The position numbers and the translations under genes are program-made. A stretch of 39,059 bases of DNA from an uncultured Porphyromonadaceae bacterium (GTDB taxonomy: Bacteria > Bacteroidota > Bacteroidia > Bacteroidales > Muribaculaceae). The notes under the pieces were generated by a model. That model saw only the letters and a program-made list of their open reading frames with translations. It was not told the DNA's origin and made no database searches. The stretch's first letter is position 1. Each line of letters opens with the position of its first letter. Shown here in pieces: positions 1-39,059 of the stretch. Location of the stretch: NCBI GenBank assembly GCA_947175695.1, contig CAMWNT010000010.1, positions 1-39,059 on the forward strand, written 5' to 3'.

Positions 1-709
1 GCATCCCCTGTTCAATAAACACCGCATTGAGATTCTCCATATTGGAGAGACATATAAGTTCATTGATAGAGGCGTAATCCCGGATATTGCCTTTGAGGTC
101 GGGATTGGCGTCACGCCACTGTTTTGCTGTCATGCCGAACATGGCCACATTCAGCACATCGGCTTCATTGGCATATATGATGCTTGCCTGAGCCTTTGTA
201 ATCTCGGCAGGTATTAGATTATGCTTGATGGCATCTGTGTGGATTCGATAGTTTATCTTCGACAGCTCACGTTTAGCAGTCCAGCCGATAAGTTTCTGTT
301 CCTCTTCCTTTAGACGTTGGAATTCCTTTACAATATAAACCTTGAACTCGGGGCTTATCCACATCGCAAACTCAAATGCAATGTCTTTATGGGCGTATGT
401 GCCTCCATAGCGTCCGGCTTTTGCCTGAACGGATATGGCATTAGTCCGGGCAACGAATTCTTTTACGCTTATCTTGAAACTGTTAAGTCCCGACTGATTT
501 CTAATTGTGGCGAATTCGCCATAATTAAAATTGGGATTATACACCTTCTCCCAGATTCCGATAAACTCCAAGGTATTACGATTACGAAGCCAGTCGGTAA
601 TGAAGAAATCTCCATCTTTAGCCCGTAACATATCGGTAAGGCAGACATAATCCTCTCCGTTGACTTTTAGGATGTTAACCTCAGTGTCTTTTACTATTAG
701 CTTCGCCAT
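1..709 (-). CDS. KilA-N domain protein, 3' end cut by window edge
   Basis: This gene is missing from the ORF track because it runs off the left edge. It was read by reverse-translating 1-709, from the ATG at 709-707, and stays open for 236 codons. The protein starts MAKLIVKDTEVNILKVNGED. Around residues 95-135 it carries the typical KilA-N core with RYGGTYAHKDIAFEFAMW followed by SPEFKVYIVKEFQRLK. KilA-N domains bind nucleic acid and are common in phages, prophages and mobile elements; the target here is unknown. The C-terminal half includes TAKQWRDANPD, seen in the Bacteroidetes members of this group. The gene is visibly more AT-rich than the murA or pcrA region, which suggests transfer. It has its own consensus promoter at 833-863 and a long leader (about 115 nt) covered by a candidate antisense transcript. 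Family assignment is firm; biological role is not. Confidence 0.85.
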   Translation of the reverse strand, partial: MAKLIVKDTEVNILKVNGEDYVCLTDMLRAKDGDFFITDWLRNRNTLEFIGIWEKVYNPNFNYGEFATIRNQSGLNSFKISVKEFVARTNAISVQAKAGRYGGTYAHKDIAFEFAMWISPEFKVYIVKEFQRLKEEEQKLIGWTAKRELSKINYRIHTDAIKHNLIPAEITKAQASIIYANEADVLNVAMFGMTAKQWRDANPDLKGNIRDYASINELICLSNMENLNAVFIEQGM

Positions 710-743
710 GTTGTTTTGTAATTGTATCGAAATCGCTACATTA

Positions 744-774
744 TTGTTTGTGTTGATAAAAAGCACTACTTTTG
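744..774 (+). promoter_or_regulatory. Bacteroidetes-type promoter reading rightwards into a terminator
   Basis: A TTG at 744-746 sits 20 bp before TACTTTTG at 767-774, matching the Bacteroidetes primary-sigma consensus (TTTG, 19-21 bp, TAnnTTTG). The predicted start is near 781. No open reading frame follows; transcription would run straight into the hairpin and T-run at 786-827. Confidence 0.55.
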
Positions 775-780
775 CAGTGT

Positions 781-827
781 TGATTCCCGGTAGCCCCTGT
801 ATATCAGGATATCGGGTTTCGTTTTTT
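781..827 (+). ncRNA. Candidate ~45-nt antisense RNA ending in an intrinsic terminator
   Basis: The predicted transcript from the 744-774 promoter would contain almost nothing but a hairpin and a T-tract. The outer stem is CCCGGTA (786-792) with TATCGGG (810-816, one G-T pair), the inner stem CCTG (796-799) with CAGG (805-808), followed by TTTCGTTTTTT (817-827). It lies opposite the first ~45 nt of the predicted KilA-N mRNA leader. Its existence is inferred from sequence only. Confidence 0.4.
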
Positions 828-832
828 CAATG

Positions 833-863
833 CAAAGGTAATCATTTTCACCGGATTGGACAA
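833..863 (-). promoter_or_regulatory. Promoter for the KilA-N gene
   Basis: On the minus strand, TTG (863-861) is followed after 20 bp by TACCTTTG (840-833), a perfect Bacteroidetes arrangement. Start is predicted near 826, giving a leader of about 115 nt before the ATG at 709. It faces the 744-774 promoter. Confidence 0.65.
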
Positions 864-893
864 CAGCGAGAAAAAAGGACACCGGGGAGTTTA

Positions 894-928
894 TTTAATC
901 GTGTTAAATTCAAACACTCTCTAAAAGC
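894..928 (-). repeat. Dispersed palindromic element, copy A
   Basis: The minus strand reads GCTTTTAGAGAGTG then a short spacer then TTTAACACGATTAAA (908-894). The 15-bp core is exactly repeated at 18532-18546 and with one change at 22790-22804. The 14-bp CACTCTCTAAAAGC (915-928, plus strand) is exactly repeated at 18659-18672. It lies between the KilA-N promoter and the terminator of the barrel gene. Confidence 0.5.
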
Positions 929-963
929 AAACACACTATAAAGCGGTTGAAATATAAAATGAT

Positions 964-998
964 CCCTGTCGGCGGGGCCATGGCGCCTGCCGACAGGG
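964..998 (-). terminator. Probable terminator of the outer-membrane barrel gene
   Basis: CCCTGTCGGC (964-973) pairs perfectly with GCCGACAGGG (989-998); the 15-nt loop contains the palindrome GCCATGGC. On the minus strand it is followed by ATCATTTTATATTTC, a weak T-rich tail. It lies about 140 nt past the stop of the 1136-1864 gene; the stretch 1000-1135 between them holds nothing else I recognise. Confidence 0.55.
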
Positions 999-1135
999 AT
1001 TGGGAGGGATTATGTAATCCGGGCTCGTGGCCCGGCGATCGGGAAGTGGTTGGATCCGGTGATGTTGCAACCCGATGTGCGGTCGCGGCATAGGCCGGAT
1101 GGGTGGCCGCAATCATTTGCGGTCGGACAGAATGG

Positions 1136-1864
1136 TCAGAAGTTGTAGCCGAGAGTGAACTGGAAGAGGTTGTTCTTCTGGTCGTAGGCCCCATTATTGC
1201 TGTGTTTGATCTGATTGACCATGCCCAGATCGCCGCTCAGACCGACATAATAGTTCCGGCAGAAATTCGCGCCGATGCCGATTCTCCATGCGCAATCCAC
1301 GCGGTTGTAGGCATTCGACAATCCGGCGCCGGTGAACGGGTTGTCTTTATACATCGAGCCCGATGTATGGAATCTGACAGCCTCGGCTCCCGCGATTTCA
1401 GTTTCGGTAGTCAAATAGTAGTCATCCGAAAAACCGACTTTAAGCACAGGGCCGGTGAACACTTCCAGTTTGAAATTCGGAGTGAAATCAAAATGATAGC
1501 CGAGCATCACAGGAACTCTCATTCCGAACGAGCGCGAGCTATGACTCTTCATCATCGAATTCGCGAGGGTGGAATTGCCCAGGTCATATTTCCGGGTGTC
1601 GTAGTAGAATTCAACGCCCGGCTGAACATAGAAATTGGCCACTACCGGCTGTTGATAAATCAGTCCGAGACTGACGCCGGCGCCGGGATTAAACACTGAC
1701 ATCTTCTCATTGCCGAACTTCAGATCGCCCGGAACAGAAGCATCAACCGAAACGCGCGCACCGAAAAATGCGTGATTGTCGGGATTGTTGACTACGCCGG
1801 AATCGGCAGAAGCCACAGCCGAACCGGCCAGAATTGCCATTGCGAGTAAAATAGTCTTTTTCAT
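1136..1864 (-). CDS. Outer-membrane beta-barrel (porin-like) protein
   Basis: The 242-residue product starts at the ATG at 1864 (MKKTILLAMAILAGSAVASADSG), a clear Sec signal peptide cut near residue 20. The longer ORF in the track starts upstream of this signal and is unlikely. The mature part alternates aromatic and polar residues in short strands (for example NFYVQPGVEFYYD and VPVMLGYHFDF) and ends in LFQFTLGYNF, a terminal Phe as expected for barrels inserted by the BAM complex. This fits the small Bacteroidetes outer-membrane barrel families (OMP_b-brl types). The ligand is unknown. The gene stands alone, with its own terminator and a hairpin in its leader. Confidence 0.8.
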   Translation of the reverse strand: MKKTILLAMAILAGSAVASADSGVVNNPDNHAFFGARVSVDASVPGDLKFGNEKMSVFNPGAGVSLGLIYQQPVVANFYVQPGVEFYYDTRKYDLGNSTLANSMMKSHSSRSFGMRVPVMLGYHFDFTPNFKLEVFTGPVLKVGFSDDYYLTTETEIAGAEAVRFHTSGSMYKDNPFTGAGLSNAYNRVDCAWRIGIGANFCRNYYVGLSGDLGMVNQIKHSNNGAYDQKNNLFQFTLGYNF

Positions 1865-1883
1865 AGTAAAAGTCTGAATTATG

Positions 1884-1901
1884 GGAGAAGACGGCTTCTC
1901 C
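1884..1901 (-). promoter_or_regulatory. Hairpin in the leader of the barrel gene
   Basis: GGAGAAG (1884-1890) and CTTCTCC (1895-1901) form a 7-bp stem with a 4-nt loop, 20 nt upstream of the start codon at 1864. It could modulate translation or mRNA stability of an abundant envelope protein; no family is recognised. Confidence 0.35.
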
Positions 1902-2239
1902 GTGGATAATAGTATATGATTGAGAGATCGGATTTTATGCCAATATAACACAAAGAATCAATCTTGGGTTTGTCGCTAAAATGATAAAAAAAGTTAGAAG
2001 ATACGCGCGATTTTGACATTCATTCACTCATGTTGTGGCATCTTTGCCGCCTCCGTGTCAGAACAATTGGCGTGACAGAACGATCCCGCGCCGCTTGACC
2101 TTCGCTCCTTTGCGGGACGCCCCATTGCGCGCCGTATGGTCGAGCGCGTATAATCTCCTCTTGAAGTGCGGGTGCACCGGCGGTTTCCGTCTGTTCGGAC
2201 GATATCGGGGGCGCACCGTCGAAATTTGGGGCATCATAG
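1902..2239. other. Intergenic stretch without a recognised gene
   Basis: The AT-rich left part presumably holds the barrel gene promoter, but no full consensus was found on the minus strand. The GC-rich right part (about 2035-2230) has only shadow ORFs. A weak rightward -7-like CATCTTTG lies near 2039-2046, and a short inverted pair TGTCA/TGACA near 2056-2076. Nothing else can be supported. Confidence 0.4.
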
Positions 2240-2270
2240 TTGTGTATTCAACGAAAATTTGCTATTTTTG
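2240..2270 (+). promoter_or_regulatory. Promoter for the HAD phosphatase gene
   Basis: TTG at 2240-2242, 20 bp, then TATTTTTG at 2263-2270. Predicted start near 2277, about 66 nt before the ATG at 2343. Confidence 0.6.
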
Positions 2271-2342
2271 TTAAATTGTTAAATAAGTGTAGCGAATATC
2301 GCTATGTAAAGCCGACGACCAAACACCAAGCAGACAATATAT

Positions 2343-3068
2343 ATGCAGACATCATATCTACACAAATTCATGTCGCCACGTCGCCACTCGCCGATAAGCG
2401 ATGCCCCGGCCGGCGCAACCTGCGGGGAGCCCGCGCGCATGGGCGTGCTCTTCGATCTTGACGGCGTGCTCGTCGACAGCGAGCGCGAGTACACACGCAT
2501 CTGGAATCGTATCAACGACGAATTCCCGACCGGCTACGACGACTTCGCACTTCGGATCAAAGGCACTAATCTCAACGATATACTCGGTCATTACTACCCC
2601 GATCCGGAGGTGCGCGCAAATGTTGTGAAGCGTCTTTATGAAGAAGAGGGCAAAATGGTCTACAGCTATTGCCCCGGTGCGCGCGAGCTGCTCGAGCGAT
2701 TGAAACGCGCCGGAATCCCGATGGCGTTGTACACATCGAGCAACCATGCCAAAATGGAACACCTCTACCGCGATCTGCCCGAAATCAAAGACTACTTCGA
2801 CTGCATCGTGCTCGGCGACATGGTCAAAGAATCCAAGCCGTCGCCTGAAGGCTATCTGAAGGCCGCCGCTGAATTGGGCCTGGAACCCGGCGCATGGGTT
2901 GTGGTTGAAGATTCGCTGCAAGGGGTCAAAGCCGGTAAAGCTTCCGGCGGCAAGGTGGTCGGCGTGGCCGGCACGCTTCCCCCGCTGACGCTCGAACCGT
3001 ATTGCGCCGCAGTGGTGGAAACGCTCGAAAACTTCCCTTACGAAATACTCGGCTCCGAAGTTTGGTAA
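2343..3068 (+). CDS. HAD-superfamily hydrolase (beta-phosphoglucomutase-like)
   Basis: This is a subfamily-I HAD phosphatase with a cap domain. Motif I is VLFDLDGVLVDSE, with the nucleophile and acid Asp residues. Motif II is the T/S in ALYTSSN, motif III is the Lys in ESKPSPEGY, and motif IV is VVVEDSLQGVKAG. Such enzymes remove phosphate from, or isomerise, small sugar phosphates; the substrate cannot be told. The start is uncertain. ATG 2343 has an A-rich upstream context and lies 66 nt after the predicted transcription start, but it adds 32 proline- and arginine-rich residues before motif I. The internal ATG at 2439 (MGVLFDLDG) would give the family's usual short N-terminus. The gene ends 44 bp before rarA and may be co-transcribed with it. 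Confidence 0.85.
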   Translation: MQTSYLHKFMSPRRHSPISDAPAGATCGEPARMGVLFDLDGVLVDSEREYTRIWNRINDEFPTGYDDFALRIKGTNLNDILGHYYPDPEVRANVVKRLYEEEGKMVYSYCPGARELLERLKRAGIPMALYTSSNHAKMEHLYRDLPEIKDYFDCIVLGDMVKESKPSPEGYLKAAAELGLEPGAWVVVEDSLQGVKAGKASGGKVVGVAGTLPPLTLEPYCAAVVETLENFPYEILGSEVW

Positions 3069-3111
3069 AAAAACATTCTTAACTGCCGGGGTAATCCCGA
3101 TTGATAACGAT

Positions 3112-4389
3112 ATGGCAAACATACCATTGGCCGAGCGCATGCGGCCGGCGACGCTCGAAGATTATATCGGTCAAAGCCACCTCGTCGGCGAAGGTGGAGT
3201 GATTCGCAACATGATCAGCATGGGTCGGATCAATTCCTTCATTCTCTGGGGGCCTCCGGGAGTCGGGAAGACCACGCTTGCACGCATCATCGCCAACTCA
3301 ACAGAAGCTGAATTCTACACACTAAGCGCCGTGACTTCCGGCGTCAAGGATGTCAGAGAGGTGATCGATCGCTGCGAAGCCGCCGGCCGGAGTGTCTTCG
3401 CCAAGGCGCGTCCCATACTCTTCATCGACGAAATCCATCGATTCAATAAATCGCAGCAAGATTCGCTGCTCGGTGCGGTAGAGAAGGGGGTGCTGACGCT
3501 GATAGGGGCCACTACCGAAAACCCCTCCTTTGAAGTGATCCGCCCGCTACTCTCTCGCGCTCAAGTCTATACTCTGCGGCCGCTTGAACTTGATGAATTG
3601 CAGCGGCTGCTCGACAACACACTGGCCCGCGACCCGATCCTGCGCCAGCGCAACGCAAGAGTCGAAGAATCGACGGCCCTGTTCAGATTTGCGGGGGGCG
3701 ATGCCCGCAAACTGCTCAATATCATTGATCTTATCGAGCAATCCACGCCCGACGGCGAAGATGTGGTCATCACCGACAAAATCGTAATCGACCGACTGCA
3801 AGAGAATCCGGCGGCTTACGACCGCAATGGAGAATTGCATTACGATATAATATCGGCCTTCATCAAATCCGTCAGAGGCAGCGATCCCGACGCGGCTCTC
3901 TATTGGCTCGCCCGCATGGTGGCCGGTGGAGAAGATCCCGCCTTCATCGCGCGGCGACTTGTCATTCTTGCAGCCGAAGATATCGGGCTTGCCAACCCCA
4001 ACGCGCTGCTGCTTGCCAACGCCACCTTCGACGCTCTCCAAAAGATAGGATGGCCCGAAGGGCGCATCATACTCGCCGAATGCACCGTCTATCTCGCCAC
4101 ATCGGCCAAGTCCAACAGTGCGTATGCCGGAATAGGCGCAGCTCTGGCAGAAGTGGAGCGCAGCGGCAATCTCCCCGTGCCGCTTCATCTGCGCAACGCT
4201 CCGACCAAACTGATGAAAGACCTCGGCTATCATGAAGGTTATAAATATGCCCACGACTACTCCGGCAACTATGTCGAGCAGCAATACCTTCCCGACGCGA
4301 TCACCGGACGCCGATTCTGGCAAGCCGGCGCCAACCCGGCCGAATCAGCCATGCAAGAACGGATGGACCGACTGAAAAAGAAAAACTGA
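3112..4389 (+). CDS. rarA: Replication-associated recombination protein A (AAA+ ATPase)
   Basis: The product has 425 residues, the usual length for RarA/MgsA (bacterial WRNIP1 homologue). It opens with [17 protein letters not shown], has Walker [12 protein letters not shown] at about 47-57 and Walker [11 protein letters not shown] at about 102-111, then the sensor region [14 protein letters not shown]. The C-terminal half ([35 protein letters not shown]) is the typical tetramerisation domain. RarA acts at stalled replication forks and binds SSB and single-strand/duplex junctions. The start ATG is supported by the conserved N-terminal motif. The stop codon lies at the beginning of a 10-bp tandem repeat that fills the spacer to the next gene. 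Confidence 0.96.
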
Positions 4390-4467
4390 TTATTCCCGAT
4401 AAATCACGATTATTCAAGATTAATCCCGCAAACTCCCGATAAATCCTGACTAATCCAAATTAATCCC
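4388..4467. repeat. Eight-unit 10-bp tandem repeat (consensus GATTAATCCC)
   Basis: The spacer between rarA and the next gene reads as eight consecutive 10-mers: GATTATTCCC, GATAAATCAC, GATTATTCAA, GATTAATCCC, GCAAACTCCC, GATAAATCCT, GACTAATCCA, AATTAATCCC. The first unit overlaps the rarA TGA. The core GATTAATC is a perfect palindrome, and the period equals about one helical turn. Confidence 0.8.
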
Positions 4468-4482
4468 GAAAGCAAAAAAGCT

Positions 4483-6060
4483 ATGATTGAAGAAATTCAA
4501 TTGCGACTGAGCCCGGCGCAGAGCGCCTCGGCCGAGACAATAAAAAGTGAGGCCGCGCGGGCACTCGGATTAAAGTCCGACCGGATCCGCGATTTGAAGG
4601 TGACGAAGCGCTCGATCGACGCACGTCGTCGCGACATAGCCGTCAATATGACGGTGGCGGTCGCCTGGGGCGACGACGCGTCGGCTGTGCCGCCTCCCGC
4701 GGTGGTGGATTTCCGGCCGGTTGCGCCCGATGCGCCTGCGGTGGTGGTTGTCGGCGCCGGCCCGGCGGGATTGTTCGCCGCCCTGCGGGCTATCGAATTC
4801 GGGATGCGTCCCATTGTGCTCGAGCGAGGAAAGGATGTCGATTCCCGGCGCATAGACATAGCCATGCTCAACCGTACGGGAAATGTCGATCCCGACTCCA
4901 ACTACTGCTTCGGAGAGGGGGGAGCCGGTACGTTCTCCGACGGCAAACTCTTCACCCGCTCCAAAAAGCGGGGCGACAACCGCGCCGTGATGGAGCTGCT
5001 TGTGCAATTCGGCGCTGATCCTAAAATACTCTCAGACTCCCACCCGCATGTCGGGAGCGACCGTCTGCCCCATATTATCAAAGCCATCCGCGAAAAGATC
5101 CGCGAATGCGGCGGCGAAGTGCGCTTTGGCGCGAAGGTGGAGCAACTGATCATCGAACCGGATGCCGACGGTCGGCGAGCGGTGGCCGGTGTAGTCCTCG
5201 CCGATGGCTCTGCGGAGCGCGGCACAGTCGTACTCGCCACAGGCCATTCGGCTCGCGACACGATCCGCAATCTCTATGCCCAAGGGGTCGGTATGGAGCC
5301 GAAAGGACTTGCGATCGGGGTCAGACTCGAACATCCCTCCCAATTGATCGACCGCCTTCAATATCACACACCCGACGGGCGCGGAGAATGGCTCCCGGCA
5401 GCCGAATACAGCTATGTGGCGCAGGTCGACGGACGCGGCGTCTACAGTTTCTGCATGTGCCCCGGCGGGGTGGTCGTTCCGGCCGTGTCGTCGCCCGGAG
5501 AGAGCGTCGTCAACGGTATGTCGGCTTCGGCCCGCGGCGGACGCTGGAGCAACTCCGGCATGGTTGTAGAGATCAGGCCCGACGATTTCCCTGAATATCA
5601 ATCCGAAGGGGTGTTTCAGCTGATGCGGCTGCAAGAAGATCTGGAGCATGCGTTTCATCGCTCGGTAGGGGAGACGCTCAAAGCGCCCGCTCAGCGGATG
5701 TATGACTTCGTGAAAGGAAAAGAATCGAAAGATCTTCCGGCGTCGTCATATCCTCCCGGACTGCTTTCGCGCCGCGTCGACATGCTCCTTCCCCCCTTCA
5801 TCGCCGATCGACTGCGGCAAGGCTTCAAAGAATTCGGTCGACGCTCAAAGGGATTCCTGACCAATGAAGCCTGCGTCATAGGACTTGAAAGCCGCACCTC
5901 CTCGCCCGTCAGACTCCCCCGCGACCGCGAGACTCTTTGCCACACCGAACTCGCCGGGCTCTATCCCGTCGGTGAAGGGGCCGGATATGCCGGAGGTATC
6001 ATCTCGGCGGCTGTCGACGGCCGCAGGGCGATCGACTCGATTTGTGGAAAGCAAAAATAA
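4483..6060 (+). CDS. FAD-dependent oxidoreductase of the COG2509 type
   Basis: The 525-residue protein has a small N-terminal domain (residues 1-80, IQLRLSPAQSAS and LKVTKRSIDARRRDI), then a dinucleotide-binding Rossmann motif VVVGAGPAGLFAA at about 88-100 and the flavin-contacting FGEGGAGTFSDGKLFTR near 145. It continues with VLATGHSARDT and ends with YPVGEGAGYAGGIISAA, the second FAD contact. This architecture matches the broadly conserved 'FAD-dependent dehydrogenase' family of unknown substrate, related to geranylgeranyl-reductase-like and BFD-like flavoproteins. It is probably cytoplasmic, with no signal or membrane segment. The ATG at 4483 is preceded by AAAAAAGCT after the tandem repeat. 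The tsaB promoter sits over its last codons. Confidence 0.88.
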   Translation: MIEEIQLRLSPAQSASAETIKSEAARALGLKSDRIRDLKVTKRSIDARRRDIAVNMTVAVAWGDDASAVPPPAVVDFRPVAPDAPAVVVVGAGPAGLFAALRAIEFGMRPIVLERGKDVDSRRIDIAMLNRTGNVDPDSNYCFGEGGAGTFSDGKLFTRSKKRGDNRAVMELLVQFGADPKILSDSHPHVGSDRLPHIIKAIREKIRECGGEVRFGAKVEQLIIEPDADGRRAVAGVVLADGSAERGTVVLATGHSARDTIRNLYAQGVGMEPKGLAIGVRLEHPSQLIDRLQYHTPDGRGEWLPAAEYSYVAQVDGRGVYSFCMCPGGVVVPAVSSPGESVVNGMSASARGGRWSNSGMVVEIRPDDFPEYQSEGVFQLMRLQEDLEHAFHRSVGETLKAPAQRMYDFVKGKESKDLPASSYPPGLLSRRVDMLLPPFIADRLRQGFKEFGRRSKGFLTNEACVIGLESRTSSPVRLPRDRETLCHTELAGLYPVGEGAGYAGGIISAAVDGRRAIDSICGKQK

Positions 6061-6072
6061 TTGTTAAATTTG
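6041..6072 (+). promoter_or_regulatory. Promoter for the tsaB gene cluster
   Basis: TTTG (6041-6044), a 20-bp spacer, then TAAATTTG (6065-6072) is a full match to the Bacteroidetes consensus. It overlaps the 3' end of the upstream flavoprotein gene. The start is predicted near 6079, giving a leader of about 100 nt before the GTG at 6180. Confidence 0.7.
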
Positions 6073-6118
6073 TAAATTATTCCGCTTCGGCCCAACCGCT
6101 CAGGCGACGGCTGCAATA

Positions 6119-6150
6119 CATTCCGGCTTCGGAATGGAAAAACCGGAATG
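6119..6150 (+). promoter_or_regulatory. Alternative hairpins in the tsaB leader
   Basis: CATTCCG (6119-6125) can pair with CGGAATG (6130-6136; 7 bp, GCTT loop), or CATTCCGG (6119-6126) can pair with CCGGAATG (6143-6150; 8 bp, 16-nt loop). The two are mutually exclusive. No T-run follows, so this is not a standard terminator; it could be an attenuation or translational switch. The role is inferred. Confidence 0.4.
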
Positions 6151-6179
6151 ACAAATTATAAAAAAACCGAACAAAGGCA

Positions 6180-6890
6180 GTGAGTGTAATATTAAATATA
6201 GAGACGAGCGGCGAATGCTGCTCAGTGGCTCTCACACAGGATGGAATGGTGGAATATCATGCCGAATCGGAGCAACCGATGCAGCATGCCGTGCTACTCG
6301 CGCAATATGTCGACAAGGCTCTTGAACATGCCGAGCGGCGCGAATTGCATATCGATGCGGTGGCAGTCAGCATAGGCCCCGGAAGCTACACAGGGCTCCG
6401 CATCGGCATGTCGCTCGCCAAAGGACTATGCTTCGCCAAAGATATTCCGCTGATCGGAATAAACACTCTGGAGTTGCTCGCCGTCAAAGGGATGTTCTCG
6501 ATTCGCGAGCCCGAGGGTGATGAAGTGCTGATCGGCATGATCGACGCACGACGGATGGAAGTCTATGCCGCGGCCTACGACTTCGCGCTCAATCCGCTCC
6601 TGGAGCCCAAGGCAATTGTGCTCGACTCCGACTCCTTCGCCGAATTTGCCGACCGCAAGGTCGTGGCGGCCGGAAGCGGAGTGGCAAAAGCCAAGGATGT
6701 GCTCCGCCTGCCGGAAGCGAAATATCTCGACGCGCGCCTGACGGCGATGGATATGACCGCACTCTCCGAGCGAGCTTTCCGCCGGGGCGACTTTATGGAC
6801 ACGGCTTACGGAGTCCCGTTCTATCTCAAAGACTATGAAGCCAAAAAGAGCACCAACAAAGTGCTCGAAGAAGCCCGCAAATCCAAGTGA
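6180..6890 (+). CDS. tsaB: tRNA threonylcarbamoyladenosine biosynthesis protein TsaB
   Basis: The 236-residue product has the actin-like ASKHA fold of TsaB. It starts with ILNIETSGECCSVAL, continues with AVSIGPGSYTGLRIGMSLAKGLCFA (the signature of the family) near residues 60-85, and has MIDARRMEVYAA near 120. TsaB forms the TsaB-TsaD-TsaE complex that puts t6A on position 37 of ANN-decoding tRNAs. The start is a GTG; no ATG lies between it and the conserved first strand, so GTG is well supported. The length matches family members. It begins a long + strand run (tsaB, DUF4290, murA, rimM and onward) with short spacers. Confidence 0.94.
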   Translation: MSVILNIETSGECCSVALTQDGMVEYHAESEQPMQHAVLLAQYVDKALEHAERRELHIDAVAVSIGPGSYTGLRIGMSLAKGLCFAKDIPLIGINTLELLAVKGMFSIREPEGDEVLIGMIDARRMEVYAAAYDFALNPLLEPKAIVLDSDSFAEFADRKVVAAGSGVAKAKDVLRLPEAKYLDARLTAMDMTALSERAFRRGDFMDTAYGVPFYLKDYEAKKSTNKVLEEARKSK

Positions 6891-6926
6891 CCCGGCGGGA
6901 CTGCCGAATAACCCAAAACGAAACCA

Positions 6927-7574
6927 ATGATTCAGAAAATAGACATATTATCAAGCGAAGACTATAAATTTCTTCCCTACAACACCGGGATGCCCCATCT
7001 CCCGCTTCCCGAATATGGACGCAATATTCAGAATATGGTCGACTATTGCGTTGAAATCCCCGACCGCGAAGAGCGCACGGCGTGTGCCTACGCGATCATC
7101 GGCGTCATGCGTAAACTCTTTCCCGAGCATGTCGGCGAGGGAGATGACATGAAGAAATTCTGGGACCATCTCAACATCATGGCCCGCTTCGAACTCGACA
7201 TCGACTTCCCTTGCGAGGTAGTAACAGCCGACACGGTCAATCCCAAGCCCCGGGCCATCCCTTATGGAAAGAGTCCCATCCGGATCCGCCACTACGGCCG
7301 CTCCCTCGCCGAGATGGTAAAGATCGTGGCCGACATGGAGCCGGGTAAGGATCGCGATGAGAAAATCAATCTCATCGCCAATCAGATGAAAAAGCTCCTT
7401 CTTGTTCATAATCCGGAAGGGGTCGACGACGCGCGGGTGCTCCGGGATCTTTACGACCTCTCCGCCGGAAAGATCAATCTCGTGCCCGGCCAATATCTGC
7501 TTCATGAATTCCATGAAGTGACTCCGACGGCCAAAAAGACGAAAAAGAAAATGAAGAAAAACCGCAAATACTGA
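6927..7574 (+). CDS. DUF4290 family protein
   Basis: The 215-residue protein begins MIQKIDILSSEDYKFLPYNTG, then LPEYGRNIQNMVDYCVEIPDREERTACAYAII, the conserved head of the Bacteroidetes-restricted DUF4290 family. The body is mostly helical, and the tail is strongly basic (KKTKKKMKKNRKY), which might contact nucleic acid. No catalytic motif or signal peptide is seen. The function is unknown; in this family the gene commonly sits just upstream of murA, as here, with only a 3-bp gap. That spacing suggests co-transcription and perhaps translational coupling with murA. Confidence 0.88.
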   Translation: MIQKIDILSSEDYKFLPYNTGMPHLPLPEYGRNIQNMVDYCVEIPDREERTACAYAIIGVMRKLFPEHVGEGDDMKKFWDHLNIMARFELDIDFPCEVVTADTVNPKPRAIPYGKSPIRIRHYGRSLAEMVKIVADMEPGKDRDEKINLIANQMKKLLLVHNPEGVDDARVLRDLYDLSAGKINLVPGQYLLHEFHEVTPTAKKTKKKMKKNRKY

Positions 7575-7577
7575 CAA

Positions 7578-8891
7578 ATGGGAACATTCATAGTTGAAGG
7601 CGGTCATAAACTTCATGGCAGCATTCGCCCGCAGGGGGCAAAGAACGAGGCGCTCGAAGTCATATGCGCCACGCTTCTGACGCCGGAGCGTGTCACGATA
7701 GGCAATCTTCCCGATATCCTCGATGTCAGGAATCTCATTCAGTTGCTCGCCGAGCTCGGAGTCAAAGTCAATTTCATCGACCGCCACACATGCGAATTTC
7801 AGGCCGACGAGATAGATCTCGGATATCTTGACACTCCCGAATATCATAAAAAGGCGTCGTCGCTGCGCGGATCCGTTATGGTGATCGGGCCGCTTCTGGC
7901 ACGCTTCGGCCATGCTATCCTTCCCAAACCCGGTGGCGACAAGATCGGCCGACGCCGTCTCGACACTCACTTCATGGGAATGATCTCGCTCGGAGCCGAC
8001 TTCGAATACGACTCCGAACGCCGAATCTACAAGATCACGACCCCGACGCGCCTGAAGGGGAGATATCTCCTGCTGGACGAAGCGTCAGTCACAGGCACCG
8101 CCAATCTGATAATGACGGCAGTGACGGCCGAAGGAACCACTACAATCTACAACGCCGCCTGCGAACCATATATCCAGCAACTCTGCCGGATGCTGACCCG
8201 CATGGGAGCCCGCATCGAAGGGATCGGCTCCAACCTTCTCCGCATCGAGGGGGTCGAAACGCTCGGCGGCACGACCCACACATGCCTTCCCGACATGATC
8301 GAAGTCGGAAGCTTCATCGGGATGGCCGCCATGACCGGCAGCGACCTTCTGCTCGAAAACGTCGGAGTCGCCGACCTCGGCATTATGCCCGAAATGTTCC
8401 GCCGACTCGGAGTGACACTCGAAGTGGAGGGCGACAACATCAGAGTGCGTCAGAACGAAATCTACGAAATCGACACATTCATCGACGGCTCGATAATGAC
8501 ATTCGCCGATGCCCCGTGGCCGGGACTCTCGCCCGACCTGCTGAGTATTTTCCTCGTTGTCGCAACCCAGGCGCGGGGTAGTGTGTTGATACATCAGAAG
8601 ATGTTTGAATCCAGACTCTTCTTTGTCGATAAGCTGATCGACATGGGAGCCAGGATCATCTTGTGCGACCCTCACCGCGCGGCCGTCATCGGCAGCGGTC
8701 GATTCCAGTCGATGCATGGCACAGTCATGACATCGCCCGACATCCGCGCCGGTATCGCAATGCTGATAGCCGCACTTGGCGCAAAAGGCACAAGCCGCAT
8801 TCAAAACATCGATCAGATCGACCGCGGATATGAAAACGTCGAAGAGCGACTCAGTTCGATCGGCGCGAAGATCATCCGTGTGGCCGACTGA
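7578..8891 (+). CDS. murA: UDP-N-acetylglucosamine 1-carboxyvinyltransferase
   Basis: This is the first committed enzyme of peptidoglycan synthesis; it transfers enolpyruvate from PEP to UDP-GlcNAc in the cytoplasm. The length is 437 residues, and the sequence shows the inside-out alpha/beta barrel repeats of the EPSP synthase family. K22-N23 in QGAKNEAL are the conserved substrate-binding pair. The flexible loop reads PKPGGDKIGRRRLD: the position that is Cys115 in E. coli and forms the covalent adduct with fosfomycin is Asp (about residue 121). Asp at this position is known to keep activity and give fosfomycin insensitivity. The DMIEVGSFIGMAA and MFESRLFFVDKL motifs fit the C-terminal half. 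Start is 3 bp after the DUF4290 stop. Confidence 0.96.
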   Translation: MGTFIVEGGHKLHGSIRPQGAKNEALEVICATLLTPERVTIGNLPDILDVRNLIQLLAELGVKVNFIDRHTCEFQADEIDLGYLDTPEYHKKASSLRGSVMVIGPLLARFGHAILPKPGGDKIGRRRLDTHFMGMISLGADFEYDSERRIYKITTPTRLKGRYLLLDEASVTGTANLIMTAVTAEGTTTIYNAACEPYIQQLCRMLTRMGARIEGIGSNLLRIEGVETLGGTTHTCLPDMIEVGSFIGMAAMTGSDLLLENVGVADLGIMPEMFRRLGVTLEVEGDNIRVRQNEIYEIDTFIDGSIMTFADAPWPGLSPDLLSIFLVVATQARGSVLIHQKMFESRLFFVDKLIDMGARIILCDPHRAAVIGSGRFQSMHGTVMTSPDIRAGIAMLIAALGAKGTSRIQNIDQIDRGYENVEERLSSIGAKIIRVAD

Positions 8892-8909
8892 ACGCCAAAA
8901 CGAAAAATA

Positions 8910-9470
8910 ATGATAAAGGAAGATCAAATCATACCGACCGGAAAATTCTTCCGCACCCACGCGCTCAAAGGTGAGCTCAACGCCATGACCGACGGCTATG
9001 ATCCCGAGATCTGGGAGCAGGGCTATCCGATGATTGTGGAGGTGGAGGGGATTCCGGTGCCGTTCTTCGTCGAGAGCCTCCGTCCGAAAGGCACCCAGGC
9101 TTGTCTGGTGAAACTCAAAGGGATCGACAGCGTGGAGCGGGCCGCAATGTTTGTCAACAAGACAATCTTTATGCTCAAACGCGATGTGGCCGAGTTTCTT
9201 GAAATTGATGAGGACGAAGTGATGGAAGCCGCCGACTATGAGGGGTGGCAAGTCTATACTGACGACGACAAATATCTCGGCCGAGTGAGATATATCGATT
9301 CGAGCAATCCCAACTGGCTGATGATGGTCGAGCCCGAATCGGGCGGTGACGACATCATTATCCCATTCGAGGAAGATTTTATAGTCAGCGTAGAACCCGA
9401 CGACGAAGGCTCCGGAAAAATTGTGTTCGATCTTCCCGAAGGTCTTGTTGATCTCAATAAAAAAGAATGA
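8910..9470 (+). CDS. rimM: Ribosome maturation factor RimM
   Basis: The 186-residue protein has the two-domain RimM layout. The N-terminal barrel contains IIPTGKFFRTHALKGELNA and FVESLRPKGTQACLVKLKGIDSVERA. The PRC-barrel begins about residue 105 with DYEGWQVYTDDDKYLGRVRYID and ends near PFEEDFIVSVEPDDEGSGKIVFDLPEGLVDLN. RimM binds ribosomal protein uS19 and helps mature the 30S head. The ending is typical of the family, and the length is normal. It is 18 bp downstream of murA and 4 bp upstream of the next small gene, so it is part of the same transcript. Confidence 0.93.
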   Translation: MIKEDQIIPTGKFFRTHALKGELNAMTDGYDPEIWEQGYPMIVEVEGIPVPFFVESLRPKGTQACLVKLKGIDSVERAAMFVNKTIFMLKRDVAEFLEIDEDEVMEAADYEGWQVYTDDDKYLGRVRYIDSSNPNWLMMVEPESGGDDIIIPFEEDFIVSVEPDDEGSGKIVFDLPEGLVDLNKKE

Positions 9471-9474
9471 AATT

Positions 9475-9792
9475 ATGAGCGGGCAACTTGAATATGATGA
9501 GGATATGGCGATAGCCTTTATCCGTCGTGAAGTGGGAGATGAAGTCAGCCGGCAGTATTCCGACGACGAGATTCTCTATGTGATTGATATAATCTGGGAT
9601 TATTACGAGCGCAAAGGTCTTCTCAAGCTCAACCCTAAGGCTACGGCCGACGAGCAGCTTGACGAAGAGGCTCTGACCGCCTACGTCAGAAAGGAATTGA
9701 GCCGTGATGGCGAAATACTGATGGATCCCGATGATCTTGACAAAATCGTAAAAGCCGAACTTGATTATGAAGAATCTCTGGAAGACGCTTAG
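9475..9792 (+). CDS. Small acidic protein with an apparent internal duplication, unknown function
   Basis: The start chosen is the ATG at 9475 (MSGQLEYDEDMAIAFIRREV), 4 bp after the rimM stop; the track's longer form begins inside rimM. The 105-residue product is acidic and helical. Residues about 12-45 (AIAFIRREV ... IIWDYYE) and about 70-103 (LTAYVRKEL ... AELDYEES) look like two copies of one helical hairpin: aromatic-V/I-R-K/R-E near the start and D-Y-x-E near the end. No signal peptide or metal motif is seen. Its last 26 bp overlap the OmpA-like gene, implying translational coupling. I do not recognise a named family; similar small acidic proteins occur in Bacteroidales. Confidence 0.7.
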   Translation: MSGQLEYDEDMAIAFIRREVGDEVSRQYSDDEILYVIDIIWDYYERKGLLKLNPKATADEQLDEEALTAYVRKELSRDGEILMDPDDLDKIVKAELDYEESLEDA

Positions 9793-10420
9793 CCTCTTGA
9801 TCGCAGTGGCCGTCATGGCGATCGCGCCTCTGGAGGCGTCGGCCGACAAAAACGATAACCTCGACGACATGAGCTTCGCCGAAATCCTGAATTCCGTCGA
9901 TCTCGGAAAGCAGGTGGAGCTCGTGCAGAAATTCCAGGATCGCGAGGCAAAGAATGTGCTGTTCAAAAACCGCTATATAGGCGAACAGAGCGAATGCTCG
10001 ATCGACGCGATCCGCAATCGCGAGGTGATCGTCGTCAGCATTCCGGCTCACCTTCTCTTCGGCCCCAACCAGACCGAACTTCTTGAGACTGCGTCGCGCT
10101 ATCTGGAGCCCTTCAAGCGATATATGAGCAGCAAAGACCCCGATATGTATCGGGTGCTCGCTGTCATGCACACCGACAACACCGGCTCCGAAGATTATCG
10201 CGAACAGTTGACTGTCGACCGTGCGCAGGCCGTATCGGAATGGTTTGAGGAGAACGCGCCCAACACGCAGTTTCTCTTCCCCTTCGCCATGGCCGACGAC
10301 ATGCCGCTTGTCCCGAACGACAGCTTCGAAAATCGCGACAAAAACCGCCGGCTCGAAATCTATCTTGTGCCCGGCGAGGCAATGCTGGAAAAAGCCAAGA
10401 AGGGGCGTATCGCATTCTGA
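9767..10420 (+). CDS. OmpA-family periplasmic or outer-membrane protein
   Basis: The start is taken at the ATG 9767 (MKNLWKTLSLLIAVAVMAIA), which gives a clean signal peptide ending near EASA; the track begins two codons earlier at a TTG. The 217-residue product has an OmpA-like domain over roughly residues 95-205: VVSIPAHLLFGPNQTEL, then VLAVMHTDNTGSEDYREQLTVDRAQAV, then SFENRDKNRRLEIYLVP. The conserved Asp and Arg around TDNTG and NRRLEIYLVP are the residues that grip the diaminopimelate side chain of peptidoglycan in this family. Residues 30-90 are a short alpha-helical linker with no barrel, so it likely tethers to peptidoglycan or works as a periplasmic factor. It overlaps the preceding gene by 26 bp. 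Confidence 0.82.
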   Translation: MKNLWKTLSLLIAVAVMAIAPLEASADKNDNLDDMSFAEILNSVDLGKQVELVQKFQDREAKNVLFKNRYIGEQSECSIDAIRNREVIVVSIPAHLLFGPNQTELLETASRYLEPFKRYMSSKDPDMYRVLAVMHTDNTGSEDYREQLTVDRAQAVSEWFEENAPNTQFLFPFAMADDMPLVPNDSFENRDKNRRLEIYLVPGEAMLEKAKKGRIAF

Positions 10421-10476
10421 TTTCAGAACGCACCGCCATTTTAATTTTCAAATTCCAACTGAAATTCCCGACTGAA

Positions 10477-11643
10477 TTGAATCCCACTCCTTATTATATC
10501 GTCTATGAAGACAAGCTCCGCCGCAACATGGAGCTGCTTCAGGATGTCAGCCGCCGTTCGGGCGTGAAGATCATCATGGCCTTCAAGGCCAACGCGCTCT
10601 GGAAGACATTCCCCATCATTAAGGAATATTTTCAGGCTTCCACAGCTTCCTCGCTCAACGAGATGCGACTCTCGCTCGACTATCTCGGCCATGATGTGCA
10701 CGCATATTGTCCGGTGTATACCGACGCTACGTTTCCCGAATTTCTCGCCGGATGTTCGCATATCACCTTCAACAGTGTCGCTCAATACGAGCGCTTCCGC
10801 CCGATGATCGAGGCACACAACGTTTCGGTAGGTGAAGAGGGGAGAGTGTCGGCCGGAATCAGAGTCAATCCCCGATGCAGTGTCATAGAGACGGATATCT
10901 ACAACCCCTGCCTCCCCGGAAGCCGATTCGGAGTTGAAGCTGAAAATCTCAAAGAGCTCCCCGAAGGGGTAGAGGGATTGCATTTCCATGCTCTCTGCGA
11001 ATCTTCGAGCGAAGATCTTGAGAAGGTGGTGGAAGCACTCGAAGCCCAGTTCGGCCATCTGCTGGATAAAGTCAAATGGCTAAATATGGGTGGCGGCCAT
11101 CTGATCACCCGCGAAGGCTACGACATCGATCGATTCATACGCGTAGCAGCCGATCTTCGCCGCCGCCATCCCGGACTGCAACTCATCATCGAGCCGGGCA
11201 GCGCCTTCACGTGGCAGACGGGCGACCTCGTCACGCAAGTGCTCGACGTAGTGGAAAACGCCGGAATATCGACGGCCATCATCGACGCATCTTTTGCCTG
11301 CCATATGCCCGACTGTCTTGAGATGCCATATCGTCCCGCCATAGCCGAGAGTCTTTCCGATGAAGAGGGAGAGCGCCGCCACGCAGCCGGCGAAGCCGTC
11401 TATCGCTATCGACTCGGTGGCAATTCCTGTCTTAGCGGCGATTATGTCGGCGATTGGTGGTTCGACCGTAAGCTGAACCCCGGCGACATACTGACTCTCA
11501 AAGATATGAACCACTACACGACGGTCAAGACCAACATGTTCAACGGTATCCAACACCCCTCGATCATACTCCGCAATGCCGACGGCAGCGACACGCTGCT
11601 TCGCCGATTCACATACGAAGACTATCGCGACCGCATGAGTTGA
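10477..11643 (+). CDS. nspC: Carboxynorspermidine decarboxylase
   Basis: The 388-residue protein belongs to the alanine-racemase-fold PLP decarboxylases. The PLP lysine lies in IIMAFKANALWK (near residue 37). The protein also shows TASSLNEMRL, LHFHALCESS, LNMGGGHLIT, IEPGSAFTW and DASFACHMPDCLEMPYRP, which together identify the NspC branch that decarboxylates carboxynorspermidine or carboxyspermidine in the alternative polyamine route. The start appears to be TTG at 10477: the next Met is residue 15 (MELLQD), after the first conserved strand, and no ATG precedes it. The partner carboxynorspermidine dehydrogenase is not in this window. It is separated by 56 bp from the OmpA-like gene. Confidence 0.92.
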   Translation: MNPTPYYIVYEDKLRRNMELLQDVSRRSGVKIIMAFKANALWKTFPIIKEYFQASTASSLNEMRLSLDYLGHDVHAYCPVYTDATFPEFLAGCSHITFNSVAQYERFRPMIEAHNVSVGEEGRVSAGIRVNPRCSVIETDIYNPCLPGSRFGVEAENLKELPEGVEGLHFHALCESSSEDLEKVVEALEAQFGHLLDKVKWLNMGGGHLITREGYDIDRFIRVAADLRRRHPGLQLIIEPGSAFTWQTGDLVTQVLDVVENAGISTAIIDASFACHMPDCLEMPYRPAIAESLSDEEGERRHAAGEAVYRYRLGGNSCLSGDYVGDWWFDRKLNPGDILTLKDMNHYTTVKTNMFNGIQHPSIILRNADGSDTLLRRFTYEDYRDRMS

Positions 11644-11708
11644 ACCCCTCCAAAGCGAGGGCCAAGAGCCGCCTTCCAAACATTCAAACCATTTAATCTC
11701 CTGCCATT

Positions 11709-12521
11709 ATGAAACGCAATCAGATTCTGGCCACACTGCTGGCCACCGCCGCTCTCCAGATGTTCGGCTGGGGGCAGAAAGGTCACGACACAACCGCCTA
11801 TATCGCGGAATGCCATCTGACCCCCGCCGCCAAAGCTATGGTCGACAGCCTCCTTGACGGCAAATCGCTCGTCTACTACGCCAACTGGCCCGACAACGCC
11901 TGCTATACCGAGCCATATGCCTACACCAAGACATGGCACTATAAAAACATCGAAGAGGGGGAGGAATATGCCAAAGCGAAGGATATTCCCGAAGGTACGA
12001 TCGTCACCGCCCTCAACAGCCGGATCGATGTGCTCAACGATCCGGCCTCAACCCGCGATGAAAAATGGCTCGCGCTTGTGTTGACAGTCCATTTCCTCGG
12101 TGATATCCATCAGCCGATGCATATGGGACGCTATGTCGACCGCGGCGGCAATCGTCATAATATAAAATTCTTCGGATCAGGCACAAATCTCCACACTGTC
12201 TGGGATACTCGTCTCCCCGAAGCGGCTCACAAATGGAGCTACACTGAATGGCAGAACAACATCGACCGCGCGACTCCCGAAGAAGAGAAAGCAATCGTCG
12301 CGGGCGGCACTCCCTATTCATGGGGTGAAGAGACCTACGAAATCTGCAAGAAAGTCTATGAGGCGACTCCCGAAGGGACAAACGTCGCCTACGATTACAT
12401 AGCCGACTGGACCCCCACCATAGAACTCCAGTATCTGCGTGGAGGCCTGCGTCTGGCCGACATTCTCAACACTGTGTTCGACCCCGAATATCAGCCCCTT
12501 AACGGAATGAATCTCCGATAA
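11709..12521 (+). CDS. S1/P1-type zinc nuclease, secreted
   Basis: The 270-residue protein has a signal peptide (MKRNQILATLLATAALQMFG) and would mature to begin WGQKGHDT. An N-terminal Trp whose backbone binds zinc is the hallmark of the S1/P1 family. Further zinc ligands are visible in YYANWPDN, KTWHYKN, HFLGDIHQPMH and GGNRHNIKFFG...TNLHTVWD. These enzymes cleave single-stranded DNA/RNA and remove 3' phosphates with three zinc ions. The likely location is the periplasm or outside, where it could scavenge nucleotides. The family is widespread in gut Bacteroidales. Length is normal, and all key residues appear present. Confidence 0.93.
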   Translation: MKRNQILATLLATAALQMFGWGQKGHDTTAYIAECHLTPAAKAMVDSLLDGKSLVYYANWPDNACYTEPYAYTKTWHYKNIEEGEEYAKAKDIPEGTIVTALNSRIDVLNDPASTRDEKWLALVLTVHFLGDIHQPMHMGRYVDRGGNRHNIKFFGSGTNLHTVWDTRLPEAAHKWSYTEWQNNIDRATPEEEKAIVAGGTPYSWGEETYEICKKVYEATPEGTNVAYDYIADWTPTIELQYLRGGLRLADILNTVFDPEYQPLNGMNLR

Positions 12522-12563
12522 GACGCGCCGACTCTCCCCCCGAGGCAATCAATCATTGAACTT

Positions 12564-13040
12564 ATGCAACTCCCACCATTGAATCTTCCACCCATGAGCC
12601 TGCGAACCAGGATCGAAGGCGACCTGCTCAAGGTCTACGACAGATTGCGCGGCAAATATGTGGCGCTGACTCCCGAAGAATTCGTGCGCCAGCACTTTGT
12701 GGAGTATATGGTGGAGCATCTGCATTATCCCGCATCGGTGATGGCCAATGAGATCGGCATTGAGCTCAACGGCCGGAAAAAGCGTTGCGACACTGTGGTG
12801 TTCGGCAGCGACATGCATCCGCTGATGATTGTGGAGTATAAGGCTCCCGGAGTGAATGTGACTCAAGACGTATTCGACCAGATCGTGCGCTACAATATGT
12901 CGCTCCGCGCGCGCTATCTCGTGGTCAGCAACGGATTGCGTCATTTCTGCTGTGTGATTGATTATGCGACATCCGCCTATCAATTCATCCCCCGCATCCC
13001 CGACTACCGCGACCTGCGGGGCGTCGCGAGCGACAACTGA
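12564..13040 (+). CDS. Solitary HsdR N-terminal-type nuclease domain protein
   Basis: The 158-residue product matches the type I restriction R-subunit N-terminal fold (HSDR_N, PD-(D/E)XK). VRQHFVEYMVEHLHYPASVMANEIGI is followed by KRCDTVVF (catalytic Asp) and PLMIVEYKAPG (E-x-K), then VFDQIVRYN and RYLVVSNGLRHFCC. No helicase domain, HsdM or HsdS is nearby, so this is not a restriction system. Free-standing copies are common in Bacteroidetes, often near DNA-metabolism genes. Here it is 19 bp upstream of pcrA, which hints at a repair role, but this is inference. Catalytic residues look intact. Confidence 0.85.
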   Translation: MQLPPLNLPPMSLRTRIEGDLLKVYDRLRGKYVALTPEEFVRQHFVEYMVEHLHYPASVMANEIGIELNGRKKRCDTVVFGSDMHPLMIVEYKAPGVNVTQDVFDQIVRYNMSLRARYLVVSNGLRHFCCVIDYATSAYQFIPRIPDYRDLRGVASDN

Positions 13041-13059
13041 TCTCCTCAACTTGTGTATT

Positions 13060-15453
13060 ATGAATTATCTTGACATACTCAACGACCAGCAGCGTGAAGC
13101 CGTCGTCTACAACGACGGCCCTTCGCTCGTCATAGCCGGCGCCGGGTCGGGCAAGACCCGCGTGCTGACGTATAAAATCGTCAACCTGCTCGAAAACGGA
13201 TATGAACCCTATCGCATCCTGGCGCTGACATTCACCAACAAGGCAGCCCGCGAGATGAAAGAACGCATCATGCAAGCCGCCGGCGAGAAAGTGGCCTCGC
13301 GACTCTGGATGGGTACGTTTCACTCCATATTCCTGCGCATACTGCGCCGGCATTCGGAACTGATAGGTTTTCGTCGCGATTTCACGATCTACGATTCCAC
13401 CGATTCGCGCTCGCTGATCAAGATGATTGTCAAAGATCTCGGTCTCGACGAAAAGATCTACAAGCCGGCGAGTGTGGCATCCTATATATCGAATCTGAAA
13501 AACGCGCTCATATCGGCCGAACAGTATAATGCCGACCCCTCCAACCTCGACGCCGACCGTAAGGCAAAGCGACCCATGCTCGGACGGATCTTCCAGCTCT
13601 ATGCCGATAGATGCCGGATTGCCGGGGCAATGGACTTCGACGATATCCTTTACTACATGAATATCCTGCTGCGCGACAACCAGGAGGTGCTTCGCCATTA
13701 TCAGGACTTCTTCAAGTATATACTTGTCGACGAATATCAAGACACCAACTTCGCCCAGCATCTCATCATCTCCCAGCTCGCCGGAATGCGCAAGCATCTC
13801 TGCGTGGTGGGCGACGACGCGCAAAGCATATATTCATTCCGCGGGGCCGACATCGCCCATATACTCACTATGGAGCGGAAATACCCCGGACTGAGGATCT
13901 TCAAGCTCGAACGCAACTACCGCTCTACGCAAAACATCATCAATGCTGCCGGATCGCTCATCGAGAAAAACCGCCATCAGATGCGAAAGAACGTGTATAG
14001 CGAAAACGAGCCGGGGGATCCGATCACTGTCATGAGCACATATTCGGATATCGAAGAGGCCTATCTCGTGGCCAATATGATAACCCAATCGAAATATACG
14101 GCCCACGACAGCTATGATGAATATGCGATTCTTTATCGCACCAACGCCCAATCGCGTGTGCTTGAGGAATCGCTCCGCAAACGAAATATCCCTTACCGCA
14201 TCTACGGCGGCCTCTCGTTTTATCAGCGCAAGGAGATCAAAGACGCCATCTGCTATTTCCGCATGGCCGTCAATCCCGACGACGATGAGGCACTGCGTCG
14301 AATCATCAACTATCCGGCGCGCGGAATCGGTGACACTACGCTCAAGCGCCTGCAGGAAGCCGCCAATGAGAAGGGCGTCAGTCTTTGGGCTGTCATATGC
14401 GATCCCGATGGTTACGAGGCCAAAGTGGCGTCGGCTGCCCGCAAAAAGCTTGAGGTGTTTCGCGCGATGGTGCAGGAATTTATCGACGATTCCGGGCGCG
14501 GCTCCACAGCCTACGAACTGGGTCAACTGATCTACAACCGCTCCGGACTGCTGACATCGCTCGCCCACGACAATACTCCCGAGACGATCTCCCGACAGGA
14601 AAACCTCAGCGAACTGCTTGCAGGATTGAAAGACTTTGTCGATACGCGACTCGAATCAGGAGAGGAAGATGTGTCGCTCAGTGCATTCCTTAGCGAGGTG
14701 CAGCTTTCGACCGACCAGGACGAGAATCAAGACGATGATGAGCCGAAAGTAACACTCATGACGGCTCATGCCGCAAAGGGCTTGGAATTCAAGCATGTGT
14801 ATATTGTCGGGGTAGAGGAAGAGCTATTCCCGTCGGCGATGAGTATGGATTCGCTGACGCAAGTGGAGGAAGAGCGGCGATTGCTCTATGTGGCGATCAC
14901 GCGTGCGAAATCCACTTGTGTGATGACCTACGCATCATCGCGCTTCCGCAACGGCCAGACGGTCATGACGCGGCCCTCGCGCTTCATAGGCGACATCGAC
15001 ACGCGATATCTCCATCTGCGCACATCGAGCGATCTGGGGAAAGGCTCCACCGACAAACCCGCGTTTCTTGATCCCCGAGCGTCCTACCGCCAGTCGCAGA
15101 CATCATCCGCGCCGTCATCGCGACCTTACTCCGCCGGATCGCAATCGTCGTGGTCGCGTCCTGCCGCCGGGACTACGATAGCTTCGTCGGCATCACGTCC
15201 GCAAGGCGATACTTCGCGCCGAGTCACGATGCGTCGCGATGCGGAAAGTCCGACGGCGCAGAAACTCGCGAGCGTGACTACGGCAGCCGGAGAAGTCCGG
15301 GTCGGCTCAACGATCGAGCACAAGAAATTCGGTCGCGGTCGCGTAATGCGCATCGAGCGGGTCAGCGACAACGATATGATAATGGTCGACTTCGGAGTGG
15401 TCGGCGTCAAGAAGCTCCTTCTCCGCTTCGCCGTATTCACCATCATCGGCTAA
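13060..15453 (+). CDS. pcrA: UvrD/PcrA-type ATP-dependent DNA helicase
   Basis: The start is the ATG at 13060 (MNYLDILNDQQREAVVYNDGP); the track's earlier start lies within the upstream gene. The 797-residue protein has the superfamily 1A motifs in order: Q motif NDQQREAV, Walker A AGAGSGKTRVLTYKI at about 26-40, FTNKAAREMKER, GTFHSIFLRILRRH, DEYQDTN, VVGDDAQSIYSFRGAD, LERNYRSTQNI, RTNAQSRVLEE, LMTAHAAKGLEFKHVYIVG and EERRLLYVAITRAK. The C-terminus ends in a Tudor-like domain (GSTIEHKKFGRGRVMRIE), typical of PcrA, which binds RNA polymerase. A Ser/Arg-rich linker (about 665-735) precedes it. It unwinds DNA 3' to 5' in repair and replication restart. Confidence 0.95.
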   Translation: MNYLDILNDQQREAVVYNDGPSLVIAGAGSGKTRVLTYKIVNLLENGYEPYRILALTFTNKAAREMKERIMQAAGEKVASRLWMGTFHSIFLRILRRHSELIGFRRDFTIYDSTDSRSLIKMIVKDLGLDEKIYKPASVASYISNLKNALISAEQYNADPSNLDADRKAKRPMLGRIFQLYADRCRIAGAMDFDDILYYMNILLRDNQEVLRHYQDFFKYILVDEYQDTNFAQHLIISQLAGMRKHLCVVGDDAQSIYSFRGADIAHILTMERKYPGLRIFKLERNYRSTQNIINAAGSLIEKNRHQMRKNVYSENEPGDPITVMSTYSDIEEAYLVANMITQSKYTAHDSYDEYAILYRTNAQSRVLEESLRKRNIPYRIYGGLSFYQRKEIKDAICYFRMAVNPDDDEALRRIINYPARGIGDTTLKRLQEAANEKGVSLWAVICDPDGYEAKVASAARKKLEVFRAMVQEFIDDSGRGSTAYELGQLIYNRSGLLTSLAHDNTPETISRQENLSELLAGLKDFVDTRLESGEEDVSLSAFLSEVQLSTDQDENQDDDEPKVTLMTAHAAKGLEFKHVYIVGVEEELFPSAMSMDSLTQVEEERRLLYVAITRAKSTCVMTYASSRFRNGQTVMTRPSRFIGDIDTRYLHLRTSSDLGKGSTDKPAFLDPRASYRQSQTSSAPSSRPYSAGSQSSWSRPAAGTTIASSASRPQGDTSRRVTMRRDAESPTAQKLASVTTAAGEVRVGSTIEHKKFGRGRVMRIERVSDNDMIMVDFGVVGVKKLLLRFAVFTIIG

Positions 15454-15480
15454 ATCTCAAACCCCTAAAGCCCGTATCTT

Positions 15481-15534
15481 GATTAATCATGATTAATCAT
15501 GTTACGCCTAAAACCTAAAACCTAAAACCTAACC
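15481..15534. repeat. Two short tandem repeats before lipA
   Basis: GATTAATCAT occurs twice in tandem (15481-15500), then CCTAAAA three times (15507-15527) followed by a degenerate fourth unit CCTAACC. These fill the spacer between pcrA and the lipA start. The GATTAATC palindrome is the same core as in the 4388-4467 repeat. Confidence 0.8.
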
Positions 15535-15537
15535 CCC

Positions 15538-16401
15538 ATGAAACAAACAGAAACCGTCGATTTCCGTCGCAAACCGGAATGGCTTAAGATCCGACTTCCG
15601 CGAGGATTCAAAACTTCGCAGGTGGTCGGTCTGCTCAATGAGAAACATCTTCACACAATTTGCAGCTCCGGCATGTGTCCCAATCGCGGGGAATGTTGGG
15701 GTGCCGGCACCGCCACATTCATGATCGGCGGCGATGTATGCACTCGTTGTTGCCGCTATTGCAACGTTCGCCATGGCAAGCCCGAAGCGATCAACGAGCG
15801 CGAGATAGACGATATCGTCCACTCCGTGCGCGAACTCGCGCTGCGACATGTAGTGGTCACGTCGGTCGACCGCGACGACCTCCCCGATCTCGGTGCGACG
15901 CATTGGGCCAATCTGATTCGACGACTCAAGCAGGAATGTCCGGGCGTCACAATGGAGGTGCTTATCCCCGATTTTCAGGGTAGACTCGATCTCGTCGACA
16001 TGGTCATAGCCGAACGTCCCGACGTCATTTCCCACAATATGGAGACTGTGCGACGACTGACCCCCGACGTCAGAAGCGTCGCCACCTACGATTGCTCGCT
16101 GAAAGTGATCGAACACATAGCCGCCTCCGGCATTCGCAGCAAGAGCGGCATCATGCTCGGGTTGGGAGAGACGGAAGAGGAGGTGATCGAAACTATGGAC
16201 GATCTTCGCCGTGTGGGATGCGAGGTGATGACGATCGGTCAATATCTCCAGCCGACGAAAAACCACTATCCACTGCAGGCGTATATCACTCCCGAGAAGT
16301 TTGCCGAATACGCCCGGATCGGTAAAGAAAAAGGGTTCCGTCATATCGAATCCGCACCGATGGTCAGATCAAGCTATCATGCCGAGCGCCATGTTCACTG
16401 A
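15538..16401 (+). CDS. lipA: Lipoyl synthase
   Basis: The 287-residue radical-SAM enzyme inserts two sulfurs into protein-bound octanoyl groups. The auxiliary 4Fe-4S ligands are in CSSGMCPNRGECW (CxxxxCxxxxxC), and the radical-SAM cluster is in CTRCCRYC (CxxxCxxC). The C-terminal serine ligand of the auxiliary cluster is in VRSSYHAE. VVVTSVDRDDLPDLGA and SHNMETVRRLTPDVR are further family signatures. The length fits LipA. It begins right after a tandem-repeat spacer and overlaps lipB by 11 bp, so the two proteins for lipoate biosynthesis are coupled. Confidence 0.97.
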   Translation: MKQTETVDFRRKPEWLKIRLPRGFKTSQVVGLLNEKHLHTICSSGMCPNRGECWGAGTATFMIGGDVCTRCCRYCNVRHGKPEAINEREIDDIVHSVRELALRHVVVTSVDRDDLPDLGATHWANLIRRLKQECPGVTMEVLIPDFQGRLDLVDMVIAERPDVISHNMETVRRLTPDVRSVATYDCSLKVIEHIAASGIRSKSGIMLGLGETEEEVIETMDDLRRVGCEVMTIGQYLQPTKNHYPLQAYITPEKFAEYARIGKEKGFRHIESAPMVRSSYHAERHVH

Positions 16402-17134
16402 TATCTATATCCCGACTGAAGCCGAATTGGTCGCCATGTCGGAGCGCCTCGGCATCGAGATTGAAATCTGCGACGGACTGCAAGACTATGGCCGGATGCT
16501 CGATTATCAGCGTGAGCTGTTTGCCGCCAACGTAGCCGCCAAAAGGGAGGGGCGTGAGGTGGCGGAACGGCTTATCATGCTCGAACACAGTCCGGTGGTC
16601 ACACTCGGGAGGCATGCAAAGGAATCGAATGTACTGGTGTCGGAGGCTTTATTGCGCCAACGCGGTGTCGGGCTCTACCATATCGAGCGCGGAGGCGACG
16701 TCACGTATCACGGCCCGGGTCAGCTCGTGGTCTATCCGCTGATCGACCTCGAGAAGCATGGCCTGGGAGTGAAGGCCTATGTTGATCTGCTTGAAGAGTC
16801 GGTCATACGCACAATCGCACGCTTCGGCATCAAAGGCGAAAGGGTAGAGGGTGCTTCGGGGGTATGGATCGGTAGGTCGACCCCTGCGGAGCGCAAGATA
16901 TGCGCCCTCGGGGTGAAATGCAGTCGCCATGTCACCATGCACGGTCTTGCGCTCAATGTCAACACCGATCTCGAAGGCTTCCGGCTCATCAACCCCTGTG
17001 GATTCATGGAAAAGGGGGTGACGTCGATGGCAGCCGAATGCGGCGCTCCGCTCGACTTCGCTGCAGTACGCAATGTACTTGCCGAAGAATTGCTCCGATT
17101 GCTCAATCGCACCGGATCGCCCGCCCCCCTCTAA
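16391..17134 (+). CDS. lipB: Lipoyl(octanoyl) transferase
   Basis: LipB moves octanoate from acyl carrier protein to lipoyl domains, giving the substrate for LipA. The 247-residue product, counted from the ATG at 16391 (MFTDIYIPTEAELVAM), contains MLEHSPVVTLGRHAKESNVL, RGGDVTYHGPGQLVVYPLIDL, the catalytic Lys in ALGVKCSRHVTMHGLALNVNTDL and the acyl-carrying Cys in INPCGFMEKGVTS. An ATG at 16379 (MPSAM) is an alternative start; both overlap the end of lipA. The stop codon (17132-17134) falls inside the left copy of the 33-bp direct repeat, so the junction of the downstream cassette lies at this gene's very end. Confidence 0.96.
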   Translation: MFTDIYIPTEAELVAMSERLGIEIEICDGLQDYGRMLDYQRELFAANVAAKREGREVAERLIMLEHSPVVTLGRHAKESNVLVSEALLRQRGVGLYHIERGGDVTYHGPGQLVVYPLIDLEKHGLGVKAYVDLLEESVIRTIARFGIKGERVEGASGVWIGRSTPAERKICALGVKCSRHVTMHGLALNVNTDLEGFRLINPCGFMEKGVTSMAAECGAPLDFAAVRNVLAEELLRLLNRTGSPAPL

Positions 17135-17165
17135 GAATCCTCTTTGAGTGAATGGAAGTTTAAAC
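17133..17165 (+). repeat. 33-bp direct repeat, left copy
   Basis: This copy starts AAGAATCCTCTTTGAGTGAA and ends GTTTAAAC, matching 18622-18654 at 32 of 33 positions in the same orientation. It overlaps the lipB stop codon. The two copies bracket the leucine-rich repeat gene with its promoter and leader. Confidence 0.9.
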
Positions 17166-17218
17166 GTGATAAGCCATGACCATCTGAAAAAATAATTTGA
17201 GTAAAAAAATAAAAAATA

Positions 17219-17249
17219 TTTGTAATTGTTGAAATATTTATTAACTTTG
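17219..17249 (+). promoter_or_regulatory. Promoter for the leucine-rich repeat gene
   Basis: TTTG (17219-17222), 19 bp, TAACTTTG (17242-17249). The start is predicted near 17256, leaving a leader of about 165 nt. The leader holds a possible 15-codon reading frame (17287-17334, MGNESSKDINLTFSG) of uncertain meaning. Confidence 0.65.
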
Positions 17250-17420
17250 CGATCAATACACAGACAATCCGTGCTACGCCAAGCGAATGGGTAATGAGTC
17301 ATCTAAAGACATCAATCTCACTTTCTCCGGCTAAAGGTGTCTACATAGTCACTCTTTTTGCGAATGGAGTGGCCGTTGGAAATCAAAAAGTTATGAAATA
17401 ATTACTAACCAAACATTGTT

Positions 17421-18518
17421 ATGAGAACAAAAACTGAAACTAAATTCGGCATCCGTGTTTTTGTCTGCGTGTTTTTGATCACTCTCGTCAGCCTAATGCC
17501 GACAGCTGCAAATGCATGGTGGTCGTTTGAAGATTTTTCGGAGCTTACAGAGGAAGATTGGAACTATGTACGCGATTTGAAATATGATAATAGTGGAGTA
17601 TATTATCAATGTTTCATCATTGAGACATTCCCTGTTCAACTTGAAGTCTTGGCTGATCCAAGACATGCGGATTTGACAGAGGTCATAATCCCGGAATCAA
17701 TCCCCGATTTGATTAACTCTATTTGGACTGCTGAGCCGTTGCAATATACTAAAATGAAATTTGTGCCTGCTGTAGTCGGTAAAGTAGGAGCTAGAGCGTT
17801 TTATAAATCAAAGATTGAAAAAATTTCACTATCATCCACTGTTAAATTTATTGGCGATAGAGCTTTTGAAAGCTCATCACTTGAAAATATCACTATTCCC
17901 GAGGGTGTCGTATTTATCGGCGACAGAGCATTTGCGCGGTCCAGACTTAAAGATATTGTCATTCCGGAATCAATAAAGTATCTTGGAGCAGGGTGTTTTT
18001 ACGGATGCGCAACAATGGGGACAGTAGTGCTTCCGTCAACTCTTGAGCGCTTGAACGGCGAGACATTCGCTAATGCTTATCCTACCGATATTTATTGTTA
18101 TGCTGAGAATCCTCCATTAGCGTCAATCAGCGATTTTTCAATTTTTGAAAGCAAAAATATGCTTGACTGCCTTCCCGATGGCCCTTGGGATGCCGGTACA
18201 ATACTTCATGTGCCTGCAGAGTCCATTGAACTTTATAAGTTGACAGAACCATGGAAATATTTTCCGCAAGATAGAATTGTCCCGATTGAAACAACCCAAT
18301 CCGATGAGACATATTCGGATCGTGATGATATGAGTTATGTTGTGGCAAATGGTGAAATTTCTGTATTCGGAGCGGAAAACGATATTATCGAAATTTTTGC
18401 GGTAGACGGCAGGCGTCTCGCATTCCATCAATTCACCTCACCTTCCTCATTCGTTTATCATGGAGCAGGAGTTATTATCCTATCTTTCAATGGGAAATCG
18501 CTCAAAATATCGCTCTAA
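17421..18518 (+). CDS. BspA-like leucine-rich repeat protein, exported
   Basis: The 365-residue protein starts with a signal peptide (residues 1-32, VFVCVFLITLVSLMPTAANA). Residues about 105-220 carry LRR_5/BspA-type repeats, for example VGARAFYKSKIEKISLSST, FIGDRAFESSSLENITIPE and FIGDRAFARSRLKDIVIPE. The last 70 residues (NGEISVFGAENDIIEIFAVD through GAGVIILSFNGKSLKISL) resemble the beta-sandwich sorting-type tail seen on secreted Bacteroidetes proteins. BspA-like proteins are surface adhesins or ligand binders; the ligand here is unknown. Codon use (AGA, ATA, TTA) and AT content differ sharply from lipB and DUF5686 on either side. The whole unit is bracketed by 33-bp direct repeats, suggesting acquisition or recombination. 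Confidence 0.85.
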   Translation: MRTKTETKFGIRVFVCVFLITLVSLMPTAANAWWSFEDFSELTEEDWNYVRDLKYDNSGVYYQCFIIETFPVQLEVLADPRHADLTEVIIPESIPDLINSIWTAEPLQYTKMKFVPAVVGKVGARAFYKSKIEKISLSSTVKFIGDRAFESSSLENITIPEGVVFIGDRAFARSRLKDIVIPESIKYLGAGCFYGCATMGTVVLPSTLERLNGETFANAYPTDIYCYAENPPLASISDFSIFESKNMLDCLPDGPWDAGTILHVPAESIELYKLTEPWKYFPQDRIVPIETTQSDETYSDRDDMSYVVANGEISVFGAENDIIEIFAVDGRRLAFHQFTSPSSFVYHGAGVIILSFNGKSLKISL

Positions 18519-18531
18519 GAGTATGTTGGGT

Positions 18532-18546
18532 TTTAACACGATTAAA
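18532..18546 (+). repeat. Dispersed palindromic element, copy B
   Basis: TTTAACACGATTAAA begins 14 nt after the stop of the leucine-rich repeat gene. It is the exact reverse complement of 894-908. The preceding CTCTAAGAGTATGTTGGG also resembles the flank of copy A (TTTTAGAGAGTGTTTG). Confidence 0.55.
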
Positions 18547-18556
18547 GTGAGCCTAC

Positions 18557-18625
18557 TCTTCAGAGGGATTCTTCCCATCTACTCAAAGGTCTTTTTCGGG
18601 GCTTTTCGTTTGAATCCCTCGAAGA
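18557..18625. terminator. Probable bidirectional terminator between convergent genes
   Basis: TCTTC-a-GAGGGATTC (18557-18571) pairs with GAATCCCTC-GAAGA (18612-18625) as a 14-bp stem with one bulged A. The 40-nt loop includes CTTTTTCGGGGCTTTTCG. It sits between the leucine-rich repeat gene (+) and the DUF5686 gene (-). It lacks a clean external T-run, so termination is inferred. Confidence 0.4.
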
Positions 18626-18654
18626 ATCCTCTTTGAGTGAATGAAAGTTTAAAC
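18622..18654 (+). repeat. 33-bp direct repeat, right copy
   Basis: Same sequence as 17133-17165 with a single G-to-A difference. It ends 10 bp before the stop codon of the DUF5686 gene on the opposite strand. Excision between copies would remove 1489 bp. Confidence 0.9.
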
Positions 18655-18664
18655 CAACCACTCT

Positions 18665-21124
18665 CTAAAAGCTGAAATGGAGGGAGACGCGCAATCCGCT
18701 CCGGGGCGCGTCGGGCACATGGCGATAGGTCAGTCGCCAGATATAATCCAAGCGGATACAGGTCAGGATGTTGTCGATTCCGACGCCCAACTCCATGTAG
18801 GGAGTGGAATTAAGTCGCGCTGTCGCCGTGTTGTCGGGGAAACGGTAGAGATTGTCGTTGCGGGCAGGATCGTTTTTCGATGTCAGTCCGCCCATCAGCC
18901 CCTTGAATGTGATCACTTCACGCAGTCGCAGGCGATTGACCAGCGGTATGCGGTTGAAGAGGATGCCGTTGCCGAAATAGGTGAGGTCGAGCGATCCGAA
19001 ATAATCCATCGGAAACTCCATCGGATTCATCAGTGAATACGACTCATTCTGAATCGTAAACGAAAGGTTGGCATTCTGCCACATTAACGCGGGATACTGC
19101 ACCTGCGACCAGATCTTGCCAAACTTCATGATCACATCCGCGCAGCCGAACGCCGAAAACCAAAAGCGCTTCGACATCGAAAGCTCTGTGGAATTCAGAC
19201 AGAATTTATTGCCGAGTATGCCGCTCGGCATCCATGTCTGCGTCAGCATGACAATCGGTGCGTCATGATTGACCGGCACTCTGACCGAGCGTCCCTCATA
19301 GAACTTCTCGCCCGGGGCGTAGCGCAATTCCAGTCGAAAGCCCGCCTGGATATAACTCGTTGTCCCCCCGCCATGCGCATCCCTAAACGGAAGCCACGGC
19401 GTCGACTCATAGATATTATGAGTGAACTGCCCGATGATCGAAAAATGATTCGGCCATTCGATCTGATAAGTCGCACCGGCCTGACGGCGATACAACGCCA
19501 GATAGCTTTTTTCGCGCTTCAGCGAAAGGAAAATATTGTCGGAATTGGTGTAGGTGTAATGCTGGCCTATCTGATCAAGGTCATACTTATAATGGAGTCG
19601 CAGAGAATTGATCGGGAATTCATGTGAATGATACTCCTTCCCGACGAAAGAATACTCAAGCTCCGCGTTATACTTAAACTTATGGTCATGGAAACCATAG
19701 GCCACGTATCCGCGACCAAACCAATGGGGCGAGAGATAAGCAGTCGTCAATCCTCCGACTCTGACGCGCCATCCCTCGATCGAATTGTAAGAAGCGAGCG
19801 TGTTGATCGGTCCGAGATCCACTTTCGACTCGCGACCTGTGGCGACATAACCCGTCACAAGAATCTTCAGCACCTTCTCGGTCCAATAGATAGCCGGATA
19901 GCGCCGCATCTTCGCCATGAAACTGCCCATACCCCCCTCGGCCTTCGACAGGGGGATCATCCGGAAATCATTCCACTTATCCCAAGGCTGGAGATTGGCC
20001 GATTCATAGACGATATAACTGTTGGCGTCGACAAGGAAGTTATGTAGCGAATGATCGAGAGTAAACTGCGGGCTGCTCTTGCGGGTGACGCGCCGCGCAT
20101 AGAGTGTCGGTGAGTTGGGAATGACAGTCAGTTCGAGCGACATATCGTCGAGAATCTTATGCCGCTTCCCATAGATATCCTGCAGATACTCCTGAGTGAT
20201 ATAGATATTGTCGACGTAATTGACATTGACATAGCGCGGCACTCTCATCTCCACCCGGCTGATAAATCGCTCCGGGGAATCCGCATCCACGAGCAATTTG
20301 CCGGTGAATCCCATCGACTCCGCGTTGCGCGGCACGAATTCAAGTTCGACATATCGGCGATTGCCGACTCTGACCGTATCGCCAAGATAATACTTATAGA
20401 AATCCTCTCCAATGGCTGCGAGCGGCGACACAAAGCGATGCTGCATGAGCGGGATCTGCTCCGAATAAATGTCGCCCTCGGCGAGGATGTCGTCGAGAAG
20501 TTTCCCGACATTTGCCTGCTCCAGCTCATCATCTATGCCCACACTCCGCTGACCCTTGACGATGGTCTTGTCTTTCAGAAAATTGAGGGAATGTACATAC
20601 GTTCCTGCCTTTTCGCGCAGCGACAGCAGCATGACCGGCAACCCGGTATGGGCCGCCGTGTCGGCGTAATCCTGAATAAATTTCAGTCGGTCGCGGCCAC
20701 GGAAATCTTCCGGTCGGCAATTGTTGATTCCATAGACGGTCTTTGTGTAGAACTCCTCCGAATACTCCGGCAGTAGGCGCGGATCGGTGGATTCGCGGGC
20801 GGCGCGGATCTCCCGAAGGAGTGCCACAGCCGGATTGTCGCGCTTCGAATACTTGCCCGTGCGGGCCACAACCTCAAGCGAATCGAGCGTCGTGACCGAA
20901 ATATCGTCGATACTGTCCGACAACGCTTCTCCAATCTCTACGCCGCCGGGAATCGCAGATTCCACAGCCGCCGGTGCTCTCCGGACCATCGCCGAATCCA
21001 TTGCGGCAGATTTCGCCGACTCCACACCGGCCGACGCCGGCAGGGCAGATAGCAGCAAAGCCGCGACCGACACTATGGCCGACCGCAGCTTTATAGCGTG
21101 AGGAAAATTCGGATTATGGAACAA
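18665..21124 (-). CDS. DUF5686 family outer-membrane protein
   Basis: The 819-residue protein has a signal peptide (LRSAIVSVAALLLSALPASAG). An Ala/Ser-rich segment follows (about 35-85), then the DUF5686 head (GKYSKRDNPAVALLREIRAAR, EFYTKTVYGINN) and a long region of beta strands running to a terminal Phe (GLRVSLHFSF), as in outer-membrane barrels. Unlike many relatives, I see no obvious N-terminal carboxypeptidase-regulatory beta domain. The function is unknown; the family is linked to the outer membrane of Bacteroidetes. The start appears to be a TTG at 21124, since no ATG precedes the signal peptide and the next Met is near residue 42. It is the third gene of an mlaE-mlaF operon, which suggests a role in envelope lipid handling. 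Confidence 0.85.
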   Translation of the reverse strand: MFHNPNFPHAIKLRSAIVSVAALLLSALPASAGVESAKSAAMDSAMVRRAPAAVESAIPGGVEIGEALSDSIDDISVTTLDSLEVVARTGKYSKRDNPAVALLREIRAARESTDPRLLPEYSEEFYTKTVYGINNCRPEDFRGRDRLKFIQDYADTAAHTGLPVMLLSLREKAGTYVHSLNFLKDKTIVKGQRSVGIDDELEQANVGKLLDDILAEGDIYSEQIPLMQHRFVSPLAAIGEDFYKYYLGDTVRVGNRRYVELEFVPRNAESMGFTGKLLVDADSPERFISRVEMRVPRYVNVNYVDNIYITQEYLQDIYGKRHKILDDMSLELTVIPNSPTLYARRVTRKSSPQFTLDHSLHNFLVDANSYIVYESANLQPWDKWNDFRMIPLSKAEGGMGSFMAKMRRYPAIYWTEKVLKILVTGYVATGRESKVDLGPINTLASYNSIEGWRVRVGGLTTAYLSPHWFGRGYVAYGFHDHKFKYNAELEYSFVGKEYHSHEFPINSLRLHYKYDLDQIGQHYTYTNSDNIFLSLKREKSYLALYRRQAGATYQIEWPNHFSIIGQFTHNIYESTPWLPFRDAHGGGTTSYIQAGFRLELRYAPGEKFYEGRSVRVPVNHDAPIVMLTQTWMPSGILGNKFCLNSTELSMSKRFWFSAFGCADVIMKFGKIWSQVQYPALMWQNANLSFTIQNESYSLMNPMEFPMDYFGSLDLTYFGNGILFNRIPLVNRLRLREVITFKGLMGGLTSKNDPARNDNLYRFPDNTATARLNSTPYMELGVGIDNILTCIRLDYIWRLTYRHVPDAPRSGLRVSLHFSF

Positions 21125-21128
21125 TTCT

Positions 21129-21157
21129 AAATCCTTATTACTAAATTCCTTATTACT
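21129..21157 (-). repeat. Tandem repeat between mlaF and the DUF5686 gene
   Basis: On the plus strand AAATCCTTATTACT (21129-21142) is directly followed by AAATTCCTTATTACT (21143-21157). The pair occupies nearly the entire 35-bp spacer after the mlaF stop codon. Confidence 0.75.
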
Positions 21158-21159
21158 CC

Positions 21160-21939
21160 CTACTTCCCTTGGCTTTGCTGCTCACGCTCAAGCACGAGCT
21201 TCACCTCCTGGAAGAGTTTCGAGGCGAACACAAAATCATTGAGGCTCTCGGAATGCGCGCGGAAGATATTCTTATCGTCGCCGATCCAGTCGCAATGTCC
21301 CCGATTGATGAATACGATCTTCTCGCCGATGCCGAGCACAGAATTCATGTCGTGGGTGTTGATGACGGTGGTCATGCCATACTCATGAGTGATGTCGGAA
21401 AGCAGTTCGTCGATCAGGATCGAAGTCTTGGGGTCGAGGCCGGAGTTGGGCTCGTCGCAGAAAAGATATTTCGGATTGAGGGCGATGGCCCGGGCGATTG
21501 CGACGCGCTTCTGCATGCCGCCCGAAATCTCCGAAGGATACTTATTGTCGGCATTCTCCAATCCGACGCGCCGGATGCAGAAATATGCGCGGTCAAGCTG
21601 CTCCTTATAAGAGAGGGGAGAGAACATCTTCAGCGGAAACATCACATTGCCCAACACCGTCTCATTGTCGAAAAGCGCCGAGCCCTGGAATAGCATACCG
21701 ATCTCGGTGCGCAACTGGCGACGCTGGTCGGTGTTCATGTCGCGGATTTTGCGGCCATCGTAGAGAATCTCGCCTTCCTCCGGCGTCATCAGGCCGATAA
21801 GACACTTCATGAACACAGTCTTTCCCGAGCCGCTCTGACCGATTATAAGATTTGTCTTGCCACTGTCGAATGTGGCGGTTATATCATATAATACCCTTTG
21901 GCCGTCAAACCATTTGGATACATTCTTTGCTTCAATCAT
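21160..21939 (-). CDS. mlaF: ABC transporter ATPase, MlaF-like
   Basis: The 259-residue ATPase has Walker A IIGQSGSGKTVFMKCL (about 32-47), Q-loop MLFQGSALFDNETV, signature ISGGMQKRVAIARA, Walker B YLFCDEPNSGLDP and the H-loop in VINTHDMNSV. The FDNETV after the Q-loop and the pairing with an MlaE permease identify it as the motor of an Mla (phospholipid transport) or Mce-type importer/exporter at the inner membrane. It starts 17 bp after mlaE. No mlaD (MCE) gene follows; the next gene is DUF5686. Confidence 0.92.
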   Translation of the reverse strand: MIEAKNVSKWFDGQRVLYDITATFDSGKTNLIIGQSGSGKTVFMKCLIGLMTPEEGEILYDGRKIRDMNTDQRRQLRTEIGMLFQGSALFDNETVLGNVMFPLKMFSPLSYKEQLDRAYFCIRRVGLENADNKYPSEISGGMQKRVAIARAIALNPKYLFCDEPNSGLDPKTSILIDELLSDITHEYGMTTVINTHDMNSVLGIGEKIVFINRGHCDWIGDDKNIFRAHSESLNDFVFASKLFQEVKLVLEREQQSQGK

Positions 21940-21955
21940 AGATCTGAAATTTTGA

Positions 21956-22702
21956 CTACTGGAGGAGGAGCTTGGTGAGGATCACGTCGGCAAGCAGAAT
22001 GAGAATCGAGCTGGCCACAACCGCATTCGTGCTTGCCTTGCCCACTTCGAGCGCGCCACCCTTGACATAATAGCCATAGAACGAAGCGACCGACGTGATG
22101 ATAAATGCGAACACTACGGTCTTGATAATGCCATACCAGACATACCATTCCACAAAAAACGACTGAATGCCATAGTTATACGTCTCGACAGTCAGCATTG
22201 TCGTGAACTGCGCGATAAACCATCCGCCTATAAGTCCGAAAAACATTGACAGAATGCAGAGCACCGGCACAAACAGCGTGAAGCCGACAATTTTCGGCAG
22301 CACGATGAAATTGGCCGAGTTGATGCCCATGATGTCCATGGCGTCGATCTGCTCTGTGACACGCATTGTGCCGATCTCCGAGGCGATATTACTGCCGACC
22401 TTGCCGGCAAGTATCAGACACATCATCGAACTCGAGAACTCCAGCAGCAGGATTTCGCGGGTGGCAAGGCCTGTCGAATAAGAGGGAATGAGAGGAGAGA
22501 CGATATTGATGGTCATCTGAATGCAGATCACGGCTCCGATGAAGAGCGAGATGATGATCACGAGAGGGATAGAATCGACGCCAAGCTTATAGATTTCGGC
22601 GACAAGAGATTTGAAAAACACTTTCCACTTGTCGGGGACGCGGAACACTTGGGTCAGGAAGGTGCAATACTTTCCGAAAGTCTTTATTGAAGATACAATC
22701 AT
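21956..22702 (-). CDS. mlaE: MlaE family ABC permease
   Basis: The 248-residue integral membrane protein has about five hydrophobic segments. The family signatures LVAEIYKLGVDSIPLVIIISLFIG and ILAGKVGSNIASEIGTMRVTEQIDAMDIMG (about 95-130) are clear, as is FYGYYVKGGALEVGKASTNAVV near the C-terminus. MlaE is the inner-membrane channel for phospholipid movement, driven by MlaF. It is the first gene of the operon, with a candidate promoter at 22866-22873 and a leader of about 155 nt that contains a copy of the dispersed TTTAAYMCGATTAAA element. Confidence 0.94.
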   Translation of the reverse strand: MIVSSIKTFGKYCTFLTQVFRVPDKWKVFFKSLVAEIYKLGVDSIPLVIIISLFIGAVICIQMTINIVSPLIPSYSTGLATREILLLEFSSSMMCLILAGKVGSNIASEIGTMRVTEQIDAMDIMGINSANFIVLPKIVGFTLFVPVLCILSMFFGLIGGWFIAQFTTMLTVETYNYGIQSFFVEWYVWYGIIKTVVFAFIITSVASFYGYYVKGGALEVGKASTNAVVASSILILLADVILTKLLLQ

Positions 22703-22789
22703 TCGATATCGTGCGGGAGAGGATTAGGGTTATATGAATGCCGGAACGTCTTGATGGATGAATGGATTCATACTAAAAGGCGGTCTTAA

Positions 22790-22804
22790 TTTAATCGGGT
22801 TAAA
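22790..22804 (-). repeat. Dispersed palindromic element, copy D, in the mla leader
   Basis: TTTAATCGGGTTAAA (plus strand) differs at one position from TTTAATCGTGTTAAA at 894-908. It lies in the predicted 5' untranslated region of mlaE-mlaF-DUF5686. Confidence 0.5.
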
Positions 22805-22865
22805 TTTAGTCCGTTTCTTAAAGTCAAACCCGCTCCGGCCTGCGGCGGATGAGAGCACGCGAATG

Positions 22866-22873
22866 CAAAATTA
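22866..22873 (-). promoter_or_regulatory. Candidate -7 element for the mla operon
   Basis: TAATTTTG on the minus strand (CAAAATTA, 22866-22873). No good -33 TTTG is seen at 19-21 bp, so confidence is moderate. It diverges from the udk promoter 46 bp away. Confidence 0.4.
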
Positions 22874-22918
22874 CAAAAATTATCCCACTAAGAGAGTGTT
22901 TCGATAGGGATTTTTTGC

Positions 22919-22926
22919 TAATTTTG
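22919..22926 (+). promoter_or_regulatory. Candidate -7 element for udk
   Basis: TAATTTTG at 22919-22926 within GGGATTTTTTGCTAATTTTG, almost identical to the sequence upstream of apbE (37225-37244). The -33 region is weak. The start would be near 22933, about 80 nt before udk. Confidence 0.5.
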
Positions 22927-23014
22927 CGTTCGGATGCGAGGTCTTGGCCGGATGCATCCGTATTTATTCAACAATTTTCTCCGCGTTTTAGACATTATTT
23001 AAAGATATTATTCT

Positions 23015-23635
23015 ATGTTGGTAATCGGCATCGCAGGTGGCACAGGCTCGGGAAAGTCCACCGTTGTCAGAAAAATCATCGAGTCGCTTCCCAAAGAGGA
23101 AGTGGCAGTCATCCCCCAGGACAGTTATTACAACGACAACCACGATATCCCGCTGGAGGTGCGTCAGAAGATGAACTACGATGAGCCTGCGGCAATCGAA
23201 TGGAGCCTCCTCGCTTCGCATCTCAAGTCGCTCCGGGAGGGTCAGGCAATCGACATGCCGACCTACGATTTTCTGACATGCGCCCGGATGAAAGAGACCG
23301 TGCATGTCGAGCCGCGTGAGGTGGTGGTCGTGGAGGGTATCCTGATGCTGACTCAGCCCGAACTCCGCGACATGATGGATGTCAAGGTGTTTGTCGATGC
23401 CGATCCCGACGAGCGTCTGATTCGTGTGATCCACCGCGATTGTGTGGAGCGCGGACGCACTCCGAAGATGGTGATCGACCGCTATCAGGATGTGCTCAAG
23501 CCGATGCATGAGCTGCATATCGAGCCCTCGAAGCGATATGCCGACCTGATTGTGCCGCAGGGCGGCCATAACCGTGTGGCAATCAAGTTGCTGACAGACT
23601 ATATCCGCTCCCTGCTTCCCTCCTCGCGTAAATAA
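23015..23635 (+). CDS. udk: Uridine kinase
   Basis: The 206-residue protein phosphorylates uridine and cytidine in the pyrimidine salvage pathway. Visible motifs are the P-loop IGIAGGTGSGKSTVV at about residue 4-18, PQDSYYNDN, YDEPAAIEWSLLASHL, MPTYDFLT, VVVVEGILML and DADPDERLIRVIHRDCVERGR (the lid). The length matches bacterial Udk. The ATG at 23015 lies directly before the P-loop strand and is preceded by an A/T-rich leader. The spacing to lptB is 15 bp, so the two are probably co-transcribed. Confidence 0.95.
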   Translation: MLVIGIAGGTGSGKSTVVRKIIESLPKEEVAVIPQDSYYNDNHDIPLEVRQKMNYDEPAAIEWSLLASHLKSLREGQAIDMPTYDFLTCARMKETVHVEPREVVVVEGILMLTQPELRDMMDVKVFVDADPDERLIRVIHRDCVERGRTPKMVIDRYQDVLKPMHELHIEPSKRYADLIVPQGGHNRVAIKLLTDYIRSLLPSSRK

Positions 23636-23650
23636 CCAGCGCCACTTGAA

Positions 23651-24592
23651 ATGTCGATATTCAACAGAAAACGAAAGAAAGAGCCGCAAATTGATCCGGC
23701 CGTTGCCGAAGCTGAATCGGCAGCCATGAAAGCCGCGTCGACCGATGCTCCGCAGCCCGATATGCGCGAGAGCTTGACAATGGCCGAAGCTGTCGACGGG
23801 GGCGGCGATGATCGGCTCGGCGTCGAAGTGACCGCCGAGCGCCCGAGCCCCGGAATACTGCGCACCTGCGACCTCGTCAAGCGCTACGGACGGCGCACAG
23901 TCGCCAATCATGTCAGCATCGAGGTGAAGCAGGGTGAGATTGTCGGACTTCTCGGCCCCAATGGAGCCGGAAAAACGACGACTTTCTATATGACAACGGG
24001 CCTTATTACCCCCAATGGCGGCAAGATATTTCTTGATGATAAGGATATAACCAATCTCCCGGTCTACCGTCGCGCAAAGCTCGGAATCGGCTATCTTGCC
24101 CAGGAGGCAAGCGTATTTCGAAAACTGACGGTGGAAGACAATATACGGGCCATTCTTGAGATGACCAATCTGACAGCCGAAGAACAAAAGGAAAAACTCG
24201 AATCGCTGATCGACGAATTCTCCCTCCAGGAGGTCAGAAAAAACTATGGCGACCGACTGTCGGGCGGCGAGCGACGTCGCACGGAGATCGCGCGGTGTCT
24301 GGCTATCAGTCCGAAATTCATAATGCTCGACGAGCCTTTTGCCGGCGTCGACCCTATCGCGGTCGAAGAGATTCAGACGGTGGTCTATAAACTCAAGGAT
24401 AAGAATATCGGAATCCTCATCACCGACCATAACGCTCCCGAGACGCTTTCGATCACCGACCGCGCCTATCTGCTCTTCGAAGGTAAAATCCTATTCCAGG
24501 GCACATCGGAAGAGCTGGCCGAAAATCCGATTGTCAGAGAGAAATATCTCGGTAGAAATTTCATGTTCCGCAGAAAAACTTTTGACAGATGA
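23651..24592 (+). CDS. lptB: LPS export ABC transporter ATPase LptB, with an N-terminal extension
   Basis: The ATPase domain starts near residue 69 ([16 protein letters not shown]), with Walker [16 protein letters not shown] at about 101-115 and the LptB-typical [21 protein letters not shown]. It continues with [17 protein letters not shown], signature [15 protein letters not shown], Walker [14 protein letters not shown] and the H-loop ITDHN. LptB powers the LptFG bridge that carries lipopolysaccharide to the cell surface. The total of 313 residues is about 70 longer than typical LptB (around 240). The extra N-terminus is basic then Ala- and acid-rich ([15 protein letters not shown]). The stop overlaps the next ATG (ATGA). 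Confidence 0.93.
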
Positions 24593-25548
24593 ATTTGAGA
24601 AAAATGGGCTTTGACGCGGAGGTCGAAGCGGCATGGAGTCAGGAGTTCGCTCCGCGAATGGTGATCAACCGTCTGATTGCGTTCGCCTTAAGCAGCTTCG
24701 TGATGCTGTGCTTCGGCACGTTGGTCGGATTGTGGCTCGGGTCGTATTTCCCGGCGGGTAGCCGGGAGATGTATCTGGTGCAGTCGCTGTCACAGAATCT
24801 TATCGGCTTCTGCGGTTGCGCTCTTCTGACGGCATGGATTGTGTCGCGCCGTCCGGCCTCATTCCTTGGTCTGACGCAACGCTGCGCAGGCCGGGCCTTG
24901 ACGGGTGCTTTCATATTGTTTGTGATATCATTTCCGCTCATCGAGGCCACTATAATTTGGAACAACGCCATGAAGCTCCCTTGGCCGGAAGTGGACGCGG
25001 CATTCCGCACAATGGAGCGCAGCGCCGCCGAACTGACCGACGTCATACTGGGGGGCACATCCGTAGGCTCGATGCTCGCGTGTGTGGCGGTGGTCGGCGT
25101 CATCACCGGCTTCTCCGAAGAGCTGCTTTTCCGAGGCACACTTCAGCGCATACTTTACGCCTACGAGCCGTTGCGCAAGTGGTCGGTGGTTATAGCCGCC
25201 GTGATATTTTCGGCCGTGCATATGCAGTTTTTCGGGTTTGTGCCTCGACTGCTTCTCGGCTTGTTGATGGGATATCTGCTTTATTCTACAGGCTCGCTTT
25301 GGCCCGGAGTGATGGTGCATGTGCTAAATAATTCGATCGTCGTCATCGGGCAGTGGGACGAGAATGTCCGTGGCCAAGGCATGAAGCAGATGGTGGACTC
25401 TGTAGAAAATCTCACTCCGACTGATCCCATAGTGTTTGGGATGGCCGCACTGAGTCTCGCTGCGATCATCGTGTTTTTAAAGCAATTCCGCCACTACTTC
25501 TTCGGGCCGGAGGCGACTGAGATTGACGATTCCGACTCCTCCGATTGA
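24589..25548 (+). CDS. CPBP family intramembrane metalloprotease (CAAX protease-like)
   Basis: The 319-residue membrane protein has about seven or eight hydrophobic segments. Its catalytic motifs are [13 protein letters not shown] (EExxxR, about residue 182), the FSAVHM segment (FxxxH) and VMVHVLNNS (HxxxN). These are the ABI/CPBP family's metal and acid residues. Substrates are unknown; in bacteria the family has been linked to protein processing and bacteriocin immunity. It overlaps lptB by the ATGA tetranucleotide, which indicates translational coupling. Its final codons (SSD-stop) are the first unit of a ~19-bp tandem repeat that continues into the spacer before holA. Confidence 0.88.
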
Positions 25549-25602
25549 AGATCAACAATCCGATTGAAGATAACAATCCGACTCCGACTGAAAATCAACT
25601 AT
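25541..25602. repeat. Three-copy ~19-bp tandem repeat spanning the CPBP stop codon
   Basis: CCGATTGAAGATCAACAAT (25541-25559), CCGATTGAAGATAACAAT (25560-25577), a short CCGACT, then CCGACTGAAAATCAACTAT (25584-25602). The first unit encodes the last CPBP codon and its TGA. Confidence 0.85.
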
Positions 25603-25609
25603 TCCGCAT

Positions 25610-26677
25610 ATGGCAAAAAAAGCATCGGCTCAGGCCGACTTCCGCTCCCTGCTGACCGACATACAGAAAAAGCAATTCAGCCCCGTCTATATCCTTATGG
25701 GTGAAGAGACGTATTATATCGATCGGCTGACGGAGGCCCTTGAGGCCGGAGTTGTGGCCGTGGATGAGCGCGATTTCAATTTCAGCGTGTATTACGGTCA
25801 GGATGCCGATATCGCGGAAGTGATCGCCGGGTGTCAGCAATATCCATTCATGGCGGAGCGCCGGATCGTCTTGCTCAAAGAGGCTCAGAGCATGGATCGC
25901 GCGAAAGTGCGTCTCGACGCGCTCGCGCCCTATATCGAGCGTCCCAACGATCGGTGTGTGCTTGTCGTGGCGTATAAAGGGGAATCGCTTAAAGCCACTT
26001 CCGCGCTTATCAAGAGCGCCTCAAAGAGCGATGCGGTGGTGTTCAACAGTCCGCGACTGCGCGACTGGGATTTGGCGGCGCCCATCACATCCTATTGTCG
26101 TGAACGCAAGATCGGGATCGGCGACGACAGTGTGCAGATGCTGATCGAATATATCGGCAACGACTTGTCGAAGCTTTTTGGAGCAATCGACAAAATGATT
26201 GTTGCCGGCGCCTCGGCCGACGGTCGCATCACTCCGGAGCGCATTCGTGCCAACATCGGGGAATCGAAGGAATATTCAAACTTCGAATTCCAGACGGCTA
26301 TTGCCAACAAGGATTACGACCGGTGTATGAAAATCGTCAACTATTTCGAGGCCAACTATCGTAAGAATCCGACGGCAGTCACCACCGGATTCCTATTCGC
26401 CTTCTTCTCAAAACTGCTGATCGCCCAGTTTTCCCCCGATCGCTCGCCGGCTGCATTGAAAGCGGCTACAGGCTGCAAAAGCGACTTCGCATTCCGCGAC
26501 TATGGAGCCGCATTGCGAAAATACTCCGCCATGCAGACGCTTAATGCCATCCATTTGCTTCGAGATTTCGATATCCGCTCGAAGGGAGTCGGAAGTTTTC
26601 AGAATGAGCATGCCCTGCTTCGAGAACTGATTTTCAATATATTCGCCGGCAATCCGGATGCCCGCAAACGCAATTGA
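25610..26677 (+). CDS. holA: DNA polymerase III delta subunit
   Basis: The 355-residue protein has the HolA layout. The head is FRSLLTDIQKKQFSPVYILMGEETYYIDRLTEAL (RecA-like fold without a working P-loop). It continues with QYPFMAERRIVLLKEAQ, LVVAYKG, then the lid region and the C-terminal clamp-loader collar (ALLRELIFNIFA). Delta opens the beta clamp during loading. The ATG at 25610 is preceded by a tandem-repeat spacer. In several Bacteroidetes holA lies beside an HsdR_N gene; here that gene is far away beside pcrA. Confidence 0.9.
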   Translation: MAKKASAQADFRSLLTDIQKKQFSPVYILMGEETYYIDRLTEALEAGVVAVDERDFNFSVYYGQDADIAEVIAGCQQYPFMAERRIVLLKEAQSMDRAKVRLDALAPYIERPNDRCVLVVAYKGESLKATSALIKSASKSDAVVFNSPRLRDWDLAAPITSYCRERKIGIGDDSVQMLIEYIGNDLSKLFGAIDKMIVAGASADGRITPERIRANIGESKEYSNFEFQTAIANKDYDRCMKIVNYFEANYRKNPTAVTTGFLFAFFSKLLIAQFSPDRSPAALKAATGCKSDFAFRDYGAALRKYSAMQTLNAIHLLRDFDIRSKGVGSFQNEHALLRELIFNIFAGNPDARKRN

Positions 26678-26689
26678 CCCATCATCGCT

Positions 26690-27481
26690 ATGATACTCTA
26701 TTTTTCAGCCACAGGCAACAGCCGCTCGGCGGCATGGCGGCTCGGCCGACTGCTGGGCGAAGACACAATGTCGATATTCGATGTGGCTCCGCAACAAGTC
26801 GAGATGACCGGCACGACGCTCGGTTTCGTATTTCCGATCTATTCGTGGGGCGTGCCCCCAATTGTGACGGAATATGTCAGGCGTCTGAACCGTAAGTTTG
26901 TCGAGGCGGCCATTCTTCATAGCGTCTGGATTGTGGCAACATGTGGTGATGATGTCGCGATGGCGCCTGAAATGATGAAAGCGGCCCTTAATGAAGCCGG
27001 ATTATGTCTGACCGGCGGATGGAGTCTGCAGATGCCAAACACGTATGTGCTCCTGCCCGGCTTCGATGTTGATTCCGACGAACTCGCGCTCCACAAACTC
27101 ATAGCCTCGGAAAGCCGACTGGCCGATATCGCCGGACGCATATACAATAAGAGATGGGAAGAATCTTATGTCAGAGGTAGCTGGCCCCGGCTGAAGAGTG
27201 CAGTCGTATTCCCGTTGTTTAAGAAATTCGGAATATTTCCCTCGCGTTGGCATGCCGACGATTCATGTGTGGGATGCGGAAGATGTGCCGCCGCTTGCCA
27301 GATAGGGAATATCGCCATGAAGCGTGTCGACGGACGTCGGCATCCGTCATGGGGCGCCAACTGCATCAGTTGTCTGGCCTGCTATCATGTGTGTCCGTAT
27401 CATGCCGTGCAGTATGGAAAGATCACGCGCCGCAAAGGGCAATATCTAAATGGCGGCAATGACGAAAAAATTGAGATGTAG
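26690..27481 (+). CDS. EFR1-family ferredoxin (flavodoxin fold plus two 4Fe-4S clusters)
   Basis: The 263-residue protein begins MILYFSATGNSRSAAWRL, a flavodoxin phosphate-binding loop, followed by FVFPIYSWGVPPIV and IVATCGDDVAM. The C-terminal ferredoxin part carries CVGCGRCAAAC (near residue 195) and CISCLACYHVCP (near 225), two CxxCxxCxxxC sets. The combination is the EFR1 family, FMN plus two 4Fe-4S clusters, whose electron partners are generally unknown. It is 12 bp downstream of holA. The TAG stop starts a weak 15-bp repeat (27479-27520). Confidence 0.9.
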   Translation: MILYFSATGNSRSAAWRLGRLLGEDTMSIFDVAPQQVEMTGTTLGFVFPIYSWGVPPIVTEYVRRLNRKFVEAAILHSVWIVATCGDDVAMAPEMMKAALNEAGLCLTGGWSLQMPNTYVLLPGFDVDSDELALHKLIASESRLADIAGRIYNKRWEESYVRGSWPRLKSAVVFPLFKKFGIFPSRWHADDSCVGCGRCAAACQIGNIAMKRVDGRRHPSWGANCISCLACYHVCPYHAVQYGKITRRKGQYLNGGNDEKIEM

Positions 27482-27520
27482 ACCAATAAGCTGTAGTCTA
27501 ACGAACTGTAGATCGAAAGG
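27479..27520. repeat. Degenerate 15-bp repeat beginning at the EFR1 stop codon
   Basis: TAGACCAATAAGCTG (27479-27493), TAGTCTAACGAACTG (27494-27508) and the partial TAGATCGAAAGG (27509-27520). Each unit starts with TAG, the first being the actual stop. Confidence 0.55.
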
Positions 27521-27540
27521 ATAGCCTCGCCGCGAGATGT

Positions 27541-27897
27541 TTAGCGCCGGTCGAGCGCTTTGAGCAATTCCTTCAGCTCATTGCGCACAGAGGTCAGATT
27601 GTCGACAATCTTTTGGCGCCGCGACACATTGCGACGGTTGTGGCGGAGTTCATCGCGCACAGCCTCGATCTTCATTCCCCGGTCGTATAAGAGATAGCGG
27701 ATCATCCTCAGAGTGTCGATCATCTGAGGAGTGTAATATCGGATGTTGCCGGCATTTCTCACGGGTGAGATCTCATCCGGAAACTTCTGTTCCCAGAATC
27801 TGAGAGTCGATGGAGGAACGCCGACAAACTCGGCCACATCCTTTATCTTATAAAACGGTTTGGTAAATTCCGGGTGTTGATTTTCGTGAGTAGTCAT
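27541..27897 (-). CDS. MerR-family transcriptional regulator
   Basis: The 118-residue protein (start at the ATG 27897, MTTHENQHPEFTKPF; the track extends to a TTG two codons earlier) carries a MerR winged helix: YKIKDVAEFVGVPPSTLRFWEQKF, then NIRYYTPQMIDTLRMIRYLL. A short coiled coil follows (VDNLTSVRNELKELLKALD) instead of a large effector domain. Such short MerR proteins in Bacteroidetes are conserved but of unknown target. It lies 24 bp downstream of the M23 gene on the same strand, so it shares the same transcript. Confidence 0.88.
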   Translation of the reverse strand: MTTHENQHPEFTKPFYKIKDVAEFVGVPPSTLRFWEQKFPDEISPVRNAGNIRYYTPQMIDTLRMIRYLLYDRGMKIEAVRDELRHNRRNVSRRQKIVDNLTSVRNELKELLKALDRR

Positions 27898-27921
27898 TGC
27901 CAAATATTCAGGTGAAAGAGA

Positions 27922-28890
27922 TCAGTCGAGCACTTGGCCGGCGTCATCGGCGATGCGGAGCATTTCGCCGAACTGCTCGGGAGTGAGGTCAAGAAAACAG
28001 AAATTCACGGGATTCTGTGATTCCCCTTTGAACCTGACTTCATAATGCAGATGCGGGGCGGAAGACTTGCCGGTCGACCCGACTTTGCCGATCAGATCAC
28101 CGCGCTTGACGTATTGTCCCGGCTCGACGAGGATTTCGCTAAGATGGGCATATCTTGAGAGATAGTTATAGCCGTGGGCGATATCGACGCAATTGCCATA
28201 AGTCTCCTTACGTTCGGCCACTTCCACCCGGCCGTCGGCAGTGGCATAGACGGGAGTGCCGGTCGAAGCTGCGAAATCGATTCCGGGGTGGAAAGTCCGC
28301 TGGCCGCTGACCGGGTCGCGACGAATGCCGTAGCCGGCCGACAGAGTTGCGTCGGCGGCGGCGATCGGGAGAGTGCCCGGAATATGTGTCAGCTTGTCGT
28401 CCTGGCGCCCGACGGCTGCCCGCAGGCGGTCGAACGACTGGATCTGAGAATATAGGCGACGGTCGAGCAGATCCACTTCGCCGGTCAGTCGCTCAACGAT
28501 TGCATTGTCGTCGAGCCTTCTGATACCGGCATAGCTCTTTTCATAGTCAAAGCCGGCATATCGTCGGGCTGTGCTCATCGGATCCATCTGCATGATGACG
28601 CGATAGAAATTGTCGTCGCGATTCCGGATATTCTCCATCACCTTCATCGAAGCGTCGACGCGCCGCTCCAGCACATCATATTGGGCTCGGAGGCGGGAGT
28701 TTTCGGCGCGCAGCTCTGTCTCCGTGCGATCGGCGAAACCGAAATATACGAGTGCGAAAAGCGCCCCGCCGATGGCCGCGGCCAAAAGCAGGATCGAGCC
28801 GCCCTGCAAGATCCGGTCTTTCAGCGAGGGATACCAACGCTCGAAATCGTCGGTGGCCGGATTGTAGGTATATAGAGCCTGTTTTTTCAT
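27922..28890 (-). CDS. M23 family peptidase (LytM-type), inner-membrane anchored
   Basis: The start is taken at the ATG 28890 (MKKQALYTYNPATDDFERW), giving 322 residues; the track's longer form begins beyond the promoter. One transmembrane segment follows (about 35-55, ILLLAAAIGGALFALVYFGF), then a coiled coil (TELRAENSRLRAQYDVLERRVD) and a C-terminal M23 domain. The zinc ligands are in HPGIDFAASTGTPVYA (HxxxD) and APHLHYEVRF (HxH), with SRYAHLSEI between them. The family cuts peptidoglycan crosslinks or, if anchored like this, acts in cell division and envelope shaping. It is divergent from alaS, with an interlocked promoter. Confidence 0.92.
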   Translation of the reverse strand: MKKQALYTYNPATDDFERWYPSLKDRILQGGSILLLAAAIGGALFALVYFGFADRTETELRAENSRLRAQYDVLERRVDASMKVMENIRNRDDNFYRVIMQMDPMSTARRYAGFDYEKSYAGIRRLDDNAIVERLTGEVDLLDRRLYSQIQSFDRLRAAVGRQDDKLTHIPGTLPIAAADATLSAGYGIRRDPVSGQRTFHPGIDFAASTGTPVYATADGRVEVAERKETYGNCVDIAHGYNYLSRYAHLSEILVEPGQYVKRGDLIGKVGSTGKSSAPHLHYEVRFKGESQNPVNFCFLDLTPEQFGEMLRIADDAGQVLD

Positions 28891-28950
28891 TGAATCAAAG
28901 GACTTGCGGTTGGCTTGCCGATGAAAAATTCTATCCTGCAACCAACATTC

Positions 28951-28981
28951 TTGCAAAAATAGGCAAATTTTGTTAATTTTG
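28951..28981 (+). promoter_or_regulatory. alaS promoter
   Basis: TTG (28951-28953), 20 bp, TAATTTTG (28974-28981): start near 28988. It overlaps the divergent M23 promoter almost completely. Confidence 0.7.
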
Positions 28982-28984
28982 CAA
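28954..28984 (-). promoter_or_regulatory. M23-MerR promoter
   Basis: On the minus strand, TTG (28984-28982), 20 bp, TATTTTTG (28961-28954): start near 28947, about 57 nt before the ATG at 28890. Each promoter's -33 TTG adjoins the other promoter's -7 element. Confidence 0.7.
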
Positions 28985-28990
28985 GTCAAA

Positions 28991-29022
28991 CAATTAGAAG
29001 CAAATTAGAAGCAAACTATAAG
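28991..29022 (+). repeat. Three-copy 11-bp repeat in the alaS leader
   Basis: CAATTAGAAG (28991-29000), CAAATTAGAAG (29001-29011), CAAACTATAAG (29012-29022), immediately upstream of the alaS ATG at 29031. Confidence 0.7.
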
Positions 29023-29030
29023 TAGATATA

Positions 29031-31655
29031 ATGACAGCTAACGAAATCAGGGAATCCTTCAAGGAATTCTTCCGTCAGAAAGAGCATCAGATCGTGCCTT
29101 CGGCGCCGATGGTGATTAAAGACGACCCGACGCTGATGTTTACCAACGCCGGAATGAACCAGTTCAAAGACATTATTCTCGGCAATCGCGCGGCTCAATA
29201 CAAGCGTGTGGCCGACAGCCAGAAGTGTCTCCGCGTATCAGGTAAGCACAACGACCTCGAGGAAGTGGGCCACGACACCTATCACCACACAATGTTCGAG
29301 ATGCTCGGCAACTGGTCGTTTGGCGATTATTTCAAGAAGGAAGCGATCGACTGGGCCTGGGAATATCTCGTGGATGTGCTCCACTTGCCTGCCGACCGTC
29401 TCTATGCCACTGTGTTCGAGGGTTATGCCCCCGAAGGCCTCGGCCGCGACGACGAAGCAGCCTCAATATGGGAAAAGCATCTTCCGGCCTCGCATATCAT
29501 CAATGGCAACCGTCACGACAACTTCTGGGAAATGGGCGAGACCGGCCCTTGCGGCCCCTGCTCCGAGATCCATATCGATCTGCGCACCGATGAAGAGCGT
29601 GCCGCTGTCGATGGTGCGTCGCTCGTCAATAAAGACAATCCTCAGGTGATCGAGATCTGGAATCTCGTGTTCATGCAATATAACCGTAAAGCTGACGGCT
29701 CGCTCGAGCCCCTTCCCGCCAAAGTGATCGACACCGGCATGGGATTCGAACGTCTCTGCATGGCTTTGCAGGGGAAACGAAGCAATTACGACACTGACGT
29801 CTTCACCCCCTATATCCGTCGTATCGAAGAACTGACCGGCCTCAAATATGGCGTCGACCATAAGATCGACGTTGCCATGCGTGTGGTCAGCGACCATCTG
29901 CGCACAATCGCCTTCTCCATCGCCGACTCTCAGCTCCCCTCGAATGCAAAGGCCGGCTATGTCATCCGCCGCATTCTGCGTCGCGCCGTGCGCTACGCCT
30001 ACACATTCCTTGGCCGCAAGGAGGCTTTCCTCTATCAGCTTGTCGACACTCTCGTCGACAATATGGGCGGTGCTTATCCCGAGCTGCCGGCTCAGAAGGA
30101 TCTCATCAAGAAAGTGATCAAGGAGGAGGAGGACTCCTTCCTGCGAACTCTCGACAACGGCATCCGCATGCTCGACAGCGAGATGGAAGCGCTCAAGAAG
30201 AACGGCGGGAAAGTGCTCTCCGGCAAGACTGCATTCACTCTCTATGACACTTACGGCTTCCCGCTCGACCTGACCGAACTTATCCTTCGCGAAAACGGTC
30301 TTGAACTTGACTCCGAAGGCTTCAATGCCGAGATGGACAAGCAGAAGCAGCGCGCGCGCAATGCCGCCAGCGTGGAAGCTACCGACTGGGTAGAGGTCAA
30401 TCCCGGCGAGGAAGAGTTTGTCGGCTACGACAACGACTCCTGCACAACCCGCATCCTGCGCTATCGCAAGGTGAAGCAGAAAGGCAAAGAATATTATCAG
30501 ATTCTTCTTTCGAAGACCCCCTTCTATGCCGAAATGGGTGGTCAGGTCGGCGACCGTGGCCGTCTGATCGATGCCGACGGCAATGTGACTGAAATTTTCG
30601 ACACTAAGAAAGAGAACAATGTCGGAGTGCATCTGGCCCATAAGCTCCCGGCCGATCCGGCGGGAGAATTCCGTGCGGAGATTGATCGTGAGGCTCGTCT
30701 GGCGACATCCTGCAATCACTCGGCGACCCACCTCCTCCATGCCGCGCTCCGCGAAGTTCTCGGCAGTCATGTCGAGCAGAAAGGCTCTTATGTCAGCCCG
30801 ACTTCGCTTCGCTTTGACTTCTCTCATTTCCAGAAACTGACCCAGGAAGAGATCCGTCGGGTGGAGCATCTCGTCAATCAGCGTATTCGTGAGGCCCGCG
30901 CGCTTGAAGAGCGTCGTGAGTGTCCGATCGGCGAGGCCCGCGAAATGGGTGCAATGGCCCTTTTCGGAGAGAAATATGGCGATAAGGTCAGAGTCGTGAA
31001 ATTCGGCGACAGCATCGAACTTTGCGGCGGCACGCATGTGGCCAACACCGGCAACATCGGCATGGTCAGAATCGTCAATGAAAGTTCGATCGCCGCCGGC
31101 ATTCGCCGAATCGAGGCCTTGACAGGCACGGGAGTGGAAAATATGCTCGACACCTTCCAGGATACGATGAGAGACCTTCACGAGCTTCTCGGCAATAACT
31201 CCGATGTGAAGCAGGCTGTAATGCGTGCGATCAAAGAGAATGCGGATCTCCACTCGCAGGTAGAGGAATTTGTGGCCGAACGTGTGCAGCAGATGACTCG
31301 TGCGGCATTTGATGCCGGACAGATTGTCAATGGCGTGAAGATCGTATCGCTGACAGGCGTGCGTATGCCCGATGTAGTCAAGAATGTGGCTTTCAATGTC
31401 CGCAAGATGGCAGATATGCCGACAGCGTTTGTGGCAGCGACTCAATCTGAGGGCAAGCCGTTGCTGACAGTGGCTCTGACCGACGATCTTGTCAAGGATC
31501 ATGGACTCAATGCATCGCAGCTCGTGCGCCAGGCCGCCCGCAACATCAAGGGTGGCGGCGGCGGTCAGCCCTTCTTCGCGCAGGCCGGCGGCAAAGACAC
31601 CGATGGTCTTCAAGCAGCCTACAACGAACTTGTCGACGCAGTCGGCAAAGCGTAA
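29031..31655 (+). CDS. alaS: Alanyl-tRNA synthetase
   Basis: The 874-residue enzyme charges tRNA-Ala and edits misacylated products. Motif 1 is in [20 protein letters not shown], motif 2 near [21 protein letters not shown], and motif 3 in [15 protein letters not shown]. The editing domain has the zinc set [11 protein letters not shown] (HxxxH) and [14 protein letters not shown]. The C-Ala domain ends with [18 protein letters not shown]. All domains are present at normal length. It is followed by a strong intrinsic terminator. Confidence 0.98.
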
Positions 31656-31715
31656 CTCAATCCGTCAACAGTCGATCGCGCCGACAACGCACGGCGCAAG
31701 ATCAAGATAATGAAA

Positions 31716-31756
31716 GAGGCTCCGGAATCGAAATCCCGGAGCCTCTTCTCTTTTTT
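31716..31756 (+). terminator. Intrinsic terminator of alaS
   Basis: GAGGCTCCGG (31716-31725) pairs perfectly with CCGGAGCCTC (31736-31745), a 10-bp stem with a 10-nt loop, followed by TTCTCTTTTTT. Confidence 0.9.
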
Positions 31757-32035
31757 ATAATACAGTGGTATAAATCACATTGATAAATAAGATCACTAAC
31801 AGATTACATTTAATTGTAAGAAGCCATGTAATTGGCGGGTCACTTGCGGCTGCTGCCTGAGAAATCCTTGCGGGGTTCAGCCTGATGCTGCTGCGTGAGA
31901 GAGCCCGGGTAAAGGGCAGTGTCGCGAAGTGTCGGGCCGATCGAGCGGATCAATCGGTAGGTGAGGGAGAGAAGGCGAGGCTCGTAAAAAGCCGTTGTGC
32001 CGTAGGAGTGGCTACGTGATTACACGCGAGTCCTT
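31757..32035. other. Intergenic stretch between alaS and the sigma factor gene, unexplained
   Basis: There is no convincing ORF. A 7-bp inverted pair ATTACAT/ATGTAAT (31803-31809, 31826-31832) and, on the minus strand just after the sigma stop, the small stems CGTG/CACG and CGTAG/CTACG (about 31990-32025) could serve 3'-end formation of the sigma transcript, but no T-run was seen. The GC-rich middle (31835-31980) matches nothing I know. Confidence 0.35.
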
Positions 32036-32545
32036 TTACATCGAGTAATCGGCCAGCTCCATGCGCAGGCGCTTGCGGGCAAAGAAGATGCGACTCTTCA
32101 CTGTGCCGAGCGGAAGTCCGAGCTTTTGGGCTATTTCGTGGTATTTATAGCCGGCTACATACATATTGAAGGGGATGCGGTATTCATCGGAAAACGAATT
32201 CAGAGTGGCGCTGATCTCCTTCACGGCATATGAACCTTCAGGGGTTGAGAGGCCTGAATCCTGAGAGATATTCAGGTGATAGAGGTCTTCAGTCTGGTCG
32301 ATGACTGTAGCCTGGCGCACATTCTGTCGATAATTGTTGATGAAGATATTGCGCATGATTGTGAATATCCAACCCTTGAAGTTGATATTGTCAACATACT
32401 TGCCTTCGTTGTCGAGGGCTTTGAGAGTAGTGTCCTGAAGCAGATCTTCGGCTGCCTCACGATTGGAGGTAAGCTGATAGGCAAAACTTAATAGATTGCC
32501 TTGCAGGTCTAAAAGTCGGTTTTTGAATGATTCGTTAGATTTCAT
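32036..32545 (-). CDS. ECF-type RNA polymerase sigma factor
   Basis: The 169-residue protein has only region 2 and region 4. Region 2 spans about 15-85 (LLDLQGNLLSFAYQLTSNREAAEDLLQDTTLKAL and FKGWIFTIMRNIFINNYRQ). Region 4 spans about 115-165 (FSDEYRIPFNMYVAGYKYHEIAQKLGLPLGTVKSRIFFARKRLR), with a clear helix-turn-helix. This is the EcfO/RpoE-like group in Bacteroidales. No anti-sigma gene is adjacent in this window, which is unusual for anti-sigma-paired ECFs but common for this group. It is divergent from the DEAD-box helicase gene with 268 bp between the starts. Confidence 0.92.
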   Translation of the reverse strand: MKSNESFKNRLLDLQGNLLSFAYQLTSNREAAEDLLQDTTLKALDNEGKYVDNINFKGWIFTIMRNIFINNYRQNVRQATVIDQTEDLYHLNISQDSGLSTPEGSYAVKEISATLNSFSDEYRIPFNMYVAGYKYHEIAQKLGLPLGTVKSRIFFARKRLRMELADYSM

Positions 32546-32813
32546 GTTCTTGCGTCTTATGTGGTGTTAGTGATGTAATTCATCCAAGTGGGATCCTGAG
32601 AAGAGAGGATGCGGGATCTATCTCCCGAATCGAATTACTATGTTAAAACAATACCAATTGAAAATAGTTATCCTATTTGTCTTAATTTTTTCGTAAATTT
32701 GTAAAAAATTTGTTAAGCCTTTTCGGATGAGGGTGATTGCTGATTAATCAGATGCTGAATATCAGGTGTTTATGATGGTCGATGGCCCTCTTCTATATAT
32801 ACAATATTTTAAA
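32546..32813. other. Divergent intergenic region, sigma factor and helicase
   Basis: It has an AT-rich centre (32640-32715). A rightward -7-like TAAATTTG (32694-32701) lacks a good -33 partner. A perfect 12-bp palindrome CTGATTAATCAG (32740-32751) contains the same GATTAATC core found in the 4388-4467 and 15481-15500 repeats. No full promoter was identified for the sigma gene on the minus strand. Confidence 0.4.
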
Positions 32814-34220
32814 ATGAGATTCGACGATTTTTTTGAAAGCGATGATCTTCTCGACGCCCTTTGGGACATGCATTTCGAGGAGATGACGCCTATTCAGGAG
32901 CAGGCCATTCCCAAAGTGCTTGAAGGCCACGATCTTCTCGCGTGTGCCCAGACCGGCACGGGAAAGACTGCCGCATATCTGTTGCCGGTCATCGACTTGA
33001 TCTGCACCGGTAATTATCCGGAAAACCGGGTCAATTGCGTCATAATGGCCCCGACGCGCGAACTCGCCCAGCAGATCGATCGGCAGATGCAGGGCTTCGC
33101 GTATTTCCTTCCGATCAGTTCGCTTCCTATCTATGGAGGCACAGACGGTCACACCTATGAGCAGCAACGTAAGGGCCTTAAGATGGGCGCCGATGTAGTC
33201 ATTGCGACTCCGGGCCGATTGATAGCGCATCTTCAGATGGGATCTGTAGATCTTTCCAAGGTGTCGTTTTTTATTCTCGACGAAGCCGACCGCATGCTCG
33301 ACATGGGCTTCCATGAAGACATCATGAGCATCGTGAAGCATCTTCCCGCCGAGCGTCAGACTCTTCTCTTTTCGGCGACAATGCCCCCCAAGATCCAGCA
33401 GCTCGCAAATACGATTCTTCGGAATCCGGCCGAGATCAAACTGAGTGTGTCGAAGCCGGCCGAGAAGATCGATCAGCGTGCGTATCTTGTGCGCGATGAT
33501 CAGAAAGACCGTCTTCTTCAGCATGTGCTTTCTGACGAAGGGGCGAAGCGTGTGATTGTGTTTGCTTCCTCGAAATTGAAAGTGAAGCAGCTGGCGCGTT
33601 CGCTGAAAGTCGAGGGACTCAAGATAGGGGAGATGCATTCCGATCTCGACCAAAACAAGCGCGAGGATGTCATGCTCGATTTCAAGGCGGGCAGAATCAA
33701 TGTGCTTATTGCGACGGATATTGTGGCGCGCGGAATTGATGTCGATGATATTGAGATGGTGATCAACTACGATGTGCCTCGCGAAGGGGAGGATTATGTG
33801 CATCGTGTCGGTCGCACGGCGCGTGCCGATCGCGATGGCAAGGGAGTCACATTTATATCGGAGCGCGACCGCGGCAAATTCCAGCAGATCGAGCGTATGC
33901 TCGGCTCCAAGATCCGCAAGGCCGAGCTCCCTGAGGGCTTCGATGCATGCGGGCAGCCGAATGGTGATCGCAGGGGTTCGGGCGGTCAAGGACGCAAGGG
34001 GGGCTTCGGACGCCGCTCGCAATCTTCGGGCCAATCCAAGCCACATTCCGGGCAGCGCCGCAGCAATGCGACTCGTCAGAATCAATCGGCGCCTGTCGCG
34101 GAACGAAATCAGCCGACTGGCGCGGATTGCCGGATATCCGGCAATCAGGAGAACCGTCAGACCAAGAAGCGCAGATTCTATCGTCGCCCCAAAAAGACGG
34201 GACAGACGAATGAAAGCTAA
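32814..34220 (+). CDS. DEAD-box RNA helicase with a basic C-terminal tail
   Basis: The start chosen is the ATG at 32814 (MRFDDFFESDDLLDALWDM), with A-rich upstream sequence; the track adds 16 codons. The 468-residue protein shows the Q motif FEEMTPIQEQAIP, Walker A AQTGTGKTAAY, PTRELAQQI, IATPGRL, DEADRMLDMGF, LFSATMP, then the second core domain with VIVFASSK, ATDIVARGIDVDD and HRVGRTARADRDG. This is a RhlE/CsdA-like helicase of rRNA maturation or mRNA decay. The last ~90 residues are low-complexity Gly/Arg/Gln/Ser with a KKRRFYRRPKK end, likely RNA-binding. It ends before a 25-bp inverted repeat shared with lon. Confidence 0.93.
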   Translation: MRFDDFFESDDLLDALWDMHFEEMTPIQEQAIPKVLEGHDLLACAQTGTGKTAAYLLPVIDLICTGNYPENRVNCVIMAPTRELAQQIDRQMQGFAYFLPISSLPIYGGTDGHTYEQQRKGLKMGADVVIATPGRLIAHLQMGSVDLSKVSFFILDEADRMLDMGFHEDIMSIVKHLPAERQTLLFSATMPPKIQQLANTILRNPAEIKLSVSKPAEKIDQRAYLVRDDQKDRLLQHVLSDEGAKRVIVFASSKLKVKQLARSLKVEGLKIGEMHSDLDQNKREDVMLDFKAGRINVLIATDIVARGIDVDDIEMVINYDVPREGEDYVHRVGRTARADRDGKGVTFISERDRGKFQQIERMLGSKIRKAELPEGFDACGQPNGDRRGSGGQGRKGGFGRRSQSSGQSKPHSGQRRSNATRQNQSAPVAERNQPTGADCRISGNQENRQTKKRRFYRRPKKTGQTNES

Positions 34221-34244
34221 TGGCCGGCAATCGCCTGCAATTTG

Positions 34245-34301
34245 ACAAAGCTAAATCAGCTCCATATTCCGCATGAGAATATGGAGCTGATTTAGCTTTG
34301 T
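34245..34301. terminator. Bidirectional terminator: 25-bp perfect inverted repeat
   Basis: ACAAAGCTAAATCAG... (34245-34269) and its exact 25-bp complement (34277-34301) enclose a 7-nt loop. It sits between the convergent helicase (+) and lon (-) genes, so it should end transcription from both sides. No long T-run flanks it; the AAAG/CTTT ends partly supply U-rich 3' ends. Confidence 0.8.
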
Positions 34302-34327
34302 AAGTTGTATGGATGTCGGAAGGAGTG

Positions 34328-36934
34328 TCAGAGCAACGCGCGATCGAGCACTTCCGCCACATTGTCGACAAAAGTGAATTTTAGTCCGTCGACATATTTC
34401 GCTTTGATTTCATTGATATCCTTGCGGTTTTCTTTCGAGAGAATGATTTCTTCAATTCCGGCCCGCTTGGCGGCTATAATCTTTTCGCGGATACCTCCGA
34501 CGGGGAGCACTTTTCCGCGAAGGGTGATTTCGCCGGTCATTGCGAGTTTCGGACGCACTTTCCGCTTGCAGAAGCTTGATGCGAGGGATGTGGCCATGGT
34601 GATTCCGGCCGACGGACCATCTTTCGGGATAGCCCCTTCAGGCACATGGATATGGACGTCGGTGGTATCGAACGTTTTCGGGTCAATGCCGAGGTCGGCG
34701 GCATGGGCTTTGATATGCTGCAGGGCGAGAGTGGCCGACTCTTTCATGACATCTCCGAGATTGCCGGTCAGGGTCAGTTTCCCTTTACCCTCCGTGATGG
34801 AAGACTCAATGAACAGTATTTCGCCGCCGACCTGAGTCCATGCCAGGCCTGTCACCACGCCGATATTGTCGTTGTTCTCATACATCTCGGGGTTGAATTC
34901 CTCCTTGCCGAGAAGTTCCGAAACGACTTCGCGAGTCACAGTGGTCGGGAAATCGAGTCGGCGCACACGGCGGATAGCCAGTTTGCGGAGCACCTTGCCA
35001 ATTGTCTTCTCAAGCTTGCGCACACCCGATTCACGGGTGTAATATTCGATGAGATAGGAGAGCGCGTCGTCGGTGAATGTGATGTCGGTGTCAGCCATGC
35101 CGTTGGCTTCGAGCTGCTTGGGGAGGAGATGCTGCTTGGCGATCTCGATTTTCTCTTCGGCGATATATCCCGGGATGGAGATGATTTCCATTCGGTCGCG
35201 AAGGGGACCCGACACAGTCTCCAGCGAATTGGCTGTGGCAATGAAGAGGATGTCGCTCAGATCGTAATCGGCGTCGAGATAGTTATCGTGGAAATGGGAG
35301 TTCTGCTCCGGATCGAGCACTTCCAGCAGGGCGGTCGAAGGATCCCCCTTATAGTCCTTGCCGATCTTGTCGATTTCATCAAGCACGATGACGGGGTTGG
35401 AATGTTCCGTCTTGAGGAGAGCTGCGATGATTCTTCCCGGCATAGCTCCGATGTATGTGCGGCGATGGCCTCTGATTTCGGCCTCGTCGTGCAATCCGCC
35501 GAAAGCCACCCGGCCGTATTCGCGTCCCATTGCGTTGGCGATCGACTTTCCCAGAGAAGTTTTGCCGACTCCGGGAGGGCCTACGAGGCAGATGATCGGC
35601 GATTTGTTGTCGTTGCGCAGTGCGGTGACGGCCATATGTTCGAGAATGCGCTCCTTGACACGTTCGAGTCCGAAGTGGTCGTTGTTGAGGGTGGCCTCTA
35701 TCTTGTCGAGATCCGTATCGATCTCGGCAGGGTTGATCCAGGGGAGATTGAGGAATGTGTCGAGATAGGAATATTGTATACTATAGTCCGGCGTATTCTG
35801 GTTATAGCGTTGGAGTTTTGCCAGTTCGCGGTTGAAATGTTCGGTTGTGGCCTCGCTCCAGTTTTTCTTCTCGGCGCGCTCCTTGAAAGTGTTATAGTCA
35901 GAGACAGCGCCTTGACCGATCTCTTGCTGCAGGAGGTCGATCTGATGCTGGATGAAATTCTCACGCTGCTGCTTGTCGAGCTGTTTGTTGACTTTAGTGT
36001 TGATGTCGCGTCGCAGTTGGAGAAGATGCTTGAGATTGTTGATATGATAGAGCATATCCTCAATCACTTGCGTGAGGTGGGGCCGAGAGAGAATTTCGTT
36101 TTTGACTTTGGGGTTGACGCTGAGGGCATAAAGGAGAGTGGCGACAAACTGACGCTCCTTCAACTGGCCGAGCATGTCGGCGGCCTTGGCCGTCGGACTT
36201 TGTTCGAGATCATGGATCTCGTCATATCGTGCGGTCAGTTCGTGGAAATATGCGGCGAGACTGATGGGGTCATCATTTGGATTGATAATCCATTCTTTGA
36301 TATCGACAATCGCGGAAGTCTCGCCGTTTTTCGACACAAAGCGATCGACTTTGACCCTCGGGCCTCCGATTGCAAAGATCAGAGTGATGGAAGAATCATT
36401 GGGGTCGACCATTGACTTGACGATCTTGGCCATGACTCCGAAGCGGGAAAGCCCTTTTGATGTGCCCCGTTCGTATTTTTCCGTATCCTGGAAGAGTAAT
36501 ATGACCGGTCGCCCGGAAGCGATGGCATCGGTCACGATGTGGTCGTTTTCATCAAAAGTCTGCGGGATAGTCATCGGTATGCCGGGGGAGGGGCAGGCAT
36601 AATTGACTCTAACCACAGGCATACGCCGGCCGCGAATCTCAATGTTGGAGGGGAAATCCGCAGCGTCGTTCGAGAGTCGTTCTATATGTGGGAAATTCAT
36701 ATTGTCGTTGGATAAATCGGTGTCGAGTGGCATGTCTGCCGAGAAATTATCTTCGGGGAAATCGTCGTAGAATTCATCGTCGTCGGCATATCCGCCCGGA
36801 TTGAGATCGAATTCGTTGGGGTCTTCACTAAAATTAGCGAAGTCCATGACGGCATTGATATCATCGGCCGGATTGGAGTCGTCAATCTTTTTATCCTTTG
36901 GGGAATTGGGGTTCAGGGTCTTTTTTTTCTTCAT
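34328..36934 (-). CDS. lon: ATP-dependent Lon protease
   Basis: The 868-residue protease has, in order, an acidic N-terminal extension (about 1-95, rich in Asp and Asn), the Lon substrate-binding domain (MPVVRVNYACPSPGIPMTIPQ and HELTARYDEIHDLEQ), a coiled-coil stretch, the AAA+ module (Walker [17 protein letters not shown]; Walker B NPVIVLDEIDKIG) and the Ser-Lys protease. The catalytic Ser is in PKDGPSAGIT and the Lys in GGIREKIIAAKRAG. It degrades misfolded and regulatory proteins in the cytoplasm. The extension makes it about 80 residues longer than E. coli Lon. The ATG at 36934 is 150 nt from the predicted start of transcription. Confidence 0.96.
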   Translation of the reverse strand: MKKKKTLNPNSPKDKKIDDSNPADDINAVMDFANFSEDPNEFDLNPGGYADDDEFYDDFPEDNFSADMPLDTDLSNDNMNFPHIERLSNDAADFPSNIEIRGRRMPVVRVNYACPSPGIPMTIPQTFDENDHIVTDAIASGRPVILLFQDTEKYERGTSKGLSRFGVMAKIVKSMVDPNDSSITLIFAIGGPRVKVDRFVSKNGETSAIVDIKEWIINPNDDPISLAAYFHELTARYDEIHDLEQSPTAKAADMLGQLKERQFVATLLYALSVNPKVKNEILSRPHLTQVIEDMLYHINNLKHLLQLRRDINTKVNKQLDKQQRENFIQHQIDLLQQEIGQGAVSDYNTFKERAEKKNWSEATTEHFNRELAKLQRYNQNTPDYSIQYSYLDTFLNLPWINPAEIDTDLDKIEATLNNDHFGLERVKERILEHMAVTALRNDNKSPIICLVGPPGVGKTSLGKSIANAMGREYGRVAFGGLHDEAEIRGHRRTYIGAMPGRIIAALLKTEHSNPVIVLDEIDKIGKDYKGDPSTALLEVLDPEQNSHFHDNYLDADYDLSDILFIATANSLETVSGPLRDRMEIISIPGYIAEEKIEIAKQHLLPKQLEANGMADTDITFTDDALSYLIEYYTRESGVRKLEKTIGKVLRKLAIRRVRRLDFPTTVTREVVSELLGKEEFNPEMYENNDNIGVVTGLAWTQVGGEILFIESSITEGKGKLTLTGNLGDVMKESATLALQHIKAHAADLGIDPKTFDTTDVHIHVPEGAIPKDGPSAGITMATSLASSFCKRKVRPKLAMTGEITLRGKVLPVGGIREKIIAAKRAGIEEIILSKENRKDINEIKAKYVDGLKFTFVDNVAEVLDRALL

Positions 36935-37062
36935 ATCGCGATAGTCCGCACCCGTGGCGTGTTGAATGTGTGCAAGCCGTCGTTGGCCCGAGGGCTTTCA
37001 GCCGGCGGCCGATGGCTTTCCGCGGCGGGGCTTACTGACGAAATATTGCCATTCGCGGCCGC

Positions 37063-37079
37063 CGCTCCCGGCGGGAGCG
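37063..37079 (-). promoter_or_regulatory. GC-rich hairpin at the predicted 5' end of lon mRNA
   Basis: CGCTCCC (37063-37069) pairs with GGGAGCG (37073-37079) around a 3-nt loop, only a few bases after the predicted start near 37083. It may protect the 5' end or affect ribosome loading. The rest of the 150-nt leader is GC-rich and structured. Confidence 0.35.
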
Positions 37080-37089
37080 AAATTTATTG

Positions 37090-37120
37090 CAAAGTTAATA
37101 CATCTTGCAGAATATCGCAA
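37090..37120 (-). promoter_or_regulatory. lon promoter
   Basis: On the minus strand, TTG (37120-37118), 20 bp, TAACTTTG (37097-37090). A full Bacteroidetes match. Confidence 0.7.
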
Positions 37121-37236
37121 GAGTCAGCGATGTCGGCGGGGCTGAAAGATTCTCGTTGAAGCATCAGATTTTATATAATTTTATCAGAATTGAACTCTTT
37201 CCGGGAGCGGGCGAGGGCGATGTGGGGATTTTTTGG

Positions 37237-37244
37237 TAATTTTG
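37237..37244 (+). promoter_or_regulatory. apbE -7 element, almost touching the start codon
   Basis: TAATTTTG (37237-37244) in the context GGGATTTTTTGGTAATTTTG, nearly identical to the udk upstream. The ATG at 37251 begins 7 nt after the element. Confidence 0.5.
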
Positions 37245-37250
37245 CGAATT

Positions 37251-38252
37251 ATGACGAAGTTGAATCAATGGATGGCCTCGGTAGCGGCGCGTCGGTCGGC
37301 CCGCGTGGGATTGATCGCGTCGGTGGCGCTGATCGCCCTGATGTCGCAGATCGGATGCAAAGATGCCGGGTCTGCTTTTCGGCAGGCGGATGGCGAGGTA
37401 TGGACCACTCGTTATCGGGTGGTCTATCGGGCTGATATTCAGTTGGACGATTCAATTGTGGCTGAGCTTGACGCTGTCGATCGGTCGCTGTCGATGTTCA
37501 ATCCGAATTCGGTGGTGTCGATGGTCAATTCGAATCAAAGCATGGCCGTCGACAGCGCGTTTGCCGATGTGTTCCGGATTGCCCGGAGGGTTTGGCAGTT
37601 GAGTGGCGGGAGTTATGATCCTACTGTGGCGCCGCTCGTGGATCTCTGGGGGTTCGGCCGGAGGGGGTGCGACAGTGTCGCTCCTTCGTCGCTACGACTG
37701 AGAGAGGCCTTGAAGAGCGTCGGAATGGGGGAGTGCTATATTAGCGATGGGACGGTGGTGAAAAAAAACGGGGCGACTGAGTTTGATTTCTCCTCGATTG
37801 CCAAGGGCTACGCTGTCGATCGCATAGTGGGCATGCTTCGTCGCAACGGTGTTGATGATTATCTTGTGGAAATCGGCGGTGAAGTGGCGGCCGGAGGGGT
37901 CAACCGCGAAGGCCGTCTCTGGGCGGTCGGCATAGAGAACGCGTCGGATCTGTCGACGACTGATGAGTTGTTGCTTCTCGAGAATATGGCTGTGGCCACG
38001 TCGGGCAACTATCGCAGATATGCGGAATTGCTTAGCGCCGGCCGCACCGAAGAATATGGCCATATAATTGATCCCCGCAGCGGATTCCCCCGGAAAGGCA
38101 GTGTGGCATCGGCGACGGTTGTGGCGCCGACATGCGCCTTGGCCGATGCCCTGGCCACAGCATGCTTTGTCATGTCGCCGACTGAATGCCGGGCATTGGA
38201 GGATTCGATAGAGGGAGTCAGAATCATTCTAAATCCATTGGCGCCGCAATGA
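37251..38252 (+). CDS. apbE: FAD:protein FMN transferase, lipoprotein
   Basis: The 333-residue protein covalently attaches FMN to threonine in target proteins such as Nqr/Rnf subunits. The N-terminus (ARRSARVGLIASVALIALMSQIGC) ends in a lipobox with Cys, so it is anchored to a membrane from the periplasmic side. ApbE motifs are FDFSSIAKGYAVDRI, YLVEIGGEVAAGG, HIIDPRSGFP and the TVVAPTCALADALATACFVM segment (metal and FAD sites). The ATG at 37251 is favoured over the TTG at 37233 used by the track; ATG 37272 (MASVAARR) is a further candidate. The stop overlaps the next gene by ATGA. Confidence 0.93.
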   Translation: MTKLNQWMASVAARRSARVGLIASVALIALMSQIGCKDAGSAFRQADGEVWTTRYRVVYRADIQLDDSIVAELDAVDRSLSMFNPNSVVSMVNSNQSMAVDSAFADVFRIARRVWQLSGGSYDPTVAPLVDLWGFGRRGCDSVAPSSLRLREALKSVGMGECYISDGTVVKKNGATEFDFSSIAKGYAVDRIVGMLRRNGVDDYLVEIGGEVAAGGVNREGRLWAVGIENASDLSTTDELLLLENMAVATSGNYRRYAELLSAGRTEEYGHIIDPRSGFPRKGSVASATVVAPTCALADALATACFVMSPTECRALEDSIEGVRIILNPLAPQ

Positions 38253-39037
38253 CGCTTCGGAGAATCATGAGTCAGATTATGGGAAAGAAAAAAGAAAAGA
38301 ACAGGATATTTCGAATGAAGCGCTTTGATGTCGGCGATGGTCACAGTGGCAATAAGATCGGTGTCGACGGGGTGATGATTGGCAGTTGGGCGGCCGATGG
38401 TCAGTCACCAAGGCGTATCCTTGATGTGGGGTGTGGATGCGGCGTGATATCGCTGATGATGGCTCAGCGGTTTGATAAAGCGGAAGTTGTCGGCATAGAT
38501 ATCGATGCGGGATCGCTTCTTGACGCGCGAGAGAATGTAGAAAGAAGCGAATGGAAAGAAAGAATTCGGATATGCGAAGCGGATTTTGGGGGAGAGGCTG
38601 AGCGGATCGCCTCTATGCAGGAGTCGGAGCGTTATGACTTGATTGTGTCGAATCCGCCGTTTTTTGAGAGCGGTGGCGATCCGGGCGAATCAAGCCGAAT
38701 GCTTGCCCGCCATGCGGGATCACTCTCGCCGGAAGTACTTGTGCGCCGGGCGCCTGACATGCTGACTCCGGCGGGGCGGCTGGCGATGATTGTGCCGGTT
38801 GCGGATTGGCCTCGATATGCAGGGATCGGTTCGGAAGTCGGGTTGACGATTTCAAGAGTATGTCTTGTCAGGGGCAATCCGAATGTCGCTCCGAAGCGAG
38901 CGATGATGGAATTCAGCCGCGTTGGAGAGCAAAAGGGAGCAGTTGTCGCTCCGACGACCCTGACTATAGAGACTGCGCCGGGTGAATACACCGATGAATA
39001 CCGTCGGCTCGGACGCGATTTCTACCTAAAATTCTGA
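38249..39037 (+). CDS. trmN6: tRNA1(Val) adenine-N6 methyltransferase
   Basis: This Rossmann-fold methyltransferase modifies A37 of tRNA1(Val) in E. coli (YfiC). The sequence shows FRMKRFDVGDGHSGNKIGVDGVMIGSWA, motif I ILDVGCGCGVISLMMAQR, and the N6-adenine catalytic motif IVSNPPFFESG (NPPF). ATG 38249 overlaps the apbE stop (ATGA) and gives 262 residues; the later ATG 38279 (MGKKKEKNRIF) gives a length closer to the family and also fits. Coupling with apbE is apparent from the overlap. Functional assignment rests on the family; exact tRNA target is inferred. Confidence 0.9.
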   Translation: MTLRRIMSQIMGKKKEKNRIFRMKRFDVGDGHSGNKIGVDGVMIGSWAADGQSPRRILDVGCGCGVISLMMAQRFDKAEVVGIDIDAGSLLDARENVERSEWKERIRICEADFGGEAERIASMQESERYDLIVSNPPFFESGGDPGESSRMLARHAGSLSPEVLVRRAPDMLTPAGRLAMIVPVADWPRYAGIGSEVGLTISRVCLVRGNPNVAPKRAMMEFSRVGEQKGAVVAPTTLTIETAPGEYTDEYRRLGRDFYLKF

Positions 39038-39059
39038 TTCGTCGGGAAAACCGGGTTAA

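Follow-up and report, generated by a model that had tools for sequence, protein, structure and literature searches.

A predicted short hairpin RNA antisense to a KilA-N gene leader belongs to an RNA family linked to AbiF-fold proteins in Muribaculaceae

The KilA-N locus and its facing promoters

The window, which is the whole 39,059-nt stretch of DNA analysed here from an uncultured Muribaculaceae bacterium, opens within a KilA-N gene on the minus strand. The gene starts with an ATG at 709 and its product matches the KilA-N profile of Pfam (1e-25), the PADLOC candidate profile PDC-S22 (4e-120) and a PHROG transcriptional regulator (1e-60); related proteins are 267 aa long. The features of the locus are as follows.

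2..709, minus strand: KilA-N gene, 236 aa within the window, truncated on its 3' side where the contig stops (Pfam, PADLOC and PHROG matches)
710..827, minus strand: predicted leader of the KilA-N mRNA, about 118 nt (start inferred from the promoter)
723..740, no strand: imperfect palindrome TGTATCGAAATCGCTACA, some 14 nt ahead of the KilA-N ATG
744..774, plus strand: short-RNA promoter, TTG-N20-TACTTTTG (consensus match)
779..827, plus strand: gene of the short RNA, about 48 nt between its predicted ends (covariance model R1 match at 778-830)
786..816, plus strand: hairpin of the short RNA (fold, family alignment)
817..827, plus strand: U-tract TTTCGTTTTTT, predicted intrinsic terminator of the short RNA (sequence)
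833..863, minus strand: facing promoter, predicted driver of the KilA-N mRNA (consensus; a similar block lies ahead of KilA-N genes without the RNA at loci L181, L182 and L275)

The plus-strand promoter is composed of TTG at 744-746, a 20-nt spacer and TACTTTTG at 767-774, and its minus-strand counterpart of TTG at 863-861, a 20-nt spacer and TACCTTTG at 840-833. Both fit the Bacteroidales consensus, and the pattern TTG-N20-TANNTTTG occurs seven times in the window, where shuffled sequences lead one to expect 0.1. Between the two promoters, CCCGGTA (786-792) pairs with TATCGGG (810-816), and the plus-strand RNA has a folding energy of -17.5 kcal/mol (z -4.0). All transcript starts and ends at this locus are predicted from the sequence. 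A sequence-only reading of this DNA had described two full-consensus promoters that face each other across a hairpin and a U-tract, which is confirmed by the sequence, the promoter statistics and the R1 match. The promoter-to-terminator transcript that it proposed is retained as a short hairpin RNA, with its length corrected from about 45 nt to a predicted 48 nt or so (about 779-827). The full complementarity of this RNA to the first part of the KilA-N leader also holds for the predicted transcripts; it covers the first 48 nt or so of the leader and lies about 70-118 nt away from the KilA-N start codon.

Two further elements were considered and rejected. A hairpin at 779-764 of the minus strand, within the KilA-N leader, looks like an attenuator; it is kept in L003 and is missing from L005 and L254, and the block 828-866 is not specific to KilA-N, a like block being found ahead of leuS in L185. 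This facing-promoter block recurs in the genus before other genes, both leuS and KilA-N genes that are without the RNA. The palindrome at 723-740 is possibly a KilA-N operator, and a related palindrome precedes the KilA-N gene of L037, which is without the RNA. Elsewhere in the window, at 28951-28984, a full-consensus promoter on one strand overlaps almost exactly with another on the opposite strand, and together they form a nearly palindromic bidirectional promoter.

An uncatalogued short-RNA family and its Abi_2 partner

The region 712-866 was searched by blastn in 150 relatives, and matches to its promoter-to-terminator part were found at dozens of places, mostly not beside KilA-N genes. 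An alignment of 20 copies (A1), none of them KilA-N-linked, has the near-invariant core GTTGAWTCCCGGTAGCCCCTG-N4-6-TCAAGCTATCGGGTTTWGTTTTT and was used to build the covariance model R1. This model matches the window at 778-830 (68.1 bits, E 4.7e-14), and since it was built without KilA-N-linked copies, the window unit is not a chance arrangement. The window's own genome contains this one copy, and a cultured relative, Duncaniella muris (L035), has this unit as well. Among the genomes surveyed, which are mostly metagenome-assembled, R1 is positive in 35 of 91 from the genus (about 50 copies), in 65 of 247 from the family (14 of 30 genera) and in 6 of the 294 others in an order-wide draw of 295 genomes. 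Searches of phage and plasmid records did not match the RNA. Rfam searches at gathering and at loose E-value thresholds gave nothing meaningful (CrcZ and snoRNA matches fell far below the cut-off), and no description of this RNA was found in the open-access literature searched. The short RNA genes form a family that is so far uncatalogued. An IMG/VR viral contig (L274, 11057-11110) has a near-consensus solo copy together with its promoter but lacks an Abi_2 gene; if the contig is truly that of a phage, this copy is possibly a phage-borne antitoxin RNA.

The family consensus is a hairpin with a 9-bp stem (CCCGGUAGC/GCUAUCGGG) and the loop CCCUG...UCAA, which almost every Abi_2-linked copy retains while the stem pairs co-vary. 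Over 48 Abi_2-linked and distant copies, covariation involves 5 stem pairs and 14 double-changed cells, a level that none of 500 shuffles reached, and the paired share of stem cells is 99.4% compared with 20-45% in slid controls; the alignment used (A3) was fitted to the model, so this test leans towards structure. Compensated stems in distant copies are CCCGACAGU/ACUGUCGGG and CCCACUAAC/GUUAGUGGG. Over 33 Abi_2-linked copies the stem strands are 98-100% identical, against 51% for the promoter spacer and 29% for the downstream flank (flank identities at Abi_2 loci range over 29-52%), and stem identity at KilA-N loci is 63-73%. The median covariance score is 72.6 bits for Abi_2-linked copies, with members of the R1 training set removed, and 52.7 bits for KilA-N-linked copies (p 8e-4). 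Solo copies also score below Abi_2-linked ones, under the same removal (p 0.002). The RNA of almost every Abi_2-linked copy starts 4 nt past the -7 element, and its promoter has a perfect 9/9 consensus score in 35 of the 39 copies antisense to Abi_2. Conservation with compensatory changes had been named as support for a KilA-N control unit; the stem of the RNA family does co-vary, but high sequence conservation is found only at Abi_2 loci.

The RNA usually neighbours an Abi_2 gene coding for about 230 aa, which is antisense in 39 of 102 RNA copies and nearly always lies 54-73 nt from the RNA start. A same-strand Abi_2 gene is the minority arrangement, before the RNA in L238, L246, L250 and L251 and after it in L188. 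Abi_2 remnants are found beside other copies, and about a third of the copies (33 of 102) are without a recognisable Abi_2 neighbour. A perfect facing -7 element is present at 26 of the 39 antisense Abi_2 loci, where 0.2 would be expected, and at seven of the eight KilA-N loci. It occurs in none of the eight copies of a subtype in which any Abi_2 gene found nearby mostly shares the strand of the RNA.

The partner protein scores above the Pfam Abi_2 cut-off, is matched by the PADLOC profiles PD-T4-5 and AbiD, and has an invariant HEPN motif RNxxAxH (R168, N169, A172, H174). Its AlphaFold model (pLDDT 92) has as its best match in the protein data bank 8vz6, which is PbAbiF bound to its ncRNA (Foldseek probability 1.00, the next 0.15). 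Comparison of the model with 8vz6 gave a Z of 12.1 over 202 residues at 3.2 A, and the next structure a Z of 6.3. Going by this model, the partner protein has the AbiF fold, which only fold comparison detected; phmmer of the Abi_2 protein against the PDB sequences returned nothing. Abi_2 relatives were likewise absent from the viral contigs scanned.

Comparison with abiF RNAs and other RNA-controlled systems

The closest known relative is the type III toxin-antitoxin system of AbiF and the abiF RNA (RF03085), contrary to the earlier statement that no named system with this layout was known, though the published layout is not antisense. The RNA RCd22 of C. difficile neutralises the toxic HEPN RNase AbiFCd by direct binding (PMC12373285), and the hairpin RNA AbiFr neutralises PbAbiF, according to a review (PMC12737573). 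As in these systems, the R1 RNA is a short hairpin with a CCC...GGG stem and AGC/GCU pairs, it has its own promoter, and it adjoins an Abi_2/AbiF HEPN gene whose product is predicted to have the AbiF fold. Such a gene is adjacent in the RNA family at large but not at the window locus, where KilA-N occupies the position.

Several features set the R1 RNA apart from the abiF RNAs. Its stem is a continuous 9 bp, it is mostly antisense to the toxin gene rather than co-transcribed with it, and its partner toxin has about 230 aa rather than about 300. The order typical of abiF, with the RNA upstream and co-directional and a terminator between, is found in 1 of 102 copies (L188) against the 39 antisense ones. 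The 3' bulge of the RNA is inhibitory in the PbAbiF work, according to that review (PMC12737573), and the R1 family is without this bulge, which counts against an AbiF-type antitoxin role. RF03085 matched neither the window nor any of 18 related loci; in 61 relatives it gave 8 matches, all at places other than those matched by R1. Canonical RF03085 abiF RNAs are present in the same genus (L112-L119), mostly directly upstream of and co-directional with AbiF genes of about 300 aa, and several genomes of the genus carry both kinds of RNA at different loci. Because RF03085 does not match, the relation to the abiF RNA is one of analogy; with the missing bulge and the mostly antisense layout as further reasons, the R1 RNA is taken to work like, but is not filed under, RF03085.

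The antisense geometry also recalls type I toxin-antitoxin systems, in which the RNA is encoded opposite the leader of the toxin mRNA and is fully complementary to it. This geometry, with a facing promoter and predicted starts, is present at 26 of the 39 antisense Abi_2 loci. Unlike in type I systems, the partner is a HEPN RNase of about 230 aa (KilA-N in the window) and not a small hydrophobic membrane peptide, the RNA sequence is conserved, and the link to Abi_2 persists in same-strand layouts. The partner resembles the Abi_2 defence proteins PD-T4-5 and AbiD in matching their PADLOC profiles, and no description of an RNA partner for PD-T4-5 was found in the open-access literature searched. 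In CrePA, a KilA-N protein (CreP) is likewise held by an RNA, but CreA resembles a crRNA and guides repression by CRISPR-Cas, according to the same review (PMC12737573), and no CRISPR-like RNA was noted here.

KilA-N-linked copies and the role of the RNA

In the window, 69 nt separate the KilA-N start from that of the RNA, which is the geometry seen with Abi_2, and in the KilA-N-linked copies as a group the gene lies at 69-70 (or 51) nt. KilA-N is antisense in eight copies (the window, L003, L005, L224, L253, two in L254, and L259), and a ninth KilA-N-linked copy, L252, is at a contig edge. The KilA-N protein is one and the same in L005, L224 and L253, so there are fewer than eight independent cases. 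The RNA link is scattered over the KilA-N tree, with RNA-linked genes not grouped and at least four changes forced. Three tandem KilA-N genes of one genome (G185:C22, L254 and L275) come from three KilA-N clades and have one common promoter block. The copy in the window differs from the consensus by a C-to-A change in the GCU of the stem, which breaks one pair, and an A-to-G change in the UCAA of the loop. No short Abi_2 gene was found in the window's own genome, where the cognate gene could be missing because the assembly is 88% complete. The same genome holds an Abi_2-domain fragment with an in-frame TGA (G000:C25:24584-24772, L120) and further KilA-N fragments (G000:C140).

The sequence-only reading likened the locus to an antisense-RNA control unit for the KilA-N gene. 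In such a unit the short RNA would pair with the leader and repress a DNA-binding, possibly toxic protein in a type I-like manner. A conserved unit does recur ahead of other KilA-N genes of several lineages, mostly with a perfect facing promoter, cis-antisense RNAs require no conserved sequence, and CreP provides a KilA-N toxin under RNA-guided control according to the review (PMC12737573). The RNA was, however, expected upstream of most KilA-N homologues, and of the 80 close ones four have it antisense, one has it on the same strand and 75 are without it. At the G185 tandem genes it is antisense to the second and third, while the first has the promoter block and no RNA. In most KilA-N-linked copies other than that of the window the hairpin is weaker (-6 to -11 kcal/mol), the RNA promoter scores below 8/9 in three of the eight, and the complementarity is far from the start codon. 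Since the usual partner is Abi_2, most KilA-N homologues are without the RNA and conservation is high only at Abi_2 loci, a KilA-N control unit is not supported; antisense control of KilA-N draws no support from conservation and is possible but unlikely. An extended form of the idea holds that a common front end, consisting of the facing promoter and the antisense antitoxin-RNA gene, had its AbiF-type RNase swapped for KilA-N to give a working KilA-N toxin/antisense-RNA system, the parent RNA being type III-like in its action on the toxin protein and type I-like in its antisense action on the toxin mRNA; this is quite improbable.

A serious contender, though at somewhat less than even odds, is that recombination placed KilA-N behind the promoter and that the RNA gene in between is a decaying, non-functional relic. 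Stem and loop are relaxed at KilA-N loci, the terminator stems of L252 and L259 are broken, and the RNA is optional among the tandem KilA-N copies, but the window copy retains a perfect promoter, a stable hairpin and a U-tract, and the association recurs in several KilA-N lineages. It is doubtful that solo RNAs, including the one in the window, are kept by selection and would guard the cell against AbiF-type toxins of phages or mobile elements, or aid phages carrying them. Many of the 33 copies without a recognisable Abi_2 gene retain promoter and terminator, as the IMG/VR copy retains its promoter; the lower scores of solo copies are as expected for decay after toxin loss, and the window copy is altered in both stem and loop.

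The preferred reading, to which we give a probability of about three in four, is that the plus-strand unit of the window (744-827) is a complete small-RNA gene of an AbiF-type RNA antitoxin family, orphan here and slightly altered in stem and loop, and that any effect on KilA-N would be incidental. Counting against it are the lack of an RF03085 match, the missing 3' bulge, the roughly one third of copies that stand apart from any recognisable Abi_2 gene, and the 88% completeness of the window's own genome, from which a cognate Abi_2 gene may have dropped out. An orphan antitoxin-type RNA ahead of KilA-N is the simplest reading of the window copy. By analogy with the abiF RNAs, the family is concluded to be an AbiF-type RNA antitoxin of a new subclass with an antisense layout, and the RNA probably keeps an AbiF-type RNase harmless. 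A protein-inhibiting role as in AbiF systems is favoured by the conservation of stem and loop and by the Abi_2 link in both orientations, which points to action on the protein. The perfect facing -7 elements at antisense Abi_2 loci make it plausible that antisense pairing or transcript collision acts on the toxin mRNA as well.

At a standard Muribaculaceae locus, the promoter facing the RNA gene would drive the RNase gene, so that the RNA gene would lie antisense inside the RNase mRNA leader. An abundant hairpin RNA would bind the RNase and hold it inactive, as RCd22 and AbiFr do, and where the RNA is antisense the converging transcripts may further restrain the mRNA of the RNase. KilA-N takes the place of the RNase gene behind the facing promoter in the window and in a few relatives; whatever the RNA might do to KilA-N there, by antisense or by transcriptional interference, would be a side effect.

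Cas13 and its guide RNA have been proposed to descend from AbiF proteins and their RNAs (PMC12373285, PMC12737573). Another RNA subclass, which differs in structure, has a smaller AbiF protein and is laid out antisense, would provide a comparison point for the RNA control of the RNase. The orphan copies, those beside KilA-N included, suggest that antitoxin RNA genes may outlive or leave their toxin.

Follow-up and report, generated by a model that had tools for sequence, protein, structure and literature searches.

The gap between a rarA-like gene and a flavoprotein gene of an uncultured Porphyromonadaceae bacterium is taken up by a short tandem array, which raises the question of what such an array is and what might read it. 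Within the window (the whole stretch of 39,059 nucleotides analysed), this ORF-less array extends from 4388 to 4467 on the forward strand and, read directly from the sequence, is composed of eight degenerate GATTAATCNN units of period 10, in order GATTATTCCC, GATAAATCAC, GATTATTCAA, GATTAATCCC, GCAAACTCCC, GATAAATCCT, GACTAATCCA and AATTAATCCC. Exact GATTAATCCC is found in unit 4 only (4418); the other units are degenerate, with one mismatch to the GATTAATC core in six of the seven and four mismatches in unit 5 (GCAAACTC). A scan of the window for periods 5 to 24 in 70-base windows has its period-10 maximum at this stretch (47 of 70 matches), and TRF also picked up the array, bearing out the eight tandem 10-mers of the preliminary description. 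The upstream gene (3112 to 4389, forward strand, 425 aa) is a rarA-like AAA ATPase gene, the name given there agreeing with the sequence, and its TGA (4387-4389) shares two bases with unit 1, so that the first unit does overlap the rarA stop as had been reported. The downstream gene (4483 to 6060, forward strand, 525 aa) encodes an NAD(P)/FAD-dependent oxidoreductase-like flavoprotein; the array fills the gap between these codirectional genes, and its end lies 15 bp from the next ATG.

With eight units spaced 10 bp apart, all but one of which match the core with at most one mismatch, and an intergenic position between codirectional rather than divergent genes, the array falls within the GATTAATCNN period-10 family. 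It is a bare array, with no heptamer or nonamer flanks of the kind seen in composite elements, and no four-helix ORF is enclosed at 4388-4482, as it would be in an autonomous IVS-like element. The site lies between two protein genes and not inside a 23S rRNA gene, and an Rfam scan of the window matched no RNA family. A CRISPR array was excluded on inspection by the two-base spacers.

Exact copies of the GATTAATC 8-mer occur, as first described, at 15481, 15491 and 32742 in addition to 4418. The first two belong to a second array (15481 to 15498, forward strand), consisting of two perfect GATTAATCATGATTAATC units that form an 18-bp palindrome and the core of a composite element. The heptamer part of this element is a period-7 array identified by TRF, (CCTAAAA)3.7 (15507 to 15532, forward strand), and the whole element (15481-15532) sits between two codirectional genes. 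The third copy is an isolated core immediately preceding an ORF start (32742 to 32749, forward strand), with no adjoining units, and is probably a chance occurrence.

The family is widely dispersed in the genome of origin (187 contigs totalling 2.48 Mb, completeness 88%). The two-unit pattern GATTAATCNNGATTAATC, allowing at most two mismatches, matches 105 places, compared to none for the reversed pattern; the arrays are thus not due to chance, and the genome-wide enrichment check proposed in the preliminary description comes out positive, with strong enrichment between genes. As judged from the stretches around 27 of these arrays, most sit in the middle of a composite element between genes, in which TTTTAGG heptamers precede the 10-mer core and are followed by period-9 CCTTAAAGN-like units and/or inverted CCTAAAA heptamers; perfect double heptamers number 103 in the same genome, against none in the control. 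The period is conserved: successive cores are spaced by 10 (163 cases), 20 (50) or 30 bp (9), with off-phase spacings of 9 and 11 bp never seen and those of 19 and 21 bp seen ten times and twice. Retention of the 10-bp period while the units themselves diverge suggests a repeat-reading factor. Of the gene pairs that enclose the arrays, 50 are codirectional, 14 convergent and only two divergent, a significant depletion of divergent pairs relative to gaps in the same stretches (Fisher p=5e-4).

The distribution of GATTAATC arrays in relatives is very uneven. They are present in 35 of the 61 genomes of the genus and nearly absent from the order outside it, with isolated matches elsewhere; GATTAATC-like period-10 arrays were also observed in a Deltaproteobacteria MAG and in the cyanobacterium Pegethrix (L020, L024). 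Homologues of the flavoprotein are found in 55 of the 61 genomes, and the rarA-flavoprotein gene pair is conserved in eight relatives whose rarA is 82-88% identical. None of these eight carries an array at the junction, where the gaps range from -4 to 35 bp; one of them, G007, has more than 100 array matches elsewhere. The empty junctions in relatives constitute an insertion-like polymorphism and indicate that the 4388 array arose in this lineage, apparently by lineage-specific insertion or growth. Of the two observations that the preliminary description had asked for, enrichment of the 8-mer between genes therefore holds, whereas conservation in close relatives does not, at least for the 4388 array in the eight compared. 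In G007, period-10 arrays (L080-L099) alternate AAGATTAATC and AGGCTAAATC units with a 20-bp super-period and are polar relative to the adjoining genes.

In five species, an ORF of 248-253 aa is adjoined on one or both sides by period-10 arrays of the GATTAATC type or a similar one. Its product matches TIGR04258 (four-helix suffix domain) and PF01396 (Zn_ribbon_Top1) above cut-off, and bears a weak, sub-threshold similarity to the 23S_rRNA_IVP/four-helix models (TIGR02436/PF05635). Comparison of a moderate-confidence AlphaFold model of the four-helix protein (pLDDT 69) with the IVP structure 2GSC gave a weak fold match that is not significant (E-value 0.07). Approximately 20 close homologues in the genus are also flanked by arrays, whose units are of two types: GATTAATCNN in a clade of proteins sharing 79-82% identity with that of L018, and CATGATNNAT in a clade sharing 68-77%. 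Counted over 61 genomes and ignoring shared descent, dispersed CATG arrays accompany CATG-clade genes (11/12 versus 6/49, p=3e-7) and, weakly, sets of at least 10 GATTAATC arrays accompany GATT-clade genes (4/9 versus 5/52, p=0.02), while cross pairs, such as CATG-clade genes with GATTAATC arrays, are not significant. Some suffix genes (L121, L126) have no arrays beside them.

The genome of origin itself yields no match to PF05635, TIGR02436 or the suffix protein in its 88%-complete assembly, and G007, which is 99% complete, carries only a four-helix gene of the period-7 type alongside its many arrays. Arrays hence persist in genomes without a gene of the matching class. At L138, L139, L142 and L154, four-helix genes that are broken or partial adjoin surviving arrays, which suggests that arrays may outlive the gene. 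Among 148 sampled Bacteroidota genomes, 110 encode S23/IVP four-helix proteins, with as many as 15 copies.

To assign a period to the flanks of these genes, we applied a dinucleotide-shuffle test to both flanks of 128 four-helix genes, and the resulting periods follow protein length. Among genes for proteins shorter than 150 aa, 42 have period 7, 10 have period 8 and 24 are non-significant; those of 150-235 aa have period 9 in 18 cases, with six non-significant; and those of at least 236 aa have period 10 in 11 cases and period 9 in two, again with six non-significant. Proteins of ~120 aa are hence associated with periods 7 or 8, those of ~180-230 aa with period 9, and those of ~248 aa with a zinc ribbon with period 10. 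A maximum-likelihood phylogeny of 88 proteins implies 10 period changes, compared to 39.3 when the periods are shuffled, and none of 200 shuffles was as low. The split between periods 7/8 and 9/10 is fully supported, and a period-8 clade unites members from different host families. Furthermore, subfamilies differ in period within one genome: G021 carries genes at period 7 (L150, the L152-type L155 and L154) and period 8 (L156), and G078 carries genes at period 10 (L120) and 9 (L196), indicating that host composition is not the cause.

The association extends to held-out genes. All 14 held-out plasmid copies of ~120 aa (12 cyanobacterial, one from the Gemmatimonadota [Gemmatirosa] and one from Azospirillum) have flanks of period 7 (12) or 8 (2), and in a small held-out genus set five of seven short genes behaved as predicted, the other two scoring as period 9. 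Control genes in unselected stretches reached significance in 9/115 (8%), 1/41 (2%), 2/22 (9%) and 1/27 (4%) cases. These stretches were used as the baseline because controls from array-selected stretches, of which 77/249 (31%) were significant, are biased by that selection; periods 7, 9 and 10 dominated among them, in line with the dispersal of all three classes. The arrays are thus associated with four-helix genes, with a period that matches the protein subfamily. The period of the 4388 array is that of the suffix/zinc-ribbon subfamily; with no ORF at 4388-4482 and no four-helix gene in the assembly, we assign it to that class solely as an array that lacks the ORF.

The flanks of the short class are also inverted with respect to each other. 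Their complementarity exceeds that of mismatched flank pairs, with 41 of 76 above the 95th percentile (0 of 5000 permutations), and they are polar, being G-rich upstream and C-rich downstream in 45 of 53 cases (p=3e-8), whereas control genes show the opposite polarity. Neighbour-gene controls show a small excess of inverted matches (153 of 10000 permutations). Inverted flanks and strand polarity were both absent for period-9 and period-10 genes when tested.

These data bear directly on the proposal, made in the preliminary description, that a 10-bp period places each unit on the same DNA face and suits cooperative protein binding. The core is indeed palindromic, as had been claimed, and so are the period-10 units themselves; together with the exact 10-bp spacing across many diverged units and the non-coding location, this is what would be expected if each unit bound a dimer of a nucleoid-associated or regulatory protein on one helix face. 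However, sister families have periods of 7, 8 and 9, which misfit the 10-10.5 bp of B-DNA geometry, so that helical phasing is not a general rule; moreover, the arrays follow stops and shun divergent promoter regions, unlike regulatory operators, and no DNA-binding partner is known. We consequently regard helical phasing as an unlikely cause of the period. The other half of the proposal, a protein partner, fares better, and the four-helix-bundle family with array-flanked genes is a plausible candidate.

An explanation that dispenses with a partner, and which we consider similarly improbable, is that the arrays are neutral minisatellites seeded by chance, grown by slippage and spread by recombination, with four-helix genes as repeat-tolerant passengers. 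Drift of the unit sequence between species and even between loci, array growth by whole units and the patchy distribution across the genus would all be accommodated, and earlier accounts of intergenic heptamers name no partner (PMC4679880, PMC4692102). Neutral growth does not, however, account for a period that tracks the protein clade, also in a held-out phylum, and that differs by subfamily within one genome, nor for matched inverted flanks with polarity and the near absence of single-base shifts. Least probable of all is that the repeats merely build the stems of RNA hairpins acting as 3'-end or processing signals (a terminator, mRNA stabiliser or RNase III site). In its favour, composite elements fold much more stably than shuffled sequences (z -5.9, -5.8 and -4.5, the last for the hairpin of the 15481 array), arrays are depleted between divergent genes, and 23S IVS stems are cleaved by RNase III (PMC4990558). 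Against it, folding is weak for the 4388 array (z -2.9) and absent for an array from G007 (z -1.4), a terminator 15 bp from the next ATG would silence the flavoprotein gene, and the period classes are left unexplained. Rho-site and nucleoid-protein ideas were dropped, as no test result favoured them.

Taken together, these data lead us to favour, as the probable interpretation, a family of IVS-like elements read by a four-helix protein ring, to which the 4388 array belongs as a member lacking the ORF. Points that count against it are the lack of a matching-class gene in the 88%-complete assembly of origin and in G007, the suffix genes with no adjoining arrays, the period-9 and period-10 genes whose flanks are neither inverted nor polar, the two held-out short genes at period 9 and the weak GATT-clade co-occurrence. 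In ORF-bearing members, short-period arrays would surround an S23/IVP/Avd-like four-helix gene, providing its putative binding and element-end sequences, and the 4388 GATTAATCNN array would belong to the period-10 class. We infer that each subunit would bind one single-stranded repeat unit, either in RNA of the intercistronic transcript or in a displaced DNA strand, RNA being the preferred candidate. With one unit per subunit, the period would correspond to the arc per subunit and grow with protein size. A single strand extends ~0.6 nm per nucleotide; by our estimate, five units of 7 nt would come to ~21 nm and the ring to ~7 nm, and larger subunits would go with longer units. The structures 2gsc and 2rld contain five chains each, and the solved relative Xcc0516 is a five-bundle ring according to a title cited in PMC3936711. 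ORF-less arrays such as that at 4388 may be non-autonomous copies, relics or binding sites, placed by putative insertion or unit-wise duplication behind stops in a manner that would spare promoters and genes.

More tentatively, with odds that we would put slightly against it, the arrays and proteins may define a widespread and unrecognised class of elements, in which a four-helix ring reads one unit per subunit and ring geometry sets the unit length at 7, 8, 9 or 10, with one half being the intergenic heptamers known for decades from cyanobacteria, Beggiatoa and Xanthomonas, and the other the S23/IVP proteins. Two long-standing orphans, intergenic short tandem repeats and S23/IVP proteins, appear to belong together, and a period that follows the protein clade would be an unusual quantitative code giving both a function. 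A literature search on the GATTAATC core returned no relevant report, and no paper stating a link between four-helix/IVP proteins and such repeats was found in the literature covered, which was partial and included few subscription journals.

Among known systems, small, dispersed, palindromic and intergenic REP/BIME and MITE repeats, possibly mobilised in trans, resemble the arrays in these respects but differ in that the arrays show no transposase link and consist of tandem units with a fixed period of 7-10 bases. The TAACTGA heptamers of Beggiatoaceae, Cyanobacteria and Bacteroidetes, intergenic tandem direct repeats with no clear function (PMC4679880), are likewise dispersed, change by whole units and are missing between the same two genes in related genomes; they differ in having period 7, another unit and no proposed protein partner, in contrast to the period 10 and four-helix link reported here. 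The GGGAATC/GGGGACT heptamers of Xanthomonas and Nostoc (PMC4692102) are also intergenic, rarer between divergent genes and strand-biased around ORFs, but they were read as G-quadruplexes, were reported to be stable at orthologous sites and were not considered together with a four-helix partner.

On the protein side, Avd of diversity-generating retroelements has a related four-helix fold in a nucleic-acid system, with homology to PF05635 (PMC10053308). Earlier work noted IVP genes within cas loci (PMC3936711). We observed four-helix genes with period-7 or 8 flanks between cas6 and cas4, or between cas10/cmr2 and cmr3, on cyanobacterial plasmids (L274, L275, L279), which may explain such reports. 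The short class has the layout of 23S rRNA intervening sequences, in which the S23p/IVP ORF lies inside a stem, as in the Coxiella IVS (PMC4990558): there, too, a four-helix ORF lies within complementary ends, although the copies described here lie mostly between protein genes and carry tandem arrays instead of simple inverted ends, and many arrays have no ORF. In Azospirillum lipoferum AZO_p2 (L281), a four-helix ORF with period-7 flanks lies in an apparent 23S rRNA gene, and these flanks raise the possibility that classical IVSs are part of the class described here.
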